From assembly GCF_000787575.1 (NCBI RefSeq), contig NW_012236522.1:868001-932000 (forward strand): a DNA stretch of 64,000 nt, given 5' to 3'. The stretch comes from Acytostelium subglobosum LB1 (Eukaryota; Evosea; Eumycetozoa; Acytosteliales; Acytosteliaceae). Position numbers and translations under genes: made by a program. Below the pieces are notes generated by a model. The model was not told where the DNA came from, made no database searches, and saw only the letters and a program-made list of their open reading frames with translations. Below, piece by piece: positions 1 to 64,000 of this stretch; position 1 is the stretch's first letter, and the number at the start of each line of letters is the position of its first letter.

Positions 1-1052
1 ATGACAAAGCCTTCAATATGTTTGAGTTCGCGAACAACATTGACCAACTGTGTCATGTTGGTGATCTGGGAGAATGATGGATGTTGCTTGATGTCAATGA
101 TGCCAATGAATGGTATGTCGTAGTCCAATGCCGATTGCTTCAATCGCTCGTATGGAACATATTCACCAGTTTGAATGTTTCTGATTGAGATCAATCTCAA
201 GTTGTCCTCTGGGTAGTATAGGATGATCTGTTGATTCTTTGAACTGAACTCAAACAATGGAGTGTACCCATTTGATAACCATTCCAATGCAAACTCATTG
301 AATCTATGTTTTTGTCCTGTTGCAGCTGCATCCTCTGATGATGTTGTTGCCGTTGATGTGGCGTAGCATGATGTGACGTATGCATCGACCTTTACTGCAA
401 GATCCGTTGTGGCGCCCTTCTTTGAGCCCCACGACACCGCTCCATTGATCAACAATGGAGTGATCATCGATCCATCAATCTTCTCCATCAATATATAGGG
501 CTCAGACAAGTCTATCTTGTCCTAAGTATGGTTAAGTTAAGGATAGTGTTAGAGCAAGGACAAGTGGTAGGAGTCTGGGATACATACAGCCTTGGTCTCA
601 AGCAACTCGTTGACATTGAAGAACTTGTGGAACTTTCGACTGAGGAGCTTGCCTGTGGCCGCGTCAAAGATGATGCCACGACATTCTCTTCGCACTTTGA
701 GTAGGAATGACTTCTTGGGATCAGTCTCCTTCATTGGATCAGGGAATGAATCATTGCATAGCATGTCATAAGAGAACACTAAAGTACCATCGAATACCTC
801 CTCCCTGAATCCACGTGCATCCCTAATAGCATCTCTACAATCTTCAACAGTCAAGTTATGAGGGAACATTGTTGAATTTCGTTGGGTGTATAACAATGAC
901 TCTGCCTCTGCCTCTGCATCTGTTAATGACATTGACAATGTTGCTGCAGCCAATGATGATGTTGTATCCAATTCATCCACTACTACTCCTGTTGTGTTTG
1001 TTGTTGATGTTGTAGTTGATGGGACATTGGTGTCCCCAGGTATATCATCCAT
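1..1052 (-). CDS. T4 Rnl1-type RNA ligase, 5' part (3' end outside window)
   Basis: Two exons read right to left: 1052..588 and 521..1 (66-nt intron with GTATGT donor and TTAG acceptor, phase 0). Exon 1 starts with a low-complexity Thr/Ser segment, then carries the ECRGIIFD and KFHKFFNVNE stretch that precedes the active site in phage T4 RNA ligase 1. Exon 2 opens with EKIDGS, the KxDG nucleotidyltransferase motif I whose Lys is adenylylated, followed by FEFSSKNQQIILYY (motif IIIa-like), RNIQTGEYVPY and EGFVI (motif IV). This order matches the Rnl1 adenylyltransferase domain (also the ligase domain of fungal and plant tRNA ligases). Expected reaction: ATP-dependent joining of RNA ends. The C-terminal part, which would tell a simple Rnl1 from a multidomain tRNA ligase, lies outside the window. 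Confidence 0.85.
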
Positions 1053-2102
1053 ATTAATGTGTATATATATCTACAAGTAGTAATAGTAGCAATAGTTTAA
1101 ACAATAAAATGAATGAACAAACGATCTTAATATCTGTCCGATCCTCAGTCCGATCGTGCAAGACCGATAAATTTCCAACTATCCTGGAAAAACATGAGAA
1201 TTGAGTAAAGAAACAAGTTGGACAAAAGCAAACTCAAGTGTAAATGAATGATATAATGACCAATAATAATGGTTGGACAAATGAAGAACAAATATTGATT
1301 GATTGATTGATTGATGGATGTCGATTGTTCATTGAACAGACAGGGAGGATCGTGATCTTATTTAATTGACACTTATCTGTGTCATTGTTACAACAATTCA
1401 ATTGGTCCAAGTCACTCCACATCCACTATCACCACAACCAGTACACACATTCTTATAAGTGTTTGATTGATTGTTTGATTGAGTGTGTAGTAGAAGTATA
1501 AATAGACCCTATGAGGTCCACACAAGTGGTGAACAATCAATCAGTGTGTTGGAATGTGTTTGACAATGTGAATTGATTGACCACTACCACTACACACTTT
1601 CCATCATCATCGTGATGAGGAGGATGGAATATATAACATGTTATAACACCTATATCAGAAACCACCTCTTTGATCGACACCCCCCTCACTACTACTGTAC
1701 ATGGTTGTTTAAACAACATCAATCTTAAATGACAATGCCACCAAGTCGATGAGGGGTAGTGAGTGCATTCAAGGCTGGATGGAACACCCACAGAACAACA
1801 GAGTGCCAACCATTAAGGTGTTAATCAATGAGGGCATAATCCAAATAACCTTATTAACCAACCCAGCCATCTTGGCAACGGACACTTGTGTACTGTGGGC
1901 AAAGTTGATTGATTTGCCTTCCTTCCCTCCCTCCTTTATTCCTTCCATCTCCTTACTCCTCCTTTCATACCCCAATCATTATTATTATTGTTATAATTAT
2001 TATACTAACTAGACCAAGAATAAGGAAGCAGTTAACTTGGTTTTATTCTATAATTATAACTATCTTTAAAATATTTATTATTTTTATTATTAATTATTAA
2101 TA
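1053..2102. other. Intergenic region, shared upstream region of two divergent genes
   Basis: No convincing gene. It contains a (GATT)n tetramer run near 1294-1316, purine/pyrimidine simple sequence near 1918-1975, and a very AT-rich stretch (about 1975-2102) directly before the fibro-slime gene that probably holds its core promoter. The RNA ligase gene starts at the left edge on the other strand, so promoters for both genes should be here. Confidence 0.6.
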
Positions 2103-4343
2103 ATGACATTCAGGATTAACCTGGCTACAACACTGATAGTCCTAGTGTTGGCCTTGACTATCTCGGCAATATATGGACAAGATGGTAAGTACTAATATAT
2201 ATATATATATCTTGATCATATATCTTGATCACTCACCCACTCACTCAATCAATCAAAATTTTAAAGATACAATTGTTATGAAGGTATCAATATTTGATCA
2301 ACATCCATCAAAGAATTTAAACTTTGAGAGTTGTAGTAAAGGTCTACAAGAGAATATGGTCACCTACAAGCTAGACCAATCACAAATTCCAAGATTGAGT
2401 CCACCTTTGGGAGATAATGCCTGTATTTTGGACTTTCAAGCATTTAAATCATTCTTCCAACCAAATGCCACCGTGAACAAGTTCTCCACATATGAGATCA
2501 GTCTACATAGGAATGATTCCAGTGGTGGCTACACCTATAACAACCAGGAGTTCTTCCCCATTGATAACCAGGGCTGGGACACCGATCCCAACCTCAAGCG
2601 ATATACCAACGAGAAGGGTGTCTACCATAACTTCCACTTCTGCATGAAGTTCAGCACATACTTCACCTACGCTGGCAATGAGAGATTCTCATTCACCGGT
2701 GATGATGATGTATGGGTATACATCAACAACAAGCTTGCTGTAGACCTTGGTGGAGTACATTCTGCCGAGAGCAAGACCATCGTATTGAAGAATGTTATGC
2801 CAGATCTTCAAAGGGTATGTTCATTCAAACCCTCTACCCTTGCCCTCTACCGTTATCCTAACCCTTGCCCTCGACCCTCAACACTCAGACTCAAACATAT
2901 CCTTTCGACTTCTTCTATTGTGAGAGACATACAAATGCCTCGACTATATACTTTGATACCAACATTGATGTAAAGTGCAAGTTCTATGATTACTGTGATA
3001 CGTGCAATGGTGATGGATCAAACTGTTGTCAAGGTAGCACCGATTGTGATGACAAAGACCCATGCACGATTGACAAGTGTCCATCGGCATTGACACCAGG
3101 CATCAACAAGGACAACTACAAGACCTTCTGTCAACACACCCGTATGAACTGCTCGATCACCAATGATATGTGTAACACCTACACATGCCAAGCCGGAGAT
3201 GCTTGTGGACTAAAGACACCGGTCAAGTGCCCAGAGCAACACTGCAAGGTACCATCGTGTGACCCCGTCAAGGGCTGTCAATCATTCAACAAGTGCACCT
3301 CCTCTGTCTGCACAGACTCTGTCTGTCAGCCTGGCGCTACAGTGGCCGACGACAAATGCATTGAGACACCAAAGAACTGCACTGGACCAGACTTATGTCT
3401 TGTCTACTCTTGTGATGCCAGCAAGGGCGGCTGTATCTCCAAGTCCAAGGTATGCACTCCACCCGACGAGTGTACTTCATCTACATGTGTCAACGGCCAA
3501 TGCGTCAACACTCAGATCCCCGTCGATCAGTGTGCAGCCTGCAAGCCCAAGCCATGCTTTGTCAACCAGTGGCTCAACAGCAACTGTGTCTACTCCAACG
3601 ATCCAAAGATTGACGACAGCAACCCATGTACTACTGACTTGTGTAACAGCACAACAGGCGAGATCAGCCACGTCCCAGTCTCTTGTGATGGATGCCAGGC
3701 CTGCCAACAATCTACTGGCACCTGTGCCGACGACACCACCAAGTGCCAGGACGACGGCAACCTCTGCACAACCAGCCAGTGCACATCTGGCAACTGTACC
3801 TACACGATGATCTCCTGTGACGACGGCAATCCCTGCACTGACGACTCATGTGACCCAGTCACTGGTTGCGTACACAAGGACACCTTGTGTCCAGACGAAG
3901 GCAACTGCCAGGAGGGATACTGCCAGGCGGGTGTTGGATGTGCCCTGAGGACTCGCAACTGCACCACCGACCAGTTCTGCATCGACTCTATCTGTGACGA
4001 GCGTCTGGGCTGCGTCAAGTTTGAGAAGCGCTGCATTGCCAACAACCCCGACTGCCAGATTGGCACTTGCAACAATGTGACTCAGGCATGTGAGTTCCGC
4101 GACTACTCGCCACTGCCATTCGGCTGCAACAAGGCCGCAGTCATCTCCACTGGAGTTATTGCCGGTGTAGTTGTGGCTGGTGCTGTTGCCCTAGGACTGA
4201 TGATCTTTGGTGGCAAGAAGGGCTACGACTACTGGAAGCAGAACAAAGACAACAAGATGTCAGCGTCCAACAGCAATCCAATGTACACTCCCAGTCCCAA
4301 CAATGCCGAGAACCCACTCTACGATCCTGCCGCCAACAACTAA
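2103..4343 (+). CDS. Fibro-slime (PA14) domain, cysteine-repeat type I membrane protein, psi family
   Basis: Three exons: 2103..2184, 2267..2814, 2889..4343 (694 aa). The ATG at 2103 gives a signal peptide (about residues 1-25, ending SAIYGQ). Residues about 40-235 form the fibro-slime/PA14 domain: FTGDDDVWVYINNKLAVDLGG is the calcium-loop core and YPFDFFYCERH lies just after the second splice. About 240-620 is a long run of 12-25-residue Cys repeats of the Dictyostelium CTDC type (DGNPCTDDSCDPVTGC). A single transmembrane helix (about 626-650) is followed by a 45-residue cytosolic tail with two NPxY-like NPMY/NPLY motifs. Members of the prespore-cell-inducing-factor (psi) family have this plan; the exact paralogue cannot be named. 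Expected role: cell surface or matrix adhesion or signalling in development. Confidence 0.88.
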
Positions 4344-4605
4344 AGCTATCTTCATAAGTGAGTGTTTGGGTGATTGATTATCCACCAATCTCCAATCAAT
4401 CAATCAAACTCATAAGATGTTGTATATATATATAATACCTTAACAATATAAATTAAACTTCCGAATCATATAAATATAATCATTTTGGTGATTGACAAGT
4501 GGAAATTGCCAAAGTATACCGAGGTGAAGTAGTTAATATTTATTTACAAGATCAAAGGATGATCATTTTTAAGGGCTATACCAACTTAGTAATGTTTAAT
4601 TAAAG
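4344..4605. other. AT-rich 3' flank between convergent genes
   Basis: Noncoding 3' flank of the psi-family gene and of the small Cys-rich gene on the other strand. It has an AATCAATCAATC run near 4390-4407 and a TATATATATA tract near 4424-4434. Nothing else is seen. Confidence 0.5.
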
Positions 4606-4797
4606 CTATCTGAATCTATGGCTCCTAAAGACCTCACACTGAGTGCATCTGCATCCTCTTCCAAAGTCACCACATGGAGCTATTCTTCCAGAGAATCCAC
4701 CAAAACCATTATGCATCCTCCTGGCATCGTTACATTGATCACAACGGCAGCCCCTTCCAAAGTCCTTACAGGGGATACCCAAAAGTCCAAGAGTCAT
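4606..4797 (-). CDS. Small cysteine-rich protein with a duplicated CxDFGRGCRCxQC motif
   Basis: Single-exon 63-aa reading frame, ATG at 4797. The motif C-x-D-F-G-R-G-C-R-C-x-Q-C occurs twice (residues about 10-22 and 42-54), separated by a Gly/Arg/His linker. The two DNA copies differ at several codons, and within the core nearly all differences are synonymous (AGG/AGA, GGC/GGA, CGT/AGA, TGT/TGC, CAA/CAG), which is what selection on the peptide leaves. No signal peptide or membrane helix is visible, so a cytosolic or nuclear protein is likely. Four Cys per motif could bind zinc or another metal or form disulfides; this is inference. I do not recognise the family. The gene sits alone between AT-rich flanks, with its promoter presumably in 4798-4950. 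Confidence 0.6.
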   Translation of the reverse strand: MTLGLLGIPCKDFGRGCRCDQCNDARRMHNGFGGFSGRIAPCGDFGRGCRCTQCEVFRSHRFR

Positions 4798-5608
4798 CTT
4801 TGATTATTAATTACTACTAGTAGTCTTTAGAAAATTAGAAATATTGAATAATTATTATTAATATTATTATTATTAATAGAAAGGTAATTTATGAGATATG
4901 GAAGATAAGGATATAAATTGGTTCTTAAATATTAAGATATAATAATGTTTTTGATGATATTAAATAATGTCCAAGATGATCACTTATTTATAGTTTTTAT
5001 CTTGATTGGAGTTGTAATAGAGATAATCAATTCTAAAAGAATAGGAATCAATCAAGTTCCCAATCCTGGTAATTTTCAAAACCAAAGTGTAAAAGAGAGT
5101 TTGCTATCTACAAAAATAGTAATGTATGAGGTGATTGGAATCCAAAAGACATGCACCAAATCACTTCAAACTTAGTGTCAACCAAGTGTCTGATAGACAG
5201 ATTGGTGTGGTGATTGCTTGGGCCTCTGGGACCACCCTTTCTCCCACTTCTGGGATTTTTGAGAAGTCAGTGTCTCTTCAATCCTTTCAAACGAACTTGT
5301 AAATTGATGTTCATCTTCTAGGGTTTACCCTGGGATAAAGTTATATCAACTTATTATTATTATTATTATATCATTCATAATATATTATTCATAATTGGGA
5401 TTGAAATTTTTGCCTCACTTCATTCAACCTTCAAAGCATCAAACTGATTCATTTTTGAATCCAAAAATAAATAAATAAACTCAACTTGAAACTTTGCATG
5501 ATCCCACCCTAAATGAATCATTGAGTGGGCTAGTTCAGACCTTGGTCAAACATTCACTACTTTGTCGATCACTCATTAATACAACTACATCTATATAGAT
5601 ACATTATA
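4798..5608. other. Intergenic region, AT-rich
   Basis: AT-rich at both ends (TTATTATTA runs near 4848-4877 and 5350-5372), with a less AT-rich patch at about 5175-5335 that has no clear reading frame. Reading frames inside (for example 4945-5175) have no family signature and AT-driven composition. It presumably holds the promoters of the Cys-rich gene (leftward) and of the coiled-coil gene (rightward). Confidence 0.5.
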
Positions 5609-7663
5609 ATGTCAGCAACAGGTGCCCCATCACAAGAGTTTGTCAGACTCAATAATATCCTCGTGGACACTTATGTTAAACATCAGGATGAGATCAAGAA
5701 GCTAACGGCATCAATCGATCACATTACAAAGGAGAAACAGTTGTTGACGAGGAAGTATGACTCGTTGTTAAAGTCATCCCAGGATGCTGGTCTGACACTG
5801 CCCGAGCCCGAGCCAACTCCAGTCGACGAGGAAGTGGTCGAGGAGCAGACGCCAGTGTCGCAGCCACCCACCGCCACCTCCACCACCAACAACAGTAGCA
5901 GCAGTACCGACCCCGCTGATGCCCAAGAGATCGCCGCTGTACTCGACACACTCAAGAAGGAGTTGAAGGAGCGTGATGCCGCACTGGCTGACGCCAACAA
6001 CAAGTTGGCCATCTCCACTCATGAGATTGATCGTTTGAACTATGACATCAAGAAGATTCAGGAGCAGCAGCAACAGGGCAGTGACAACACGGACACCAAC
6101 AATGAGATTATTGCCTCGCTCAAACTTAAGGAGGAGCAGTTGGTGCAGCAGAACCAAGGTCTACAGGCTGCCCTGGACGAGCAGAACCAGCTATCACTCA
6201 AACTGCGCGAGCAGTTTGTTGGCGAACGCGATACTCTCAACAAGAAGTTGGAGGCCTTCCAGTCAGAGGCGTCAAAGTCCGATCTGCTGCACCAGGAGCT
6301 GGAGTTGCTTCACGCACGCATCGAGGAGAAGGAGGAGGAGATAAAGAAACTGGGCCAGACGATCGCCGATCTCGAGACTGAGTGTCGCGAGCTCCAAGAC
6401 AGGATCCAACAGAACACCAGTGGCTTCAAGGACAAACTGGACGAGCTGCAGCAGTCCAAGCAAGAGGAGCTGCAACAGCTCACACAGCAACTCAATGAGT
6501 TGCAGTTGGCCAACAAGGACCTGGCTGACAAGGCTTCCCAGGGCGAGGGTCAAGGCGAGCAGGTCTCCAGCTTGCAGGAACAGGTCACTCAGCTGCAGAG
6601 CGAAAACAAGCAGTTGTCGACCAAGATCGACGAGGCTGTGCAGGCTGCCGCACAAGAGCAGGCCGCGTTGGTCACTGGCCTCCAGGAGCAGGTCACTCAG
6701 CTACAAAACGAGAACAAGCAGTTGTCGACCAAGGTCGATGAGTCTGTCCAGGCTGCCGCGCAGGAGCAGAGTAAGCTTGGCGAGTTGGAGCATGGAAAAA
6801 GCGAGCTCGAGGCAAGACTGGCCACATTGGAACAAGAGAACAGCGAGCTTAAGCAACAAGCTAGCCAAAGTGGACAGCAGCAGACCGATGCGTTGCAGCA
6901 GTTGGAGCAGACAAACAATGCACTGGTGGCCAAGCTGGCCGAACAGGGTGGCGAGCAGGTTGCCAAGCTGCAGGAGCTCCAGACCCTGGTGGAAACGGCC
7001 ACCAAGACTGAGGCTGAGCTGCAGGCTAATATCGTCGCGCTCAATGAGGACAACAACAAGCTGCGCGAGCAATCGGATTTCTTGCTCGAAGAGAACAAGT
7101 CGCGTGGCGATGGCATTGCCAAGCTGGAGCAGGACAACAAGGCACTACAGGACAAGTTGAGCGCGCTACAGGGTGCTGAGGGCCAACAACAGGCCGTCGT
7201 TGCCAACCTCAATAATCAAGTGAGCCAACTGATGGCCCAGTTGAACGAACAGGATGGTGTCAGGACACGCCAGACTGAAGAGCTGGCCAAGATTGAAGAG
7301 GAGAAGGATCATCAACTGCAGCTCGTTGCCAAGCTGCAGGAGAAGCTGAAGGAGTTGCTCGAGAAGCAGGAGCTCCACGAGAAGGAGTCGCAAGACAAGA
7401 TCACCGCGCTCAAGTCTGAGAATTCATCATTGCAAGCGACCGTCACAAAGCTCGAGTCAGAGCAACAGCAGGCTCAAAATAGCCACGAGGATGTCAAGCA
7501 CAGCGAAAGCGAGACCATCATCGCGACCAACACTGAGGTCAATGAAGTGGAACAACCCCAAGAGAGCAAGACAGAGACAACCACCAACGAGGAACAGGCA
7601 GGCGAGCAGCCAGCCGAGTCTGAGGAAGTGGCCACGTTGGAGGAGGACGAACAGACATTTTAG
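5609..7663 (+). CDS. Long coiled-coil protein
   Basis: Single exon, 684 aa, ATG at 5609 after ACATTATA. A short N-terminal segment (1-60) is followed by a Pro/Thr/Ser/Asn linker (about 68-105). Residues about 105-640 are almost pure heptad coiled coil rich in Gln, Glu, Leu and Lys, and an acidic tail ends the protein. A roughly 35-residue block containing LQEQVTQLQ, ENKQLSTK and VQAAAQEQ is tandemly duplicated (nt about 6574-6660 and 6679-6768). There is no membrane segment, GRIP domain or motor domain. The composition resembles golgins, tropomyosin-like or centrosomal scaffolds, but coiled coils alone do not allow a functional assignment. The strong GC-rich third-position bias suggests high expression. 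Confidence 0.9.
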   Translation: MSATGAPSQEFVRLNNILVDTYVKHQDEIKKLTASIDHITKEKQLLTRKYDSLLKSSQDAGLTLPEPEPTPVDEEVVEEQTPVSQPPTATSTTNNSSSSTDPADAQEIAAVLDTLKKELKERDAALADANNKLAISTHEIDRLNYDIKKIQEQQQQGSDNTDTNNEIIASLKLKEEQLVQQNQGLQAALDEQNQLSLKLREQFVGERDTLNKKLEAFQSEASKSDLLHQELELLHARIEEKEEEIKKLGQTIADLETECRELQDRIQQNTSGFKDKLDELQQSKQEELQQLTQQLNELQLANKDLADKASQGEGQGEQVSSLQEQVTQLQSENKQLSTKIDEAVQAAAQEQAALVTGLQEQVTQLQNENKQLSTKVDESVQAAAQEQSKLGELEHGKSELEARLATLEQENSELKQQASQSGQQQTDALQQLEQTNNALVAKLAEQGGEQVAKLQELQTLVETATKTEAELQANIVALNEDNNKLREQSDFLLEENKSRGDGIAKLEQDNKALQDKLSALQGAEGQQQAVVANLNNQVSQLMAQLNEQDGVRTRQTEELAKIEEEKDHQLQLVAKLQEKLKELLEKQELHEKESQDKITALKSENSSLQATVTKLESEQQQAQNSHEDVKHSESETIIATNTEVNEVEQPQESKTETTTNEEQAGEQPAESEEVATLEEDEQTF

Positions 7664-8065
7664 ACCCCTGGCGAACCAAAGGCACATCCAAGCATTTAGC
7701 CGAGGTTCCAAGACCCAGAGGTCTACTTACATGTAATAACAAAGAGCGAGAGAGTCATTGAGTGGGTGGGTCATGCTCGCTCACTCAATCTCATATTAGT
7801 CTAGTTGGTTTGGTTTGGTAGTTTAGTTTATTTCATTGGATGCAATCAGTAGTAGTTGTGGCGCTGTTAGTGGAAGATAATCAATCTGTTGCCAGATGGC
7901 AAGATAAGGATGGAAGTTCAACGGATCCCACACTCCCACGTCCAGTGTTGTAGACGTGTTGATGGGAAGATCACCCACATCCTTAATTGATTGATTCGTT
8001 TCAATCATTCATTCATTCATTCATTCTTCAATCATTCATTACTTGTATATATTATAGAGAATAAG
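7664..8065. other. Intergenic region
   Basis: 3' flank of the coiled-coil gene and promoter of the acetyltransferase gene. Contains an ATTCATTCATTC run near 8008-8025. No gene or RNA seen. Confidence 0.5.
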
Positions 8066-8731
8066 ATGACTATACCTCCAACTACATTATTCCCCTCTGA
8101 ACTATTGATTGACAATCAATACTTTAATAATGAGGGCATTCAATTTAGACCATTACAATTGACAGACTATGACAAAGGTAATCAAACATTGTTAATCAAC
8201 AAGGCTCCTTGTATATGTATGCTTACAAATGTCGACAATGTTTGAGTAGGATTCTCTGAACTGTTGCAACAGTTGACAGAGGCCAAGTTTGATAGAGCCA
8301 AGTTTGTTGAACGATTCCTACAGATGAAGAAAGAGAATGATACATACTTTATAGTGGTGGCAGAGGATGTCAACAAGAAGAGAATCATTGCCACTGGTTC
8401 AGTTGTAATCGAGAAGAAGTTCATCAGAGGTTGTGCACTATGTGGTCACATTGAAGACATTGTAGTGGACCAAACATATCGTGGAAAGAACCTTGGTCTA
8501 AAGTAACTAAACTAAATGTTTGAATGACTCATGTATATGTACATGTATACTAACTCAATCAATCAATCAATCCATAGGATCATTGATCAGTTGAAGCATA
8601 TTGGATCCCAATTGGGATGTTACAAGCTGATCCTGGACTGTGAAGATAAGAACCAGAAGTTCTATGAGAAGTGTGGATTCGAGAGGAAGCAAGTTATGAT
8701 GGCATTATATTTGCCACGAGCTAAACTCTAA
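8066..8731 (+). CDS. gna1: Glucosamine-6-phosphate N-acetyltransferase
   Basis: Three exons: 8066..8177, 8250..8502, 8578..8731 (172 aa). A GNAT-fold protein of the short GNA1 type: an N-terminal QFRPLQLTDYDKG strand, then the acetyl-CoA-binding core HIEDIVVD-YRGKNLG, LGCYKLILDC and the C-terminal FYEKCGFER. These are the diagnostic blocks of eukaryotic GNA1, which makes N-acetylglucosamine-6-phosphate from acetyl-CoA in the UDP-GlcNAc pathway in the cytosol. Length fits the family (about 150-190 aa). Both introns have GT-AG ends; the second ends in a (TCAA)n tract right before its acceptor. Confidence 0.92.
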
Positions 8732-9467
8732 ACTCTAAACTCCAATCAATCAATCAATCAAACAAACACATAACTTAATTATCTGTATCTCTACAACGTG
8801 TTTGGACCGAACATCCTTGCATCGTGCATCGGGAGTTGTTTGATCATCATGTCGGAAATTCCGTAGAGTCCTTGACCAGCCCGCAAAAACAAACAACTTG
8901 TTGATCTGAACAAACACCAACAACAAGGACAAAACACGCCATTCTGATAAAGACCCAACAAGAAGCCATCTTTGGATCGAAAATTAATTAAAGGAAAGCA
9001 CGATGCTGATTGCTTTTCACCAACACCATCATTATTTTTTTGCGTAGAGGGGGGAGTGATTGAGGGAGTACAGTGTGGGTGTTTGATCACAATCACCAAA
9101 TTTGATTTGATTTTATATTATTTTTATGGTGAAGATATTGATCTCTCAATGAGTGAGAGAATAACTGATTACTACTACTTTCCATCTTGCAAAGCTAGAG
9201 TGCGTGGATGAATGAATGAATGAGTGAGTGGGAGCGGAATGGATTGATGGATGGTTGTGGCTGAGCCATCATCCTATTCATTCAACACAACATTGGCATC
9301 ATTGTATTTAATACTTACCCAACAACACGCGCACACTTATTATTATTATATATATATTTATACATATAACATATAACTATATATATACTTATAACATTGT
9401 ATATTAATTAAACAACCTTGTAATAACAATCAATCAATCAATCAAAGATTTAAACAAACAAAAAAAA
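8732..9467. other. Intergenic region with AT-rich promoter
   Basis: Starts with an (AATC)n run after the gna1 stop. The middle (about 8790-9010) is less AT-rich but has no convincing frame. The last 130 bases are very AT-rich (TATATATATTTATAC near 9349-9363) and end in an A-run just before the ATG at 9468, a typical dictyostelid promoter and start context. Confidence 0.5.
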
Positions 9468-10765
9468 ATGGTCAAGCCTAATGTATTGATTCTCGGAGGT
9501 GTTGGATTCATTGGAAGAAACTTGGTGCAGTTCTTGGTTGAGAAGGCACTGTGCGATCACATTCGTGTCGTTGACAAGGTGTTGCCAACCACTGCTTTCC
9601 TCGGAAAGAAGCACGCCGATGCCTTTGCCAAGGTCGAATACATGCAGGGCAACCTCACCAGCCCAGCCTCGATCACCAAATGCTTCACACTCGATGGCGG
9701 ACGCAAATTCAACTACGTCTTCAACTTGGCCGGCGAGACCAAGTACGGCCAGACCGATGCCGTCTACAACGAGAAGATCTTTGACGTCACCGTCAAGTGT
9801 GCCACCGAGGCCGCCAAGGTTGGCGTCGACAAGTTCATCGAGGTCTCCACCGCCCAGGTCTACGAGTCCAAGAAGAAGGCCAGCAAGGAGGGTGACAAGA
9901 TCGATGCATGGACCCTCATTGCCAAGTACAAGTTCAACGCTGAGAACAAGTTGAAGGAGATCGCTGGGTATGTATTTTGTTGGAGCAAATCAACAACAGC
10001 AGACAGGCAGGCAGGGAAACAGGCTCATGATGATTGATTGCGCGCAGTTCTAACAATCGAGATGCGACATCATATGTAACTACAAACAGTTTGAACTACG
10101 TTATCCTTCGTCCAGCAGTTGTCTATGGTCCAGGTGACGTCTCTGGAGTCTCACCAAGAATCATCACAGGTGCCGTCTACAAGTTCCTCGACGAGAAGAT
10201 GGAGTTCCTGTGGGGAGGTGACCTCAAGGTCAACACTGTGCACGTGAACGATGTCTGCAAGGCCATCTGGCACGTTGCCCTCGGTGCTCCAAAGGGCGCC
10301 GTCTTCAACCTTGCCGACAAGGGTGACACTGACCAGGCAAAGATTAACAAGTGTCTCGAGAAGGTCTTTGCCATCAAGACCGGATTCCACGGCTCCATCG
10401 TCTCCAACCTCGCCCAGCTCAACCTGAAGGCTGTCTGTGAGCAGGCCAACAACAAGCATCTCAAGCCATGGTCCGACCTGTGCAAGCAGAAGGGTATCCT
10501 CAACACTCCACTCACCCCATATATCGACCAGGAGCTGTTGTCCAACAACCACTTGGCCGTCGATGGTACTGCCATCGAGGCAACTGGCTTCAAGTATGAC
10601 TACCCAGAGGTAAGTAGAAGAATTCTGCCGTAACACAGTACACTCATTCATATACTAATAATCATCGTTATCCATTCATTATTACCATGTTTACAGTTGA
10701 CTGAGGCAGGTATCAGAGAGGAGATCGAGTACTTCCAGGCTCAGAATCTGTTCCCAGCCATCTAA
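9468..10765 (+). CDS. Extended-SDR-like NAD(P)-binding protein, atypical active site
   Basis: Three exons: 9468..9967, 10048..10609, 10697..10765 (376 aa). The N-terminus carries the Rossmann fingerprint GGVGFIG (residues about 8-14), NLAGETKYGQ, and VSTAQVY supplying the usual active-site Ser/Thr. Later come LRPAVVYGPGD and VHVNDVCKAIWH, all typical of NAD-dependent epimerase/dehydratases. The conserved YxxxK is not there: in the block AKYKFNAENKL the Lys aligns with the family Lys, but the residue four before it is Ile, not Tyr. Such atypical SDRs often bind NAD(P) as chaperones or regulators; the substrate is unknown. Strong codon bias and an A-rich leader suggest good expression. Confidence 0.85.
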
Positions 10766-11009
10766 ACGCATTCGTTATACGTAATCCCTTAACTTAACAT
10801 TCTATAAACCCCCTCCTTTTCCTTTGATCCATTGTCTGTCTTGTGTCTTTCCATTACTCTCTCACTCCACCTTTGCTTGGTCAGTTGAGATGTTTGATGC
10901 GATTGATCACTAAGTTCAATCGACTTTTGATTGATTGATTCATTCATTCATTCATATGTACTGATATATACAATGTTCTAAACTAAAAGGGTTCCAATCA
11001 TTCATTCAC

Positions 11010-11595
11010 TCAAAGGAACTGTGGATGGAGAGTTAATAAGCCAGCTGTTGCGCACAGTTGCATGGAGTTGACACATCTTACATTGGCATCCTTGTCTTGA
11101 AGAAATCGGTGAAGTGCTGTTACGAAGCGGAAGAAGTTATGAGTGGCGACGTTGTTGAGAAATTGTTCCAGTCCTTTCCTGCGCTCTTCTATGAACTCTG
11201 GTTCAAATCTACCCTGTCCAAACAATGATGACAGGTTGTTTCCAGGAAGTGGACACAGTTCACCAAACTTTATAGCCTTGGGCTTCTCTGACAACTTCTG
11301 TTTCAAAGTCTCTCTCAAGTTTACAAACTCCTTATATCTTCTCCTCACGGTAAACTCTCTCTCTGAGTACTCTGGGAATGTTGTCTGTCATGTTTGTTAA
11401 TCATTGTTCATTCCATCATTCTTTCGATTCATTCATTCAGTTCTTTACATTGGTAGTTATCATATATGAAATGTAGTCATCTATACGTATTGGATCGGTC
11501 ACTATTATGGTAATATACTCTGGTTCTTGGTAGTCTCCTATGACTCTCTTTGACTTTTTCTCTGTATTGTTTGTCTCTGATGTTGGTGCCGACAT
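11010..11595 (-). CDS. SNX3/Grd19-like PX-domain sorting nexin
   Basis: Minus strand, start ATG at 11595. Exons 11595..11449, 11384..11082 and 11018..11010 (152 aa); all introns are phase 0 with GT-AG ends. The PX domain fills the protein: IIVTDP, then SEREFTVRRRYKEF (the RRY phosphoinositide-binding block), PLPGNN, and RRKGLEQFLNNVATH. This short PX-only layout is that of SNX3/Grd19, which binds PI3P on endosomes and sorts retromer cargo. The last intron is 63 nt, in frame and without a stop, so a transcript keeping it would give a 173-aa protein with the same stop codon. The gene is tail-to-tail with the SDR gene (244 bp apart). Confidence 0.85.
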
Positions 11596-12000
11596 CTCTG
11601 CCTTCAGACTAGTACTACTAGATAATAAAATGTACAACTAACAATTCAATCAACCATTTGATTCTCATGTACTCACTCACTCACTTATAAGTCAATCAAT
11701 CAACCAATCAATCATTCACACAACACACTAATAATACACGTAAACTCTGATAAGTGAGACAGTTTTCACTTGTCTGTGTGTATCTAATACAAGTGTATGT
11801 TCACTCGTTGATTCATTGTTATTATTATACAAGTTAACTTGTATCATTTGGGCCACAACTACTTACTTTCATTGGGCAGTCGGTATTAGAACCGGAATTA
11901 AGGGTACATGAAATGGATTGGGATTGGCCAAAGTAATTCGCATCGAGAAATTTAGATATTTATTAATAAATCAAGTAGTACAATTCCAATGTAATGAAAT
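11596..12000. other. Upstream region of the SNX3-like gene
   Basis: Noncoding with (TCAA)n and (CTCA)n runs near 11670-11712. It should contain the leftward SNX3-like promoter. The last 50 bases are AT-rich. Confidence 0.45.
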
Positions 12001-12321
12001 TTGTTTAACGTGTTTGGTTACAACAACAACACCTGCTCCTTTTTCTTCATAGTGTGGGCAATCTCGGGACTTTATCCATTTGAACTGGTGTCGGGCTACA
12101 CATTGGGATTCATGGTTCAGTAGGGGTACCGAATGAGTCCTGCCCCGCCACCTCCCTTTGAAAAACCGTCAAAAATCGCATCTGTTTAGGCCAAGGTCGT
12201 ATCTGAAACTGGAAAGTTTGTTTGACTGTTTTCCTAACAGTTGTAATCTTCCATGGATGTCCTAAGCCTTGAGGAGGATAGTGCTACAGGTAGTCGGACT
12301 CAACTCATTAAACAATTGTAA
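12001..12321 (+). pseudogene. Possible decayed coding block
   Basis: An island of clearly higher GC inside AT-rich spacer. One frame reads like protein in successive pieces: a hydrophobic stretch (FFFIVWAISGLYPF, then GYTLGFMVQ), then MSPAPPPPFEKPSKIAS, AKVVSETGKF and MDVLSLEEDSATGS, all in the same frame but interrupted by several stops. That is what a decayed membrane-protein gene would look like. I cannot name the parent gene. The alternatives are a multi-exon gene with very short exons, an unrecognised structured RNA, or chance. Confidence 0.3.
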
Positions 12322-12801
12322 TTGTAATTATCATTTGAGTATTAGTATTAATATAACAAAATTATAATAGGAATAATAAGTTATTTATGTATGTATTTAT
12401 TTATATATTTGTATGAATAAGAGTTGATTTGAATTGCCCCATGATCTTGATAATAGAGTTCATACACTCACACACGCCACACAATCAATCACATTCACAC
12501 ACGAAACGACCCTTCACCCATCACCCAATCAAACGTTAGACTGTCACTTGTCAATCTCACCCCATCCTTTACAAATACACAACAACCTTCACTTATCTCC
12601 ATCACCTGTCAACTCGTCAATCTCTGACTTACAATCCATTCATCCATTCACTCACATCATCCATTCATTCATCCATTCATTCATTCATATCAATAGGCAG
12701 AGTCTAAGGGCATAACTTGCAACAACAACAAACAACTAGAAAGACACAACAACAAAGCATTATAGCAACGTCAGCAAACAACTGCGCCCAACCCAACCAA
12801 C
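12322..12801. other. Upstream region of the PQ-loop gene
   Basis: AT-rich at 12322-12430, then C/A-rich pyrimidine-biased sequence with (ATTC)n and (CATT)n runs near 12640-12690. No gene seen. Probably promoter and 5' untranslated leader of the gene starting at 12802. Confidence 0.45.
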
Positions 12802-14539
12802 ATGGGCTACTATGAATTTGCTGAGATGCTAGAGGCAGCGGCAGGAAATGGCAGCAGTAGTAGCGGCGGAACAGACTCGAACAAGCCCTACACTTGTAAA
12901 GATACATTCCCAACAGAGGACGTAGTGCTCGGTATCTTGTTGGGCATTGGTATCTTTATCTCCTTCTTGCCACAGATCCTGGTGCTAATCATCAGGAAGA
13001 ACATTGAAGGCCTCTCATTGATAAGTTGTTGGTTCAACTATGTCAACTGCATGGGCACATTCCTCAACGTGCTCTTCCTCAACTGGTTCGCCTTTGCCTG
13101 TTGTCATGATTACATGGTATAGTATCCTCGTCCGGCGTCCACATCCCCACTGGTCCATCTCCCTAACCAAACACTCCCCTCCCCTCCTCCTTCCAACAGA
13201 CTGAATGGGTATGCTTCCAGAACCTGATACCAGTATCACAGTTGGGTGTACCATTCGTTACCACTGGTGTAATGTAAGTTGTAGTCAACTACCTTGGCAT
13301 TGAAGTGAGTGGCAACAACTAACATTACATGGGACTACTCTAGTTTCGCACTTTATGTAATATACCGTCCTATCCTCCCACCGTTCGCCGCTGTAGAGGA
13401 GGCTAGAAGACAACAGAAACTTCGTCTAATGGAGCAGACGCAAAAGAATGAGCAAGCGAAGCTCGATGGTGATACATCATCACCAACAACAAACAACGAC
13501 AACAAGGATCTGCCTTTTGTCGAGCCAGTAACTGCCCCCAGCGAGGTAGACAACAGCAAAGAACAACAAACCACCACTGGCAATGACAATGATGAAGACA
13601 CCTCATCATCGTCGAGCGATGACAAGAAGAAGGACAAGAAGAAGAAGGTGAAGGGAGAGATCCCGCCAGACAGTTTCTTGCTAAAGGATGGTGATAACAA
13701 GATTGAGCGATTCTTCATTCGCATGGACTGGTACAGTGTGCCCTTTTTCTGGGGTAGCATGGCGGCGTCGCTCATCTTCTTCCTAATTGGCCTTGGACTT
13801 GTGCTTGGATATGGTGCCAAGTCTGACATTGTTTCCGGCTATGCCTACGCCATGGGTATCATGGCATCAGTTCTAGTGTTCCTTCAATGGTTGCCACAAA
13901 TATATACAACATGGATATCCGATGTATGTACCATTCATTCAATCATTCAATCATTCTATTGATTACTAACATACATACTTGTAGAAAATTGGAAGCCTCA
14001 GTCTTGTATCACTGTGTATCCAGATACCTGGTGCAATACTGATATGTTATAATCAACTTTCACTTGGTCAGTCTTGGACCACTTGGTTCCCCTACCTTGC
14101 AACAGCTGTACAGGAGATAGTGTTGCTAGGAATATGTGTATACTATCTAATTAGAGACAGGAAGAAGAGAAAGAGAGAGAAGAAGGAGAAAGAGGAAAGA
14201 GATGCCAAGGATTCAGCAGCAGCAGCAGCACCACCTGGTGAAAATTCAAACAGCAACAATGACAATACATCTGGCGCCAATAACAATGACAACAACAACA
14301 GCAACAATGACAAGAATGACAACTATAATAGTATAATCAGTGACACAAATATCAATGATAGTGCCAACAACAATAATATTGAACAACAACAACAGCGTCT
14401 CCAGGAGTCTGAGAATATCTCCAAACATGAGCAACAACAAGAACCAGAGAGTGATCACAGTGAGAGTGATAGCGATAGCAATGACAATGAAATTGATGAG
14501 GGGACAAAGAGCGAGACAGTCGAGTTGGACAAAATGTAA
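12802..14539 (+). CDS. PQ-loop repeat membrane protein
   Basis: Four exons: 12802..13116, 13200..13273, 13344..13923, 13985..14539 (507 aa). Two PQ-loop motifs are plain: FLPQILVLIIRKNIEGLSL (about residues 56-74) and WLPQIYTTWISDKIGSLSL, the second split by the last intron. Hydrophobic helices fit the seven-helix plan of lysosomal/vacuolar transporters such as cystinosin or PQLC2. The two halves are split by a long charged, Ser/Lys-rich cytosolic loop, and the tail is a Lys/Glu coil followed by Asn/Gln/Ser low complexity. Likely role: export of cationic amino acids or similar solutes from an acidic compartment, or a C9orf72-type scaffold; substrate not deducible. Confidence 0.85.
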
Positions 14540-14820
14540 TAAGTAATTCATCTCATTCATTCATCTCATTCATTCAGCCAATCATCCGACCATTATTAAA
14601 TATATATATATATATATAATATAATATATACATGGAAGCGAGTCTGAAGTATCAATATCAACTTCATTCGTCTATCTGTTGTTGTGTGTGTGTGTGAAGG
14701 ATAAGTTCCGATAAACAGGTGTCAACAGTCCCAAACAATTCCCATTACTAGCAAGAACATCTTTGCATCTAACATTCAATTCCAAATTTGGGGTTAGTTC
14801 AAACTAGTTGTAGAGCTAAA
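14540..14820. other. Spacer between the PQ-loop and METTL7-like genes
   Basis: Noncoding spacer with (ATTC)n and a long alternating TATATA tract near 14601-14630, then a GTGTGTGTGTG run near 14683-14696. Nothing gene-like. Confidence 0.45.
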
Positions 14821-14864
14821 GAGATAGAGATACAGATAAAGATAGAGATAAAGAGATACACACA
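14821..14864 (+). promoter_or_regulatory. (AGATA)n tract directly before the start codon
   Basis: A purine-rich run of GAGATA, CAGATA and AAGATA units ends four bases before the ATG of the METTL7-like gene. Similar tracts in the same orientation relative to transcription lie near the starts of pgmA, APC7, the F-BAR gene, the BRCT gene and PEX12. It may be a core promoter or 5' leader element; function is inferred from position only. Confidence 0.4.
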
Positions 14865-15647
14865 ATGTATATATCACTTGTAGTTATAGCTGTTATTATA
14901 TATTTTGTACTCACAAGAAGTGAGTCCAAACAGATTAAACAAAGGATATTCAATGTAATTTGGTAAGTACTGTATTATATGTTAGAGAGAGGTACAGACT
15001 TTACAACAAACAAACAATCTAACAATATATGTTGGATTAGGAATAAACTCGGACCAGTTGTTGATAAGAAGTTATGTGTTCATAAGAGAGAGATGTTCTC
15101 GCATGCACATGGAAAGGTATTGGATGTTGGTTCAGGAGTAGGTCCAACTTTTAAGTTCTTGGATGAGGAGAGAGATAAGCCTATTACAGAGGTGGTGGCT
15201 ATTGAACCGAATCCATTCATGTTGGACCGACTAAAGGAGGCGGCCAGAGATCATCCCTACAAGGTAAAGGTGTTGAACAGCACCATTGCCGAGGCATTGC
15301 AGAATGGTGAGCTAAAGAATGGCACATTCGACACGGTCATTTGCAACCTGGTGCTGTGTTCCATACCAAACTACCAAGGCATACTAGTGGAGATCCAGCA
15401 ACTGTTGAGGCCTGGTGGCAAGCTATTGTTTATCGAGCATATTGTCTCGGAGAACCCTATCGCCAGCACCATTCAGAATGTGCTGAATCCCTTCTGGGGC
15501 ATGATTGGCGATGGATGCAACCTCACGAGAGAAACCAGCAAGACCATCACTAGGATGAGCGGATGGAAGAGTGTAGACATCTCCATTATACCCGAGGCAC
15601 ACTACATTTCATTGACTCACGTCAAAGGATGTGCTACCAAGGCATAA
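14865..15647 (+). CDS. METTL7 (TMT1)-like membrane-anchored methyltransferase
   Basis: Two exons: 14865..14962 and 15041..15647 (234 aa). An N-terminal hydrophobic anchor (about residues 2-19) is followed by a class I SAM-dependent domain: VLDVGSGVGP (motif I), VVAIEPNP (motif II), FDTVICNLVLCSI (motif IV), LRPGGKLLFIEH (post-motif) and the highly specific DGCNLTRET. That last block and the CTLVLCS-like motif are shared with animal METTL7A/B, which methylate thiols at the ER and lipid droplets. Same reaction and location are likely here. Length agrees with the family (about 240 aa). Confidence 0.88.
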
Positions 15648-15930
15648 ATTGTAGGCACCAACAACAGTTGTCATTCATTAGTCAGTCAGTCATTCAGTTA
15701 GTTATTCATTGATGTTTGGACAACAATATCTTTGTGATCTAAATTGTAGGGAGTGAAGTATGTGATCGTGTGGGTGGTGGGGTGATTAGTCAGATCGACC
15801 AACCAAACAGTGTGTGTTTCTGATCATTATTACAACTACGACTAACGTATATATAACACTCACCTTTGTCCTGTTGTTGTTATTTGTATTAGTAACATGT
15901 TACTTACTTAACAAATAAACAAACATATCA

Positions 15931-18900
15931 ATGGACAAACCTAGAACAACAACAACAACAACTTCCAGACTTCCAACAACTTCCAGCAAGAAGACGACAA
16001 CCTCCAAAGGTCCTGTATCAACAACACCAAAGTCATCACCAAAGTCATCACCAACGACAACAACAACAGCAACAAAGAGTCTTAGATCACCTCTCCCAAG
16101 GTCCATAACCATCACAGCATCGACCTCCACAAAGCCCAAGCCAAAGACTGCAGTCCCAGCACCAACTACAACATCAACAACTGTTAACGTATCAAATGGA
16201 GAGTTGAATGATGAGGAGAATCAGCAAGTGGCGGTGTCATCAGACACATTCGTTGGACAGGCACAGGAGTCTGACACAGTGGCAGAGTCATCGGATATAG
16301 ACCCAGCAGTCTCATCATTGGAGCTTATCTCATCAGATGAGTCCACTACTTCAACAACAACAATGGATATACCATGCACATCGACAACCACAACTACATC
16401 AACTTCTACTACTTCATCTAGTGTGACAAAAGCTAAAGTTGGAGCAGCGGTGACAGTGGCAGCGGCAAAGAAGACAACCTCTGTGGCTGGCACCCCACCA
16501 GTGAGTGGATTGAAGAGACCTGCGACATCACCATCATCAGTTGGTATGAGTGCAAAGACGGCCACAACAACAAAGGCTGCGAGTACGGTACCCAAGAAGA
16601 CTACATCAGTCACCACATCAACTCCAACATTGACTTCAATCAAGAAACCAGCTGCATCCTCAACTTCCACATTAGCCAGTGCTCCAAAGAAGCCTCCCAC
16701 CACATCGTCCATAAAGAGACCGACTACCACCACCGCAGCTGCCAAGACACCATCCACATCTTCCACAATGAAGACTACTCCAACCTCCACTACTTCCACA
16801 TCATCACCCAAGGCATCATCATCAAAGGTTGGTGCCAATGTAACAACAACATCACCCACCGTCAAGCCAACTGCTACGACCAAGACCACAACACCTGTAT
16901 CAACATCATCCAAACTAAAAACACCTGTATCAACATCATCAACTTCCACCACAGCCAAACCAAAGGTAGTGCCCATATCGGCCACAGCTGCCAAAAAGCC
17001 AGTCTCGGCGATACCAAAGACCTTGGCAAAACCCGCGGCAGCGTCATCAATGGCTAAACTCTCGCCAGCATTGGCAGCCAAGAGATTGGCTGCGTCCAAG
17101 ACTACAGCCACCGCAACCACTCCAACTGTCACAGCCAAAGCCACAGCCGCCACAGCCACAGCCAAAGCCAAAGCCACCACATCCACCTCCACATCCATGA
17201 CATCAAAGGTATCCTCTGCGACCAAGACAAAGACGACGACAACAACGACTACCACAACAACAACGACAACAATGACATCGACTCGATCACCTTTGACAAC
17301 GCCTTCCAAGTCGTTGCCCAGCACAGTTGCCTCACCAAAGTCGATACTTGGATCACCTGCCGCCGCCCACCAACTCCTTGGCAGCGCAAAGGGATCCGCG
17401 CGGCCAGCAGGCCCAGCCAACCGCAAGAAGCCCACTGTCAACCCCGTAAAGAACCTGGCGAGCAAGGGCTCATCAATGCAGACGGCCAGCGCTTCACCCA
17501 AGAGGAAAGCGATTGGCGCAACTGGATTCGGACTGCTGGCCTCAATCGACGACTCACAGGGTATCGAGTGGAAGAACAAGAAGTTGAACAGTCGTGGAGA
17601 CGGCAACATCAAACGATTGATCAAGTTTAGTGGCAGGAAGGCGATTGTTGGCCGATTGGTCGAGTGCGTGGTCACATCCATCCGCGCCAACTGCTGCTAC
17701 ATCCTGGGACTTGGGGCGATCGTATCATTGAGTGGCGTGGAGCCGAGTCTTCCAAGGTCCAGCAGGCCATGGCCCTCGACCTCGCCGGTCGCATTCGTAA
17801 CAAGGAGCGCAGTTCACGTGCTCAATCATTGGTAATCGATGACAAACGATCATCATCAACCGATCAACCCGCGCTCAACAAAGAGTTTTGGGAGTTGCTC
17901 GGAGGGTCCTCGCGACCCAAGGATATCCCGCTTGAGGCTGACGACAAGAAACGCGTCAAGGACATTCTCTACCTACTGGCAAGCAGTAGTAATGGTGCTG
18001 CTGGTGGAGGACTGGCAGCCGAACCCATTACCCTGCCCAAGATCGGCCTGACCAAGGGCTGCCTGGAGAGCGCCCACACATACGTTGTTGACTGCGGTAC
18101 TGAGGTCTACCTGTGGGTTGGCCGCCAGACCGATGATGCCGTGCGCAAGGGCGCCATGGAGTTGGCCGACGCGCTACTTGCTCAGCGCAAGGGCCGCCCC
18201 AAGTGGGTGAGCGTCACTCGTGTGGTGGAGGGCGGCGAGACCGAGTTGTTCAAGGAGAAGTTCGCAGACTGGAGCCGGTCGCTGCCCATCTCAATGGCGC
18301 CCGTCCCCAAGGGAAGGATCGCCGATGTGAAACAAGAGCACTTTGACGTGGCCAAACTGTTGGCGACACGTGACCTCCCTGAGAGCTTCACAGCAGCCGT
18401 CGACGATGCGCGAGGACAGGTGAGAGTGTGGCGCGTCAAGGATCATGGAAAGGAGGCAGTGCCAGCGCACCGCTATGGACACTTTTACTGTGCAGAGAGC
18501 TATGTCATACACTACCGCTATCTGGTCAAGATGAAGGAGCACAATCTAATCTACTTCTGGCAGGGCAAGCGATCGACCATCAACGAAAAGGGTGAGTCGG
18601 CCCGCCTAGCCGTGGACCTCGACGACGAGTTGGGCAGCATCACAAAGAAGGTAAGTTCATCGGGGTTGCATGGGCGAGTCCTGGACCAAATCACTCACTC
18701 ACTGGAACTATCCAAATCAATCAATCAAATAATCAATCTCAGGTACGAGTAGTTCAGAACAAGGAGCCAATTCACTTTATGAACATCTTTGGTGGATTCA
18801 TCATTGTGCATAATGGAGTGGACGATCGTGAAGATGATAGGGACAACAGGGCAATGTGCATGTATCAGGTCAGATCGTGCAATCACTTCAAGGGTCAACA

Positions 18901-19829
18901 TGGATGGCGCGCCATTGAGTTGGACGAGGTCAAAGCCAACAATCCTAAACACCAACGACTGGTTTGTAATTAGGACCAGTCTTGACCGGTGCTACATCTG
19001 GCGTGGCCATCACTCTGCCCTCAGTCGAGCCATCAACGACACCAGGATGCAATCAATCGTTCAATCACTCAATCAAGACCACGACCATGACAATGACCAA
19101 TATGATCTAATATTGTGCAATGAGGGCAATGAGCCAACAAGGTTCTGGAGTGACATTGGATCAAGCATCATGGCGGACGCAGAAGCAAGGACGGCAACAT
19201 ACTTTACAAGACACATGACCAGTGCGCCATGGATGTTCCAGTGCTCATACTCGAGTGGCCTGTTCAAGATTGAACGTGTGTTTGAGTGGGACCAGGAGGA
19301 CTTGGATAACGAGGACGTCATGATCCTGGATTGTCGTCCAGACATCTATCTTTGGATTGGACGTCAATCAACACAAGAGGAGCGCAAGAGTTCAATGACT
19401 GCTGTGTTGGAGTATGACAGTCTGCTTCATTCTTCTCAAGACCATGATGCTGCTGCAGACAACAACAACAACAGTCATCCCAATGTATACCTTGTGGAGA
19501 GTGGATCAGAACCAAAGTCATTTATTCAATACTTCCATGGCAGTTGGAGGGTCTCAACCAAGTATTCATCATCGCGTAAGACTTCAACATCATCTGCTAC
19601 TGTTGATCAAACAGTGATCACTGTATATGAGTACCTTAAAGTGTTGAACAGGACTTACACACTGGAGGAGTTGCAGAACAATCCACCAAGGGCTTTGGAT
19701 TCGACCAGACTCGAGACATACCTGTCGGACGACGACTTCATGGCGACATTTGGCATGGACAAGGATACATTCGCACAAGAGAAGCTCTGGAAACAGGAGA
19801 AGTTGAAGAAGTCGCTTGGACTTTACTGA
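15931..19829 (+). CDS. Villin-like protein: Thr/Ser-rich N-terminus, gelsolin repeats, villin headpiece; two apparent frameshifts
   Basis: Starts at the ATG 15931. Residues 1 to about 500 are Thr/Ser/Ala/Lys low complexity. After that come about five gelsolin-like repeats (cores DRIIEWRGAESS, EVYLWVGRQTDD, LIYFWQGKRST, RCYIWRGHHS, DIYLWIGRQST) and a C-terminal villin headpiece ending WKQEKLKKSLGLY, an F-actin-binding module. One intron, 18651..18742. The open frame changes twice: near 17707 (as if one base were missing after YIL) and near 18932 (as if the AAA of GTCAAAGCC had one extra A). Both flanks of each site are clearly coding, so these are probably assembly indels, or the gene is recently damaged. 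Relatives: villidin and other dictyostelid villin-type proteins; which one is not certain. Expected role: actin capping, severing or bundling. Confidence 0.85.
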
Positions 19830-20529
19830 TCAATCAATACATTCACATTCATTCATTGGACCATGGAATCGGATGTCCGTGTTTAGGTAATTCATTCATT
19901 CATTCGTTTGTCGTGGGTGTATTGTGATGAGCTGGCCCAACCCAGACCAACACAAGGTGGGTAGTCGGCACACCCACATCAACATCAGGAAGTGGCGGGA
20001 CAAGACGGGAACATCAACAATTGAAATTTCGTCGTGTGTGATGAACATTAATTTAAATTTTAATCAAATATCTTATGATGTTGTTTGATAGATTGATTGA
20101 TTGGTGTGAATGAGTGAGCGTTGTGTTGTGATGAGAGTGCCCCTTTGGATTGCTTCCGACTGCCCCAAACGCAATATCACATTGTACACATAGTGTTTCT
20201 TGACTTGGTGCAATCTCACAATCACATCAAGGGCTGACATTCATTCGTCTTATTATTCATCATACCTTTCATTCTTAAAGTGATAGTAGTTGTAGTTGTT
20301 TGTAGTTGTAGTATAAGTAATTGACACTAACACTACACATCATCATCATTCATTCACACACACTAATCACTCACTCAACCAATCAATCACCCACCACACA
20401 CACTCTCACCATCATTACTATCTTCAAAGATCTTAATTACATCTATCTTTTATCACTTATACACACTCTCTCTATCTCCTTTTAAGACTACATAATATAT
20501 TATATATACTATACTAAGAAACAACAACA
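19830..20529. other. Intergenic region upstream of PEPCK
   Basis: Noncoding. A GC-richer patch at about 19920-20015 has no clear frame. The last 150 bases are pyrimidine/A-rich with (CACA)n, (TCTC)n and a TATATTATATATACTATAC block (about 20494-20514), a good core-promoter candidate for the PEPCK gene. Confidence 0.5.
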
Positions 20530-22566
20530 ATGTTGAATGTACTTAAGATCAGTTCACCACTGAATCGCCTCAGATTCAGTCCATTGCTCAGCAACAATAC
20601 ATCAATTGGCGTGGCCTCTGGTCTCCAACAACGCCGCTTCTTCTCACTCGAGTCCCTAAAGACCCAAACCAAGAACCAGAAGCTCATCAACTGGGTTGAG
20701 GAGCAGGCCAAGGTCTGCCAACCAGACAACATCTTTGTCTGTGATGGTTCAGAGGAGGAGTACACAAAGTATGTTTGATTGATTGATTGATTGAATGAGT
20801 GTGATGCCATCATGGACGCGACTTATCTGACACTCCCCTCCACCTCAACCCTTCAACCCTTCAACTTCAACTTCAACTTTAGGTTCACGAATGAGATGGT
20901 CCAGTCTGGAGTGCTGACCAAACTCAACTCTAGCAGACCAAACAGTTTCTTGGCACGCTCGGATCCAAGTGATGTGGCACGTGTCGAGTCGAGAACTTAC
21001 ATTTGCTCGAACCGCAAGGAGGACGCTGGCCCCAACAACAACTGGACCGATCCAAAGGAGATGAAGGCCACGTTGAAGCCACTGTTCACAGGCTCGATGA
21101 AAGGCCGTACCATGTACGTCATCCCCTTTAGCATGGGTCCACTCGGCTCGCCCATCTCGCACATTGGTGTGCAGGTGACCGACTCGCCATTCGTCGTGTG
21201 CAACATGCGCATCATGACACGCATGGGCGCACCCGTCCTCAAGGCCCTGGGCGACAACGGCCAGTTCGTGCCATGTCTGCACTCAATCGGCTCGCCCCTG
21301 GCACCCGGCGCCGTCGACTCCAAGTGGCCATGCAACAGCACCAAGTACATCGTGCACTACCCAGAGGAGCCATCGATCGCCTCGTTCGGCAGTGGCTACG
21401 GAGGCAATGCCCTGCTTGGCAAGAAGTGTTTCTCACTGCGTATCGCCTCGGCCATGGCCCGCAAGGACGGCTGGCTCGCCGAGCACATGCTCATCCTCGG
21501 TCTGACCAACCCAAAGGGTGAGAAGAAGTACGTGGCCGCTGCCTTCCCCTCGGCCTGTGGCAAGACCAACTTGGCCATGATGCTGCCAACGATCCCCGGC
21601 TGGAAGGTCGAGACGATCGGTGACGACATTGCCTGGATGAAGTTTGGCGCCGACGGTCGTCTGTACGCGATCAACCCAGAGAACGGAATGTTTGGCGTTG
21701 CGCCCGGTACATCGGCCAGCTCCAACCCCAACGCCCTCGACACTATCAAGCGCAACACCATCTTCACCAACGTCGCCTTGACGCCAGACAACGATGTCTG
21801 GTGGGAGGGCCTCGGACCAGCCCCCGACAAGGCTATTGACTGGACTGGACGCGACTGGACACCCGCCACCGGCCGCCCTGCTGCCCATCCCAACTCCCGC
21901 TTCACCGCACCAATTTCACAGTGCCCCTCGGTCGACCCAGCCTTTGCTGACCCAAAGGGCGTGCCCATCTCAGCCATCATCTTTGGAGGCCGTCGTGCGT
22001 CGACCGTGCCCCTCGTCTACCAAGCCTTCAACTGGAAGCACGGCACTTTCATGGGTGCCTCGACCGCCTCTGAGCTGACCGCTGCCGCTGAGGGCACCGT
22101 CGGCCAGCTGCGCCACGACCCATTCGCCATGCTGCCCTTCTGTGGCTACAACATGGGCGACTACTTTGCCCACTGGCTGTCGATGGAGTCGCGCTCCAAG
22201 GCCGACAAGCTTCCAAAGATCTTCTACGTCAACTGGTTCCGCAAGAACAAGCAGGGCAAGTTCCTCTGGCCAGGCTTTGGTGAGAACTCTCGCGTGCTCA
22301 AGTGGATCTTTGAGCGCTGTGCCGCCAAGGGTGAGGAGGGCGCCGAGGAGACACCAATTGGATACGTGCCCGCCGAGGGTGCCCTGGACCTCAACGGCCT
22401 GGACATCTCCAAGGACAGTGTACGCGAGTTGTTCACCATTGAGAAGAGCGCATGGTTGAACGATCTGGCCTCGATGAAGAAGTACTGCGCACAGTTTGGC
22501 ACTCACCTGCCCTCTGAGATCACCAACCAGATCAAGGAGTTAGAGCAGAGACTGAACCAGAACTAG
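20530..22566 (+). CDS. pck: Phosphoenolpyruvate carboxykinase (GTP), probably mitochondrial
   Basis: Two exons: 20530..20768 and 20883..22566 (640 aa; human mitochondrial form also about 640). The first 40 residues are rich in Arg, Ser and Leu without acids, ending in a QQRRFFS-type cleavage region, so import into mitochondria is likely. GTP-class PEPCK blocks follow: [13 protein letters not shown] (kinase P-loop with the reactive Cys, about residue 300), the metal/oxaloacetate region [27 protein letters not shown] and WFRKNK. It converts oxaloacetate and GTP to PEP and CO2, the entry to gluconeogenesis. Codon bias is the strongest in the window (almost only C/G third bases), suggesting high expression. 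Confidence 0.95.
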
Positions 22567-22789
22567 AGTGATTTATAAAGTGCACCTGGCTTTGTGGCTG
22601 GTGTCCTGGCTTCATGCCGTTCCAATCAACATTAATAATATGGTTTTTGATTGATCCATGGAGGACTTATTTTTTTTTAAATTCAGTTTTTTGATCAAAA
22701 ATAGAACACCACTTGGATCATGATGAGATACTCTAACTCTTTCTTATCATTTATCATCAGTATATATATATATAATTGGACAATAGAAT
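22567..22789. other. Spacer with TATA tract before the FNIP gene
   Basis: Short spacer. An alternating TATATATATATATA stretch near 22760-22774 lies about 15-30 bases upstream of the FNIP-protein ATG. Confidence 0.45.
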
Positions 22790-24884
22790 ATGCTACCCAC
22801 TCAAATTTTAAGAATAGTTGCGTCGTATCTTAACATTATTGACATACTATGTTTCCTCTTGACAAGCAGAACAATATTCATGCTACAAAAGAGCATAGCA
22901 CCATCATTGAAATATCACTTTATACATGCTGTGCACTCGGCAACGCTCACAAGAGCCTCAATACAAGATAGAAAATATAGAACATTTCAGCACTTAACTA
23001 CTATGGATAAAGATAATCTCATCCTAAATACACAGCCAGACTCACACTTCATAGAAGATTCGACTGATGGACCTCTTCAAGTTGGACACATACTACAATC
23101 AGTGACACGAGTGTCATTGGCTCGTTTTGATCGACCTCTCTGTGTTGGACTTATACCACAGTCTGTGACCAAAATATCGTTGGATTTTTTCAACCAGCCT
23201 CTACTGGTTGGACATATACCGCAGTCGGTGAAACAGTTATCGCTGCGCTATTTCAATCAACCGCTCCTAGCTGAACATATACCACAATCAGTGACAAAAT
23301 TGTCAATGGAGCATTTCAATCAACCTCTTCAAGTTGGACACATACCACTGTCAGTGACCAAATTATCAATGTCATATTTTGATCAACCACTTCAATTTGG
23401 ACACATACCACTGTCAGTGACCAAATTATCAATGTCATATTTTGATTCAAGTTGGACACATACCACAATCAGTGACAAAATTGTCAATGGAGCATTTCAA
23501 TCAACCTCTTCAAGTTGGACACATACCACTGTCAGTGACCAAATTATCAATTTCATCTTTTGATCAACCACTTCAAGTTGGACACATACCACAATCAGTG
23601 ACAAAATTATCAATGTGCTATTTCAACCAGCCACTTCAAATTGGGCATATACCTAAATCAGTGACCATATTGTCACTGAGCTTTTTCAATCAACCTCTCC
23701 AAGCTGGACATGTACCAGATTCAGTGACACAATTATCATTAGAAGGTTTCGATGAACCTCTCCACACTGGAGATGTGCCACTATCTGTGATACGTCTATC
23801 ATTGGGACTGCTACTTTCAATTGGTCATATACCACAGTCAGTGACACAATTGACATTCACTAACCTCGGCCAAACTCTTCAAGTTGGATTTATACCACAG
23901 TCGGTGACTGAACTAACATTTCACTTATTTGATCAACCTCTTCAAGTTGGACATATACCACCGTCGGTGACCAAACTATCATTACCATTTTTCAATCAAC
24001 CTCTTCAAGTTGGACATATACCAAAATCGGTGACATACTTATCGTTTGCACGTTTCAGTCAACCTCTCCAAACCGGACACATACCACAACTTCTAACACA
24101 TTTAACCTTTGGACACTATTTCAATCATCTTCTTACAACTGAATTAATTCCGTCAGTTATATCGCTATCAATCCCAAGCAAACACTTCTCGGCAGCTAAT
24201 CTGTGTTTGTTTGGTCACAAGTGTCTGAGAGAGCTCACATTTAACCATTATGTTGACAATACCAATCCAAACTCTATATTGTCCAGGGCAGAGACTAGAT
24301 CATTGTTGTCATCAATTGGCACACTTTCACATTTGATCATACAAATCAAGCCATGGAATGATGTTAATACCAGTTTCAACACAATACTCAAGTGTCTGTC
24401 ACCACATTTGCAATATTTACTTATGTCAATCCCAACGATCACCATACAGATCCTCTGCCAGAACGAGCTGGACTTTGAAATTCAATGGAGGCTTGTAGAC
24501 GACGAAACAGCACTTTTTGTACCTATATCGGACGCTGATGAAGAGAAAGTCATTTCGTTTTGGCGGTTCTCGGCAGGGCTTGCAACGAAGGACAAAGGCA
24601 GACCAAGGCCACGAGGAACTACAAGGTCAAATTCCAATGCAACAGCTGTCCAATTATCGCACACATCAGAATCTGCTCTGAAAGTGACTGCAGCTGTTGT
24701 GCAGGACGCGGCCATGCTTAAAGAATTTCTTAAAAGCAAGACGATAGTCCAGATGTCTAGGATGACAAAGAAACAATTGTGCCACCATCTTACAGTCATG
24801 GGCATACCAACAGAAGTTTCGGAGACGCAGCTCACCAACCTCAAACTGGCTATGATTCTCTCAAAGACACTAAAGACCAAGTAA
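22790..24884 (+). CDS. FNIP-repeat protein with one apparent frameshift
   Basis: N-terminus LPTQILRIVASYL is F-box-like, as in many dictyostelid FNIP proteins. From about residue 95 there are some 15-18 FNIP repeats of about 21 residues, each of the form FNQPLQVGHIPQSVTKLS. The C-terminal 200 residues are non-repetitive and end in a possible SAP-like helix pair (MTKKQLCHHLTVMGIPT). The frame changes near 23443-23452: comparison with neighbouring units shows that 8 bases (CAACCACT-like) are missing between TTTGAT and TCAAGTTGG. The two flanks are both intact repeats, so this is either a recent deletion in the gene or an assembly fault in a region of near-identical units. FNIP repeats form LRR-like solenoids that bind proteins; with an F-box they may select substrates for ubiquitylation. 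Confidence 0.8.
23282..23550 (+). repeat. Recent three-unit tandem duplication inside the FNIP array
   Basis: About 90 bases starting at 23282 (GTGACAAAATTGTCAATGG and following) recur almost exactly 181 bases later (from about 23463). Two adjacent 62-63-base units (23365-23490) are also near identical. Three 63-base units minus 8 bases gives the 181-base spacing, so the apparent 8-base loss lies inside the duplicated block. Confidence 0.7.
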
Positions 24885-25031
24885 TCATTCTGTTCATCTT
24901 CCTGTGCATGACCAATCAATCCTTAACTACAACAACAACAACAACAACAATCATTATTATTATTAATTAGGAATAAATATTTAATCCAGAATAATAATGC
25001 CTTTATATCTATATTTATCTTTTGGGTGTGA

Positions 25032-25307
25032 TTATGCCAACAAAGCTACATTGTTGCCCAGAAGTCTAAAGGCTATTGATATTTCGACTTGGATTTTATG
25101 ATCAAAGTATTTAAAGTTAACTGTTGGAAAGGCCATCAACAAAACCGGAAGATACTCTGGCATCAATTCATAAATGATCTCTGAATCGACAAGAATGATC
25201 AAATGCTCCAGTGTACTCGAGTTCATTATTGTTATTGCCAATACATTTTGATCCAGAAATGTTTCGTCAAACGAATGTTGACATTGAGGGAGGGAGAGAA
25301 CTTTGAT
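25032..25307 (-). pseudogene. C-terminal fragment of an unrecognised leucine-rich protein
   Basis: An open frame of about 90 codons with no in-frame ATG at its left end, beginning right after a stop. It reads like protein (SLPQCQHSFDETF, STLEHLIILVDSE, YLPVLLMAFP) and is leucine/isoleucine-rich, much like the C-terminal non-repeat parts of FNIP or F-box proteins. No upstream exon is visible before the APC7 gene or the FNIP gene. It could be the remnant of a gene or a 3' exon whose other parts are lost. Confidence 0.35.
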
Positions 25308-25491
25308 TTAATGTGATTGGTTGAACCGCTTGCATGCTTTGTACATCTGGCCAGGAAGAAGTTCACAATGGGAGGCTAAAAATAAGAGTCCATGGTTGGC
25401 GCAAAACTCTGATCAATCAATGCCCAGGCATCAGGGCAGGGTAAGCGACAACTCTTTTATGTGTATTATTATGGGAGACCAACAACATCAC

Positions 25492-27679
25492 TTAGGCCAT
25501 GTCATCCATGTCGTCGACAAGGTTCTCTTCATCATCCAGTTCATCATCTTCTTGGAGTTCGAGGTCCTCGCCATCTATGCCTTCGTCGATTTGGTCAGGG
25601 TCCAGACCTTTCCTCAACAACTCCAAACGATGCAGACCTGTCAAAGCACCTTCATACGAGCCATTGATCTCCAGCGCTTGATTGAAATGATGAATTGCCT
25701 TATCATACACATCCTCCGATCCCATCTCCATGTATATATTAGCCATCTCTGTGTGCATCAAGTCTGTTTCCTGGTTGTCCAACTGTCTCTGTATCCTGTT
25801 GATTGGTGAGTGGGATGGTTCCATGATACATGATTGATTGATTGAGTGAGTGAGTAAGAGATTGATTGAAGAATGAGGGCCAGGGTTGACTCGTCCTGGA
25901 ACTTACAAATCGATGGCATCTTGTGCCTTTCCTTCGACAAGGTTCAACTTGCTCATGGTCAGCACAGAGTCGATACAGAAGGGAGAGAGTACCAGGGCCT
26001 CTTGGAGGATCTTTCGTGCTTGGTCTCGCTCTTCGGGCTGGTTGGCCAGCACCATGCCAACCAGCGCCTTGGACTTGGAGTAGTCCGGACTCAGACGATG
26101 GATGGCCTTGGCCACGGCAAGTGCCTCGTTCAGTTGGTTGAGGAAGAGGTGGCAGCGCACAAGATCGCGAGCCGTGAGTATGTTCTTGGACAGCGCAAAC
26201 GCACGCTCAAGTGAAGGCAGCGCTATGCGTGGCTCGTCGATGCTCAGGTATATCTCACCCTTGAGACTGTGTGCCTGAGTGTGTGATTCGTCAATGCTCA
26301 GAGCGCGCTCCACGCACTCCACAGCCTTCTCATTGGTCTCCTTGAGATAATAATACATTGCAGCTGATGTCCAACTCTCTGGACTTTGTGGGTAGGCGTT
26401 AACCAGTTCGGAGCATACCCTATAATGGGGAGGTTGAGAGGGAGTAGTCAAGTCAATATGGGATTATTCCATGATTGATTGATTGAATACAGAGTTGACA
26501 TACTTGTTCAACTCTACTGGGAGTTGTCTGCGCTTGAGAATTGAGCAGTAGACATCCATTGAGCCTACATAGAGTGGATCAATAGTGCGTATCTTTTTGA
26601 AAGTGTCGGTTGTGTTGACGATTGATGGTTCGTCATTGTAAAGGTAGGCCATTGCCAGTCTCTCCAACAAGTAGAGGTTTCCAGTGAACTTGGCTTCAAG
26701 CTTCTTAAGTATGAATAATGATTCTAGAAGTTGATTGGAATTGTTCCAGTCAGTGATCGATTGATCGAGTGATTGAATGACCCATAAATCATACTTTGAG
26801 GTTGATTTCGTTTCAACTCGATTGTTGATTGTGCCAGTGCTGGTATCCAGGATGAGTCGATGTTGGTGTTGGGGAAGTTCTGTTTGTTGAGTACTGGTTG
26901 TAGTATGGCTTCGGGATCCTCGCCAAGTTCCTTCAATGCATTGATCGCCTCAATACAAAGAGGACACAATCTAAGTGCCTCCTTGTAACATGTGATCGTA
27001 TCCTTTGTCTTCTCTCTCATTGTCTCCCTATAAAGCTTTGCCAATGTCAAATGTATCGCCAGTGTCCTGTTGGCAATCGGTATAATCTCAAGCTTGCGTT
27101 TGATTGAGTGAGTGAGTGAGTGAGTGAGGGATGACACCTCAACGTTAGACGAGCCACTATTAAGTATTTACATGTGATATGGCCAATGGTATCCTCTTGG
27201 TCTGGACGTGACAGAGTGCCATCTTGTAGCGCAGTTCGTATTCGGTCGCTCGGAGACTGGCAGTGATTTGTGGCTGTTTGGAAGCGGCTTGGCTAAAGAG
27301 TGATGTGTGACTGGATGGACTGATCAACTTGGCCAACATCTCAAACGCCGCCTTATAATACTTGCAGGCGCGAAGGTGTTGGCCCTGATTGAACATTGCG
27401 TCTGCAAACATTGTCAATGCCAGTATCATCTGATTAGTGACGGCAGAGCCTGCTGCCGCACCCTTTACCAGCGATGGTGTTGAGATGATAAAGTTGCCCT
27501 TTGTTTGTTTGTTTGATTGATTGATTGATTGAGTGATCCAGCTTGTTAGACACGAGCACATACATGACCATCTACATGCCATTGTTGCTTACCAATGTCT
27601 CGGCTGACTCATACTGCTTGGCATCCAACAGCATCTTCATGTTGTTCAGCATCAGGTCAATGCTAATATGTGGCAACAT
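25492..27679 (-). CDS. anapc7: Anaphase-promoting complex subunit 7 (APC7), TPR protein
   Basis: Six exons on the minus strand: 27679..27593, 27498..27172, 27092..26795, 26723..26504, 26419..25907, 25795..25492 (582 aa; human APC7 is of similar size). All junctions are GT-AG and keep frame. The N-terminus HISIDLMLNNMKMLLDAKQYESAETL, then CKYYKAAFEML, RYKMALCHVQTK and a chain of TPR motifs (WTSAAMYYYLKETNEKAVECVERAL and following, about residues 260-520) match APC7. The C-terminus is a strongly acidic Asp/Glu tail, also known from APC7. It belongs to the TPR lobe of the APC/C, which binds activators and degrades cyclins and securin in mitosis. Several introns carry (TCAA)n just before the acceptor. 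Confidence 0.9.
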
Positions 27680-27691
27680 GGTTTGGTCGTA

Positions 27692-27745
27692 GTATCTGTG
27701 TCTGTGTGTATCTGTCTATGTCTATGTTATGTATCTATCTGTATT
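27692..27745 (-). promoter_or_regulatory. (AGATA/AGACA)n tract upstream of APC7
   Basis: Read on the coding strand of APC7 the tract is a series of CAGATA, TAGATA, ATAGACA and CAGATAC units ending about 13 bases before the ATG at 27679. It has the same orientation as the tracts before other genes of the window. Confidence 0.4.
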
Positions 27746-27801
27746 GTATCATTGCACTACTCAATCATTTATTCATACACCCATTCACGAACTCATTCAA
27801 T

Positions 27802-27815
27802 CAATCACGTGATTG
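27802..27815. promoter_or_regulatory. 14-bp perfect palindrome with CACGTG core
   Basis: CAATCACGTGATTG is a perfect inverted repeat about 125 bases upstream of the APC7 start. The core CACGTG is an E-box (bHLH or bZIP site) and the flanks ATTGG/CCAAT look like a CCAAT box. Function is inferred from sequence and position. Confidence 0.35.
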
Positions 27816-28079
27816 GTCATGGACAAAAAAGGCGCGAGACTGACCAGATTCACACACCCCAACATGACACTGTTCGATCATGATCATAGCGCTCTTGTAC
27901 AACTGAAAGGACGACGGATGGAATAATCCCATTCATGCCTTATTATTATTCAATCTCATCGCTAACAGCAAGCCAGCTGTGTGATCCATCCAATGCTCGA
28001 GCTAAGGGAGGAACAGACATCCAAACATCCAGCCGTCAGCAAGCAAGCCACGTGCGAGCTCGAACGGAGTGCGTTGAGC

Positions 28080-29118
28080 CTATATATTCAAAGAGAGACC
28101 GTATGATAGTCTCTTGTTCTCTATGACGGCACCCAATGATATCTTTCCAATGTTGGTCTTGAAGTTGAGACGTGCGGCGTGCACCTTGGCCGACGACGTG
28201 CTCAGCAGAAGTGTCATGGGCAGGACTCGTTTGCCAACCTTGAGTGAGTAGACGATAGTGGAGCCGATCTCGACACGTGACTCCATACTGTTGGTGTTGA
28301 GTGTGAAGCGCGTGGCCAAGTCAATGTCCGTGGGGAATGTGGTGACGAGTGGCGAGTGGAACGACAGGCCGAGGTCGCCCATCACATTGTAGGTGGAGCA
28401 CACCTGGAAGGGGAAGTTGCGGTACTTGCCCTGGTAGCGCAGGCCGAACGAAGCGCCGCCCGACTTTTGAACGGCCTTGTAGTAGGCCTCAAAGCCTGCG
28501 GTGAGTCTCGCGTTGACAGCGTGCATGTGCGACAGGCCAAAGAGGCCATCATTCTTGGTGGTCAGCTTGACCTCGGAGACGTAGCGATCGCCTGTGTAGC
28601 ACAGCGTGCCAAAGATGACGGGCTGTTGCTTGCCCATCATTGCGCTGACCGTTGAGTTGAGGCTGACCTTGGTGGTGACGTTGGGCAGCGGTGACGTGGT
28701 GATCTCGGCCTCCATCTCCTTGTCATTGTCCATCAGCAACACGATCGATGTGCCGTCATTGAGCTGTGTGCTAATCGACTGCTTAAAGTACAGAGGGCTG
28801 TAGGCCAATGTGTTGTGAGTTGACAAGCGTTTGGACCATGCTCGCTGAAACGTCAAGTTGAACCCAGGTTCAAACTCATTGACATAGTCTAAGTTGTCTG
28901 TGAATGTATGAGCGTAGTAATGTCAATACTTTGTTCATATTAACAAGTAATCATCGTCATCATCATAGATTGAATGAATGAATGAATGAATGAATGAATG
29001 AATGAATCATACTTCTTATCAGACGATCGATCTCATGATATGGTCCTGGATTGAGTATGTTTGATGTTGTTGATGAAGAGGTTGATGTTGTAGTTGGTAT
29101 TGCTGTAGTTGTTGCCAT
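28080..29118 (-). CDS. tomm40: Mitochondrial outer-membrane import pore Tom40
   Basis: Two exons: 29118..29013 and 28897..28080 (307 aa). A Thr/Ser-rich N-terminus is followed by NPGPYHEIDRLIR, the signature start of the Tom40 barrel. The rest has alternating strand pattern typical for the eukaryotic porin fold (FNLTFQRAWSKR, AYSPLYFKQSIS, GLRYQGKYRNFPFQV, LNFKTNIGKISLGA, and a C-terminal beta signal ending in YGLSLNI). Tom40 forms the channel through which nearly all nuclear-encoded mitochondrial proteins enter. VDAC is less likely because of the NPGPYHEI box. The intron has (ATTC)n. Confidence 0.8.
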
Positions 29119-29776
29119 TCTTTTATCTCACTTTAATAATAATGATCAAACAAGTACAAGTATCATCAGCTGACTGACTTACTTTGAGACTTCCCTTCCG
29201 TCTTATTAATAATCTTCACTAATGATGATGAACCGAAATTTCCAACTTTGGCAATGACGTGATTGATGGTTAATCACTCTCACTGAACATAACAATAGTT
29301 CACTCATCTCGAAGAAAGAGATGTTATTAACCTTATCTTTAAAGTTGTCAATCAATCAATCAATCAATCTTTCATCAGTTAGGTTAATATCCCAAAATAA
29401 TCAATCTTGTCTAACATTCAATCATTCTTAGTATTAGTTATTATAACATCTATAGATTTGAATTACGCTACCTTGAACAATGAATAAGGAGGGAACAAGA
29501 GTTGAAGAAGATTCATCTTTTAGAATGAACTTCAATAATATCTGTATCCAACCAAAATGGGAAAGTGTGGGTCTTGTGATGTTCAACAACACAACAAAAC
29601 CCTAAATTAAATGGAACTTAATCTGCTCCCACCTTCATCTCACTTATTTTCGTATTAGATACAGATACAGAGATACTTATACATACACACATTATATATA
29701 TATATATATTATCTTCTATTCTATTTTAATCAATCAACTCAAACAAACAACAACAAACAACAAACAACAAACAAAA
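29119..29776. promoter_or_regulatory. Divergent promoter region of Tom40 and pgmA
   Basis: 658 bases between two genes reading away from each other. No gene inside. On the pgmA side there is a TAGATACAGATACAGAGATAC tract (29655-29676, another member of the oriented AGATA motif), a TATATATATATATATAT stretch (about 29692-29709) as TATA candidate, and an A/C-rich leader (CAAACAACAAACAACAAAC) directly before the ATG. Confidence 0.5.
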
Positions 29777-31471
29777 ATGTCAACTGAACTTGTGATTAAG
29801 AAGTTGGACACTCAACCAATTGCAGGACAGAAGCCTGGAACGTCTGGTCTGAGAAAGAAGGTCACAGAGTTCAAGACTGGTTATTATCTTCATAACTTTG
29901 TACAGAGCATATTCAATGTGCTCCCACCAAATGAGGTGGCTGGCGCTACCCTGGTTGTCGGAGGTGATGGTCGTTACTTCAACAAGGAGGCCATCCAGAT
30001 CATCTTTGCAATCGCTGCTGCCAACGGTATCGGTCGTGTACTGGTCGGTCAGAACGGTTTGCTGTCAACTCCCGCCATCTCTGCAGTGGTACGTGCTCGC
30101 AAGGCACTTGGTGCCATCATCCTGACAGCAAGCCACAACCCAGGTGGCCCACACGGTGACTTTGGCATCAAGTACAACATTGCCAACGGTGGACCTGCCC
30201 CAGAGGCCATCACCAACGCCATCTTTGCTCAGACTGGCAAGATCACATCGATCAACATCGCGGAGAACGTGCATGCCGATCTCACAAAGCTCGGCGTTAC
30301 CGAGTGGAAGGGCTTCAAGGTGGAGGTGATCGACTCGGTAACTGAGTACGCCAGCCTCTTGCAAACAATCTTTGACTTTGAAGCTATAAAGAAGTTGGTA
30401 GCCCGTCCTGACTTTGTCTTCAACTTTGACGCCATGTCTGGTGTGACTGGTGTGTACGCCACACGCATCTTCACCGAGATGTTGGGCGTCAACACGAGCA
30501 ACTTGATCAACTGTGTGCCATCAGAGGACTTTAACGGTGGTCATCCCGATCCCAACCTCACCTACGCCCCAGAGCTCGTCAGCAAGATGGAGAAGGGACT
30601 GTTCGACATGGGCTGCGCTTCCGATGGTGATGGAGACAGGAATATGGTGCTCGGCAAGCGATTCTTTGTCAACCCATCCGATTCAGTGGCAGTCATTGCC
30701 AGCAACTTCGCAGCCATCCCCTACTTCAAGGCCGGTCTGAAGGGCCTGGCTAGAAGTATGCCTACCAGTGCCGCTTTGGATCTCGTCGCCAAGAATCTCA
30801 AGATCCCATTCTTTGAGGTGCCCACCGGATGGAAGTTCTTTGGCAACCTCATGGACGCCAACACATTGTCAATCTGTGGTGAGGAGAGCTTTGGCACGGG
30901 CTCCGATCACATTAGAGAGAAGGATGGTATCTGGGCAGTGATCGCCTGGTTGCAAATCCTCTCACATCACAACACCGATGCCACTAAGCAGTTCGTGTCG
31001 CTTGAGAACATCGTGCACCAGCACTGGAAGAAGTATGGAAGGAACTATTACAGCAGATACGACTATGAAGAGGTGGACACCAAGCTCGGCGACGATGTGA
31101 TGCGCCAGATCTCAGAGGGCATCGCTACACAGAAGCTCGTCGGACAGAAGTTCACCGGCGTCTCTGATGGACAGTCATACGAGATTGCCGCCGTCGACGA
31201 CTTTGAGTACAAGGACCCCATCGACCTCTCTGTGTCATCTCGTCAAGGTCTTCGTATTCGTTTCACCGATGGATCCAGGATCATCTACAGACTCAGTGGT
31301 ACCGGCTCAACTGGTGCCACCATCCGTGTCTACTTTGACAAGTACGAGAGCACCAGTGGCAACCTCTTCTCCGAGACTCAAACACATCTCAAGTCTCTCA
31401 TCCACATTGGCCTCGAACTCTCCAGTCTTCAAAAGATCACTGGAAGAAAGGAGCCAAACGTCATCACATAG
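29777..31471 (+). CDS. pgmA: Phosphoglucomutase
   Basis: Single exon, 564 aa, the usual length for eukaryotic PGM (about 560). TASHNPGG with the phosphorylated catalytic Ser (about residue 118), the Mg-binding loop DGDGDR (about 284-289), the sugar-binding GEESFGTGSDH (about 373-383) and the phosphate-binding RLSGTGSTGATIR near the C-terminus are all intact. It interconverts glucose-1-phosphate and glucose-6-phosphate in the cytosol, linking glycogen/cellulose/trehalose metabolism with glycolysis; in dictyostelids this supports stalk and spore wall formation. Tail-to-tail with the F-BAR gene, 143 bases apart. Confidence 0.97.
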   Translation: MSTELVIKKLDTQPIAGQKPGTSGLRKKVTEFKTGYYLHNFVQSIFNVLPPNEVAGATLVVGGDGRYFNKEAIQIIFAIAAANGIGRVLVGQNGLLSTPAISAVVRARKALGAIILTASHNPGGPHGDFGIKYNIANGGPAPEAITNAIFAQTGKITSINIAENVHADLTKLGVTEWKGFKVEVIDSVTEYASLLQTIFDFEAIKKLVARPDFVFNFDAMSGVTGVYATRIFTEMLGVNTSNLINCVPSEDFNGGHPDPNLTYAPELVSKMEKGLFDMGCASDGDGDRNMVLGKRFFVNPSDSVAVIASNFAAIPYFKAGLKGLARSMPTSAALDLVAKNLKIPFFEVPTGWKFFGNLMDANTLSICGEESFGTGSDHIREKDGIWAVIAWLQILSHHNTDATKQFVSLENIVHQHWKKYGRNYYSRYDYEEVDTKLGDDVMRQISEGIATQKLVGQKFTGVSDGQSYEIAAVDDFEYKDPIDLSVSSRQGLRIRFTDGSRIIYRLSGTGSTGATIRVYFDKYESTSGNLFSETQTHLKSLIHIGLELSSLQKITGRKEPNVIT

Positions 31472-31614
31472 ATTGACTCGATTGATTGATTGAGTGATGG
31501 TCCACTTGCATGTCATGGCAGCCCAACTAAACATAAGCAATTAAACAATGACTACCTTTGTTATAAGTTTAGTTTATTTAAATAAGTATGTATATGAATG
31601 ATTGTAAGGTAGGA

Positions 31615-33356
31615 TTACTTGGGTATTAGTTGTACATAGTTGGATGGGAAGCGACCAGACACGCCTCGCTCACTCGTTCCAAAGAACCATCCCTCGTCCT
31701 CGTACTGGATGGTCAGCTGCTCGCCCTCAAAGATGTCGATCTCGCCCTCGCCATCCGGATGGTATGTATACAAGACCTTGCACTTACTGCCGGCCACGTC
31801 CACCTTGCTCTGCGTGGCGGTCTGCTCGATAAAGTTGGACGGGAACATGCCGACCTTGCCATCACCGCCCACCACCGTGCCTTGGTACCACCCGCTCTCA
31901 TCGCGCTGCAACACCTTGATAAAGTTGTTCGCCTTAAACGAGATCTCATTGTCCTCGCTGGCAGTGTAGTCGTAGAGTGCTCGCACCGTCTCCTCCTGCT
32001 GTGATCCATTGCTTGCGGTGGATGATGATGAGCCAGAGGGTGGTGGTGGGTAGGGGACGACCGATGGGGGGCCGCATACGGCCGCTGGAGCCGTTGCCAT
32101 CACTGGCGCACTGTATGGTTGTTGCAGAGGTTGTTTGGGTAGAGAGTGATCATTGACACCACCAACATGATTGTTGTTGCTGGTGAGGACTGGTGCGCTC
32201 CTTGGCTGCGCAGAGGTGTCCAGGGTAGGTTGAGTGGGTGATCCATTGGGACTGCCCATCGCGAATGTAAGGTTGCCATTGGAGCCCTGGTAGGGCTCGT
32301 ACTGTGTCTCGGATGGCTTATGTGCGCCAGACATCTTCTCCATGATGAACGATTGTATGTCCCTGTCGCGGTCGATGCTCTCGAAGCTTCGTCTGATGTT
32401 CTCGTTGGCCGCCATGACCTTGGGCGGCATCTGCTCGGATCCCACGACGACGTCCATCAGCCAGTCCTTTGAGCGATCAATGCGATCCACCTCGAAGCGC
32501 TGCAGGTCGTCCAGGATCCTGGGCATCTCATCATGATAGAACTTTTGTTGTTGTTGTTGCAATTGCTTCACGCTGTCCTTATATTCCATGTCGGCCTTGT
32601 CTGCTGACTTGGTTGCCGTCTCCAAATTCTTCCTTGCCTTCTGCTCCTTTGCGCCAGGTGGTTGTTTAGCCAACTCCTCATTCGCTTCCTCCTGTTTCTT
32701 CTTCAACTTCTCATAGTTCACTTTTGCCTTTGACTCGTTAGACTCTGATGTCTTCAAGTCCTTGCTTAACTTCTCTCCTGCCAATATTAACTGTTTGATC
32801 GATCATTCATTCATTCATTCGTTAGTTATGTTGGTCTAAAGATGTTGTGCACATGATAGATAATGATGATGATCGACAAACATACAGCCTTCCTTTGTTT
32901 CTTTGACTCTGTTAGATATGCATTGATACTGTTATTGATTAGAGTCTCTATTCTCTGTGAGAACTCTTCATGTTGATTTGCTGCAATCTCCAACTGATCT
33001 CTATACACTTGCCATGCATCTCTTAGACTCCTATATTGTATTTTATCGCGCGAGTAAGTTAGTATGTATGAATGAATGAGTGAGTGCACTCTAAAGACAT
33101 ACCCAATCTCCATGTCTGGTGCGTATGTCTTGTCTTTGCATAGTTTGACCATGCTCTTTGCATAGACTGATTCAATCTGTTGCTGCTTGGCCAAGAACTT
33201 GCTGACTACATTTGTGAATGCCTTGCCATTGTCCACCTTCTTTACAACACCATCAAACTTGTCCCATAGATCCTCTGAGAATCCCCTTGTCTTTGGTGGT
33301 GCACCACCTCCCATTGATGCATTTGGAGAAGTTGTTGAAGTAGTAGATGTTGACAT
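31615..33356 (-). CDS. F-BAR protein with two C-terminal SH3 domains
   Basis: Three exons: 33356..33103, 33030..32886, 32790..31615 (524 aa). Residues about 20-290 form an F-BAR module: SEDLWDKFDGVVKKVDNG, AKSMVKLCKD, SLRDAWQVYRDQLE, LKKKQEEANEEL, and the membrane-curving coiled coil. Then a Pro/Ser/Gly linker, SH3-1 (about 398-455; ALYDYTASEDNEISF, GMFPSNFIE) and SH3-2 (about 467-522; VLYTYHPDGEGEIDIF, GRFPSNYVQL). The layout is that of syndapin/Bzz1-type proteins, which bend membranes and recruit WASP and dynamin in endocytosis and the contractile vacuole or cytokinesis. Confidence 0.92.
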
Positions 33357-33380
33357 CTTTTGATAATGTCTGTACTACTT

Positions 33381-33413
33381 ATATATATCTGTATCTGTAT
33401 CTGTATCTCTCTC
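33381..33413 (-). promoter_or_regulatory. (AGATAC)n tract upstream of the F-BAR gene
   Basis: On the coding strand: GAGAGAGATACAGATACAGA and on, ending in TATATAT about 25 bases before the ATG at 33356. Same orientation and position as the AGATA tracts before other genes. Confidence 0.4.
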
Positions 33414-33622
33414 AAGATTAATGAACAAAAAGGTGGTCAAACATCAAAAAACCATCACCACATCCCCATTATCACAATTATTTGAACACACCTTGTTGGC
33501 TCGGAATTGATGACCTTGTGTTTGATTGGGTGTGTTTGATTGAGGGTGTGATCATAACCATAATGTCGTTTGGAAATAATTATTAAGGTGTTGGGACCAC
33601 AGATCACTAAAATACCTTTTAT

Positions 33623-34960
33623 TTATTGACCATCTTCCTCCAACTCAAAGGTCAAAGAGTGGAAACGTATCTCATTCGGATTAGACCTGGCCAGACATAT
33701 TGCATGTCTATCATCAATCTGTCGACAACGTATTTGATTAATGATTTTTGGATTTTTGGTTGAATACTGGACAACCTTATCATCTGTGACATCAATTTCA
33801 TATGTGATGACATTTGGTATTGATGCGACAACAGACTCGACAAACACAGCCAGACGATTGGGTATCTTTCTTGGGTTTGACTTGGGCACAAACACCTTCA
33901 ATGACAATGTATCAATCTTGGACTTTGATGATGGTACGTTGAAATTGGCACTGGTTGGGTCCATTATCAATACATGTCCAACTGTTTCCGGGATAAACTG
34001 AATCTGATTGAGAGTCCAGATGGTAAATTGAGTGAGTCCATTTGGAATGAAGGTCTTGGCGGCTTTGTGTTTGTAGTTTCGAGGCATTTTCAATCTTTTG
34101 AGAGAGTTGGGGAGCAATCCAGGTGTCAGAGGTGTGAGGAGGGTATCTTCGAATGTCAAATCGGTGACTAATTGTGGTCGCATCGACTCTGGTTGGAGTT
34201 TGAGCCCAGGGTAGCGGGATCGAAGTATGAGTTTTGGAATGATATCAAGTGGATATTCCTTGAAGTAATCCATCAAATATATTGATATCGACTTTAGAGT
34301 TGGTTCAATCCAGAACTGTTTACCTCTAAATCTATAACCAAATGATAGTGATTGTAGTTGAAATGGAAGGATTCCATACATGCCAAGTGGTTGGTTGAAC
34401 TCATATCCAAAGGTCAACGAGGTGATCGAGCTGGGAAGGTAGCCCACGGGGATGGGGTGGTAGAAATTGGTCCCGAATTCCAAATGAGTTAGCGATTCTG
34501 GAAGTGAGGGAGTAAATGATTGATGTTTGGACCCAAAAGTCAAGGACTTTAGAGAGTGAGGGAGGACTCCATCTTCCAAATCTTGTTTAACAATAGAACC
34601 AAAAACCAATGTTTCCAGTGATTCGGGAAATGTTCCTGGTACTAATGGTTGGTCGAACCAATCGGGAAGATGGAGTGATTGGAGGGACTCAGGAAGTGAT
34701 CCGAAGGCCAAAAAGTCATTTGGAATGATATCTGGTTGACAGGGAATACGATTTTCTTTCAAGGTGAATGATAGTTTGGTAAGTGATTCAGGGAGGAATC
34801 GTTGTTTGATTGGACGATTGATCAAGTGTGGTAATGTCAATGTACGGAGTAAGGGTGGGAGTGCTCCAGGTTGGATGTCAATTGTACACCTCACGCCAAA
34901 GTGCAGTTCAGTGATTGATTGGGGTAGTGGACCAATCGTCCGATCAAACGTTTCAATCAT
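33623..34960 (-). CDS. FNIP-repeat protein, N-terminally short, possibly truncated
   Basis: 445 aa from the ATG at 34960, single exon. The first residues (MIETFDRTIGPLPQSITELHFG) already belong to an FNIP unit; about ten imperfect FNIP repeats follow (LPESLQSLHLP, LPSSITSLTFGYEFNQPL), then a non-repeat C-terminal region of about 120 residues. The usual F-box-like or other N-terminal part is missing, and 32 codons of an opposite-strand FNIP frame overlap its start. It may be a 5'-truncated gene cut by an inversion whose frame is still open. Confidence 0.65.
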   Translation of the reverse strand: MIETFDRTIGPLPQSITELHFGVRCTIDIQPGALPPLLRTLTLPHLINRPIKQRFLPESLTKLSFTLKENRIPCQPDIIPNDFLAFGSLPESLQSLHLPDWFDQPLVPGTFPESLETLVFGSIVKQDLEDGVLPHSLKSLTFGSKHQSFTPSLPESLTHLEFGTNFYHPIPVGYLPSSITSLTFGYEFNQPLGMYGILPFQLQSLSFGYRFRGKQFWIEPTLKSISIYLMDYFKEYPLDIIPKLILRSRYPGLKLQPESMRPQLVTDLTFEDTLLTPLTPGLLPNSLKRLKMPRNYKHKAAKTFIPNGLTQFTIWTLNQIQFIPETVGHVLIMDPTSANFNVPSSKSKIDTLSLKVFVPKSNPRKIPNRLAVFVESVVASIPNVITYEIDVTDDKVVQYSTKNPKIINQIRCRQIDDRHAICLARSNPNEIRFHSLTFELEEDGQ

Positions 34961-35563
34961 CCACTTCTACCTGGACATATCCCCCCTGGAGTGATATCTA
35001 TTCAATTATACGAGTTCAATAGTCCCCTTCAGGCTGGTCATCTCCCTCTTGAAATCAAAACTCTCTCTTTTTTATCATATAATCAATTACTTGATTATGG
35101 ACACTTGCCATATTCTTTAACAGCTCTATCTTTGGGATACCATTTCAATCAGTCACTTCTGCTTGGACACTTTCCTCCTGCGATTAGAACTCTAAGCTTT
35201 AGCAATAGGCTTAATCAACAGCTTCTTCCTGGACACCTTCCTCACTCTCTTGTGGCTCTCACCTTTGGAAGTGATTTCAAACAACCTCTCCAAGTTGGAG
35301 TTGTTCCGGATTCAGTAATGTCTCTTTCTTTTCCTGACAACTACTGTCACTCAATACTTCCATTACCTCCTCGTTTGAGCCTTCTTACACTGAGCATCAG
35401 TTCACTTGGACACCTCTCCCAACTCTTTTCTTCAAAATCGCCCCGAATCAGGCAGGCCTTTCATTGGTATTATCATCAATGCAGTGCGCATCGCAAATTG
35501 CACTCATCTACAATTCGTGCTTTGGAGGAGATTATAATTGCAACAAAAGCAGCAAAAGAGTAA
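34928..35563 (+). pseudogene. FNIP-repeat gene fragment on the opposite strand (head-to-head)
   Basis: An open frame of about 211 codons starting right after a stop. It encodes six or seven FNIP units (FNHPLLPGHIPPGV, FNSPLQAGHLPLEIKTLSF, FNQSLLLGHFPPAIRTLSF, LNQQLLPGHLPHSL) and a typical C-terminal tail. No ATG occurs before codon 130 or so (35325), and the region where a 5' exon should be is occupied by the divergent FNIP gene. A fragment separated from its 5' half is the simplest reading. Confidence 0.6.
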
Positions 35564-36148
35564 CCTGTAGGCTCATATCAAGCGAACACTTTCTTAAATA
35601 TTTGGCAACAAACAAACAATGATAAGTTATTTGCTATTCTTCGAACACGTCAACTACCAAAAAGCGAATGGAGTAACGAGGAGAATTAATAGGTCCACTA
35701 TCCTCTCCAAGAACAATAACAACATCCGCTGCATCCCATCCCCGCCCGTACACAATAATAAACATCCAATCCATCCATATATGCAGTGGTTAAGTTTGTT
35801 ATTATCATTGTTTGTGTTTGCTGTTGGATCTGTCTGGTAGTACTCACTGGAATGTCCAAAATGATACCTACCACACCATTCCCTTACCCTACCCTTACCC
35901 TACCAATGCCACTTTGTCCTCAATTAGCCTCACATCATAATCCAAGGGAGCAACACAAACATTGTAAGATGTTTAATATCTATATGTTCTATCTGTGAGT
36001 CGTTTCAGGAAAATAATCTTTACTTGTTGATGGAGATGGATTGGTTGCATTCAGTTATTTTATTTTAATAATATTTTTTTTGGCGGGAATGAAAGACAGA
36101 CAAGACAATTAATAAGTATGAAAGCTCCACTTTTATTGAGTAATCTAT
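35564..36148. other. Intergenic region
   Basis: No gene supported. It includes a short telomere-like run of CCCTTA/CCCTA units near 35881-35905, a T-run followed by GGCGGGAA (about 36073-36089, E2F-like) and otherwise AT-rich 3' flank of the lvsA-like gene. Confidence 0.45.
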
Positions 36149-39100
36149 CTATCCAACAATGGCAGCATAGCCATCGAATGCCTTGGAGCTCCAGCACTCC
36201 AATGTGCCATTCGCATCACCAACGACCAGTTGGGTATGATCTCTGCTCATGGTCAGTGCTGTCACTGGTGCCTTGGTCTTGTAGGTCTTGACCTTCTTGA
36301 GGTCGTAAGCATCCCAGAGTATGATCTTGCCCGACTCCATGCCAGTGATGATGAGATTGGTGACCACTCCCTCGGGTCCAGTCGTGAAGAGCATGCATGT
36401 GATGCGATCGTTGATCACCTCTTGTTTGGCAAGGAGGGCACCCTTGGGCGACCAGAGACGAAGAGCAACGACGTCGCCCGTGATCGAGGTCTCGACCGTG
36501 GCCATGCAATTGGTCGTTGGAGAGACCTGCACGCATGTCACTGGGTTATCATGGGGAAGGTTCATGATATAGGACAGACGATTGAGATCCCAAACGATGC
36601 AGCTGTGATCCTTGGAGCCAGAGATGATCGTGCTGAACTCCTGGCTGACCGTCACACAGAGGATTGAGTTAGTGTGGCCATAGAGCTGGGACCAGAGCGA
36701 GAGATTCTCGCCACGCTCCTTTCTCGTCATCAGTGCACCGTCGTTGGTGCATCGCTTCCAGACCTTGACCGTGCCAGATGTGCCACCAGTGACAAACAAT
36801 CGTCCATTCTTTGAGATGTCGCAACATATAATATCATCGTTGATCACCTCCACCAGCGAGATCACTCTGCCATTGTCAATCGAACATATCCTGAGGTTCT
36901 GATCCCAGTGTCCCCATGAGACGTACCTGTTCGTGTCTGGGTAGAAGAGTATCTGGTTTGATTGATTGAGTGATGTTAGTGAATGGGATGGCTCCAGGGA
37001 GAGATGATTGAGTTATAACGTACCTTTTGTTGTGAGAGAGGGATGGGAGTGTCGCCAGAGAGTCCAATGAATCCGACGGGATTCCTGATGGTCCACATTG
37101 GGAATGGAGATAGCTTGTGTGGGTTGGTGTAGATGGCGTCTTGGAGCACGCGAGTGGCCTTCTTCCAAGTCTTCTTTGGATGTGGCTTGGTGAACAGTTG
37201 TTTGGGTGTCTGACCGTAGCTGTGTATCTGAGCGATAGTGGCATCACGTGTGAGCTGATCCTCAATCGTGTCAATGTCCACGGCGCCTTCATAGGTCAGC
37301 GGGTAGAACATGTTGTAGGCCTTGACGGCGGCCTCTCCCTGCTGCTTGTAGCCAAACATCAGGTCGATCCAGTGACTGAGATTCTCCGAAACGAACTTGG
37401 ACTCGAGCGCCTCGCGATGCTTCTTGATAAAGAGGCGCGGGTTGCCTTTGGCCCACGGGGGCAGGACGACGTCGTCCACGCGGATGCCATCCTGCTTGAT
37501 GCCCATGTTGAACTGGTTGGCGTTGTACAGGAACTCGGAGAGGTAGAAGAACTCGGGGATGAGCTCCTTTACATCACTGCTCGAAATGGACGAGGACAGA
37601 CGCCATGACTGCAGGATCGAGTGGAAGGCACGGTCTGGCACGTCGAAGCGGCCGCCCTGGAACTCGATGAAGAACGAAGAGAAGGGCTGAAGGCGCACCA
37701 GGAAGTGCAGCACCGATCCAATGTTGGAGTAATGCGAGCCGTAGTGATAGGGCGTCTCGTTGGTCTCGCGCAGGTATTCAAACTTCTCGACAAACTTCTT
37801 GAGGCGCTGGGGGTCTTGCGCGCCCATTGGTCGGGTGAGGTCGCGGAACGCCTCAGGGTTGTCCAAGTCGAGCTCCTCCGACTCGTAGTCCTTGAGGATG
37901 AAGGGGAAGATGGGGTACTGGGTCAGGTCGTTGAATGTGCGACCGGCCAGCGTGTTCAAATGCATTAAGTATTCAAAGTTGGTGATGAGGCCATGCTGCC
38001 ACTTCTTGGTGATCGACATCTTGAGTATGTTGCCCTGTACTTCTGCCGCGTAGTCGATCCTGTTGGGAAGTGGCTTGGTGAGGATCTGATCGTAGACGGC
38101 ATCGCGCTCCGTCTGATTGTTGAAGGCGAACAAGTAGGCCTTGTGTGGCACGCCGCTTCCCAAGAATATCTCTATCGCGCTGTTCTTTAGGACATGACGA
38201 CGCTTATGTATCTCGATAATGTCCTCGTAGGACATTGTAATGTGCTTGCACTTGGACGCTGCCTTCTTTGACTTGTTGCTGTTGCTGGTGCTAGTGATGC
38301 CGTTGCTGTGGCCGTGGCTATTGGTGCCGTTGCCGCTGCCAGACTTGGCCATCAACTGCTCGTCCTTGAAGTATATGTTCAGCTCGCCAATGAGTAGCTC
38401 GCCATCTCGTTGCGTCGAGGGTGATATGCAAGAGCATGGGAAGCATATGTTGAGCTTCTCGCCAGACTTGAGGTTGTCGAAAGAGTATGACTCGACTGAA
38501 CTGTGCGAGTTGCTCATTGACCATGGTATCTCGTGACCCGACTCATCATACTTGGTTCGCGTTGTGGTCGTCGTTGTCGTCGTTGATGCTGTCGTTGTCG
38601 TGGTGGGAGTCGATGTGATGATAGGCGATGTCAACTCTGAGGGGATTGCGAGATGGGTCTTCTCGGACCTGGGTGTGATACGCTTCATTCTGACTCGAAT
38701 GCGGTTCACGCCCTCGGTTGGGTCAAGTCGCCATTTGTTCGAGGGCGATACACCCCAGATGGCCATCTCGTGCGTGACCTTCTTGATCAACTCCTTCCAC
38801 TGTGTGTGGAAGAATTGCTTGGACTCCTTGTTGCGACTCTGGTACTGTAGCGCAGACATCTCAAAGTGTGACTTGAGCTGGACGAGCGCCTCGGTCAATC
38901 GCTTGGTGGCTCGCGTGATGTCCTGGTTCTTGGCGATGGTCGACTGCTTGTTCTTCTGTGTCTCCAAGTACTGGAGCATCCACTCCTTCTTCTGTTGATT
39001 GTTGCGCTCCTCCCACTTGCGGAACTCGGCCTCGGCGTAGTTGGTCTGGAAGCGGCCGTATATCTCGCGAGGGTCCGTCGTCGCCCAGTTCTGGCAATCA

Positions 39101-42100
39101 AACACACGCTTCTGTACCTCTGGGCTGGAGCCCTGGTACACCATGCTCCACAACTTGAGTGTGGCCTTGAACAGCGGCGAGTCCTCGCGTCCAGAGTTCA
39201 AGAACTTCTGTGTGAGGTGTAGCAGCGAGGGCACAAAGTCGTCGTCCTCGGACAACAGCTTGCTGATGGGTGGGGGCAGCTGCGTGGACTGGCCTCCAGA
39301 GTTGCTCTCTACGCCAATCAGAACAGAGACTGTGATGAAGTGGCAGTCGGCAAACTGTGGCGACGTGAGCAGGGTGTACAACAGCTTGCCTAGCATGGTG
39401 CGGGCAGAGTATTGATAGTAGAACATGCGGTAGTATTGATAGTACTGAGGTATCTTGTTGGTGGACAGCACTCTGATCAGTGTGCTGATGAATGACTCGT
39501 TGCTAAACAAGTTGCCCTCCTGTATCCACTCGGGGATGTATGATTTGGCTACTGCATTCGCACTCTTGGCCTCATTATTGTCAGACTCCTCTGAAGCTTC
39601 GTCGTTGGACGATGAGTGGCCCACGGTGGTGTCGCTGTTGGGCTCAGGTGAGTTTGGCGGCTCTACGTCGCTGGTGCTCAGTTTAAGTTGGCCGTGTGAT
39701 GACGACGACTGCGTGGGTGAGGTGGGCGCCGGGGCGGCGGAGGGGTCAGGCGGGGGGAACTTGTAGACGCCCTTCTTTGTCGAGATGATGTTCTTGTCTT
39801 GATAGCAGAGCGTGTTGATGGCCAGCACGCACACCTTCTCGAACGAGGACACGAGGGTCTCGATCGAGTTGAAGTTGTTGTCATTGAAGAATGCCATCAC
39901 GTCCTGGATGACCTTGCGCTGTAGACAACAAATGTAGTCAAAGTCCATTCGCGTATTGAGGTGTAGCACCACGAGTATATCGCGCAGAGTCGTTTGGCCA
40001 TCGAGTGAGTTGACTCCATACAACGCGATCTCTTTGAGCAGGGACAGTATCGACTCCTCAGCCTGCCAGTACTCCTCTTTGGTGGTGTCGGGTGTGGATG
40101 CTGCTGGCTGCTGCGCCTGCTGCTGGAATCGCGAGAACTGATCTGTCCTCGATGATTGATTGCGTCGCACATAGTTGCTCGACATGATGTCCACGAGACG
40201 TTGGATGAGCTCCTGGTCCAGCATGACTTGCTTGATCAGATCGTTTTGAAGGAAGATATTGTGCAGCATCTTGATGACCATGTGCTGTGTGGCTGGCACA
40301 CTGTTTGTGAGCAGGGTGAGGATGGTCACGACGATGCCCGGGAACACCAGTCGCTCGCCACTTATCTGCGACAAAAAGTACATCTGCATCGATTTGGATC
40401 CACTGCTGTGTGACGACTCGATGTTGCTGTTGTTGTTGTAGTGTTTGCCAAACATCACGCCAAACAGCACGCCAAAGATCTCGGGTGTGGGCGGGTAGGT
40501 CAGCAGCTGGTGGCCCAGCAGATGGAAGCCCTTCATGCGCTGGAACAGCGCCGAGATTGATGGCACGTGCAAGAAGATTCCAATGATCTTGAGGAAGAGC
40601 AGGCGGATGGCCACCGACTCGTTGACCAGCAAGCCAAACGTCGACTCGAGGTTGCATATCGCGTGGAACTCCTCAATCACGGTCACATCCGTCGATTCGT
40701 TCAATGTGTTGAACAGCAGAGTCAAGATCGACTCTCTGATCGTGTCAGAGTGCGTGTGAGCGTGAGTTGGCATGGCTGGTACGTGCGAGTGGGTGTGTGT
40801 CACGGTCGCCGGGTCGGGAAGTGAATGAGTGATGCTGTTGTTGTTTGATCGCTTCCTGCGTGGATGTTGCTGGTTGGATGATGACTGCTTGACCTTGCTC
40901 GTCTCGAGGAGGTAACATATAAGGAGGTGGAGGTCCTCTTTGATCTTGGGCTGCTTGTGAATGATTGAGCGGAGGATCGACATGAGCGTGGGGATGAGCT
41001 CAAGTGGCACGTCATCCTCGCGACATATGTTGAGGATCTTCTCAAAGGCGCCGGCCTGGCGGAACTTGAGTATGTTGAAGTTGTGATTGAGGTGCAGGCC
41101 TGCCACAAGCTTGTCGAGCGACTCGAACAGCTTCTTCTGGTCGGCCATCGAGCCGCGTCGCCAGATATCCCACTCGAGCAGGAAGTGCTTGAGCGCCAAC
41201 TCGTTCTGCACGACGCCCTCGATGAAGTGGCTGGAGGTACGGGCGGGCTGCACGCCCACAAATGAGAACATAATGGCCAGCAGCGACTCGTCGAGCACCC
41301 ACTTCTTCTTGCGAATGAGGTGGCTCACCAGCTTGTAGCCCTGGATCTCGATCATGTCCAGGCTGTTGTGGTGATGGTGTGCGATCACTGATTGAAGCAG
41401 CTTGAGACTGGCGCGCTGATACTCCTTCTCGTTGGAGATGGCCATCAGGTAGATGATGACGCTTACTCCTCCAACATCCGCCACCAGGTCCTTTACGCCG
41501 CGTTGGCATATCACGCCAAAGGGCAACGGTGTGGGCAGGCCGGTCTGAAGCAGCGACAGGTAGTTGGCTGACAACTGATGGAGATTGTTGGCCTTGACAG
41601 GGGGCAGTGCGCCGCCCGTGTAGGCATTGGCGATCGATGACATTACCGAGGCCTGGGTGGTGGCGATCGGTTCGCTGAATGTTGAACCGCGAGTTTGTTG
41701 TTGGACGATTGAGTCACGTCTCATGCTGGTGGTTGATGTCATGCCGTTAGACGACATGCTGCTACCCAATCCACTTGTGCTGCTACCGACACTGCCCATG
41801 CTGCTGTTGATTGATGAGGTCATTGATCGGGATGGTCCACCATCAGAGTATGTGCCCAAGCCAGTGATACTACTGAAGCTCCTTGACTCGCTACGCTTCA
41901 ATAACACAGAGTTGTCACCAGACTGTACCAACTGCGCCGATGAATGAGTGATGGCCTCTGATTTGTTCATTATCCTGTGCGACTTTGTGACATAGAGACA
42001 CTTGGCCGTGAAGATTGAGAAGATCTTCTCGTGTAGACTGAGCAGTGGCGCTGTGGTCGGGTTCTGGAGATGATCGATGAGAAGTGGATGTAGCTTGTTG

Positions 42101-45100
42101 CTCTTGTCCATATAGGGCTTGACATTCTCCACGGTGTTGAGGTCCACTTTGAGACCGCGAAAGTGATCCGGACCAAGAAGATAGAGATAGAAGATTTCCT
42201 TGTCCAGTGGGAGGTCCTCAAAGAAATAGGCGTTGCCAAGGTGCCAGTTGGAGTTGGTGGTGTAGTCGCTGAATGGCTGTGCGGCATTGCTGCCACCAAA
42301 GCGCATGTAGAGGCTGACGAGGTTGGAGCGCGGATATGTGATTCCAAACTCACTGCGAAGACAGCCGTTCACATACAGCTTGACTGGCGACTTGTCCATG
42401 CGCTGGTTGCCCGTGTGCGTCAAACACACGTGATAGAAGCACTCGGGTTCAAACATGATCTCGGAGAACGTGTGCTGCTCGATCAGGTTGGCGCCGCCCA
42501 CCACGATGCGGTATGACAGCACGCCTCGATGCAGTACAACCTGCATCTCCATTGTCTTTTGAGGATAGCCAATCAACACGCTCTCGATGCTCAGCAGGTA
42601 GATCGGGTCCCTGTTGATCTTGACCACGGGCGACTTGTAGCGGAACCAGAAAGACATGCCAAAGCCCTTGTAGGGTGGCCACAACTTCTCACCCCAAGAT
42701 GGGAAGTCGATGCATTTGAGCGAGCTCTCTGACAGCTCCGCGTAGTATATCGGTATTATGTCCTTGCCAGTGACCTTTACCAACAAGTTGAGCAAGTCAA
42801 TAGGGTAGTCCTTGACTCGCAGCAGTTCAAAGTACTTCCTGAATGCCGCCAAGTTGACGCTGTGTCCTGCAGTAGTCTGTATCAAATCGAGTATCAAAGG
42901 TCTGTGGGATGGATGTATGAGTGAGTGAGTGAGGGTCCAAGGACAGGCGCGAGAGAGATAGAGAGAGGGATACATACTTGAGTGACTCCTTCTTCTTGAT
43001 TGATGCGGATAGGGTTTGACTCTTGGTGGAGAGCAGGGGCTTGAAGCTCTCGATAACATCGACTGTTAGAGTGTTGAGTTGCTTCATGTTGGTGAGTGAA
43101 CACTCGATGAGGAAGATGATCTCCTTGAGGATGTAGCACGATGACTTGGTCTCCATCTTCTCGATGTGCTCTTCGCTGCCACCCATGAGCAAGATGATCA
43201 GTTTGATGATCTCGGGATTCTCAATGGTGAGAGAATCGCGACATTGTTGGCAGCATCCATAGCGCTCCTTGGCCAGTGCCAGCGAGCTCTTCTCGGGCAG
43301 TTTGGAAGGCAGCTGCTGCTGCGTGCCTAAGCGCACCTCAGTCGCCAGGTCGAGAGAGTTGAACGACGGCTGTGACTGAAGCGCTGGGATCGGGGGACTC
43401 TGGCTGCGGTCAAAGTCGTTGGTGTACGAACGGCCACGTCGCGTTGGCGTCAATGAATGCTCAATGCTGCCGCTGTTGTTGGCCATGTGAGATGTCGATG
43501 TGAGGCCACTGCTTGTACTGGCGCTGCTGTTTACAGAGAGCAGAGGCGGTGATGATGTAAGGTCGGACGCGGACGAGAAGGCTGGTGATTGCTCGCCACT
43601 CGACAGCGGTACTGGTGGTGCTGCCGTAGCAGTTGGGGATGACTTGTCGAAGCTATATACATTGAATGCAGTGGGCGACAGAACACTCTCTGTTGAGAAG
43701 AACGATGAGAGTGGCGCGTACACCGAGAGGATGGATCCCTCCTCCAGCGGGTGTTGCTCGCACGATGGCGGCCAGCTGCCCGACACGGCCATGTTGAGCA
43801 GACTGTCGCACAGAGATGATGAATACACGCCCTCCATGTAGCCGCAGCCACTGAGCGTGTTGGACAATGTTGAGAACTGGATGTCCTCACGGAAGTACTT
43901 CTGGTTGTTGGCGTTGCTCTTCATCACAGCTGACAATGTGTCGATCAGCACCTTGAGGAAGAAGAACACCTCGTTGTTGGTGGACTTGTACTTGAGCAGG
44001 TTGTTGCTGCTGTTGTTCTTGCTCTGCACACATCGACTGATGCCATCCAATATCGACACACACCAAGAGAATCCACCGGCTGCAATAAACGAGTTCTTGG
44101 CCTCATAGTTGTTGTGGAATATGTAGCACATAGCTGATAATATATCTGTTTGATTGGATTGGATTGAGTGAGTGAGTGAGTGATTGATTGATAGAGCGAG
44201 TGATCGATTGATTGAATGGATACTAACTCTTGCGCATTGTTAAGACTCTGGACTCAAGGGTGGTCGATCCACCATTGCTCTGGAGTACTTCTATGAGGTC
44301 GCCAATGATCTTGTTCTCTACCCGTAGCACACCAATGGCGATGGTTGAGATGGTTTGGAGAGCGGGTTGGATAAGGTACTCATCGGTGAGCAGACGGTAC
44401 AATAGCTTGAGTCCTCCAGCCTCGACAAACTGACTCTGTATATCATTGGACGTTGAGAATAGTTGGAGCAACAGTTGTAGTATCGACGACTCGATGCGAT
44501 ACAGGACAAACAACTTGTTGGCGTGTGAGTGGAAGTGACGACCGGGTATCAATTGCAGACAGTATGCCAACTCATCGATGTTCTCGTCAAAGGCGGCGTG
44601 GAAGGCAAGTGACTGCGGGTTGTCGACAATGTAGTGCATCAACACGTCGAGGATGCCCGACTCTTGCAGGGTGTCCACGCTGATCTTGGACTTGGCCAGC
44701 TGCTGCGTCATGTGCTGGCACACGAGCAGCACGGTGGTGGGCAGGCGACTCTTGAGCAGCTGCACGTACGGCTTGAACTCAGAGTGCTTGATGTGGTTCT
44801 TCATGAGCAGCTCGTCCATCATCTCGAGGATCAGTCGTCGGTTGGAGATGTTGAGCATGTCGAACTGAGAGAAGAAGATCTTGAATGGCTCGAGCTGGTG
44901 GATGAGGCCACTGCCGCGTCCGCCGCCACTGGCATCGTCGCCAGTCACGTCGAATATCGGCTGGTCCAGGAGGAACAAGAAGAAGATGCCCTTTATACAC
45001 TTGAGCAACTCTGTCTTCATCTCCTCACTCTTTGTGATCGAGAACACATTGATGAACATGTTGAATACCTTGAGTCCTGTCCTAGATGATATGTTACCAT

Positions 45101-46933
45101 GTTGCTGTTGTTGTTGTTGCTGTTGTTGTTGTTGTGGGGGTTGAACTCGATTGATGTGACTGTGTTGTTGACCATGTTGTCCATGTCCATGTTGTCCATG
45201 TCCATGTTGTCCATGTCCATGTCTTTGTTTGGTTGGTGTTATTATAACAGGTTCATCCTTCTTTAGGGAGATGAATAGTAGGTTACAGGCCACGTTGATA
45301 ATGTCCAGTTTGTTCCTTAGTGTTCCATTGTCGGCAATGTGAATAAAGGCGTTGAGTAGTATCGAGTAGCCACTATTGTTGTCAAAGTCCTCGTGCAACA
45401 GAGGTGTCAGTCGCGAGGCACTCTTTATCGAACAAACAATCACCTGTGTAATCTCAATGATAGTCGACGATGATAACTTCCTCTCCTGTCTATCTTGATC
45501 GCTCAAAACTGTCAGCAAGCTCTCGATTACTCTCTGAAAGTGATTAGATTGATTGATAGAGTGAGTTAGTGAGCGAGTCGGATGATGATGAAGTTGCAAG
45601 TTCGAGAAGGATACTCACCTGACTTCGAAGAACTTTGATCTTATCCATTGATTGGCTGCAGATGGAGGTGATCTGAGCAAAGATACGGACGACCTCGCTG
45701 TGGATGATGGTCGCGTAGGACGCGTCGGGATTGAGTTGGTAAAAGATGTTAGTGAGCATGGTGATGTTCTCAGGCTGCTTGATGAACTCGTTGAGGATGG
45801 TACGATGCTTGAGAGCATTGCTTAGTATCTTGAGTAGTTGGTAGCACACGTGGACACAGGGTGACAGCTCTGTTGTCGACTTTACAGTCTGCAGATCGAG
45901 AATGGCCTGCTCGACAGAGTGGACGGTGTGCGATTGGGCCTGGCGCTGAAGATGCTCGGCCGAGATGTATTGAGAGAGTGATGAGCTGGACGAGTGTGAG
46001 GACATCGGACGAATGTCTTGCTCTTGATTGAGTGCGCTGCCGCCTGACACGCCGGCACCCGGTGTGGCGCCGCTGGCCGATGTCAAGTCGCCGACCGTGC
46101 CAAACGGCAACTGACTGGTATCCAATAGATTGAATGTTGGCGGCAGGAATGTTATCTGGTTCTTGAGTGGTGATGATGATGGTCGCGTCGACGCTGTCTG
46201 TGTTTGCTGCTGTGTGTTGTTGCCGCCATTGCCACCAACGGGCACGCCACTCATGCCAACACCGAGCATGTTTGAATATGGCAATGGCGAGAGATAGAAG
46301 TAGCTGTGTATACTGGCAAAGGGTGGAATGGATGTGTTGGCAATGTTGTGTAGATGTGTCTTTGTGGGCGGCATAGACTGTGTGTTGAGCGGTAGTGATA
46401 GCAGTCGCGAGAGTATGACCAACAACAGTCGAGTGAAGGTCGCTTGCATGCCATCGGCGGCATGACGCGTCAGTATGTCCAGCGCCTCCAACAAGAGTGG
46501 CGCCTCGCCAGCCACCGAGCCTCCACTCAAATAGTGTAACAACTCCAATCCTGGGCTATTTCTCGTTCGTTGTATGTTGTTGTTGTTATTGTTGTTCAGG
46601 CCTGTCATCATCATCGCGGACATTGTAGTAGTAGTCGTCGTCGTCGTAGTAGTCGTAGTGGTAGTCGTCAGTGCACTGTTTATCTCTTCGACCAACTGCT
46701 TGGTCAATGTTTGTACAATGTCGGTGAGTGAGCAGCCGACGTTGAGTGGTATGAGTTGCTTTGGCGTGTCATGATGTGTGGCAATGAACAACTTTAGAAA
46801 GTCAGCCAGTGCAAACAGGGCATCCTGATGTACAACAGTCTGTAAGTATGTATTCCAAAGCTTAGTCACCATAGCATGTTGTTGATATATTTGTTGCTGT
46901 TGATGTTGCTGTTGCTGTTGTTGTTGCTGTTGC

Positions 46934-46970
<37 letters not shown>

Positions 46971-47061
46971 GCTGTAACATTTGATGTTGCAACAACTGTT
47001 GATGTATCAGTGGTTGTTGTTGCTGTTGCAGTTGCTTCGGATTACGAGGAGACAAAGACAT
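36149..47061 (-). CDS. lvsA: LvsA-like giant BEACH/WD40 protein
   Basis: Five exons: 47061..45619, 45533..44228, 44145..42978, 42901..37024, 36952..36149, all GT-AG and in frame, giving 3,532 aa (D. discoideum LvsA about 3,600). Poly-Gln (residues about 25-60) and poly-Thr lie near the N-terminus. Armadillo-like helices fill the first 1,300 residues. A concanavalin-A-like domain (GFGMSFWFRYKSP, about 1370-1530), a PH-BEACH domain (about 2780-2915), a BEACH domain (NFEYLMHLNTLAGRTFNDL and RDLTRPMGAQDP, about 2930-3215) and WD40 repeats (last 267 residues) follow. This order is that of ALFY/WDFY3 and LvsA, which in Dictyostelium is needed for cytokinesis and contractile vacuole function. Other Lvs paralogues differ in length; a wrong paralogue is possible. 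Confidence 0.88.
46891..46974 (-). repeat. CAA/CAG microsatellite coding for poly-Gln
   Basis: A run of CAA and CAG codons (on the coding strand) near the N-terminus of the lvsA-like protein, with one or two His. Such tracts expand and shrink by slippage and are common in dictyostelid proteins. Confidence 0.8.
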
Positions 47062-48293
47062 TGTCTTGCTCAAGAAGTCAATGCGTAATATAATATATAA
47101 ATATAATAGAATAAAAAATAGTATAGATAGATATAAGTTATAATATAATAGAAGAAAGTAAAGTGTTGTTGACAAGAAATGATTGGTTGATTGAATTGAG
47201 TGTGTATTAATGGTGTGTGATCAATAAAGTGATTGAAATATCTGCGTCGTTGCATGCGAATTAATTACATTCGGGAATTAACCCTTCCCAGAAGTTTTTT
47301 GTTGTCGACAAGACAACTTTTTTTTATTTTTGTAGAATCTTGGTTTGGAAGTATTATACTTCCAACATCAATATTAGATATTGACAAATAGATATCTATG
47401 GAGTCAGTCAATCAGATCTGATTCATGAATTGGAGGATAAACTATTATACCTTTCTTCGTAACTTGTCAAGCCATTATTCAGTATTTGAATAAGATTAAT
47501 TCTTGAATTTGTATTTGTATAGAGTTTTTTTTTTATACAAACTCTAATAATTGGAATATGTATATATATATAATAAAATAATAATAATAAAATAATTTAT
47601 TTCCACTTATGTTGTTTAGTACCTTGATTGATGGTACTATATATTATTATTATTATTAATTCAATTCAATTCAATTCAATTCATATTTATTATATTATAT
47701 TGCCGTCATCACTAGTAAATACAGAGAACGTTGTAATTATTACAATCGGCATGTGGGTGATAAATATAAATGAAAGTAAGGATGAGTCAGTAAATATATG
47801 ATCATAAGTCAGTGGGGATTGAGTAAGGGTGGAACTATCCCTCATACAATAGTCCTACATTCTTGATTTATTATTATTAATACTTTGAGGAAACAAATGA
47901 GTGATCAATTAAATTCAGAGGAACGCTCAATACCAGCAAAGATATTTGTAAGTTTTTGCAAATAAAGTAGACCCCAATTTGGGAAACAAGTGGTGATGTT
48001 TGTTGGGAGGGAGTTAATGTGTGTTTGCCTGAAGTATTGAATGTTTGATTGATGGGATGATCACTTGATCCCAATCCCGACTTAGATGGGAACCCAATGT
48101 TATCCATCAATTCATTCTATTATCCAATGCCACCTATGATCTCTGTAATTCATTTTATTTTTAAAGTGATACCTTTAACCATCCTTCTAAACATGTCTAC
48201 TATCACATTAAATCAATCACATTAAATCAAATCAAATCAAATCAAATAATAATTATATTATAACAAATAATAATACATACCATATATATAATA
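47062..48293. promoter_or_regulatory. AT-rich divergent promoter region of lvsA and the DUF3419 gene
   Basis: 1.23 kb between two divergently read genes and very AT-rich. It contains poly-T runs (about 47317-47326 and 47526-47533), a TTCAA/CAATT pentamer run (about 47660-47683), TATATATATATA (about 47560-47572) and an AATCA-rich run (about 48208-48246). A TATATATATAATA block lies right before the ATG at 48294. No gene or RNA is seen. Confidence 0.5.
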
Positions 48294-49511
48294 ATGGATA
48301 CAACTACAATTGAACTACAACAATCACCAATCAATCAATGGAAGGATTTGACATCAGGTGGTGGTGGATGTACACACGAGAGTTACTTGGCAGAGAGTGG
48401 CGACAAAGTTGAGTCGTGGCAAGAGGTCGCAGCCAAGTCTTCAATATTTTTCGCACAGGTTAGGGAGGACCCATTGTTGGACCAAGAGGTCCTCGACCGC
48501 TACTTTAGCCAAGACGCCCAGATCAACATGGCCATGATATCCAGTGGCGGCGACACCGCAGCCTACATCCTCAAGGACGCCAGACTGAAGAAGTTGGACC
48601 TGGTCGACATCTCGACGCCTCAGCTCTCGCTCACCCGCTTGAAGATCGAGCTGCTCAAGGAGACCACCCAGCGCCGCCTCGAGCTGCTGGGCCACGCCCC
48701 GCTGGACGCCGCTGAACGACGCCAAGCCGTGGAGCTGATCTTGTCCCGATTACCGGGGGTAACCATTTCTGACTTTGAAGGAAATGACCTCGGCGCCGGC
48801 ATCGACCGGACGGGACGCTATGAACAGCTGTTCCACGCGCTAAAGGTTCGTTTGGCGGATGTCTCTGGCAAGGTGGAGGCCCTGTTTGCACTCACCTCGG
48901 TCGAGGAGCAGGCCCGCTTCATCGCCCCCGACACCGAGTTTGGTCGCGAGCTCGACGCCGCGTTCGACGACATCCTTCACGTCGACAACTACTTCACGGT
49001 GTTTGGCGAGCGCGCCACATCCAACAAGGGTCGCGACTTTTCCAAGCGCTTCCTTCAGAAGTTGCGTAACTTCCTCGCTAATCACCTCGCCTCTAGCTCA
49101 CCCTTCGTCTCGCAGATCCTCCGCGCAGACTTTTACCGTGGCCGCTACTACGACTGGTACCGCAACCCTCAGCTGGGAGCAGCTGGCCCCGCGGCCGAGC
49201 TCGCCTTCCACAAGCAGGGCATGGAGGAGTATTTGATCAATGCGCGCGGCCTTGACGTCGTGCATCTGTCCAACATCACCGATTGGTTCACGCCAGAGGA
49301 GTCGCTGAGGGTGCTCCGATTGGCGTACCAGGCGCTCCGGCCCAATGGCGTGGTGTTTGTCCGTCAGATCAACACTCACTTTGATCTAAACTCTGTGCAC
49401 ATTGGGTTTGTATGGGATCAATCCACCTCTGAGGAGTTGATCAGGAATGACAGGAGTTTCTTCTACAAGATAGCATTAGTTGGAAGGAAGGTAGTTGAAC
49501 CCTCACCTTAA
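48294..49511 (+). CDS. DUF3419 / BtaA-like SAM-dependent protein, intronless
   Basis: Single exon, 405 aa. FFAQVREDPLLD (family entry motif), MISSGGDTAAYIL (SAM-binding loop) and LDLVDISTPQLSL match DUF3419, the family of BtaA and of the N-terminal part of eukaryotic BTA1. BtaA moves the 3-amino-3-carboxypropyl group from SAM to diacylglycerol in betaine-lipid (DGTS) synthesis. The C-terminal part has the WFTPEESLRVL and LRPNGVVFVRQIN blocks. There is no signal peptide or membrane segment. It is one of the few longer genes here without introns, and its middle is GC-rich with bacterial-like Ala/Arg/Gly composition, so acquisition from bacteria is possible. Function in amoebae is not established. 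Confidence 0.75.
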   Translation: MDTTTIELQQSPINQWKDLTSGGGGCTHESYLAESGDKVESWQEVAAKSSIFFAQVREDPLLDQEVLDRYFSQDAQINMAMISSGGDTAAYILKDARLKKLDLVDISTPQLSLTRLKIELLKETTQRRLELLGHAPLDAAERRQAVELILSRLPGVTISDFEGNDLGAGIDRTGRYEQLFHALKVRLADVSGKVEALFALTSVEEQARFIAPDTEFGRELDAAFDDILHVDNYFTVFGERATSNKGRDFSKRFLQKLRNFLANHLASSSPFVSQILRADFYRGRYYDWYRNPQLGAAGPAAELAFHKQGMEEYLINARGLDVVHLSNITDWFTPEESLRVLRLAYQALRPNGVVFVRQINTHFDLNSVHIGFVWDQSTSEELIRNDRSFFYKIALVGRKVVEPSP

Positions 49512-50014
49512 CAATCCTCATCCTCCTACCTCGTCATCATCACCAAAGTAGATGTTATTATGAGTAAGTACTGTTTGATTGATTGAAGTGATTGAAGTGA
49601 TTGGGGGGATTGGTCATTTAGTTGGATTGATTGGTTGGATTGATTGATTGAATGAATGAGTGACAACTCGAACTCATACTTACACTAGCTCCTCTACCCT
49701 CTCCCATCCACCTCCACCCCCATGGGACTATCCCTGACCCATACTCATTCCCACTTTAGCCAACTACTCTTCGACTTAATCATCCTCAACCAGTGACACT
49801 CTCCATCCCTCCAACAGTCTAGTCTCGACCAAATATATACACTTGCGGCGCCATCTACGGAGTCCAAGGAATGATCCCATTAATACTGTGTCTGTCCCGT
49901 TTGTTGTCTCCTTCATTCTTGCACTCTCATCTCTCCTACTCCGATGATCCGAACAATCAATATCTCTATTTGGTGTGCCGAACTTGTAAAGTGGAACAAG
50001 GTTTGATTGATTGA
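49512..50014. other. Intergenic region
   Basis: 3' flank of the DUF3419 gene with GATTGATT-type runs (49577-49660), then a stretch (49780-50014) that is open on the minus strand without any family resemblance. No gene supported. Confidence 0.4.
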
Positions 50015-50242
50015 TTAGTGCGATGTATCTTGATCGATCCAAGCCAATGAGTATGAGTCTGTCTGTCTGTCCGACTTCGGCATTTGGTATTTAAGATCAT
50101 TGTTATAGTAAGCCCCGCAATGACATGTTTGCATGCCTTCATTGGGAGTGTTGATCACATGAATGACTTTCGGCATCCCAGTGTCGCACCCCACAAACTG
50201 AAGACGCTCACAATCAGAAAACAAATTGATGAGTTGCCCCAT
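50015..50242 (-). CDS. Possible small zinc-binding protein (NDUFS6/COX5B-like), uncertain
   Basis: A 75-codon frame with ATG at 50242. Its centre reads RLQFVGCDTGMPKVIHVI, then TCHCGAYY. This recalls the C-x(n)-CxxCG zinc sites of the mitochondrial proteins NDUFS6 and COX5B, but the last pair is CxC and the usual GHP is GMP. Alternative starts are possible, because an AG splice acceptor precedes TTTGTGGGG at about 50209. No targeting exon could be found upstream. The tail after YNNDLKYQMPK looks random. It may be one exon of a gene, a relic or chance. Confidence 0.3.
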   Translation of the reverse strand: MGQLINLFSDCERLQFVGCDTGMPKVIHVINTPNEGMQTCHCGAYYNNDLKYQMPKSDRQTDSYSLAWIDQDTSH

Positions 50243-50603
50243 CCATCACCCTTCGTCCGAACAATGCTAATAGTAGCAAAGTTCGATGTATTTGTGTGTT
50301 TGTTAGTGTTCATTCATCATCATTAGTATTTATTTATTCATTCATACACATAATATATACACGTACACATCATAGTAGTGATACACAAAAAGAGAACAGG
50401 CAACAGCATTCATTCATTCACTCATTGATTCATTAGCAATCAAACAATCACAATCAATCAATCAATCAATCAATCATTGTAACATTATTTATTAAAGGAA
50501 CGAACGATTGATTAATACACCGACTGATGCTTGTGCTGAGGCTTGCAACGTCGTAGACTTATATATACTCAGTACACATAACACATAACACAGGAGACAA
50601 ACA
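50243..50603. other. Intergenic region, promoter of the 7TM gene
   Basis: Simple-sequence-rich: ATTCATTC near 50408-50421, (AATC)n near 50450-50475, and ACTTATATATACTC at about 50557-50570 as TATA candidate. No gene seen. Confidence 0.45.
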
Positions 50604-51809
50604 ATGTATTACGGTGTTGTTAATATATATAGGAGTAGTAGTAGTAGCATCAATAGTAGTAGTAATAGGATGTTCGACCCAACACCAACAGAATCACCAA
50701 GTCCAACACCTATACCAGTTACAGGTGGATTCCATTTTAGTTATATATTGGGTATGACTGATGGCATACTCTTCCTCTGGGCACTCTTTCAATTGATTAG
50801 AATATACATTTATCATCGCGAAGGTCACAAGAACCTCATGCCCAAGACAATCTTCCATGCGATCATTGCCCTTGCAATGTTAGGTATGATACAACAACAA
50901 CAACAACAACAATGAATGAGTGAACGATTGTACTTACGCTAATCAATCAAACATATAGTTAGAAGTATATTCTTCTTTGTACAGCCATCAATACCGAATG
51001 ACGCATTGATCGTTATAATATGGTATAATATATCAACGATATTGTTGTTCTTGGCATATGGATGTTTGTTGTTGTTCTGGATAGAACTGTACACGCGATT
51101 CTCAAAGCCATATATGACATCGAGAGACTTTTGGCGCAAGTGGATGCCCTTCATTGCTGGCTTCAACGCGCTGCTCGTCGCACTGACGGTCACGTGGATC
51201 TTGGTGCTGGCGCTGTGGGCCAAATCCAACAAGGACAGACTGAACATCACCGAGCAGATATCGGAAGGTTTTGTCAGCGCGCTGTTCCTGCTGGCCGGCC
51301 TCGGCTTCTTCATCTTTGGCTTCCTGCTGTTCTGGTCGTTCAAGCGATTGGGCACGTTTGCAGGCGACACGATGGGCCCCAAAACACCGATGCTGATGAG
51401 CCAGCAGTCGAGCGCGCCGCCCGAGGCCATACGCGCGGCTGTTGTCGGAACGGTGTGCACGATATGCTTCTGCATCCGCTCGTCGGTGATGATGTACTCG
51501 ATCCGCGAGGCTGCCGTCGATCCGAGCGTTGCCACGACGGGCAACTTCCAGTTCACGTGGGGCTTCGAGCTGGTGTACTTCTTTGTCACGGAGATCCTGC
51601 CCACGATGATGATGCTCTTTAGAATGCGCAAGATGAAGCGTCGGAAGACCGTGGACATCAACCGCTTCCCGTCCAACCAGGCGGCCATCTTTGTACATAG
51701 TTCCAACAACTCGCAATCCTCCGAATCATCCAACCATGACGACTCCTCACACTCCTCGCACGACTCTGAATCACCTCTCGACCAGAGGGAACACTTCTCG
51801 ACAAACTAA
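50604..51809 (+). CDS. Seven-helix membrane protein, THH1/TOM1/TOM3 or GPR137-like
   Basis: Two exons: 50604..50883 and 50959..51809 (376 aa). After a Ser/Thr/Pro-rich lumenal N-terminus there are seven hydrophobic helices: YILGMTDGILFLWALFQL, FHAIIALAML, LIVIIWYNISTILLFLAYG, MPFIAGFNALLVALTVTW, ALFLLAGLGFFIFGFLLF, AAVVGTVCTICFCI and GFELVYFFVTEILPTMMML. A basic MRKMKRRK stop and a Ser/His/Asp-rich tail follow. This pattern fits the THH1/TOM1/TOM3 family (plant TOM1, animal GPR137 on lysosomes). Location in vacuolar or lysosomal membrane is likely. Exact function unknown. Tail-to-tail with the next gene, 94 bases apart. Confidence 0.75.
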
Positions 51810-51903
51810 CTAAGTTTAAGCTAGCTGATCAAACTACCTAATGTTGATGGATGGATGACTGGCGCGAAAGTCTAATAAACAGTTTGATCGATTGGATTCA
51901 CAT

Positions 51904-53322
51904 TCACATGGCACATTTATGATGTTGGTTGATTCTCTCCCACTTGATACTCTGAACTGCTCTGGTCAGTTGGGTATAATGTGCGATGTACACATCGACT
52001 CGATCGAGAAGTCTGTCGATTTGGTCGATGTTCCTTCTTTCAATCACACCATCCTCCTCGTCACTTTGATCGACCTCCTCGATTGGGATGGGCAGATCGA
52101 CTTCGATCGAATCAATATAGCTCCTGTACAATTCAGGATTCTCTCGGAGACTGACCAGCTTCAGTACGCCAGTTTGGTGCAGCGATGGATAGAATTGATC
52201 GCTCTCAATGTGCTTGACCAGTTGTTTGCCGTGCTTGTCGTCGCCAGGCGCATAGACCAGGCCAACGCCATCGCGATCTAAGCATTCCAGTAGATGAAGA
52301 TGATAGTAGTCCTCGCCACAGAGCACGTATGATTGTTTCGATGCAAAGTTGCAATGATGCTGTGCCGCCAGCATGCCGCGATGTGTAGTCCACACTCGCT
52401 GACCATCAAAGGCAAACTGCTCAATGTCCATATCATGGCGATCCAAGAACATATCATAAAGTGAATCATAGGATACGATGGAGAAGTTGATGTCCAGTTC
52501 GGGTCGGCCGTCGCTGCAGCGTGCACTCCGCAGACGAACAGATGTCTGTGTTGTGTTGATGGTCAGGCTACATGTTGAGCTTAGTCGATTGTAGAACTGT
52601 TTGATGCGTGACAAGATACCAGAAGAGTCCAATTGACAGAATGATATTGTGATGGGGATGACAGCAGGTGTCTTCCTGCCGTCCCCTTGCGCAGATAGTG
52701 CACGGAACACTGTAAAGCCAGATACAACGCAATGGTCCCATTCCAATGATCGTGCCACATCATCGCCCAACAGTTGATTGAACTCAAACATAAATGATGC
52801 TCTATCTTTGAATATGCTCGTCTTGACACTCTGAGTCTGTTGTTGACCAAGTCGATTGTTGAATAGTGTCATTAGATCTTGTGTTCCATCTCTTGGAATG
52901 TCAATGAGTATTGTCTTATCATGATTGTGTTGTGCATCATAGAGATCAAGAATTGGTTGTTCAAGTCCACGTTTGTTCTCAAGGTATAATGAATCATGAT
53001 ATAGCATTGATCTTATTAGCATTGCCAAAGATACTGTGCATGATGAAGTAGTTGTTGCTTCCACTGCCAATGTCTGTTCTTCTTGTTGTTGTTGTTGATG
53101 ATGTTGATATAGTTCATATAATACCATGTAACCAAATGGTGTATGTACACATTGTTCTACAACTGATTGCTTCAAGTCATTTGGAAGACATTTGATCCTG
53201 TCTAATATCGTCTCTTGACTTTGTGGTTGTTGTTGTTGTTGTTCTCGCTCACATGTACTTCGACATGTATTTATAATTGATGTTATACATAATGATGTAA
53301 GTGCAGGTATGAGTTCAGTCAT
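51904..53322 (-). CDS. Unrecognised protein, distant relative of a protist family linked with ankyrin repeats
   Basis: 472 aa from the first in-frame ATG (53322), single exon. The middle (HCVVSGFTVFRALSA, LSRIKQFYNRL, INTTQTSVRL, DIEQFAFDGQRVWTTHRG) follows the order of a domain I know from many dictyostelid and other protist proteins: a (G)GSV-like strand, a helix, a Thr-rich strand, and FDxxxxAFDGxxVW. Those proteins often carry ankyrin repeats. It may have a nucleotidyltransferase-like fold, but the acidic pair expected at an active site is not apparent. The C-terminus is acidic then helical. It is divergent from an ankyrin gene with only 131 bases between the start codons. Function unknown. 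Confidence 0.65.
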   Translation of the reverse strand: MTELIPALTSLCITSIINTCRSTCEREQQQQQPQSQETILDRIKCLPNDLKQSVVEQCVHTPFGYMVLYELYQHHQQQQQEEQTLAVEATTTSSCTVSLAMLIRSMLYHDSLYLENKRGLEQPILDLYDAQHNHDKTILIDIPRDGTQDLMTLFNNRLGQQQTQSVKTSIFKDRASFMFEFNQLLGDDVARSLEWDHCVVSGFTVFRALSAQGDGRKTPAVIPITISFCQLDSSGILSRIKQFYNRLSSTCSLTINTTQTSVRLRSARCSDGRPELDINFSIVSYDSLYDMFLDRHDMDIEQFAFDGQRVWTTHRGMLAAQHHCNFASKQSYVLCGEDYYHLHLLECLDRDGVGLVYAPGDDKHGKQLVKHIESDQFYPSLHQTGVLKLVSLRENPELYRSYIDSIEVDLPIPIEEVDQSDEEDGVIERRNIDQIDRLLDRVDVYIAHYTQLTRAVQSIKWERINQHHKCAM

Positions 53323-53453
53323 AAGTATCTCTATCTCTTTGATTCTATCTTCCAAGTTTGATGAACAATTAGTCAACAAAACAAGAAGTTTGAAGAATTG
53401 AGCTTAAGGATGTGAAACTCAACATTGTTCATTCATTTATCAAACAATCACTC

Positions 53454-55347
53454 ATGGATAGAGATAAAGATAAAGATAGAGATACATTGTTATTCAAGTT
53501 GATATTGAATAATAGATGGTTGTCAAATAAGTTGTTTGAACAAGTATATTGGATACATAGATCATCACCATTGTTTAGGAATGGACAAAGAATTGGTTGG
53601 AAACAGTTGGTCAATAGTTGGTTGGCAGCAATATGTACTCACTTTCATAACGATATGATTATTAAATTCTTTGACAATGGTGTAGAGTTTGCCAACTATC
53701 AAGGTCATCTTAGGATAATACAATATATTCAATCAAACATGCCATTGATCTTTAAAACAATGCCTGCCATCGATGTGATGTCCACACTGGGTCGGCTTGA
53801 CCTCGTTCTATACCTTCATAACAATGGGGCCATGGCCACCACCAATGCCATGGACTATGCCGGCTCTTTCGAGTTGATCCAATTCCTTCATCACAATCGT
53901 ACTGAGGGCTGCACAAACAAGGCCATGGACTGGGCCGCCGAGCACAACATGTTGGAGTCAGTCAAGTTCTTACATTACAACAGGACGGAAGGGTGCACCC
54001 CTGATGCTATGGACGACGCCGCGCTCAATGGACACTTGGAGATCATCAAGTTCTTGCACGTTAACAGGACCGAGGGATGCACCGCCATTGCCATGAGCTT
54101 CGCGTCGCGTAAAGGACATCTTGACATCATAGAGTATCTACATCACAATCGAATAACAGTACAGTTTTATAGTGACACCATGAGTGTCGCAGCACAGATA
54201 GGACGTCTGGATATTGTCAAGTTCCTCCATTATAATCGCACTGAGGCCACAAGTGTGTGGTCCATGAACTTGGCTGCGGATAGAGGCCATCTCGACGTCG
54301 TGGAGTTCCTGCACACACACCGCAATGAGGGTTGCACGACCAATGCCATTGACGATGCTGCAGGCAATGGACATCTTCAGGTAGTGCGCTTCTTGAACGA
54401 GTCGCGCACAGAAGGCTGCACGATCAAGGCAATGAAAGAGGCAAGCCATAATGGACATCTGGATGTAGTACAGTATCTTCACGCGCTGGGCAAGCCGTGC
54501 ACGAGCGAGGCAATGGACAAGGCTGCCGAGGAAGGACACTTGGAAGTTGTCAAGTTCTTGTCGATCAATCGGACTGAGGGCTGCACACACAAGGCCATAG
54601 ACTGGGCCGCAAAGAATGGCCATCTCTCAGTTGTAGAGTACCTCCATCGACATCGAACAGAGGGGTTCACAGCAAATGCAATATTAACAGCTGCGGAACA
54701 TGGACACATGGATGTGGTGCGCTATCTACACGAGCGATGTCAGCCAGTATTGAATGACAATCATTCACCAATGGATTGCGCCGCATATGGAGGACACCTA
54801 GCCGTGTTTGAATACCTTCAAGAGCATAAGATTGGAAGGTGCACTGAACAAGCGATGAACTTGGCCGCCCAAAAAGGACATCTAGACATGGTGAAGTACC
54901 TGCATCAACATCGCACCGAAGGATGTACCAAGTTGGCGATGGATGATGCGGCCAAGCGTGGCCACTTAGATATTGTGGAGTTCCTGCATAAAAATCGCAC
55001 AGAGGGATGCACGCCAGAGGCGTTTGACTTTGCCGCCAGGCAAGGATACCTGGATGTTGTGAAAGTTCCTCCACTTCAATCGCACTGAAGGCTGCACTTA
55101 CAGTGCGATGGACATGGCGGCAGGCATGGGTCAGATGGATATTGTGCAGTTCTTGCATGCCAATCGCACAGAGGGCTGCAGTGAGCGTGCTCTCATATTC
55201 GCGGCAGCATATGGACATATTGGCATCGTTCAATTCCTTCTACAAAATCGAACAGAAGGTGACATCAACCATGCATTGGAGTCGGCACAAGAAGAACACA
55301 AGGCCATCGTCAGATATCTTGAATCATTGGGGAAGCCAATTGATTGA
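53454..55347 (+). CDS. Ankyrin-repeat protein with invariant NRTEGCT units; one apparent frameshift
   Basis: ATG at 53454 (MDRDKDKDRDTLLFKL). About 630 aa if the frame is continuous. After an N-terminal non-repeat part (WLSNKLFEQVYWIH) come about 17 ankyrin units of 31-34 residues of the form NRTEGCT-AMDDAA-GHLEIIKFLH. NRTEGCT is kept in most units. The frame changes at the A-run 55062-55064 (GTGAAAGTTCC where neighbouring units would have GTGAAGTTC). After one base is skipped the repeats continue as FLHFNRTEGCTYSAMDMAA to the stop at 55347. This is a one-base insertion in the assembly or a real lesion close to the end. Ankyrin solenoids bind proteins; such large families in dictyostelids are mostly unstudied. 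Confidence 0.85.
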
Positions 55348-55717
55348 TTAATTGAATGAATGAATGAATGATTGATTGTATGACAATCACTACCAAATAT
55401 GTACTGGACTCAGGATCTGAGAATCATTTCATAATTCTCAATATCAAAGTCTAATGTCCATGTCGAGATGACACTCCATTATCATCGCCCTTATTCATCT
55501 TTATCGATGAAGATAAGAATCATTACATTATTCTCAATCCATCTTATAAATCATACCAGCCACGCATGATCACTGTGAAATGGTGAGCAACTATGAATGC
55601 TAAGAATGGTGGTTGCTGTGGGAGTCCAAAGTGTTACGCTTGTTGACGCTCGCGAAACAACACGACCACATTTTATGCCACCAACGATTTTGAAGTTGAA
55701 CTAATTTAGTACACATG
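55348..55717. other. Intergenic region, promoter of the BRCT gene
   Basis: No gene. It contains GAATGAATGAATG after the ankyrin stop, a near-repeat of GATAAGAATCATT/GAGAATCATTTC around 55420 and 55510, and CTCGCGAAAC near 55648-55657 (E2F-like, TCGCGAAA) about 100 bases before the BRCT ATG. Confidence 0.45.
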
Positions 55718-55752
55718 TAGAGATACACATAGAGATAGAGATAGAGATAGAG
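55718..55752 (+). promoter_or_regulatory. (AGATA)n tract ending at the start codon
   Basis: TAGAGATACACATAGAGATA and further GAGATA units run right up to the ATG at 55753. Same orientation and position as in the METTL7-like gene, where the tract also ends next to the ATG. Confidence 0.4.
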
Positions 55753-56850
55753 ATGACAGAATCATCACCAGATGGAAGAGGTCACCTACGGCAAATGGAT
55801 GTGCCAATACCTTTTGAGAAGAAGAGCACTGATCATTGGTTCCGCCAACGTGTGGCCTACAGTGAGGAGGCGATCAATGAAGCTCAGAAAGAGGCTGGAC
55901 TAGCTTCTAATATATTTAAGGACGTACGAGTCTACTTTGATGGCCACACCGATCAGATATCACTCATTCATTTGAAGAAGTTGGTGCTGAGCCATGGCGG
56001 CACGCACAGCCACTTCATCACATCGTCTTGCACGCATATTGTCGGGTCGGCAATGTCGCTGTCCAAGGTGGAGCAGATGGAGCGACGCAAACGATCAAAG
56101 AAGCGACTGTCCTTTCAACAAGGCAAGACTGTTGCCGTGCACTACATCCATCCCAACTGGATACTTGACTGTTGTCGGCAGATAAAACGTCTGAGTGAGG
56201 ACAGCTACTCACTCTTCAAGACTACAACAATGAATGTAAGGCACATGTACATCCATTATGATTGATTGATTGGTTGGTTGGTTGATTGATGAACAACATT
56301 GATCGTTGTTGTTAAGATGGACACCTCACTCATTCATTCACTCAATCATTCATTACAGTCGAACGACATCAGGTCATACTTGGTGAGTGGAAGTGGAAAT
56401 GGAGGTGTAGGCGATGGTGGCGCGAACAGCAAGGACAGCGCTCAACAAGAAAATAAGAATAAGAAGAAGAAGAGACCATTTGGACACGAGGACTACCTTT
56501 TAATGAATGAGATATCCGAGTATGACTTGGTATCACATCTTAAGAGGAAAAGAGTCTTTGGCGTCGATGATAATGATGATGATGATGATGATAATGTAAA
56601 CGAAGATCATTATGATATTGGTGATGATGGACAAGGGCAACAACAACAAGATGACTTTGAGACTATATTCTATCAACCAAAGTACTCCTCTGTGGACTTT
56701 ATGAAGAAGGAGTGGAGGACTAAAGACGCCGTGGAAGATGGCAACGCTCATGGTAATGATGATAACGACGAGGAACCAATCATGCCAGTGTTGACTCCAT
56801 TACCAACTCAAGTGAAGAGGTTACCAAGAGGACAATCCAAAGGACTCTGA
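55753..56850 (+). CDS. REV1-type BRCT protein without polymerase domain
   Basis: Two exons: 55753..56235 and 56359..56850 (324 aa). Residues about 50-155 form a BRCT domain: NIFKDVRVYFDGHTD, LKKLVLSHGGTHSHF, CTHIVGSAMSLSKVEQ, HPNWILDCCRQIKRL and SYSLF. This particular spelling (FxGVxxYxxGYTD, LRxLxxxHGG, VxPxWIxxSIxxxRLL) is that of the N-terminal BRCT of the translesion polymerase REV1, and SNDIRSYL recalls the linker that follows it there. But the reading frame ends about 165 residues later in acidic and Asn-rich low complexity without Y-family polymerase motifs. Either a stand-alone BRCT relative or a split/lost REV1. Likely nuclear, binding DNA ends or PCNA. Confidence 0.75.
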
Positions 56851-57003
56851 TTGACAAACTTCAAACTTCAAAAAAGACGAATGTGATCATCACCCCCCAC
56901 ATTCTCACTTCACAATGATTCAGATGATCGTTCATTCTATCATTCATTCATCCATTCAATCAATCAATCACATAATTATTTACATATATATAATATATAA
57001 GAT

Positions 57004-58611
57004 ATGATGTCAATAAAGAATGTTGTTGTAGTCATGGCGACACTGATGTGTTGCTACTGCATCAGCATGATAGAGGCATCGAAACAGTTCGATGCATATA
57101 GGATGCTACAGTTTAACGGTGCAGCAAACTCTGCAATCGCTCGCTTCGGCCCACAGAGATCGACTCTGAACGCTCCATCAATAGGCTACCTCGCCTCACT
57201 ACCACTCTCAGCCTACAGCCAGGCCACCGTGGTCATTGCCGACGCAGAGTTCACAATCGACACACTCAAGGCCTTGCTCGACGCCGATGTCTCTGGTGTC
57301 GTCGTACTACTCAGCAACAGCGCATCATCAAAGTCAGCATCATCATCATCACGATCGATTGGAGATATGGAGACTGTGGCTGCACTCGACATCAAGGTGC
57401 CCGTGTACTTTGTACGCAGCGAAGACTTTGACGCGAGCTACTTGGACGGCGACTACCGCCTCGTCGTGGCCGGACCCACACAGACTCCGATCACTCAGAC
57501 AGCGGTGACCAACCTCGCTGGTATCGTCCGTGGTCAGGCCACCGAGCACAGCTTTGCCGTGCCCACCATCCTGGTCGTGGCTCACTACGACTCGTTTGGC
57601 GCGATCCCCGCACTGACCGGCACCTATGGCAACGAGGGCGCCAGCGGCGTCGTCGCCCTGCTCGAGCTTTCGCGCTTCTTCTCCAAGCTCTACGCCAACG
57701 CCAAGAACCAGGGCCACCATAACGTGCTCTTCCTGCTGGCCGGCGGCTCAGCCTCCAACTTTGAGGGCACTCAGCGCTGGCTCGAGCAACAGCCAGCCAT
57801 CGTCACGGACGCCATCGAGTACGTCCTGTGTCTGGACTCGATCGGCCAAGCCGGCTCGGACCTGTTCCTGCACGTGTCGCGTCCTCCCAAGGACAACGCC
57901 ACGCGCCAACTCTATGGCGAGTTCACTGCCGCCGCCACATCGTTTGGCGCTGAGCTCCACGTCGTCCAGAAGAAGATCAACATCTCCAACCCCTACGTCT
58001 ACTGGGAGCACGAGGTGTTCTCGCGCAAGAAGATCTCTGCAGTCACCGTGTCGCAGCGTCCCACAGCCACACAGCAGCAGCAGCAGCCGGTCGTTGTCGC
58101 GGAGGCGCCCGTCGACATCGCCACACTCAAGAGAAACATCAAGATTGTCGCCAAGGCGTTGATCTCGCACATCTATCACAACGAGCGAATTAGCAGCGGC
58201 ATCATGTCCGGTGTCTTTGACGTCAACGACAGTTTCCTGCAGTCCTGGATCGACTCGCTTCAGGCGACAACGCGCATGCATCCATTCTTTGATGCCTTAG
58301 TACCAACAAACAACAACGCTGGAGGCGAGATTGGATTGGTGCAAGGATTGGAGCGCGTCATGAAAAACTACTTGAGCGAGGTGACAAGAGACACTGTCAA
58401 GCTGGAAGCTGGCAACACCAACACGTACTATCAGCCTGCGCATGTTCAAATGTCATTCTTCCACGTCAAGCCATTCACTTTCGATCTGTTGGTGCTTGGC
58501 GCCACCGTCCTCTATCTCCTCGCCATCTACGTCGTCATCAGAGGTCCAAGTGAGGCCTTCAAAGAGGTGATGAGCTTTGTATCGCCACTGACCAAGTCCA
58601 AGTCGAAATAA
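57004..58611 (+). CDS. ncln: Nicalin, ER membrane protein
   Basis: Single exon, 535 aa. Signal sequence (residues 1-26), then the peptidase-M28-like lumenal domain: VAHYDSFGAIPAL, NEGASGVVALLELSRFFSKLY, NVLFLLAGG, GTQRWLEQQ, VLCLDSIGQAGSDLFLHVSRPPK and KKINISNPYVYWEHEVFSRKKI, all close to animal nicalin. A C-terminal transmembrane helix (about 497-516) and a short Lys-rich cytosolic tail (SKSK) follow. Nicalin lacks peptidase activity and works with NOMO and TMEM147 in the multipass translocon at the ER (and affects Nodal signalling in animals). The gene ends 106 bases from the PEX12 stop on the other strand. Confidence 0.93.
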   Translation: MMSIKNVVVVMATLMCCYCISMIEASKQFDAYRMLQFNGAANSAIARFGPQRSTLNAPSIGYLASLPLSAYSQATVVIADAEFTIDTLKALLDADVSGVVVLLSNSASSKSASSSSRSIGDMETVAALDIKVPVYFVRSEDFDASYLDGDYRLVVAGPTQTPITQTAVTNLAGIVRGQATEHSFAVPTILVVAHYDSFGAIPALTGTYGNEGASGVVALLELSRFFSKLYANAKNQGHHNVLFLLAGGSASNFEGTQRWLEQQPAIVTDAIEYVLCLDSIGQAGSDLFLHVSRPPKDNATRQLYGEFTAAATSFGAELHVVQKKINISNPYVYWEHEVFSRKKISAVTVSQRPTATQQQQQPVVVAEAPVDIATLKRNIKIVAKALISHIYHNERISSGIMSGVFDVNDSFLQSWIDSLQATTRMHPFFDALVPTNNNAGGEIGLVQGLERVMKNYLSEVTRDTVKLEAGNTNTYYQPAHVQMSFFHVKPFTFDLLVLGATVLYLLAIYVVIRGPSEAFKEVMSFVSPLTKSKSK

Positions 58612-58717
58612 ACTATATCCGTCAATCAATCAATTCGATTTACAAGGCCATGGCCATGCCAGGCCATCAATATTATTAAAGTTGTTATTGTCATTTGATC
58701 GCTCGCTGATGCTGATG

Positions 58718-60077
58718 TTATGTAGTCTCATAAATCTTTCGCAGACTCTCTGTTGATGATGGGATGAAGGTGATGGGACACTTGCCATGCTGTTGGACAA
58801 AGCCAAAGATGCAAGGGTAGCAAAAGACAAAGCCACTGCCACAGATCGTTGGGTTGGTGCGCTCCTTGAGGCACAGGGGACACAGGGACTTGTCGGCCGG
58901 GATGGCCAGACCGTCGGGTGCACGCTTGGGGATGGAGGGTGGAGGTGGCACGGGCAACGACGGTGTTGACTGTCTGTTCTCGCTGTACCACCACTCCAGT
59001 GACTTGAACAAGAACACAGACGCTGGCAATATGAACTTGGAGTAGTCCAGTATCGAGTCGAGCACCTTTACAACTGGTGTGAACACGTATGGCCAGTTCC
59101 TCACGTAAGCAATGCGCTCATTCCTTCTTGCAGAGACGGCATTGGCATGATTTTCCTGTGAAGGTAAGGAAGGGAGAGTTAGTGATCTGAATGCCATCCA
59201 AGCAAGGGTGGGGGCAGCGCCATGACCATGACACCTACTATATCTTGATGTGTAAGACGCTTCAGGACGATGCGCTGGAAGTGAAGGAATGGTGTGTAAA
59301 AGTCGGTGTACTCGTAGAGGTAGAGAAGTTGATAGATGAAGAATGACGCCTCGTAAGTGGCGCTGATGACTGGGTAGACCTTGAGGAACAGTTTGCGAAG
59401 TGTTTTGATGAATGGATGCTGTGACGCCTCATTGTCTAGCAGACCCAATGTGTTGATGGGGTCTGACTCACGCTTGTACAGCTCGTCCAGCTTTGCTTTG
59501 AGGTAGGGCAAGAAGACCAAGAAGAGAATAGACATGCGTTTGTCACGCATAGTGATTGGTTTGGACTCTTTGTCCTTGGGAGCCTTTGACATTATCGAGA
59601 GTAGCGATTGTTTGTTCAACTGCTTGACAGTGTTCTCGTTGCTCCTCGGTGCAGATGCAGTCGACTGCTCTGACAATGCAGCCTTGCTCGGATCCCATAA
59701 ACGCAAAAGTAAAGGATCACCTGTCTTTGATACCTTTATTGATCTCTTCAAATTATAGAAGTTCTCTGAGAATGATGCCTCTGTGATTGATTGTTGTGAA
59801 TGATTGAATGAATGAGCATTTGAATGAATGAATGAGTGAGCATATGATTGAACATACCATAGTACTTTAGATAATGATACTCTAGCAATAATAACAATGA
59901 ATAGAAGAACTCATCGTGATACTTGACAATGACACTTAGTCTAGGATTCCTTTGTGATAAGACAGTGAATATGTATTTCAATGCAGGTTTGAATGATGGC
60001 ATCATCTGATGCTGTGCAAACATCTCAAAGAATGAAGGTCTGTTTGGATCACCATTGTTAAAGTTGAACAGGAACAT
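58718..60077 (-). CDS. pex12: Peroxin 12 (RING-type peroxisome import ligase)
   Basis: Three exons: 60077..59858, 59780..59239, 59155..58718 (399 aa). The N-terminus RPSFFEMFAQHQMMPSFKPAL and the block LLEYHYLKYYEASFSENFYNLKR are diagnostic of PEX12. Two membrane segments lie in the middle, followed by a linker with PPPPSIP and a C-terminal RING-like domain (about 345-385; CPLCLKERTNPTICGSGFVFCYPCIF, CPITFIP). As in all PEX12 the zinc site has fewer ligands than a full RING. With PEX2 and PEX10 it forms the ligase that ubiquitylates PEX5 for export from the peroxisome membrane. The splice after KYY is phase 1. Confidence 0.95.
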
Positions 60078-60086
60078 CCTTTCCTG

Positions 60087-60122
60087 TTATCTTTTTCTTA
60101 TCTGTATCTGTATCTGTATCAG
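60087..60122 (-). promoter_or_regulatory. (AGATAC)n tract upstream of PEX12
   Basis: On the coding strand: CTGATACAGATACAGATACA and on to GATAAGAAAAAGATAAC, ending about 10 bases before the ATG at 60077. Another copy of the oriented motif. Confidence 0.4.
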
Positions 60123-60249
60123 TTGTTTGTGGTCAAATGAATGAATGAAAGGGGCTGTTGTGTTATTATTGAGAACTTCTGTTTTTAAGCAAGGGACACG
60201 AGTACAGATGTGTAGACAGCCTATTCTTAAAATTCCAAAGAGAATTAGA

Positions 60250-60462
60250 TTATTGGGAAAAGACTTGGTCCAAGTTCAGCTGTTTTCCATCGAAATTTGC
60301 AAAGTTGGATAAGATGTATGGATTGCGACGAGCCATCTCCAACAACGAAACCTTGTCTAGGTTTGGGATGAGTGGGTACATCAAAGCCAAGAGTAAATAA
60401 CTCAACCAAAAGTGAAGTTGAATCAACCCAACAGATATTACATCTTCATCATCATTGAACAT
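60250..60462 (-). CDS. Small hypothetical membrane protein
   Basis: 70 codons from the first ATG (60462). MFNDDEDVISVG is followed by one hydrophobic helix (LIQLHFWLSYLLLALMYPLI) and a polar tail (NLDKVSLLEMARRNPYILSNFANFDG). The frame is open about 29 codons further upstream without an ATG. No family is recognised. It reads in the same direction as PEX12 and ends 172 bases before it. The tail looks like real protein rather than AT-rich chance, but no independent evidence is available. Confidence 0.4.
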   Translation of the reverse strand: MFNDDEDVISVGLIQLHFWLSYLLLALMYPLIPNLDKVSLLEMARRNPYILSNFANFDGKQLNLDQVFSQ

Positions 60463-62224
60463 TGTGTAAATAGCATTATTATTTATATTTATATTTAGAA
60501 ATAGAACAGCAACAACAGACAGACGAGCACATAGAGTGTTGGTAATCAATCAATCATCCTAAACAACAACACAACAACAACACACACATGGATTAGAATG
60601 ATGTGTGTGTTTAGTACTTGTATCTGTGCGTGGTTGGGGTGTGTTGTGTTTGGCGTGATACGACGACGTTCATTCAATATGCGCCAGGTGTGATATCATC
60701 TGAATACCATCCAACAACATGTTGTTGCTTAAGCATATATATCCTCATCCATTCCATCCATCCATCCATCCAACCTATCATCATCCATCTATCTATCTCT
60801 ATCTATCTATCACTATTGTACTTTAACAACAACAACAACAACAACATCTAGACGACAACAGAAATCAAATCAAACAAGAGTGCACAAGTTTGAATGAAGG
60901 ACGATCAACCACAGATAATATATTGATCACACATACTCCGGTAGCAGCTTCCATCATCATCACAATCTGATGTATGTGAATTTGTTGTTGTGTTGCGATG
61001 ATTGATTTATCCTCTACACATCTGTCCAACCAACCAATCAATCAATCAATCAATCTTCAGTTTGGTACCACAAGTGTTGTTTATTGATGATAGAGTGCTC
61101 GCGCGCTCGTTTAGACCTCTCATCTAATGTTATATATATATTGCTTCTCATTTTGACACCAACATAACCTGTCATCTATCCGTTCCATACGTCCTTCCGT
61201 CCGTCCGTCTGTCCATCTCAATCATCCATCCACATTTTTCATTCTATCATCTTTATTCATTCTTTCTTTCTACTTTGTTGTTGTAATAGTATTTAGTAGT
61301 TAGTTATTGAGTAAGATAATCAATCAATCAATCAATCAACTCCAGTTCCAGCTCCATCAATCCATCCATCTATCCAACCATTAATGATTACCACACTGTT
61401 GTTCGAACAACAACAACAACGCACCATCCATAATCAAAAGTCGACTTTTGGCTGAATGGAGACGAGATGCATCCAAAGTCACCACCGATCACATCATCCA
61501 ATAAACACCCACCTTCCATTCTCTCTCTCTCACGTACATCCGCTCACAACACAACCAAACAAACCAAACAAAACACCAAAACAGCATCTTTCGACATTTT
61601 TGACAATTTAGCTCCTCTCTCTCTCAAGTCACAGGCATGCAGTCAGGCACAGACGGTTCCTCCTCATTCTTTCCATTCACATCATCTTCTCAGCCAACGG
61701 CTGAAACAAATCATGCTTTCACTTTAATATTGGTTGTCAGTCATACTATTATAATTACATTACACCAACAACTTGTATAATCTATTTCCACACTCTAAAG
61801 GTGTCATTGTTGTTGTTGGTGTTATTGTAGTGTAGTAGTAGTAGTCATAGTAATAGTAGTTGTTGTTACTCCTATCTATCACAATACACACTCAATCAAT
61901 CATTCAATCAATCAATCATTCAATCAATCAATCATTCACATACAAGGTCTTGATATCAACAGTTATATTAATTTATACCCTTGACTACCTCCCTTATCAA
62001 CTCGCGTCCTACTCTCTTGGTCAATCAAACAAACAGATACAATCAAACAGTTATATATAACAACGATAAGATAGACAACAGACGAATAGAAAGATAAGGA
62101 TATAACTTTGATAGTGAGGAATATATATAGGAGAGGGAATAGCGTCGCAACAACGTAGTATTCGTCCTAGTAGTAGTAGTCGTTAGTAGTAGTATTAGTA
62201 GTAGTAATAGTAGTAGTATCAAAG
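60463..62224. promoter_or_regulatory. Long upstream region of the RS-domain gene
   Basis: 1.76 kb without a convincing gene. It is full of simple sequence: TCCATCCATCCA (about 60747-60770), (CTAT)n near 60786-60812, (CAA)n near 60827-60847, CCGTCCGTCCGTC (61196-61210), (AATC)n at several places, and TAGTAGTAG runs before the ATG (61838-62220). Short frames inside (for example 61467-61727) are low complexity. Probably promoter plus a long 5' untranslated leader, as often found for regulatory RS proteins. Confidence 0.45.
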
Positions 62225-64000
62225 ATGCTCTCAACAAGAAACTCTGTTGTAGTGACCAATGATGTACAAAGAAAGCTAGCCAACAGGTATGCCCACCCCA
62301 TTCATTCGAACAATCAATCAATCAATCAATTGTGTCTAATCCTCCTCATCTATCTACTACTAAACAATCAATCAGTACTCTACCTTCAATGGTTGAGTCG
62401 GGAGAGATTGATACTAGTCTACTGTTGAAGCATTCAACGTCCTCCTCCTCGTATACCAATAAGAACTCCAGCACAGCCGGCTCCTCCTCGTCGTTTAGAA
62501 AGCGATCGAGAAGTCGAAGCCGTAGCAGGAGTCGTGAGGGACGAGGCGCGCTCAGGAGCTCGGTGGGCGGCTCAAGCAGCACAACCACCAGGCGACCATA
62601 CTATGCCGGCAGAAGCAGGAGCAGAAGTAGAAGCAGAAGCTACAGTCGCAGCAGGAGTCGAAGTGGCCACTGGAGTAGGAGTAGGAGTAGAAGCCCCTCT
62701 CCACTTCTTCGAGGAGGCCGTTATAATAATAATAATAATAATGTTGGTACGAATAGTAGGGCCACCAAGGGTGGCAACAACAACATCAACAACAATCAAT
62801 ACAGTAGATATAACAACAACAACAACAACAACAACTCGCGCAGCGGAAGGGATCGCCGAAGAAGCCCAAGCAGAAGCCGCAGCCGAAGCGGAAGCGTCAG
62901 ACGCGCCGGCAATGGCTACTACTCGAGACGCATGAGAAGTGGCTCGAGCAGCACAAGCCGAAGCAGAAGCAGGTCTCTTGTGAGGAGCATGAGTATCAGC
63001 CGAAGCCGAAGCAGATCTCCAAGGAGGTCGTCACGTGCCACCTCCTCCTACTACAACAGCAGGAGCAGTCGTAGTCGCAGTCGCAGCTACAGTCCACGCA
63101 AGAGGTCGAGACCAACCATCTCGTCGTCCACATCGTCAAAGACGTCAACTCAATCACCTGCAATCACCTCAAGTAACACTCTTGTCGATGCTATCGAGAA
63201 GAAAGCATCACAAGTTCAATCATCATCATCATCATCCATTCAACAGCAACCCCAACAACAACAACAACCAGTTGGCAGACATCACACAACACCAACGTCT
63301 GACAACAGCACACCTGAGAATGTCTCACCCAACGAGCCATCCTCTCCATCATCCTCCAATCAACGCCTTTCAATCTACAACAACAATCACACCAACACCG
63401 TACTACCTCACATCATCAACAGTTTACAATCAATCAATAACAACAACAACAATAACAACAGCAATAGTAACAAACAACAACCATCACAGCACCAACAACA
63501 TCATACATCAACATCTACATCAAGTTCACTTTCACCGGCCTCAACAACATCAGCATCGGCATCAGCATCAGCATCGATCAACAACGCCAAAGACATCACT
63601 GCCAGCGTCGCACCGGTGCCAATCAATGTAAAACAAACGCCATCACCACCAATGTCCTCGCCCCTCTATTCTCCGCCATTGGACAGGCGCGAAGAAGTCA
63701 CATTCCTTGACAAGATCAGAATGGAGGCTACAACATCATCAACATGTAATTCATCAACATCAACATCAACATCAACATCGACATCTTCATCATCTGCCAA
63801 TGGCCATGCCACGGCTTCAAACAATACCACTACCAAGCATCCAAGGTATACGATTCTGCACACAGACCCAATCGACACTAGAGGCATGAACAAGTTCAAG
63901 GCTCTACTGTGTGGCGATGGTTGGATCCTAAAGAATCACGAGTCCAAGATGCCAGCGCTGCACTGGGAATACCAGGATCAGCCGCCTCCCACCGACCCCC
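62225..64000 (+). CDS. RS-domain protein, 5' part (3' end outside window)
   Basis: Exon 1 62225..62286 (MLSTRNSVVVTNDVQRKLAN), an 89-base intron, exon 2 from 62376. From there one frame stays open to the end of the window (over 540 codons). An Arg/Ser dipeptide domain (nt about 62500-63120; RSRSRSRSR, SRSRSRSGHWSRS, SPRKRSRP) is interrupted by Asn runs, then comes a long Gln/Asn/Ser/Thr low-complexity region with SSPLYSPPLDRREEVTFLDKI. Near the window end the sequence becomes ordered (HPRYTILHTDPIDTRG, LLCGDGWILKNHESKMP). RS domains are phosphorylated by SRPK/CLK kinases and bring proteins to splicing speckles. No RRM is seen yet; the C-terminal ordered part is not recognised. Confidence 0.8.

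Follow-up and report, generated by a model that had tools for sequence, protein, structure and literature searches.

A 63-residue reading frame with two four-cysteine motif copies in Acytostelium subglobosum, a candidate small metal-binding protein

The reading frame and its surroundings

The window, which is the whole 64,000-nucleotide stretch analyzed here, has a G+C content of 0.46 and comes from an assembly of 30.73 Mb in 56 contigs. A minus-strand frame of 63 codons (Table 1) lies within a gap of 1.27 kb, between the end of one plus-strand ORF at 4343 and the start of another at 5609. The neighbor on the left (2865–4343, plus strand) is a Dicty_CTDC-repeat gene. Its 492-aa Cys-rich frame contains three Dicty_CTDC stretches (Pfam) and, on visual inspection, a hydrophobic segment close to the C terminus that is followed by a short tail. 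Judged by these features, its product looks like a membrane-anchored extracellular protein.

Table 1. Coordinates of the 63-aa ORF and associated features (positions in the window)
Feature	Position	Strand	Basis
63-aa ORF, including stop	4606..4797	-	ORF listing; G+C island
Repeat copy 1 (N-terminal), PCKDFGRGCRCDQC	4732..4773	-	Repeat comparison
Repeat copy 2 (C-terminal), PCGDFGRGCRCTQC	4636..4677	-	Repeat comparison
TATAAA[A/T] box-like match	4986..4992	-	195 bases upstream of ATG; consensus match only
AATAAA poly(A)-signal-like hexamer	4539..4544	-	61 bases past stop; consensus match only

The frame is preceded by an in-frame stop three codons 5′ of the ATG, and inspection revealed no upstream exon. 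Both observations count against a longer spliced gene. In addition to the elements in Table 1, a second hexamer, ATTAAA, is found 5 bases past the stop, again as a consensus match. Protein and DNA searches of the same genome, in which only the best candidates were scored, found this locus alone, and a gene family or transposon was rejected. A genome search with the repeat likewise returned just the two repeats of the 63-aa ORF. The gene apparently consists of one exon and is present in a single copy. The search of the genome with the DUF2769 profile did not return the 63-aa ORF and hence provides no test for paralogues.

The frame stands out from its surroundings by base composition. Its G+C content is 0.469, whereas the flanking 150-base stretches have 0.167 (upstream) and 0.287 (downstream). 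The G+C-richest of the 1073 stretches of 192 bases within 4344–5608 starts at 4604, two bases off the end of the frame. An earlier note on this DNA had read the frame as coding, which agrees with a G+C island that coincides with the frame to within two bases at its ends. A structured RNA was also considered and rejected: an Rfam search over 4344–5608 gave one sub-threshold match (5017–5047), outside the ORF. The RNA of the ORF itself is not unusually structured (z 0.65).

The same gap contains a second G+C-richer island at 5130–5330, which reaches 0.52 per 60 bases. It has no minus-strand ORF of at least 40 aa, its RNA shows no unusual structure on the minus strand (z -1.30), and a DNA search with 4950–5350 matched nothing but itself in the genome. 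At position 5204, the island features GGTGTGG, a G-box-like site. The island could serve the gene at 5609 as a promoter region.

The duplicated motif and the evidence for coding

The 63-aa protein carries CKDFGRGCRCDQC and CGDFGRGCRCTQC, spaced 32 codons apart. Both 13-residue motifs fit CxDFGRGCRCxQC exactly, as the earlier note had described. The spacing of the four cysteines (Cys-10, Cys-17, Cys-19, and Cys-22 in unit 1; Cys-42, Cys-49, Cys-51, and Cys-54 in unit 2) is identical in both copies, and the aspartate, the FGRG stretch, the arginine, and the glutamine are likewise kept.

At the DNA level, the 14 paired codons of the core differ at 12 of 42 bases, with six codons changed silently, two replaced, and six identical. 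The codon pairs singled out in the note (CGT/AGA, GGC/GGA, and TGT/TGC) are all present. Its statement that almost every difference is silent is too strong. Of the differing codons of the 13-residue motif, 5 of 7 are silent (6 of 8 when the preceding proline is added); counted by bases, 7 of the 12 differences fall in silent codons, and the two replaced codons account for the other 5. The differences are distributed over codon positions 1, 2, and 3 as 3, 2, and 7 in the 14-codon core. Nei–Gojobori analysis of these 14 codons yields a pS of 0.78, which is saturated, and a pN of 0.17. Over 31 paired codons, 54 of 93 bases differ, and the relationship of the copies is thus confined to the core.

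We compared the core with a null model that scatters 12 changes randomly over 42 bases, with the target that 12 of 14 residues stay identical without a stop. In two runs, the target was attained in the ORF's own frame in 1 of 100,000 and 0 of 60,000 trials, and in any of the six frames in 9 of 60,000 trials; these figures are uncorrected both for the choice by eye of this one pair from the repeats across 64 kb and for a 14-codon core that was delimited after inspection of the repeat. The remaining five frames over the repeat keep just 3–7 of 13–14 residues. The null trials support the proposal of the note that selection has acted at the protein level since the duplication. An internally duplicated frame provides its own test of selection without a second species, and this is the source of the credibility of this ORF.

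The opposing view is that of a chance ORF, in which a short noncoding duplication looks synonymous by accident. The similarity is limited to 42 bases, and small frames are common, as 149 frames of 35–99 aa occur outside the ORFs used for training the codon-usage model. Codon usage is also not coding-like. With a model trained on 17 long ORFs of the window, the 63-aa ORF scores -9.2 bits (-0.146 per codon), which places it 86th among the 149 small frames and lower than every one of the 17 training ORFs (minimum -0.08). A plus-strand frame that covers these bases reaches -2.4, versus -15.9 for the ORF with its stop counted. Codon usage therefore speaks against coding. It is weak evidence, because it rests on 63 codons and an unusual amino acid composition. 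Set against these points, the null trials and a G+C island matching the ends of the frame render a chance ORF quite improbable, and we consider the frame very probably a genuine tiny gene. Such genes are easily overlooked or left nameless. The published A. subglobosum gene set comprises 12722 proteins and is restricted to those over 50 aa (PMC4334915), a limit for which the 63-aa ORF is long enough.

A putative two-site metal protein and its alternatives

We see about an even chance that the locus is a real single-copy gene for a small intracellular protein with two tandem Cys4 metal-holding units, a reading in which we infer expression, fold, metal binding, and role. Each unit (C-x6-C-x-C-x2-C) would consist of a hairpin-like turn, with three cysteines located in the turn or next to it, and a helix that starts just before the fourth. 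Through its four thiolates, each unit would most likely hold a single ion, of zinc or a different soft metal. Metal binding by the 63-aa protein is plausible. Such a small zinc protein would have a structural or adaptor role, not an enzymatic one. Nothing in the analysis speaks for a redox role. An evident signal peptide is absent by inspection, and the protein is probably intracellular.

A single-sequence AlphaFold2 prediction gave a weak model with a mean pLDDT of 59.9 and a pTM of 0.40 (pLDDT range over the five models, 37.3–59.9). In this model, unit 1 comprises strands 11–13 and 16–18 followed by helix 20–32, whereas in unit 2 short bridges replace the hairpin ahead of helix 52–61. The fourth cysteine of each unit (Cys-22 and Cys-54) is placed just inside the modeled helix. 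A hairpin followed by a helix is a common build of small zinc knuckles. Foldseek returned no PDB fold match for the model, and the search of PDB sequences gave no convincing match (best E = 0.26).

The protein fits no family recognized in the searches, in line with the view expressed in the note: neither Pfam nor NCBIfam gave a match above cut-off, and no PHROGs match was convincing. Three matches were attributed to chance by their scores: NCBIfam LvhB7 (E = 0.0066; 16.1 bits versus a cut-off of 70), a PHROG HNH family (E = 0.09), and NCBIfam primosomal N′ (E = 6.1). A peptide-pattern search, which reaches close relatives only, of prokaryote genome contigs and viral contigs found no relative at E ≤ 1e-3; 225, 18, and 9 stretches matched the pattern, and none was confirmed. 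With tblastn, phages gave no match and plasmids gave four records, all with E values of 5 to 10. Since the searched collections (prokaryote, viral, phage, and plasmid) hold no dictyostelids, absence from them says little about relatives. In the portions of the Dictyostelium, dictyostelid, and Acytostelium literature accessible to our search, no protein with the CxDFGRGCRCxQC motif was met.

The cysteines could also hold metal only loosely, to store or detoxify it, without two folded sites, as in a metallothionein-like buffer. The CxCxxC clusters and the small size of the protein are consistent with such a role. Against it argue the low cysteine content (8 Cys in 63 residues, 13%), the two identical spacings, and the presence of 6 Phe. 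Classical metallothioneins contain roughly 20–30% Cys. There was, moreover, no metallothionein model among the Pfam and NCBIfam matches up to E = 10, in a search whose HMMER filters drop most weak matches. This result counts little, because metallothioneins are too variable in primary structure for easy recognition, as stated in a review (PMC3777012). The same review mentions that D. discoideum has one gene, DDB_G0288281, annotated as a putative metallothionein, which favors a buffer, but also that Dictyostelium cells tested negative for metallothionein in a chemical assay, and it leaves the identity of DDB_G0288281 open (PMC3777012). On balance, we regard a metallothionein-like buffer as unlikely. 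A disulfide-bonded secreted peptide appears very unlikely: paired four-cysteine units could in principle form disulfides equally as well as metal sites, but just MTLGLLGIP precedes the first cysteine, in which a signal peptide is not evident by inspection.

A protein with two tandem metal-holding units would be a modest find; small Cys-rich orphans are a common kind of protein. Should it have orthologues, it would offer a compact two-site metal protein for study. It would then also bear on whether dictyostelids have metallothioneins, a question left open in the review (PMC3777012).

Comparison with known small cysteine-rich proteins

Metallothioneins in general resemble the 63-aa protein in that they are small, lack a catalytic domain, and feature C-x-C-x2-C clusters. 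The annotation of DDB_G0288281 would likewise imply a small Cys-rich protein, in another dictyostelid. The C-x-C-x2-C motif is also contained in the CXC/tesmin (TCR) DNA-binding domain, which was absent among the Pfam matches of the 63-aa protein up to E = 10.

The one Pfam match up to this E value is DUF2769 (PF10967), to which residues 17–62 align on profile positions 1–50 (E = 0.014) with 16.4 bits, below the gathering cut-off of 22.8 bits for membership. In archaea, DUF2769 is found above cut-off in 4 of 5 Methanosarcina genomes and, across the phylum, in 100 of 294 genomes; the family name was not found in the papers searched. We built an archaeal model of 31 domains from 30 loci of the 294-genome search and one further locus (L023). 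Both units of the 63-aa protein align to the second half of this model, with 7.5 and 14.0 bits and a total of 15.8 bits.

It is highly improbable that the protein is a distant eukaryotic relative of these small archaeal proteins rich in cysteine, whether through shared ancestry or through transfer. Some observations do point in this direction. None of 2000 free shuffles reached the total of 15.8 bits, none of 10 shuffles with fixed cysteines matched DUF2769 in Pfam, and some archaeal members read C-x-D-L ... C-x-C-x2-C-E-V-W. On the other hand, the Pfam score is below cut-off, and 57 of 2000 Cys-fixed shuffles scored at least 15.8 bits (best, 23.6). A frame judged to be chance (L002) outscores the 63-aa protein in the same genome, with 17.6 bits in Pfam's DUF2769 model. 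Furthermore, all 31 DUF2769 domains open with CxCxxCP and close with a further cysteine, whereas the 63-aa protein has neither: it reads CRCDQCN at the motif, and its last cysteine is the fourth of unit 2. Because some Cys-fixed shuffles and the L002 frame score at least as high, and because CxCxxCP and the closing cysteine are missing, the resemblance appears to be mainly one of cysteine layout.

The L002 frame (1432–1593, plus strand) comprises 53 aa and ends in CPCLQCRVFQTFRHR, similar to the end of the 63-aa protein. It was the single place returned when the genome was searched with the DUF2769 profile (E = 0.192), was rejected as a DUF2769 relative, and lies opposite a 501-aa ORF, which is kelch-like by eye only.

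A broader reading, which we hold to be very doubtful, places the protein in a dictyostelid family that has no name yet, made up of minimal zinc knuckles in tandem (two C-x6-C-x-C-x2-C units per 63 residues) and remotely related to the DUF2769 proteins found in methanogenic archaea and their relatives. Selection would have preserved the motif in this family while synonymous sites became saturated.

The hosts differ, as DUF2769 proteins come from archaea and the 63-aa protein from a eukaryote. Both share a further cysteine between two CxCxxC motifs, which are spaced 30–54 residues apart in the 31 archaeal domains (mostly 35–36) and 32 in the 63-aa protein. Given these paired motifs, DUF2769 may be useful as a lead, by analogy, to how the small protein of A. 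subglobosum works.
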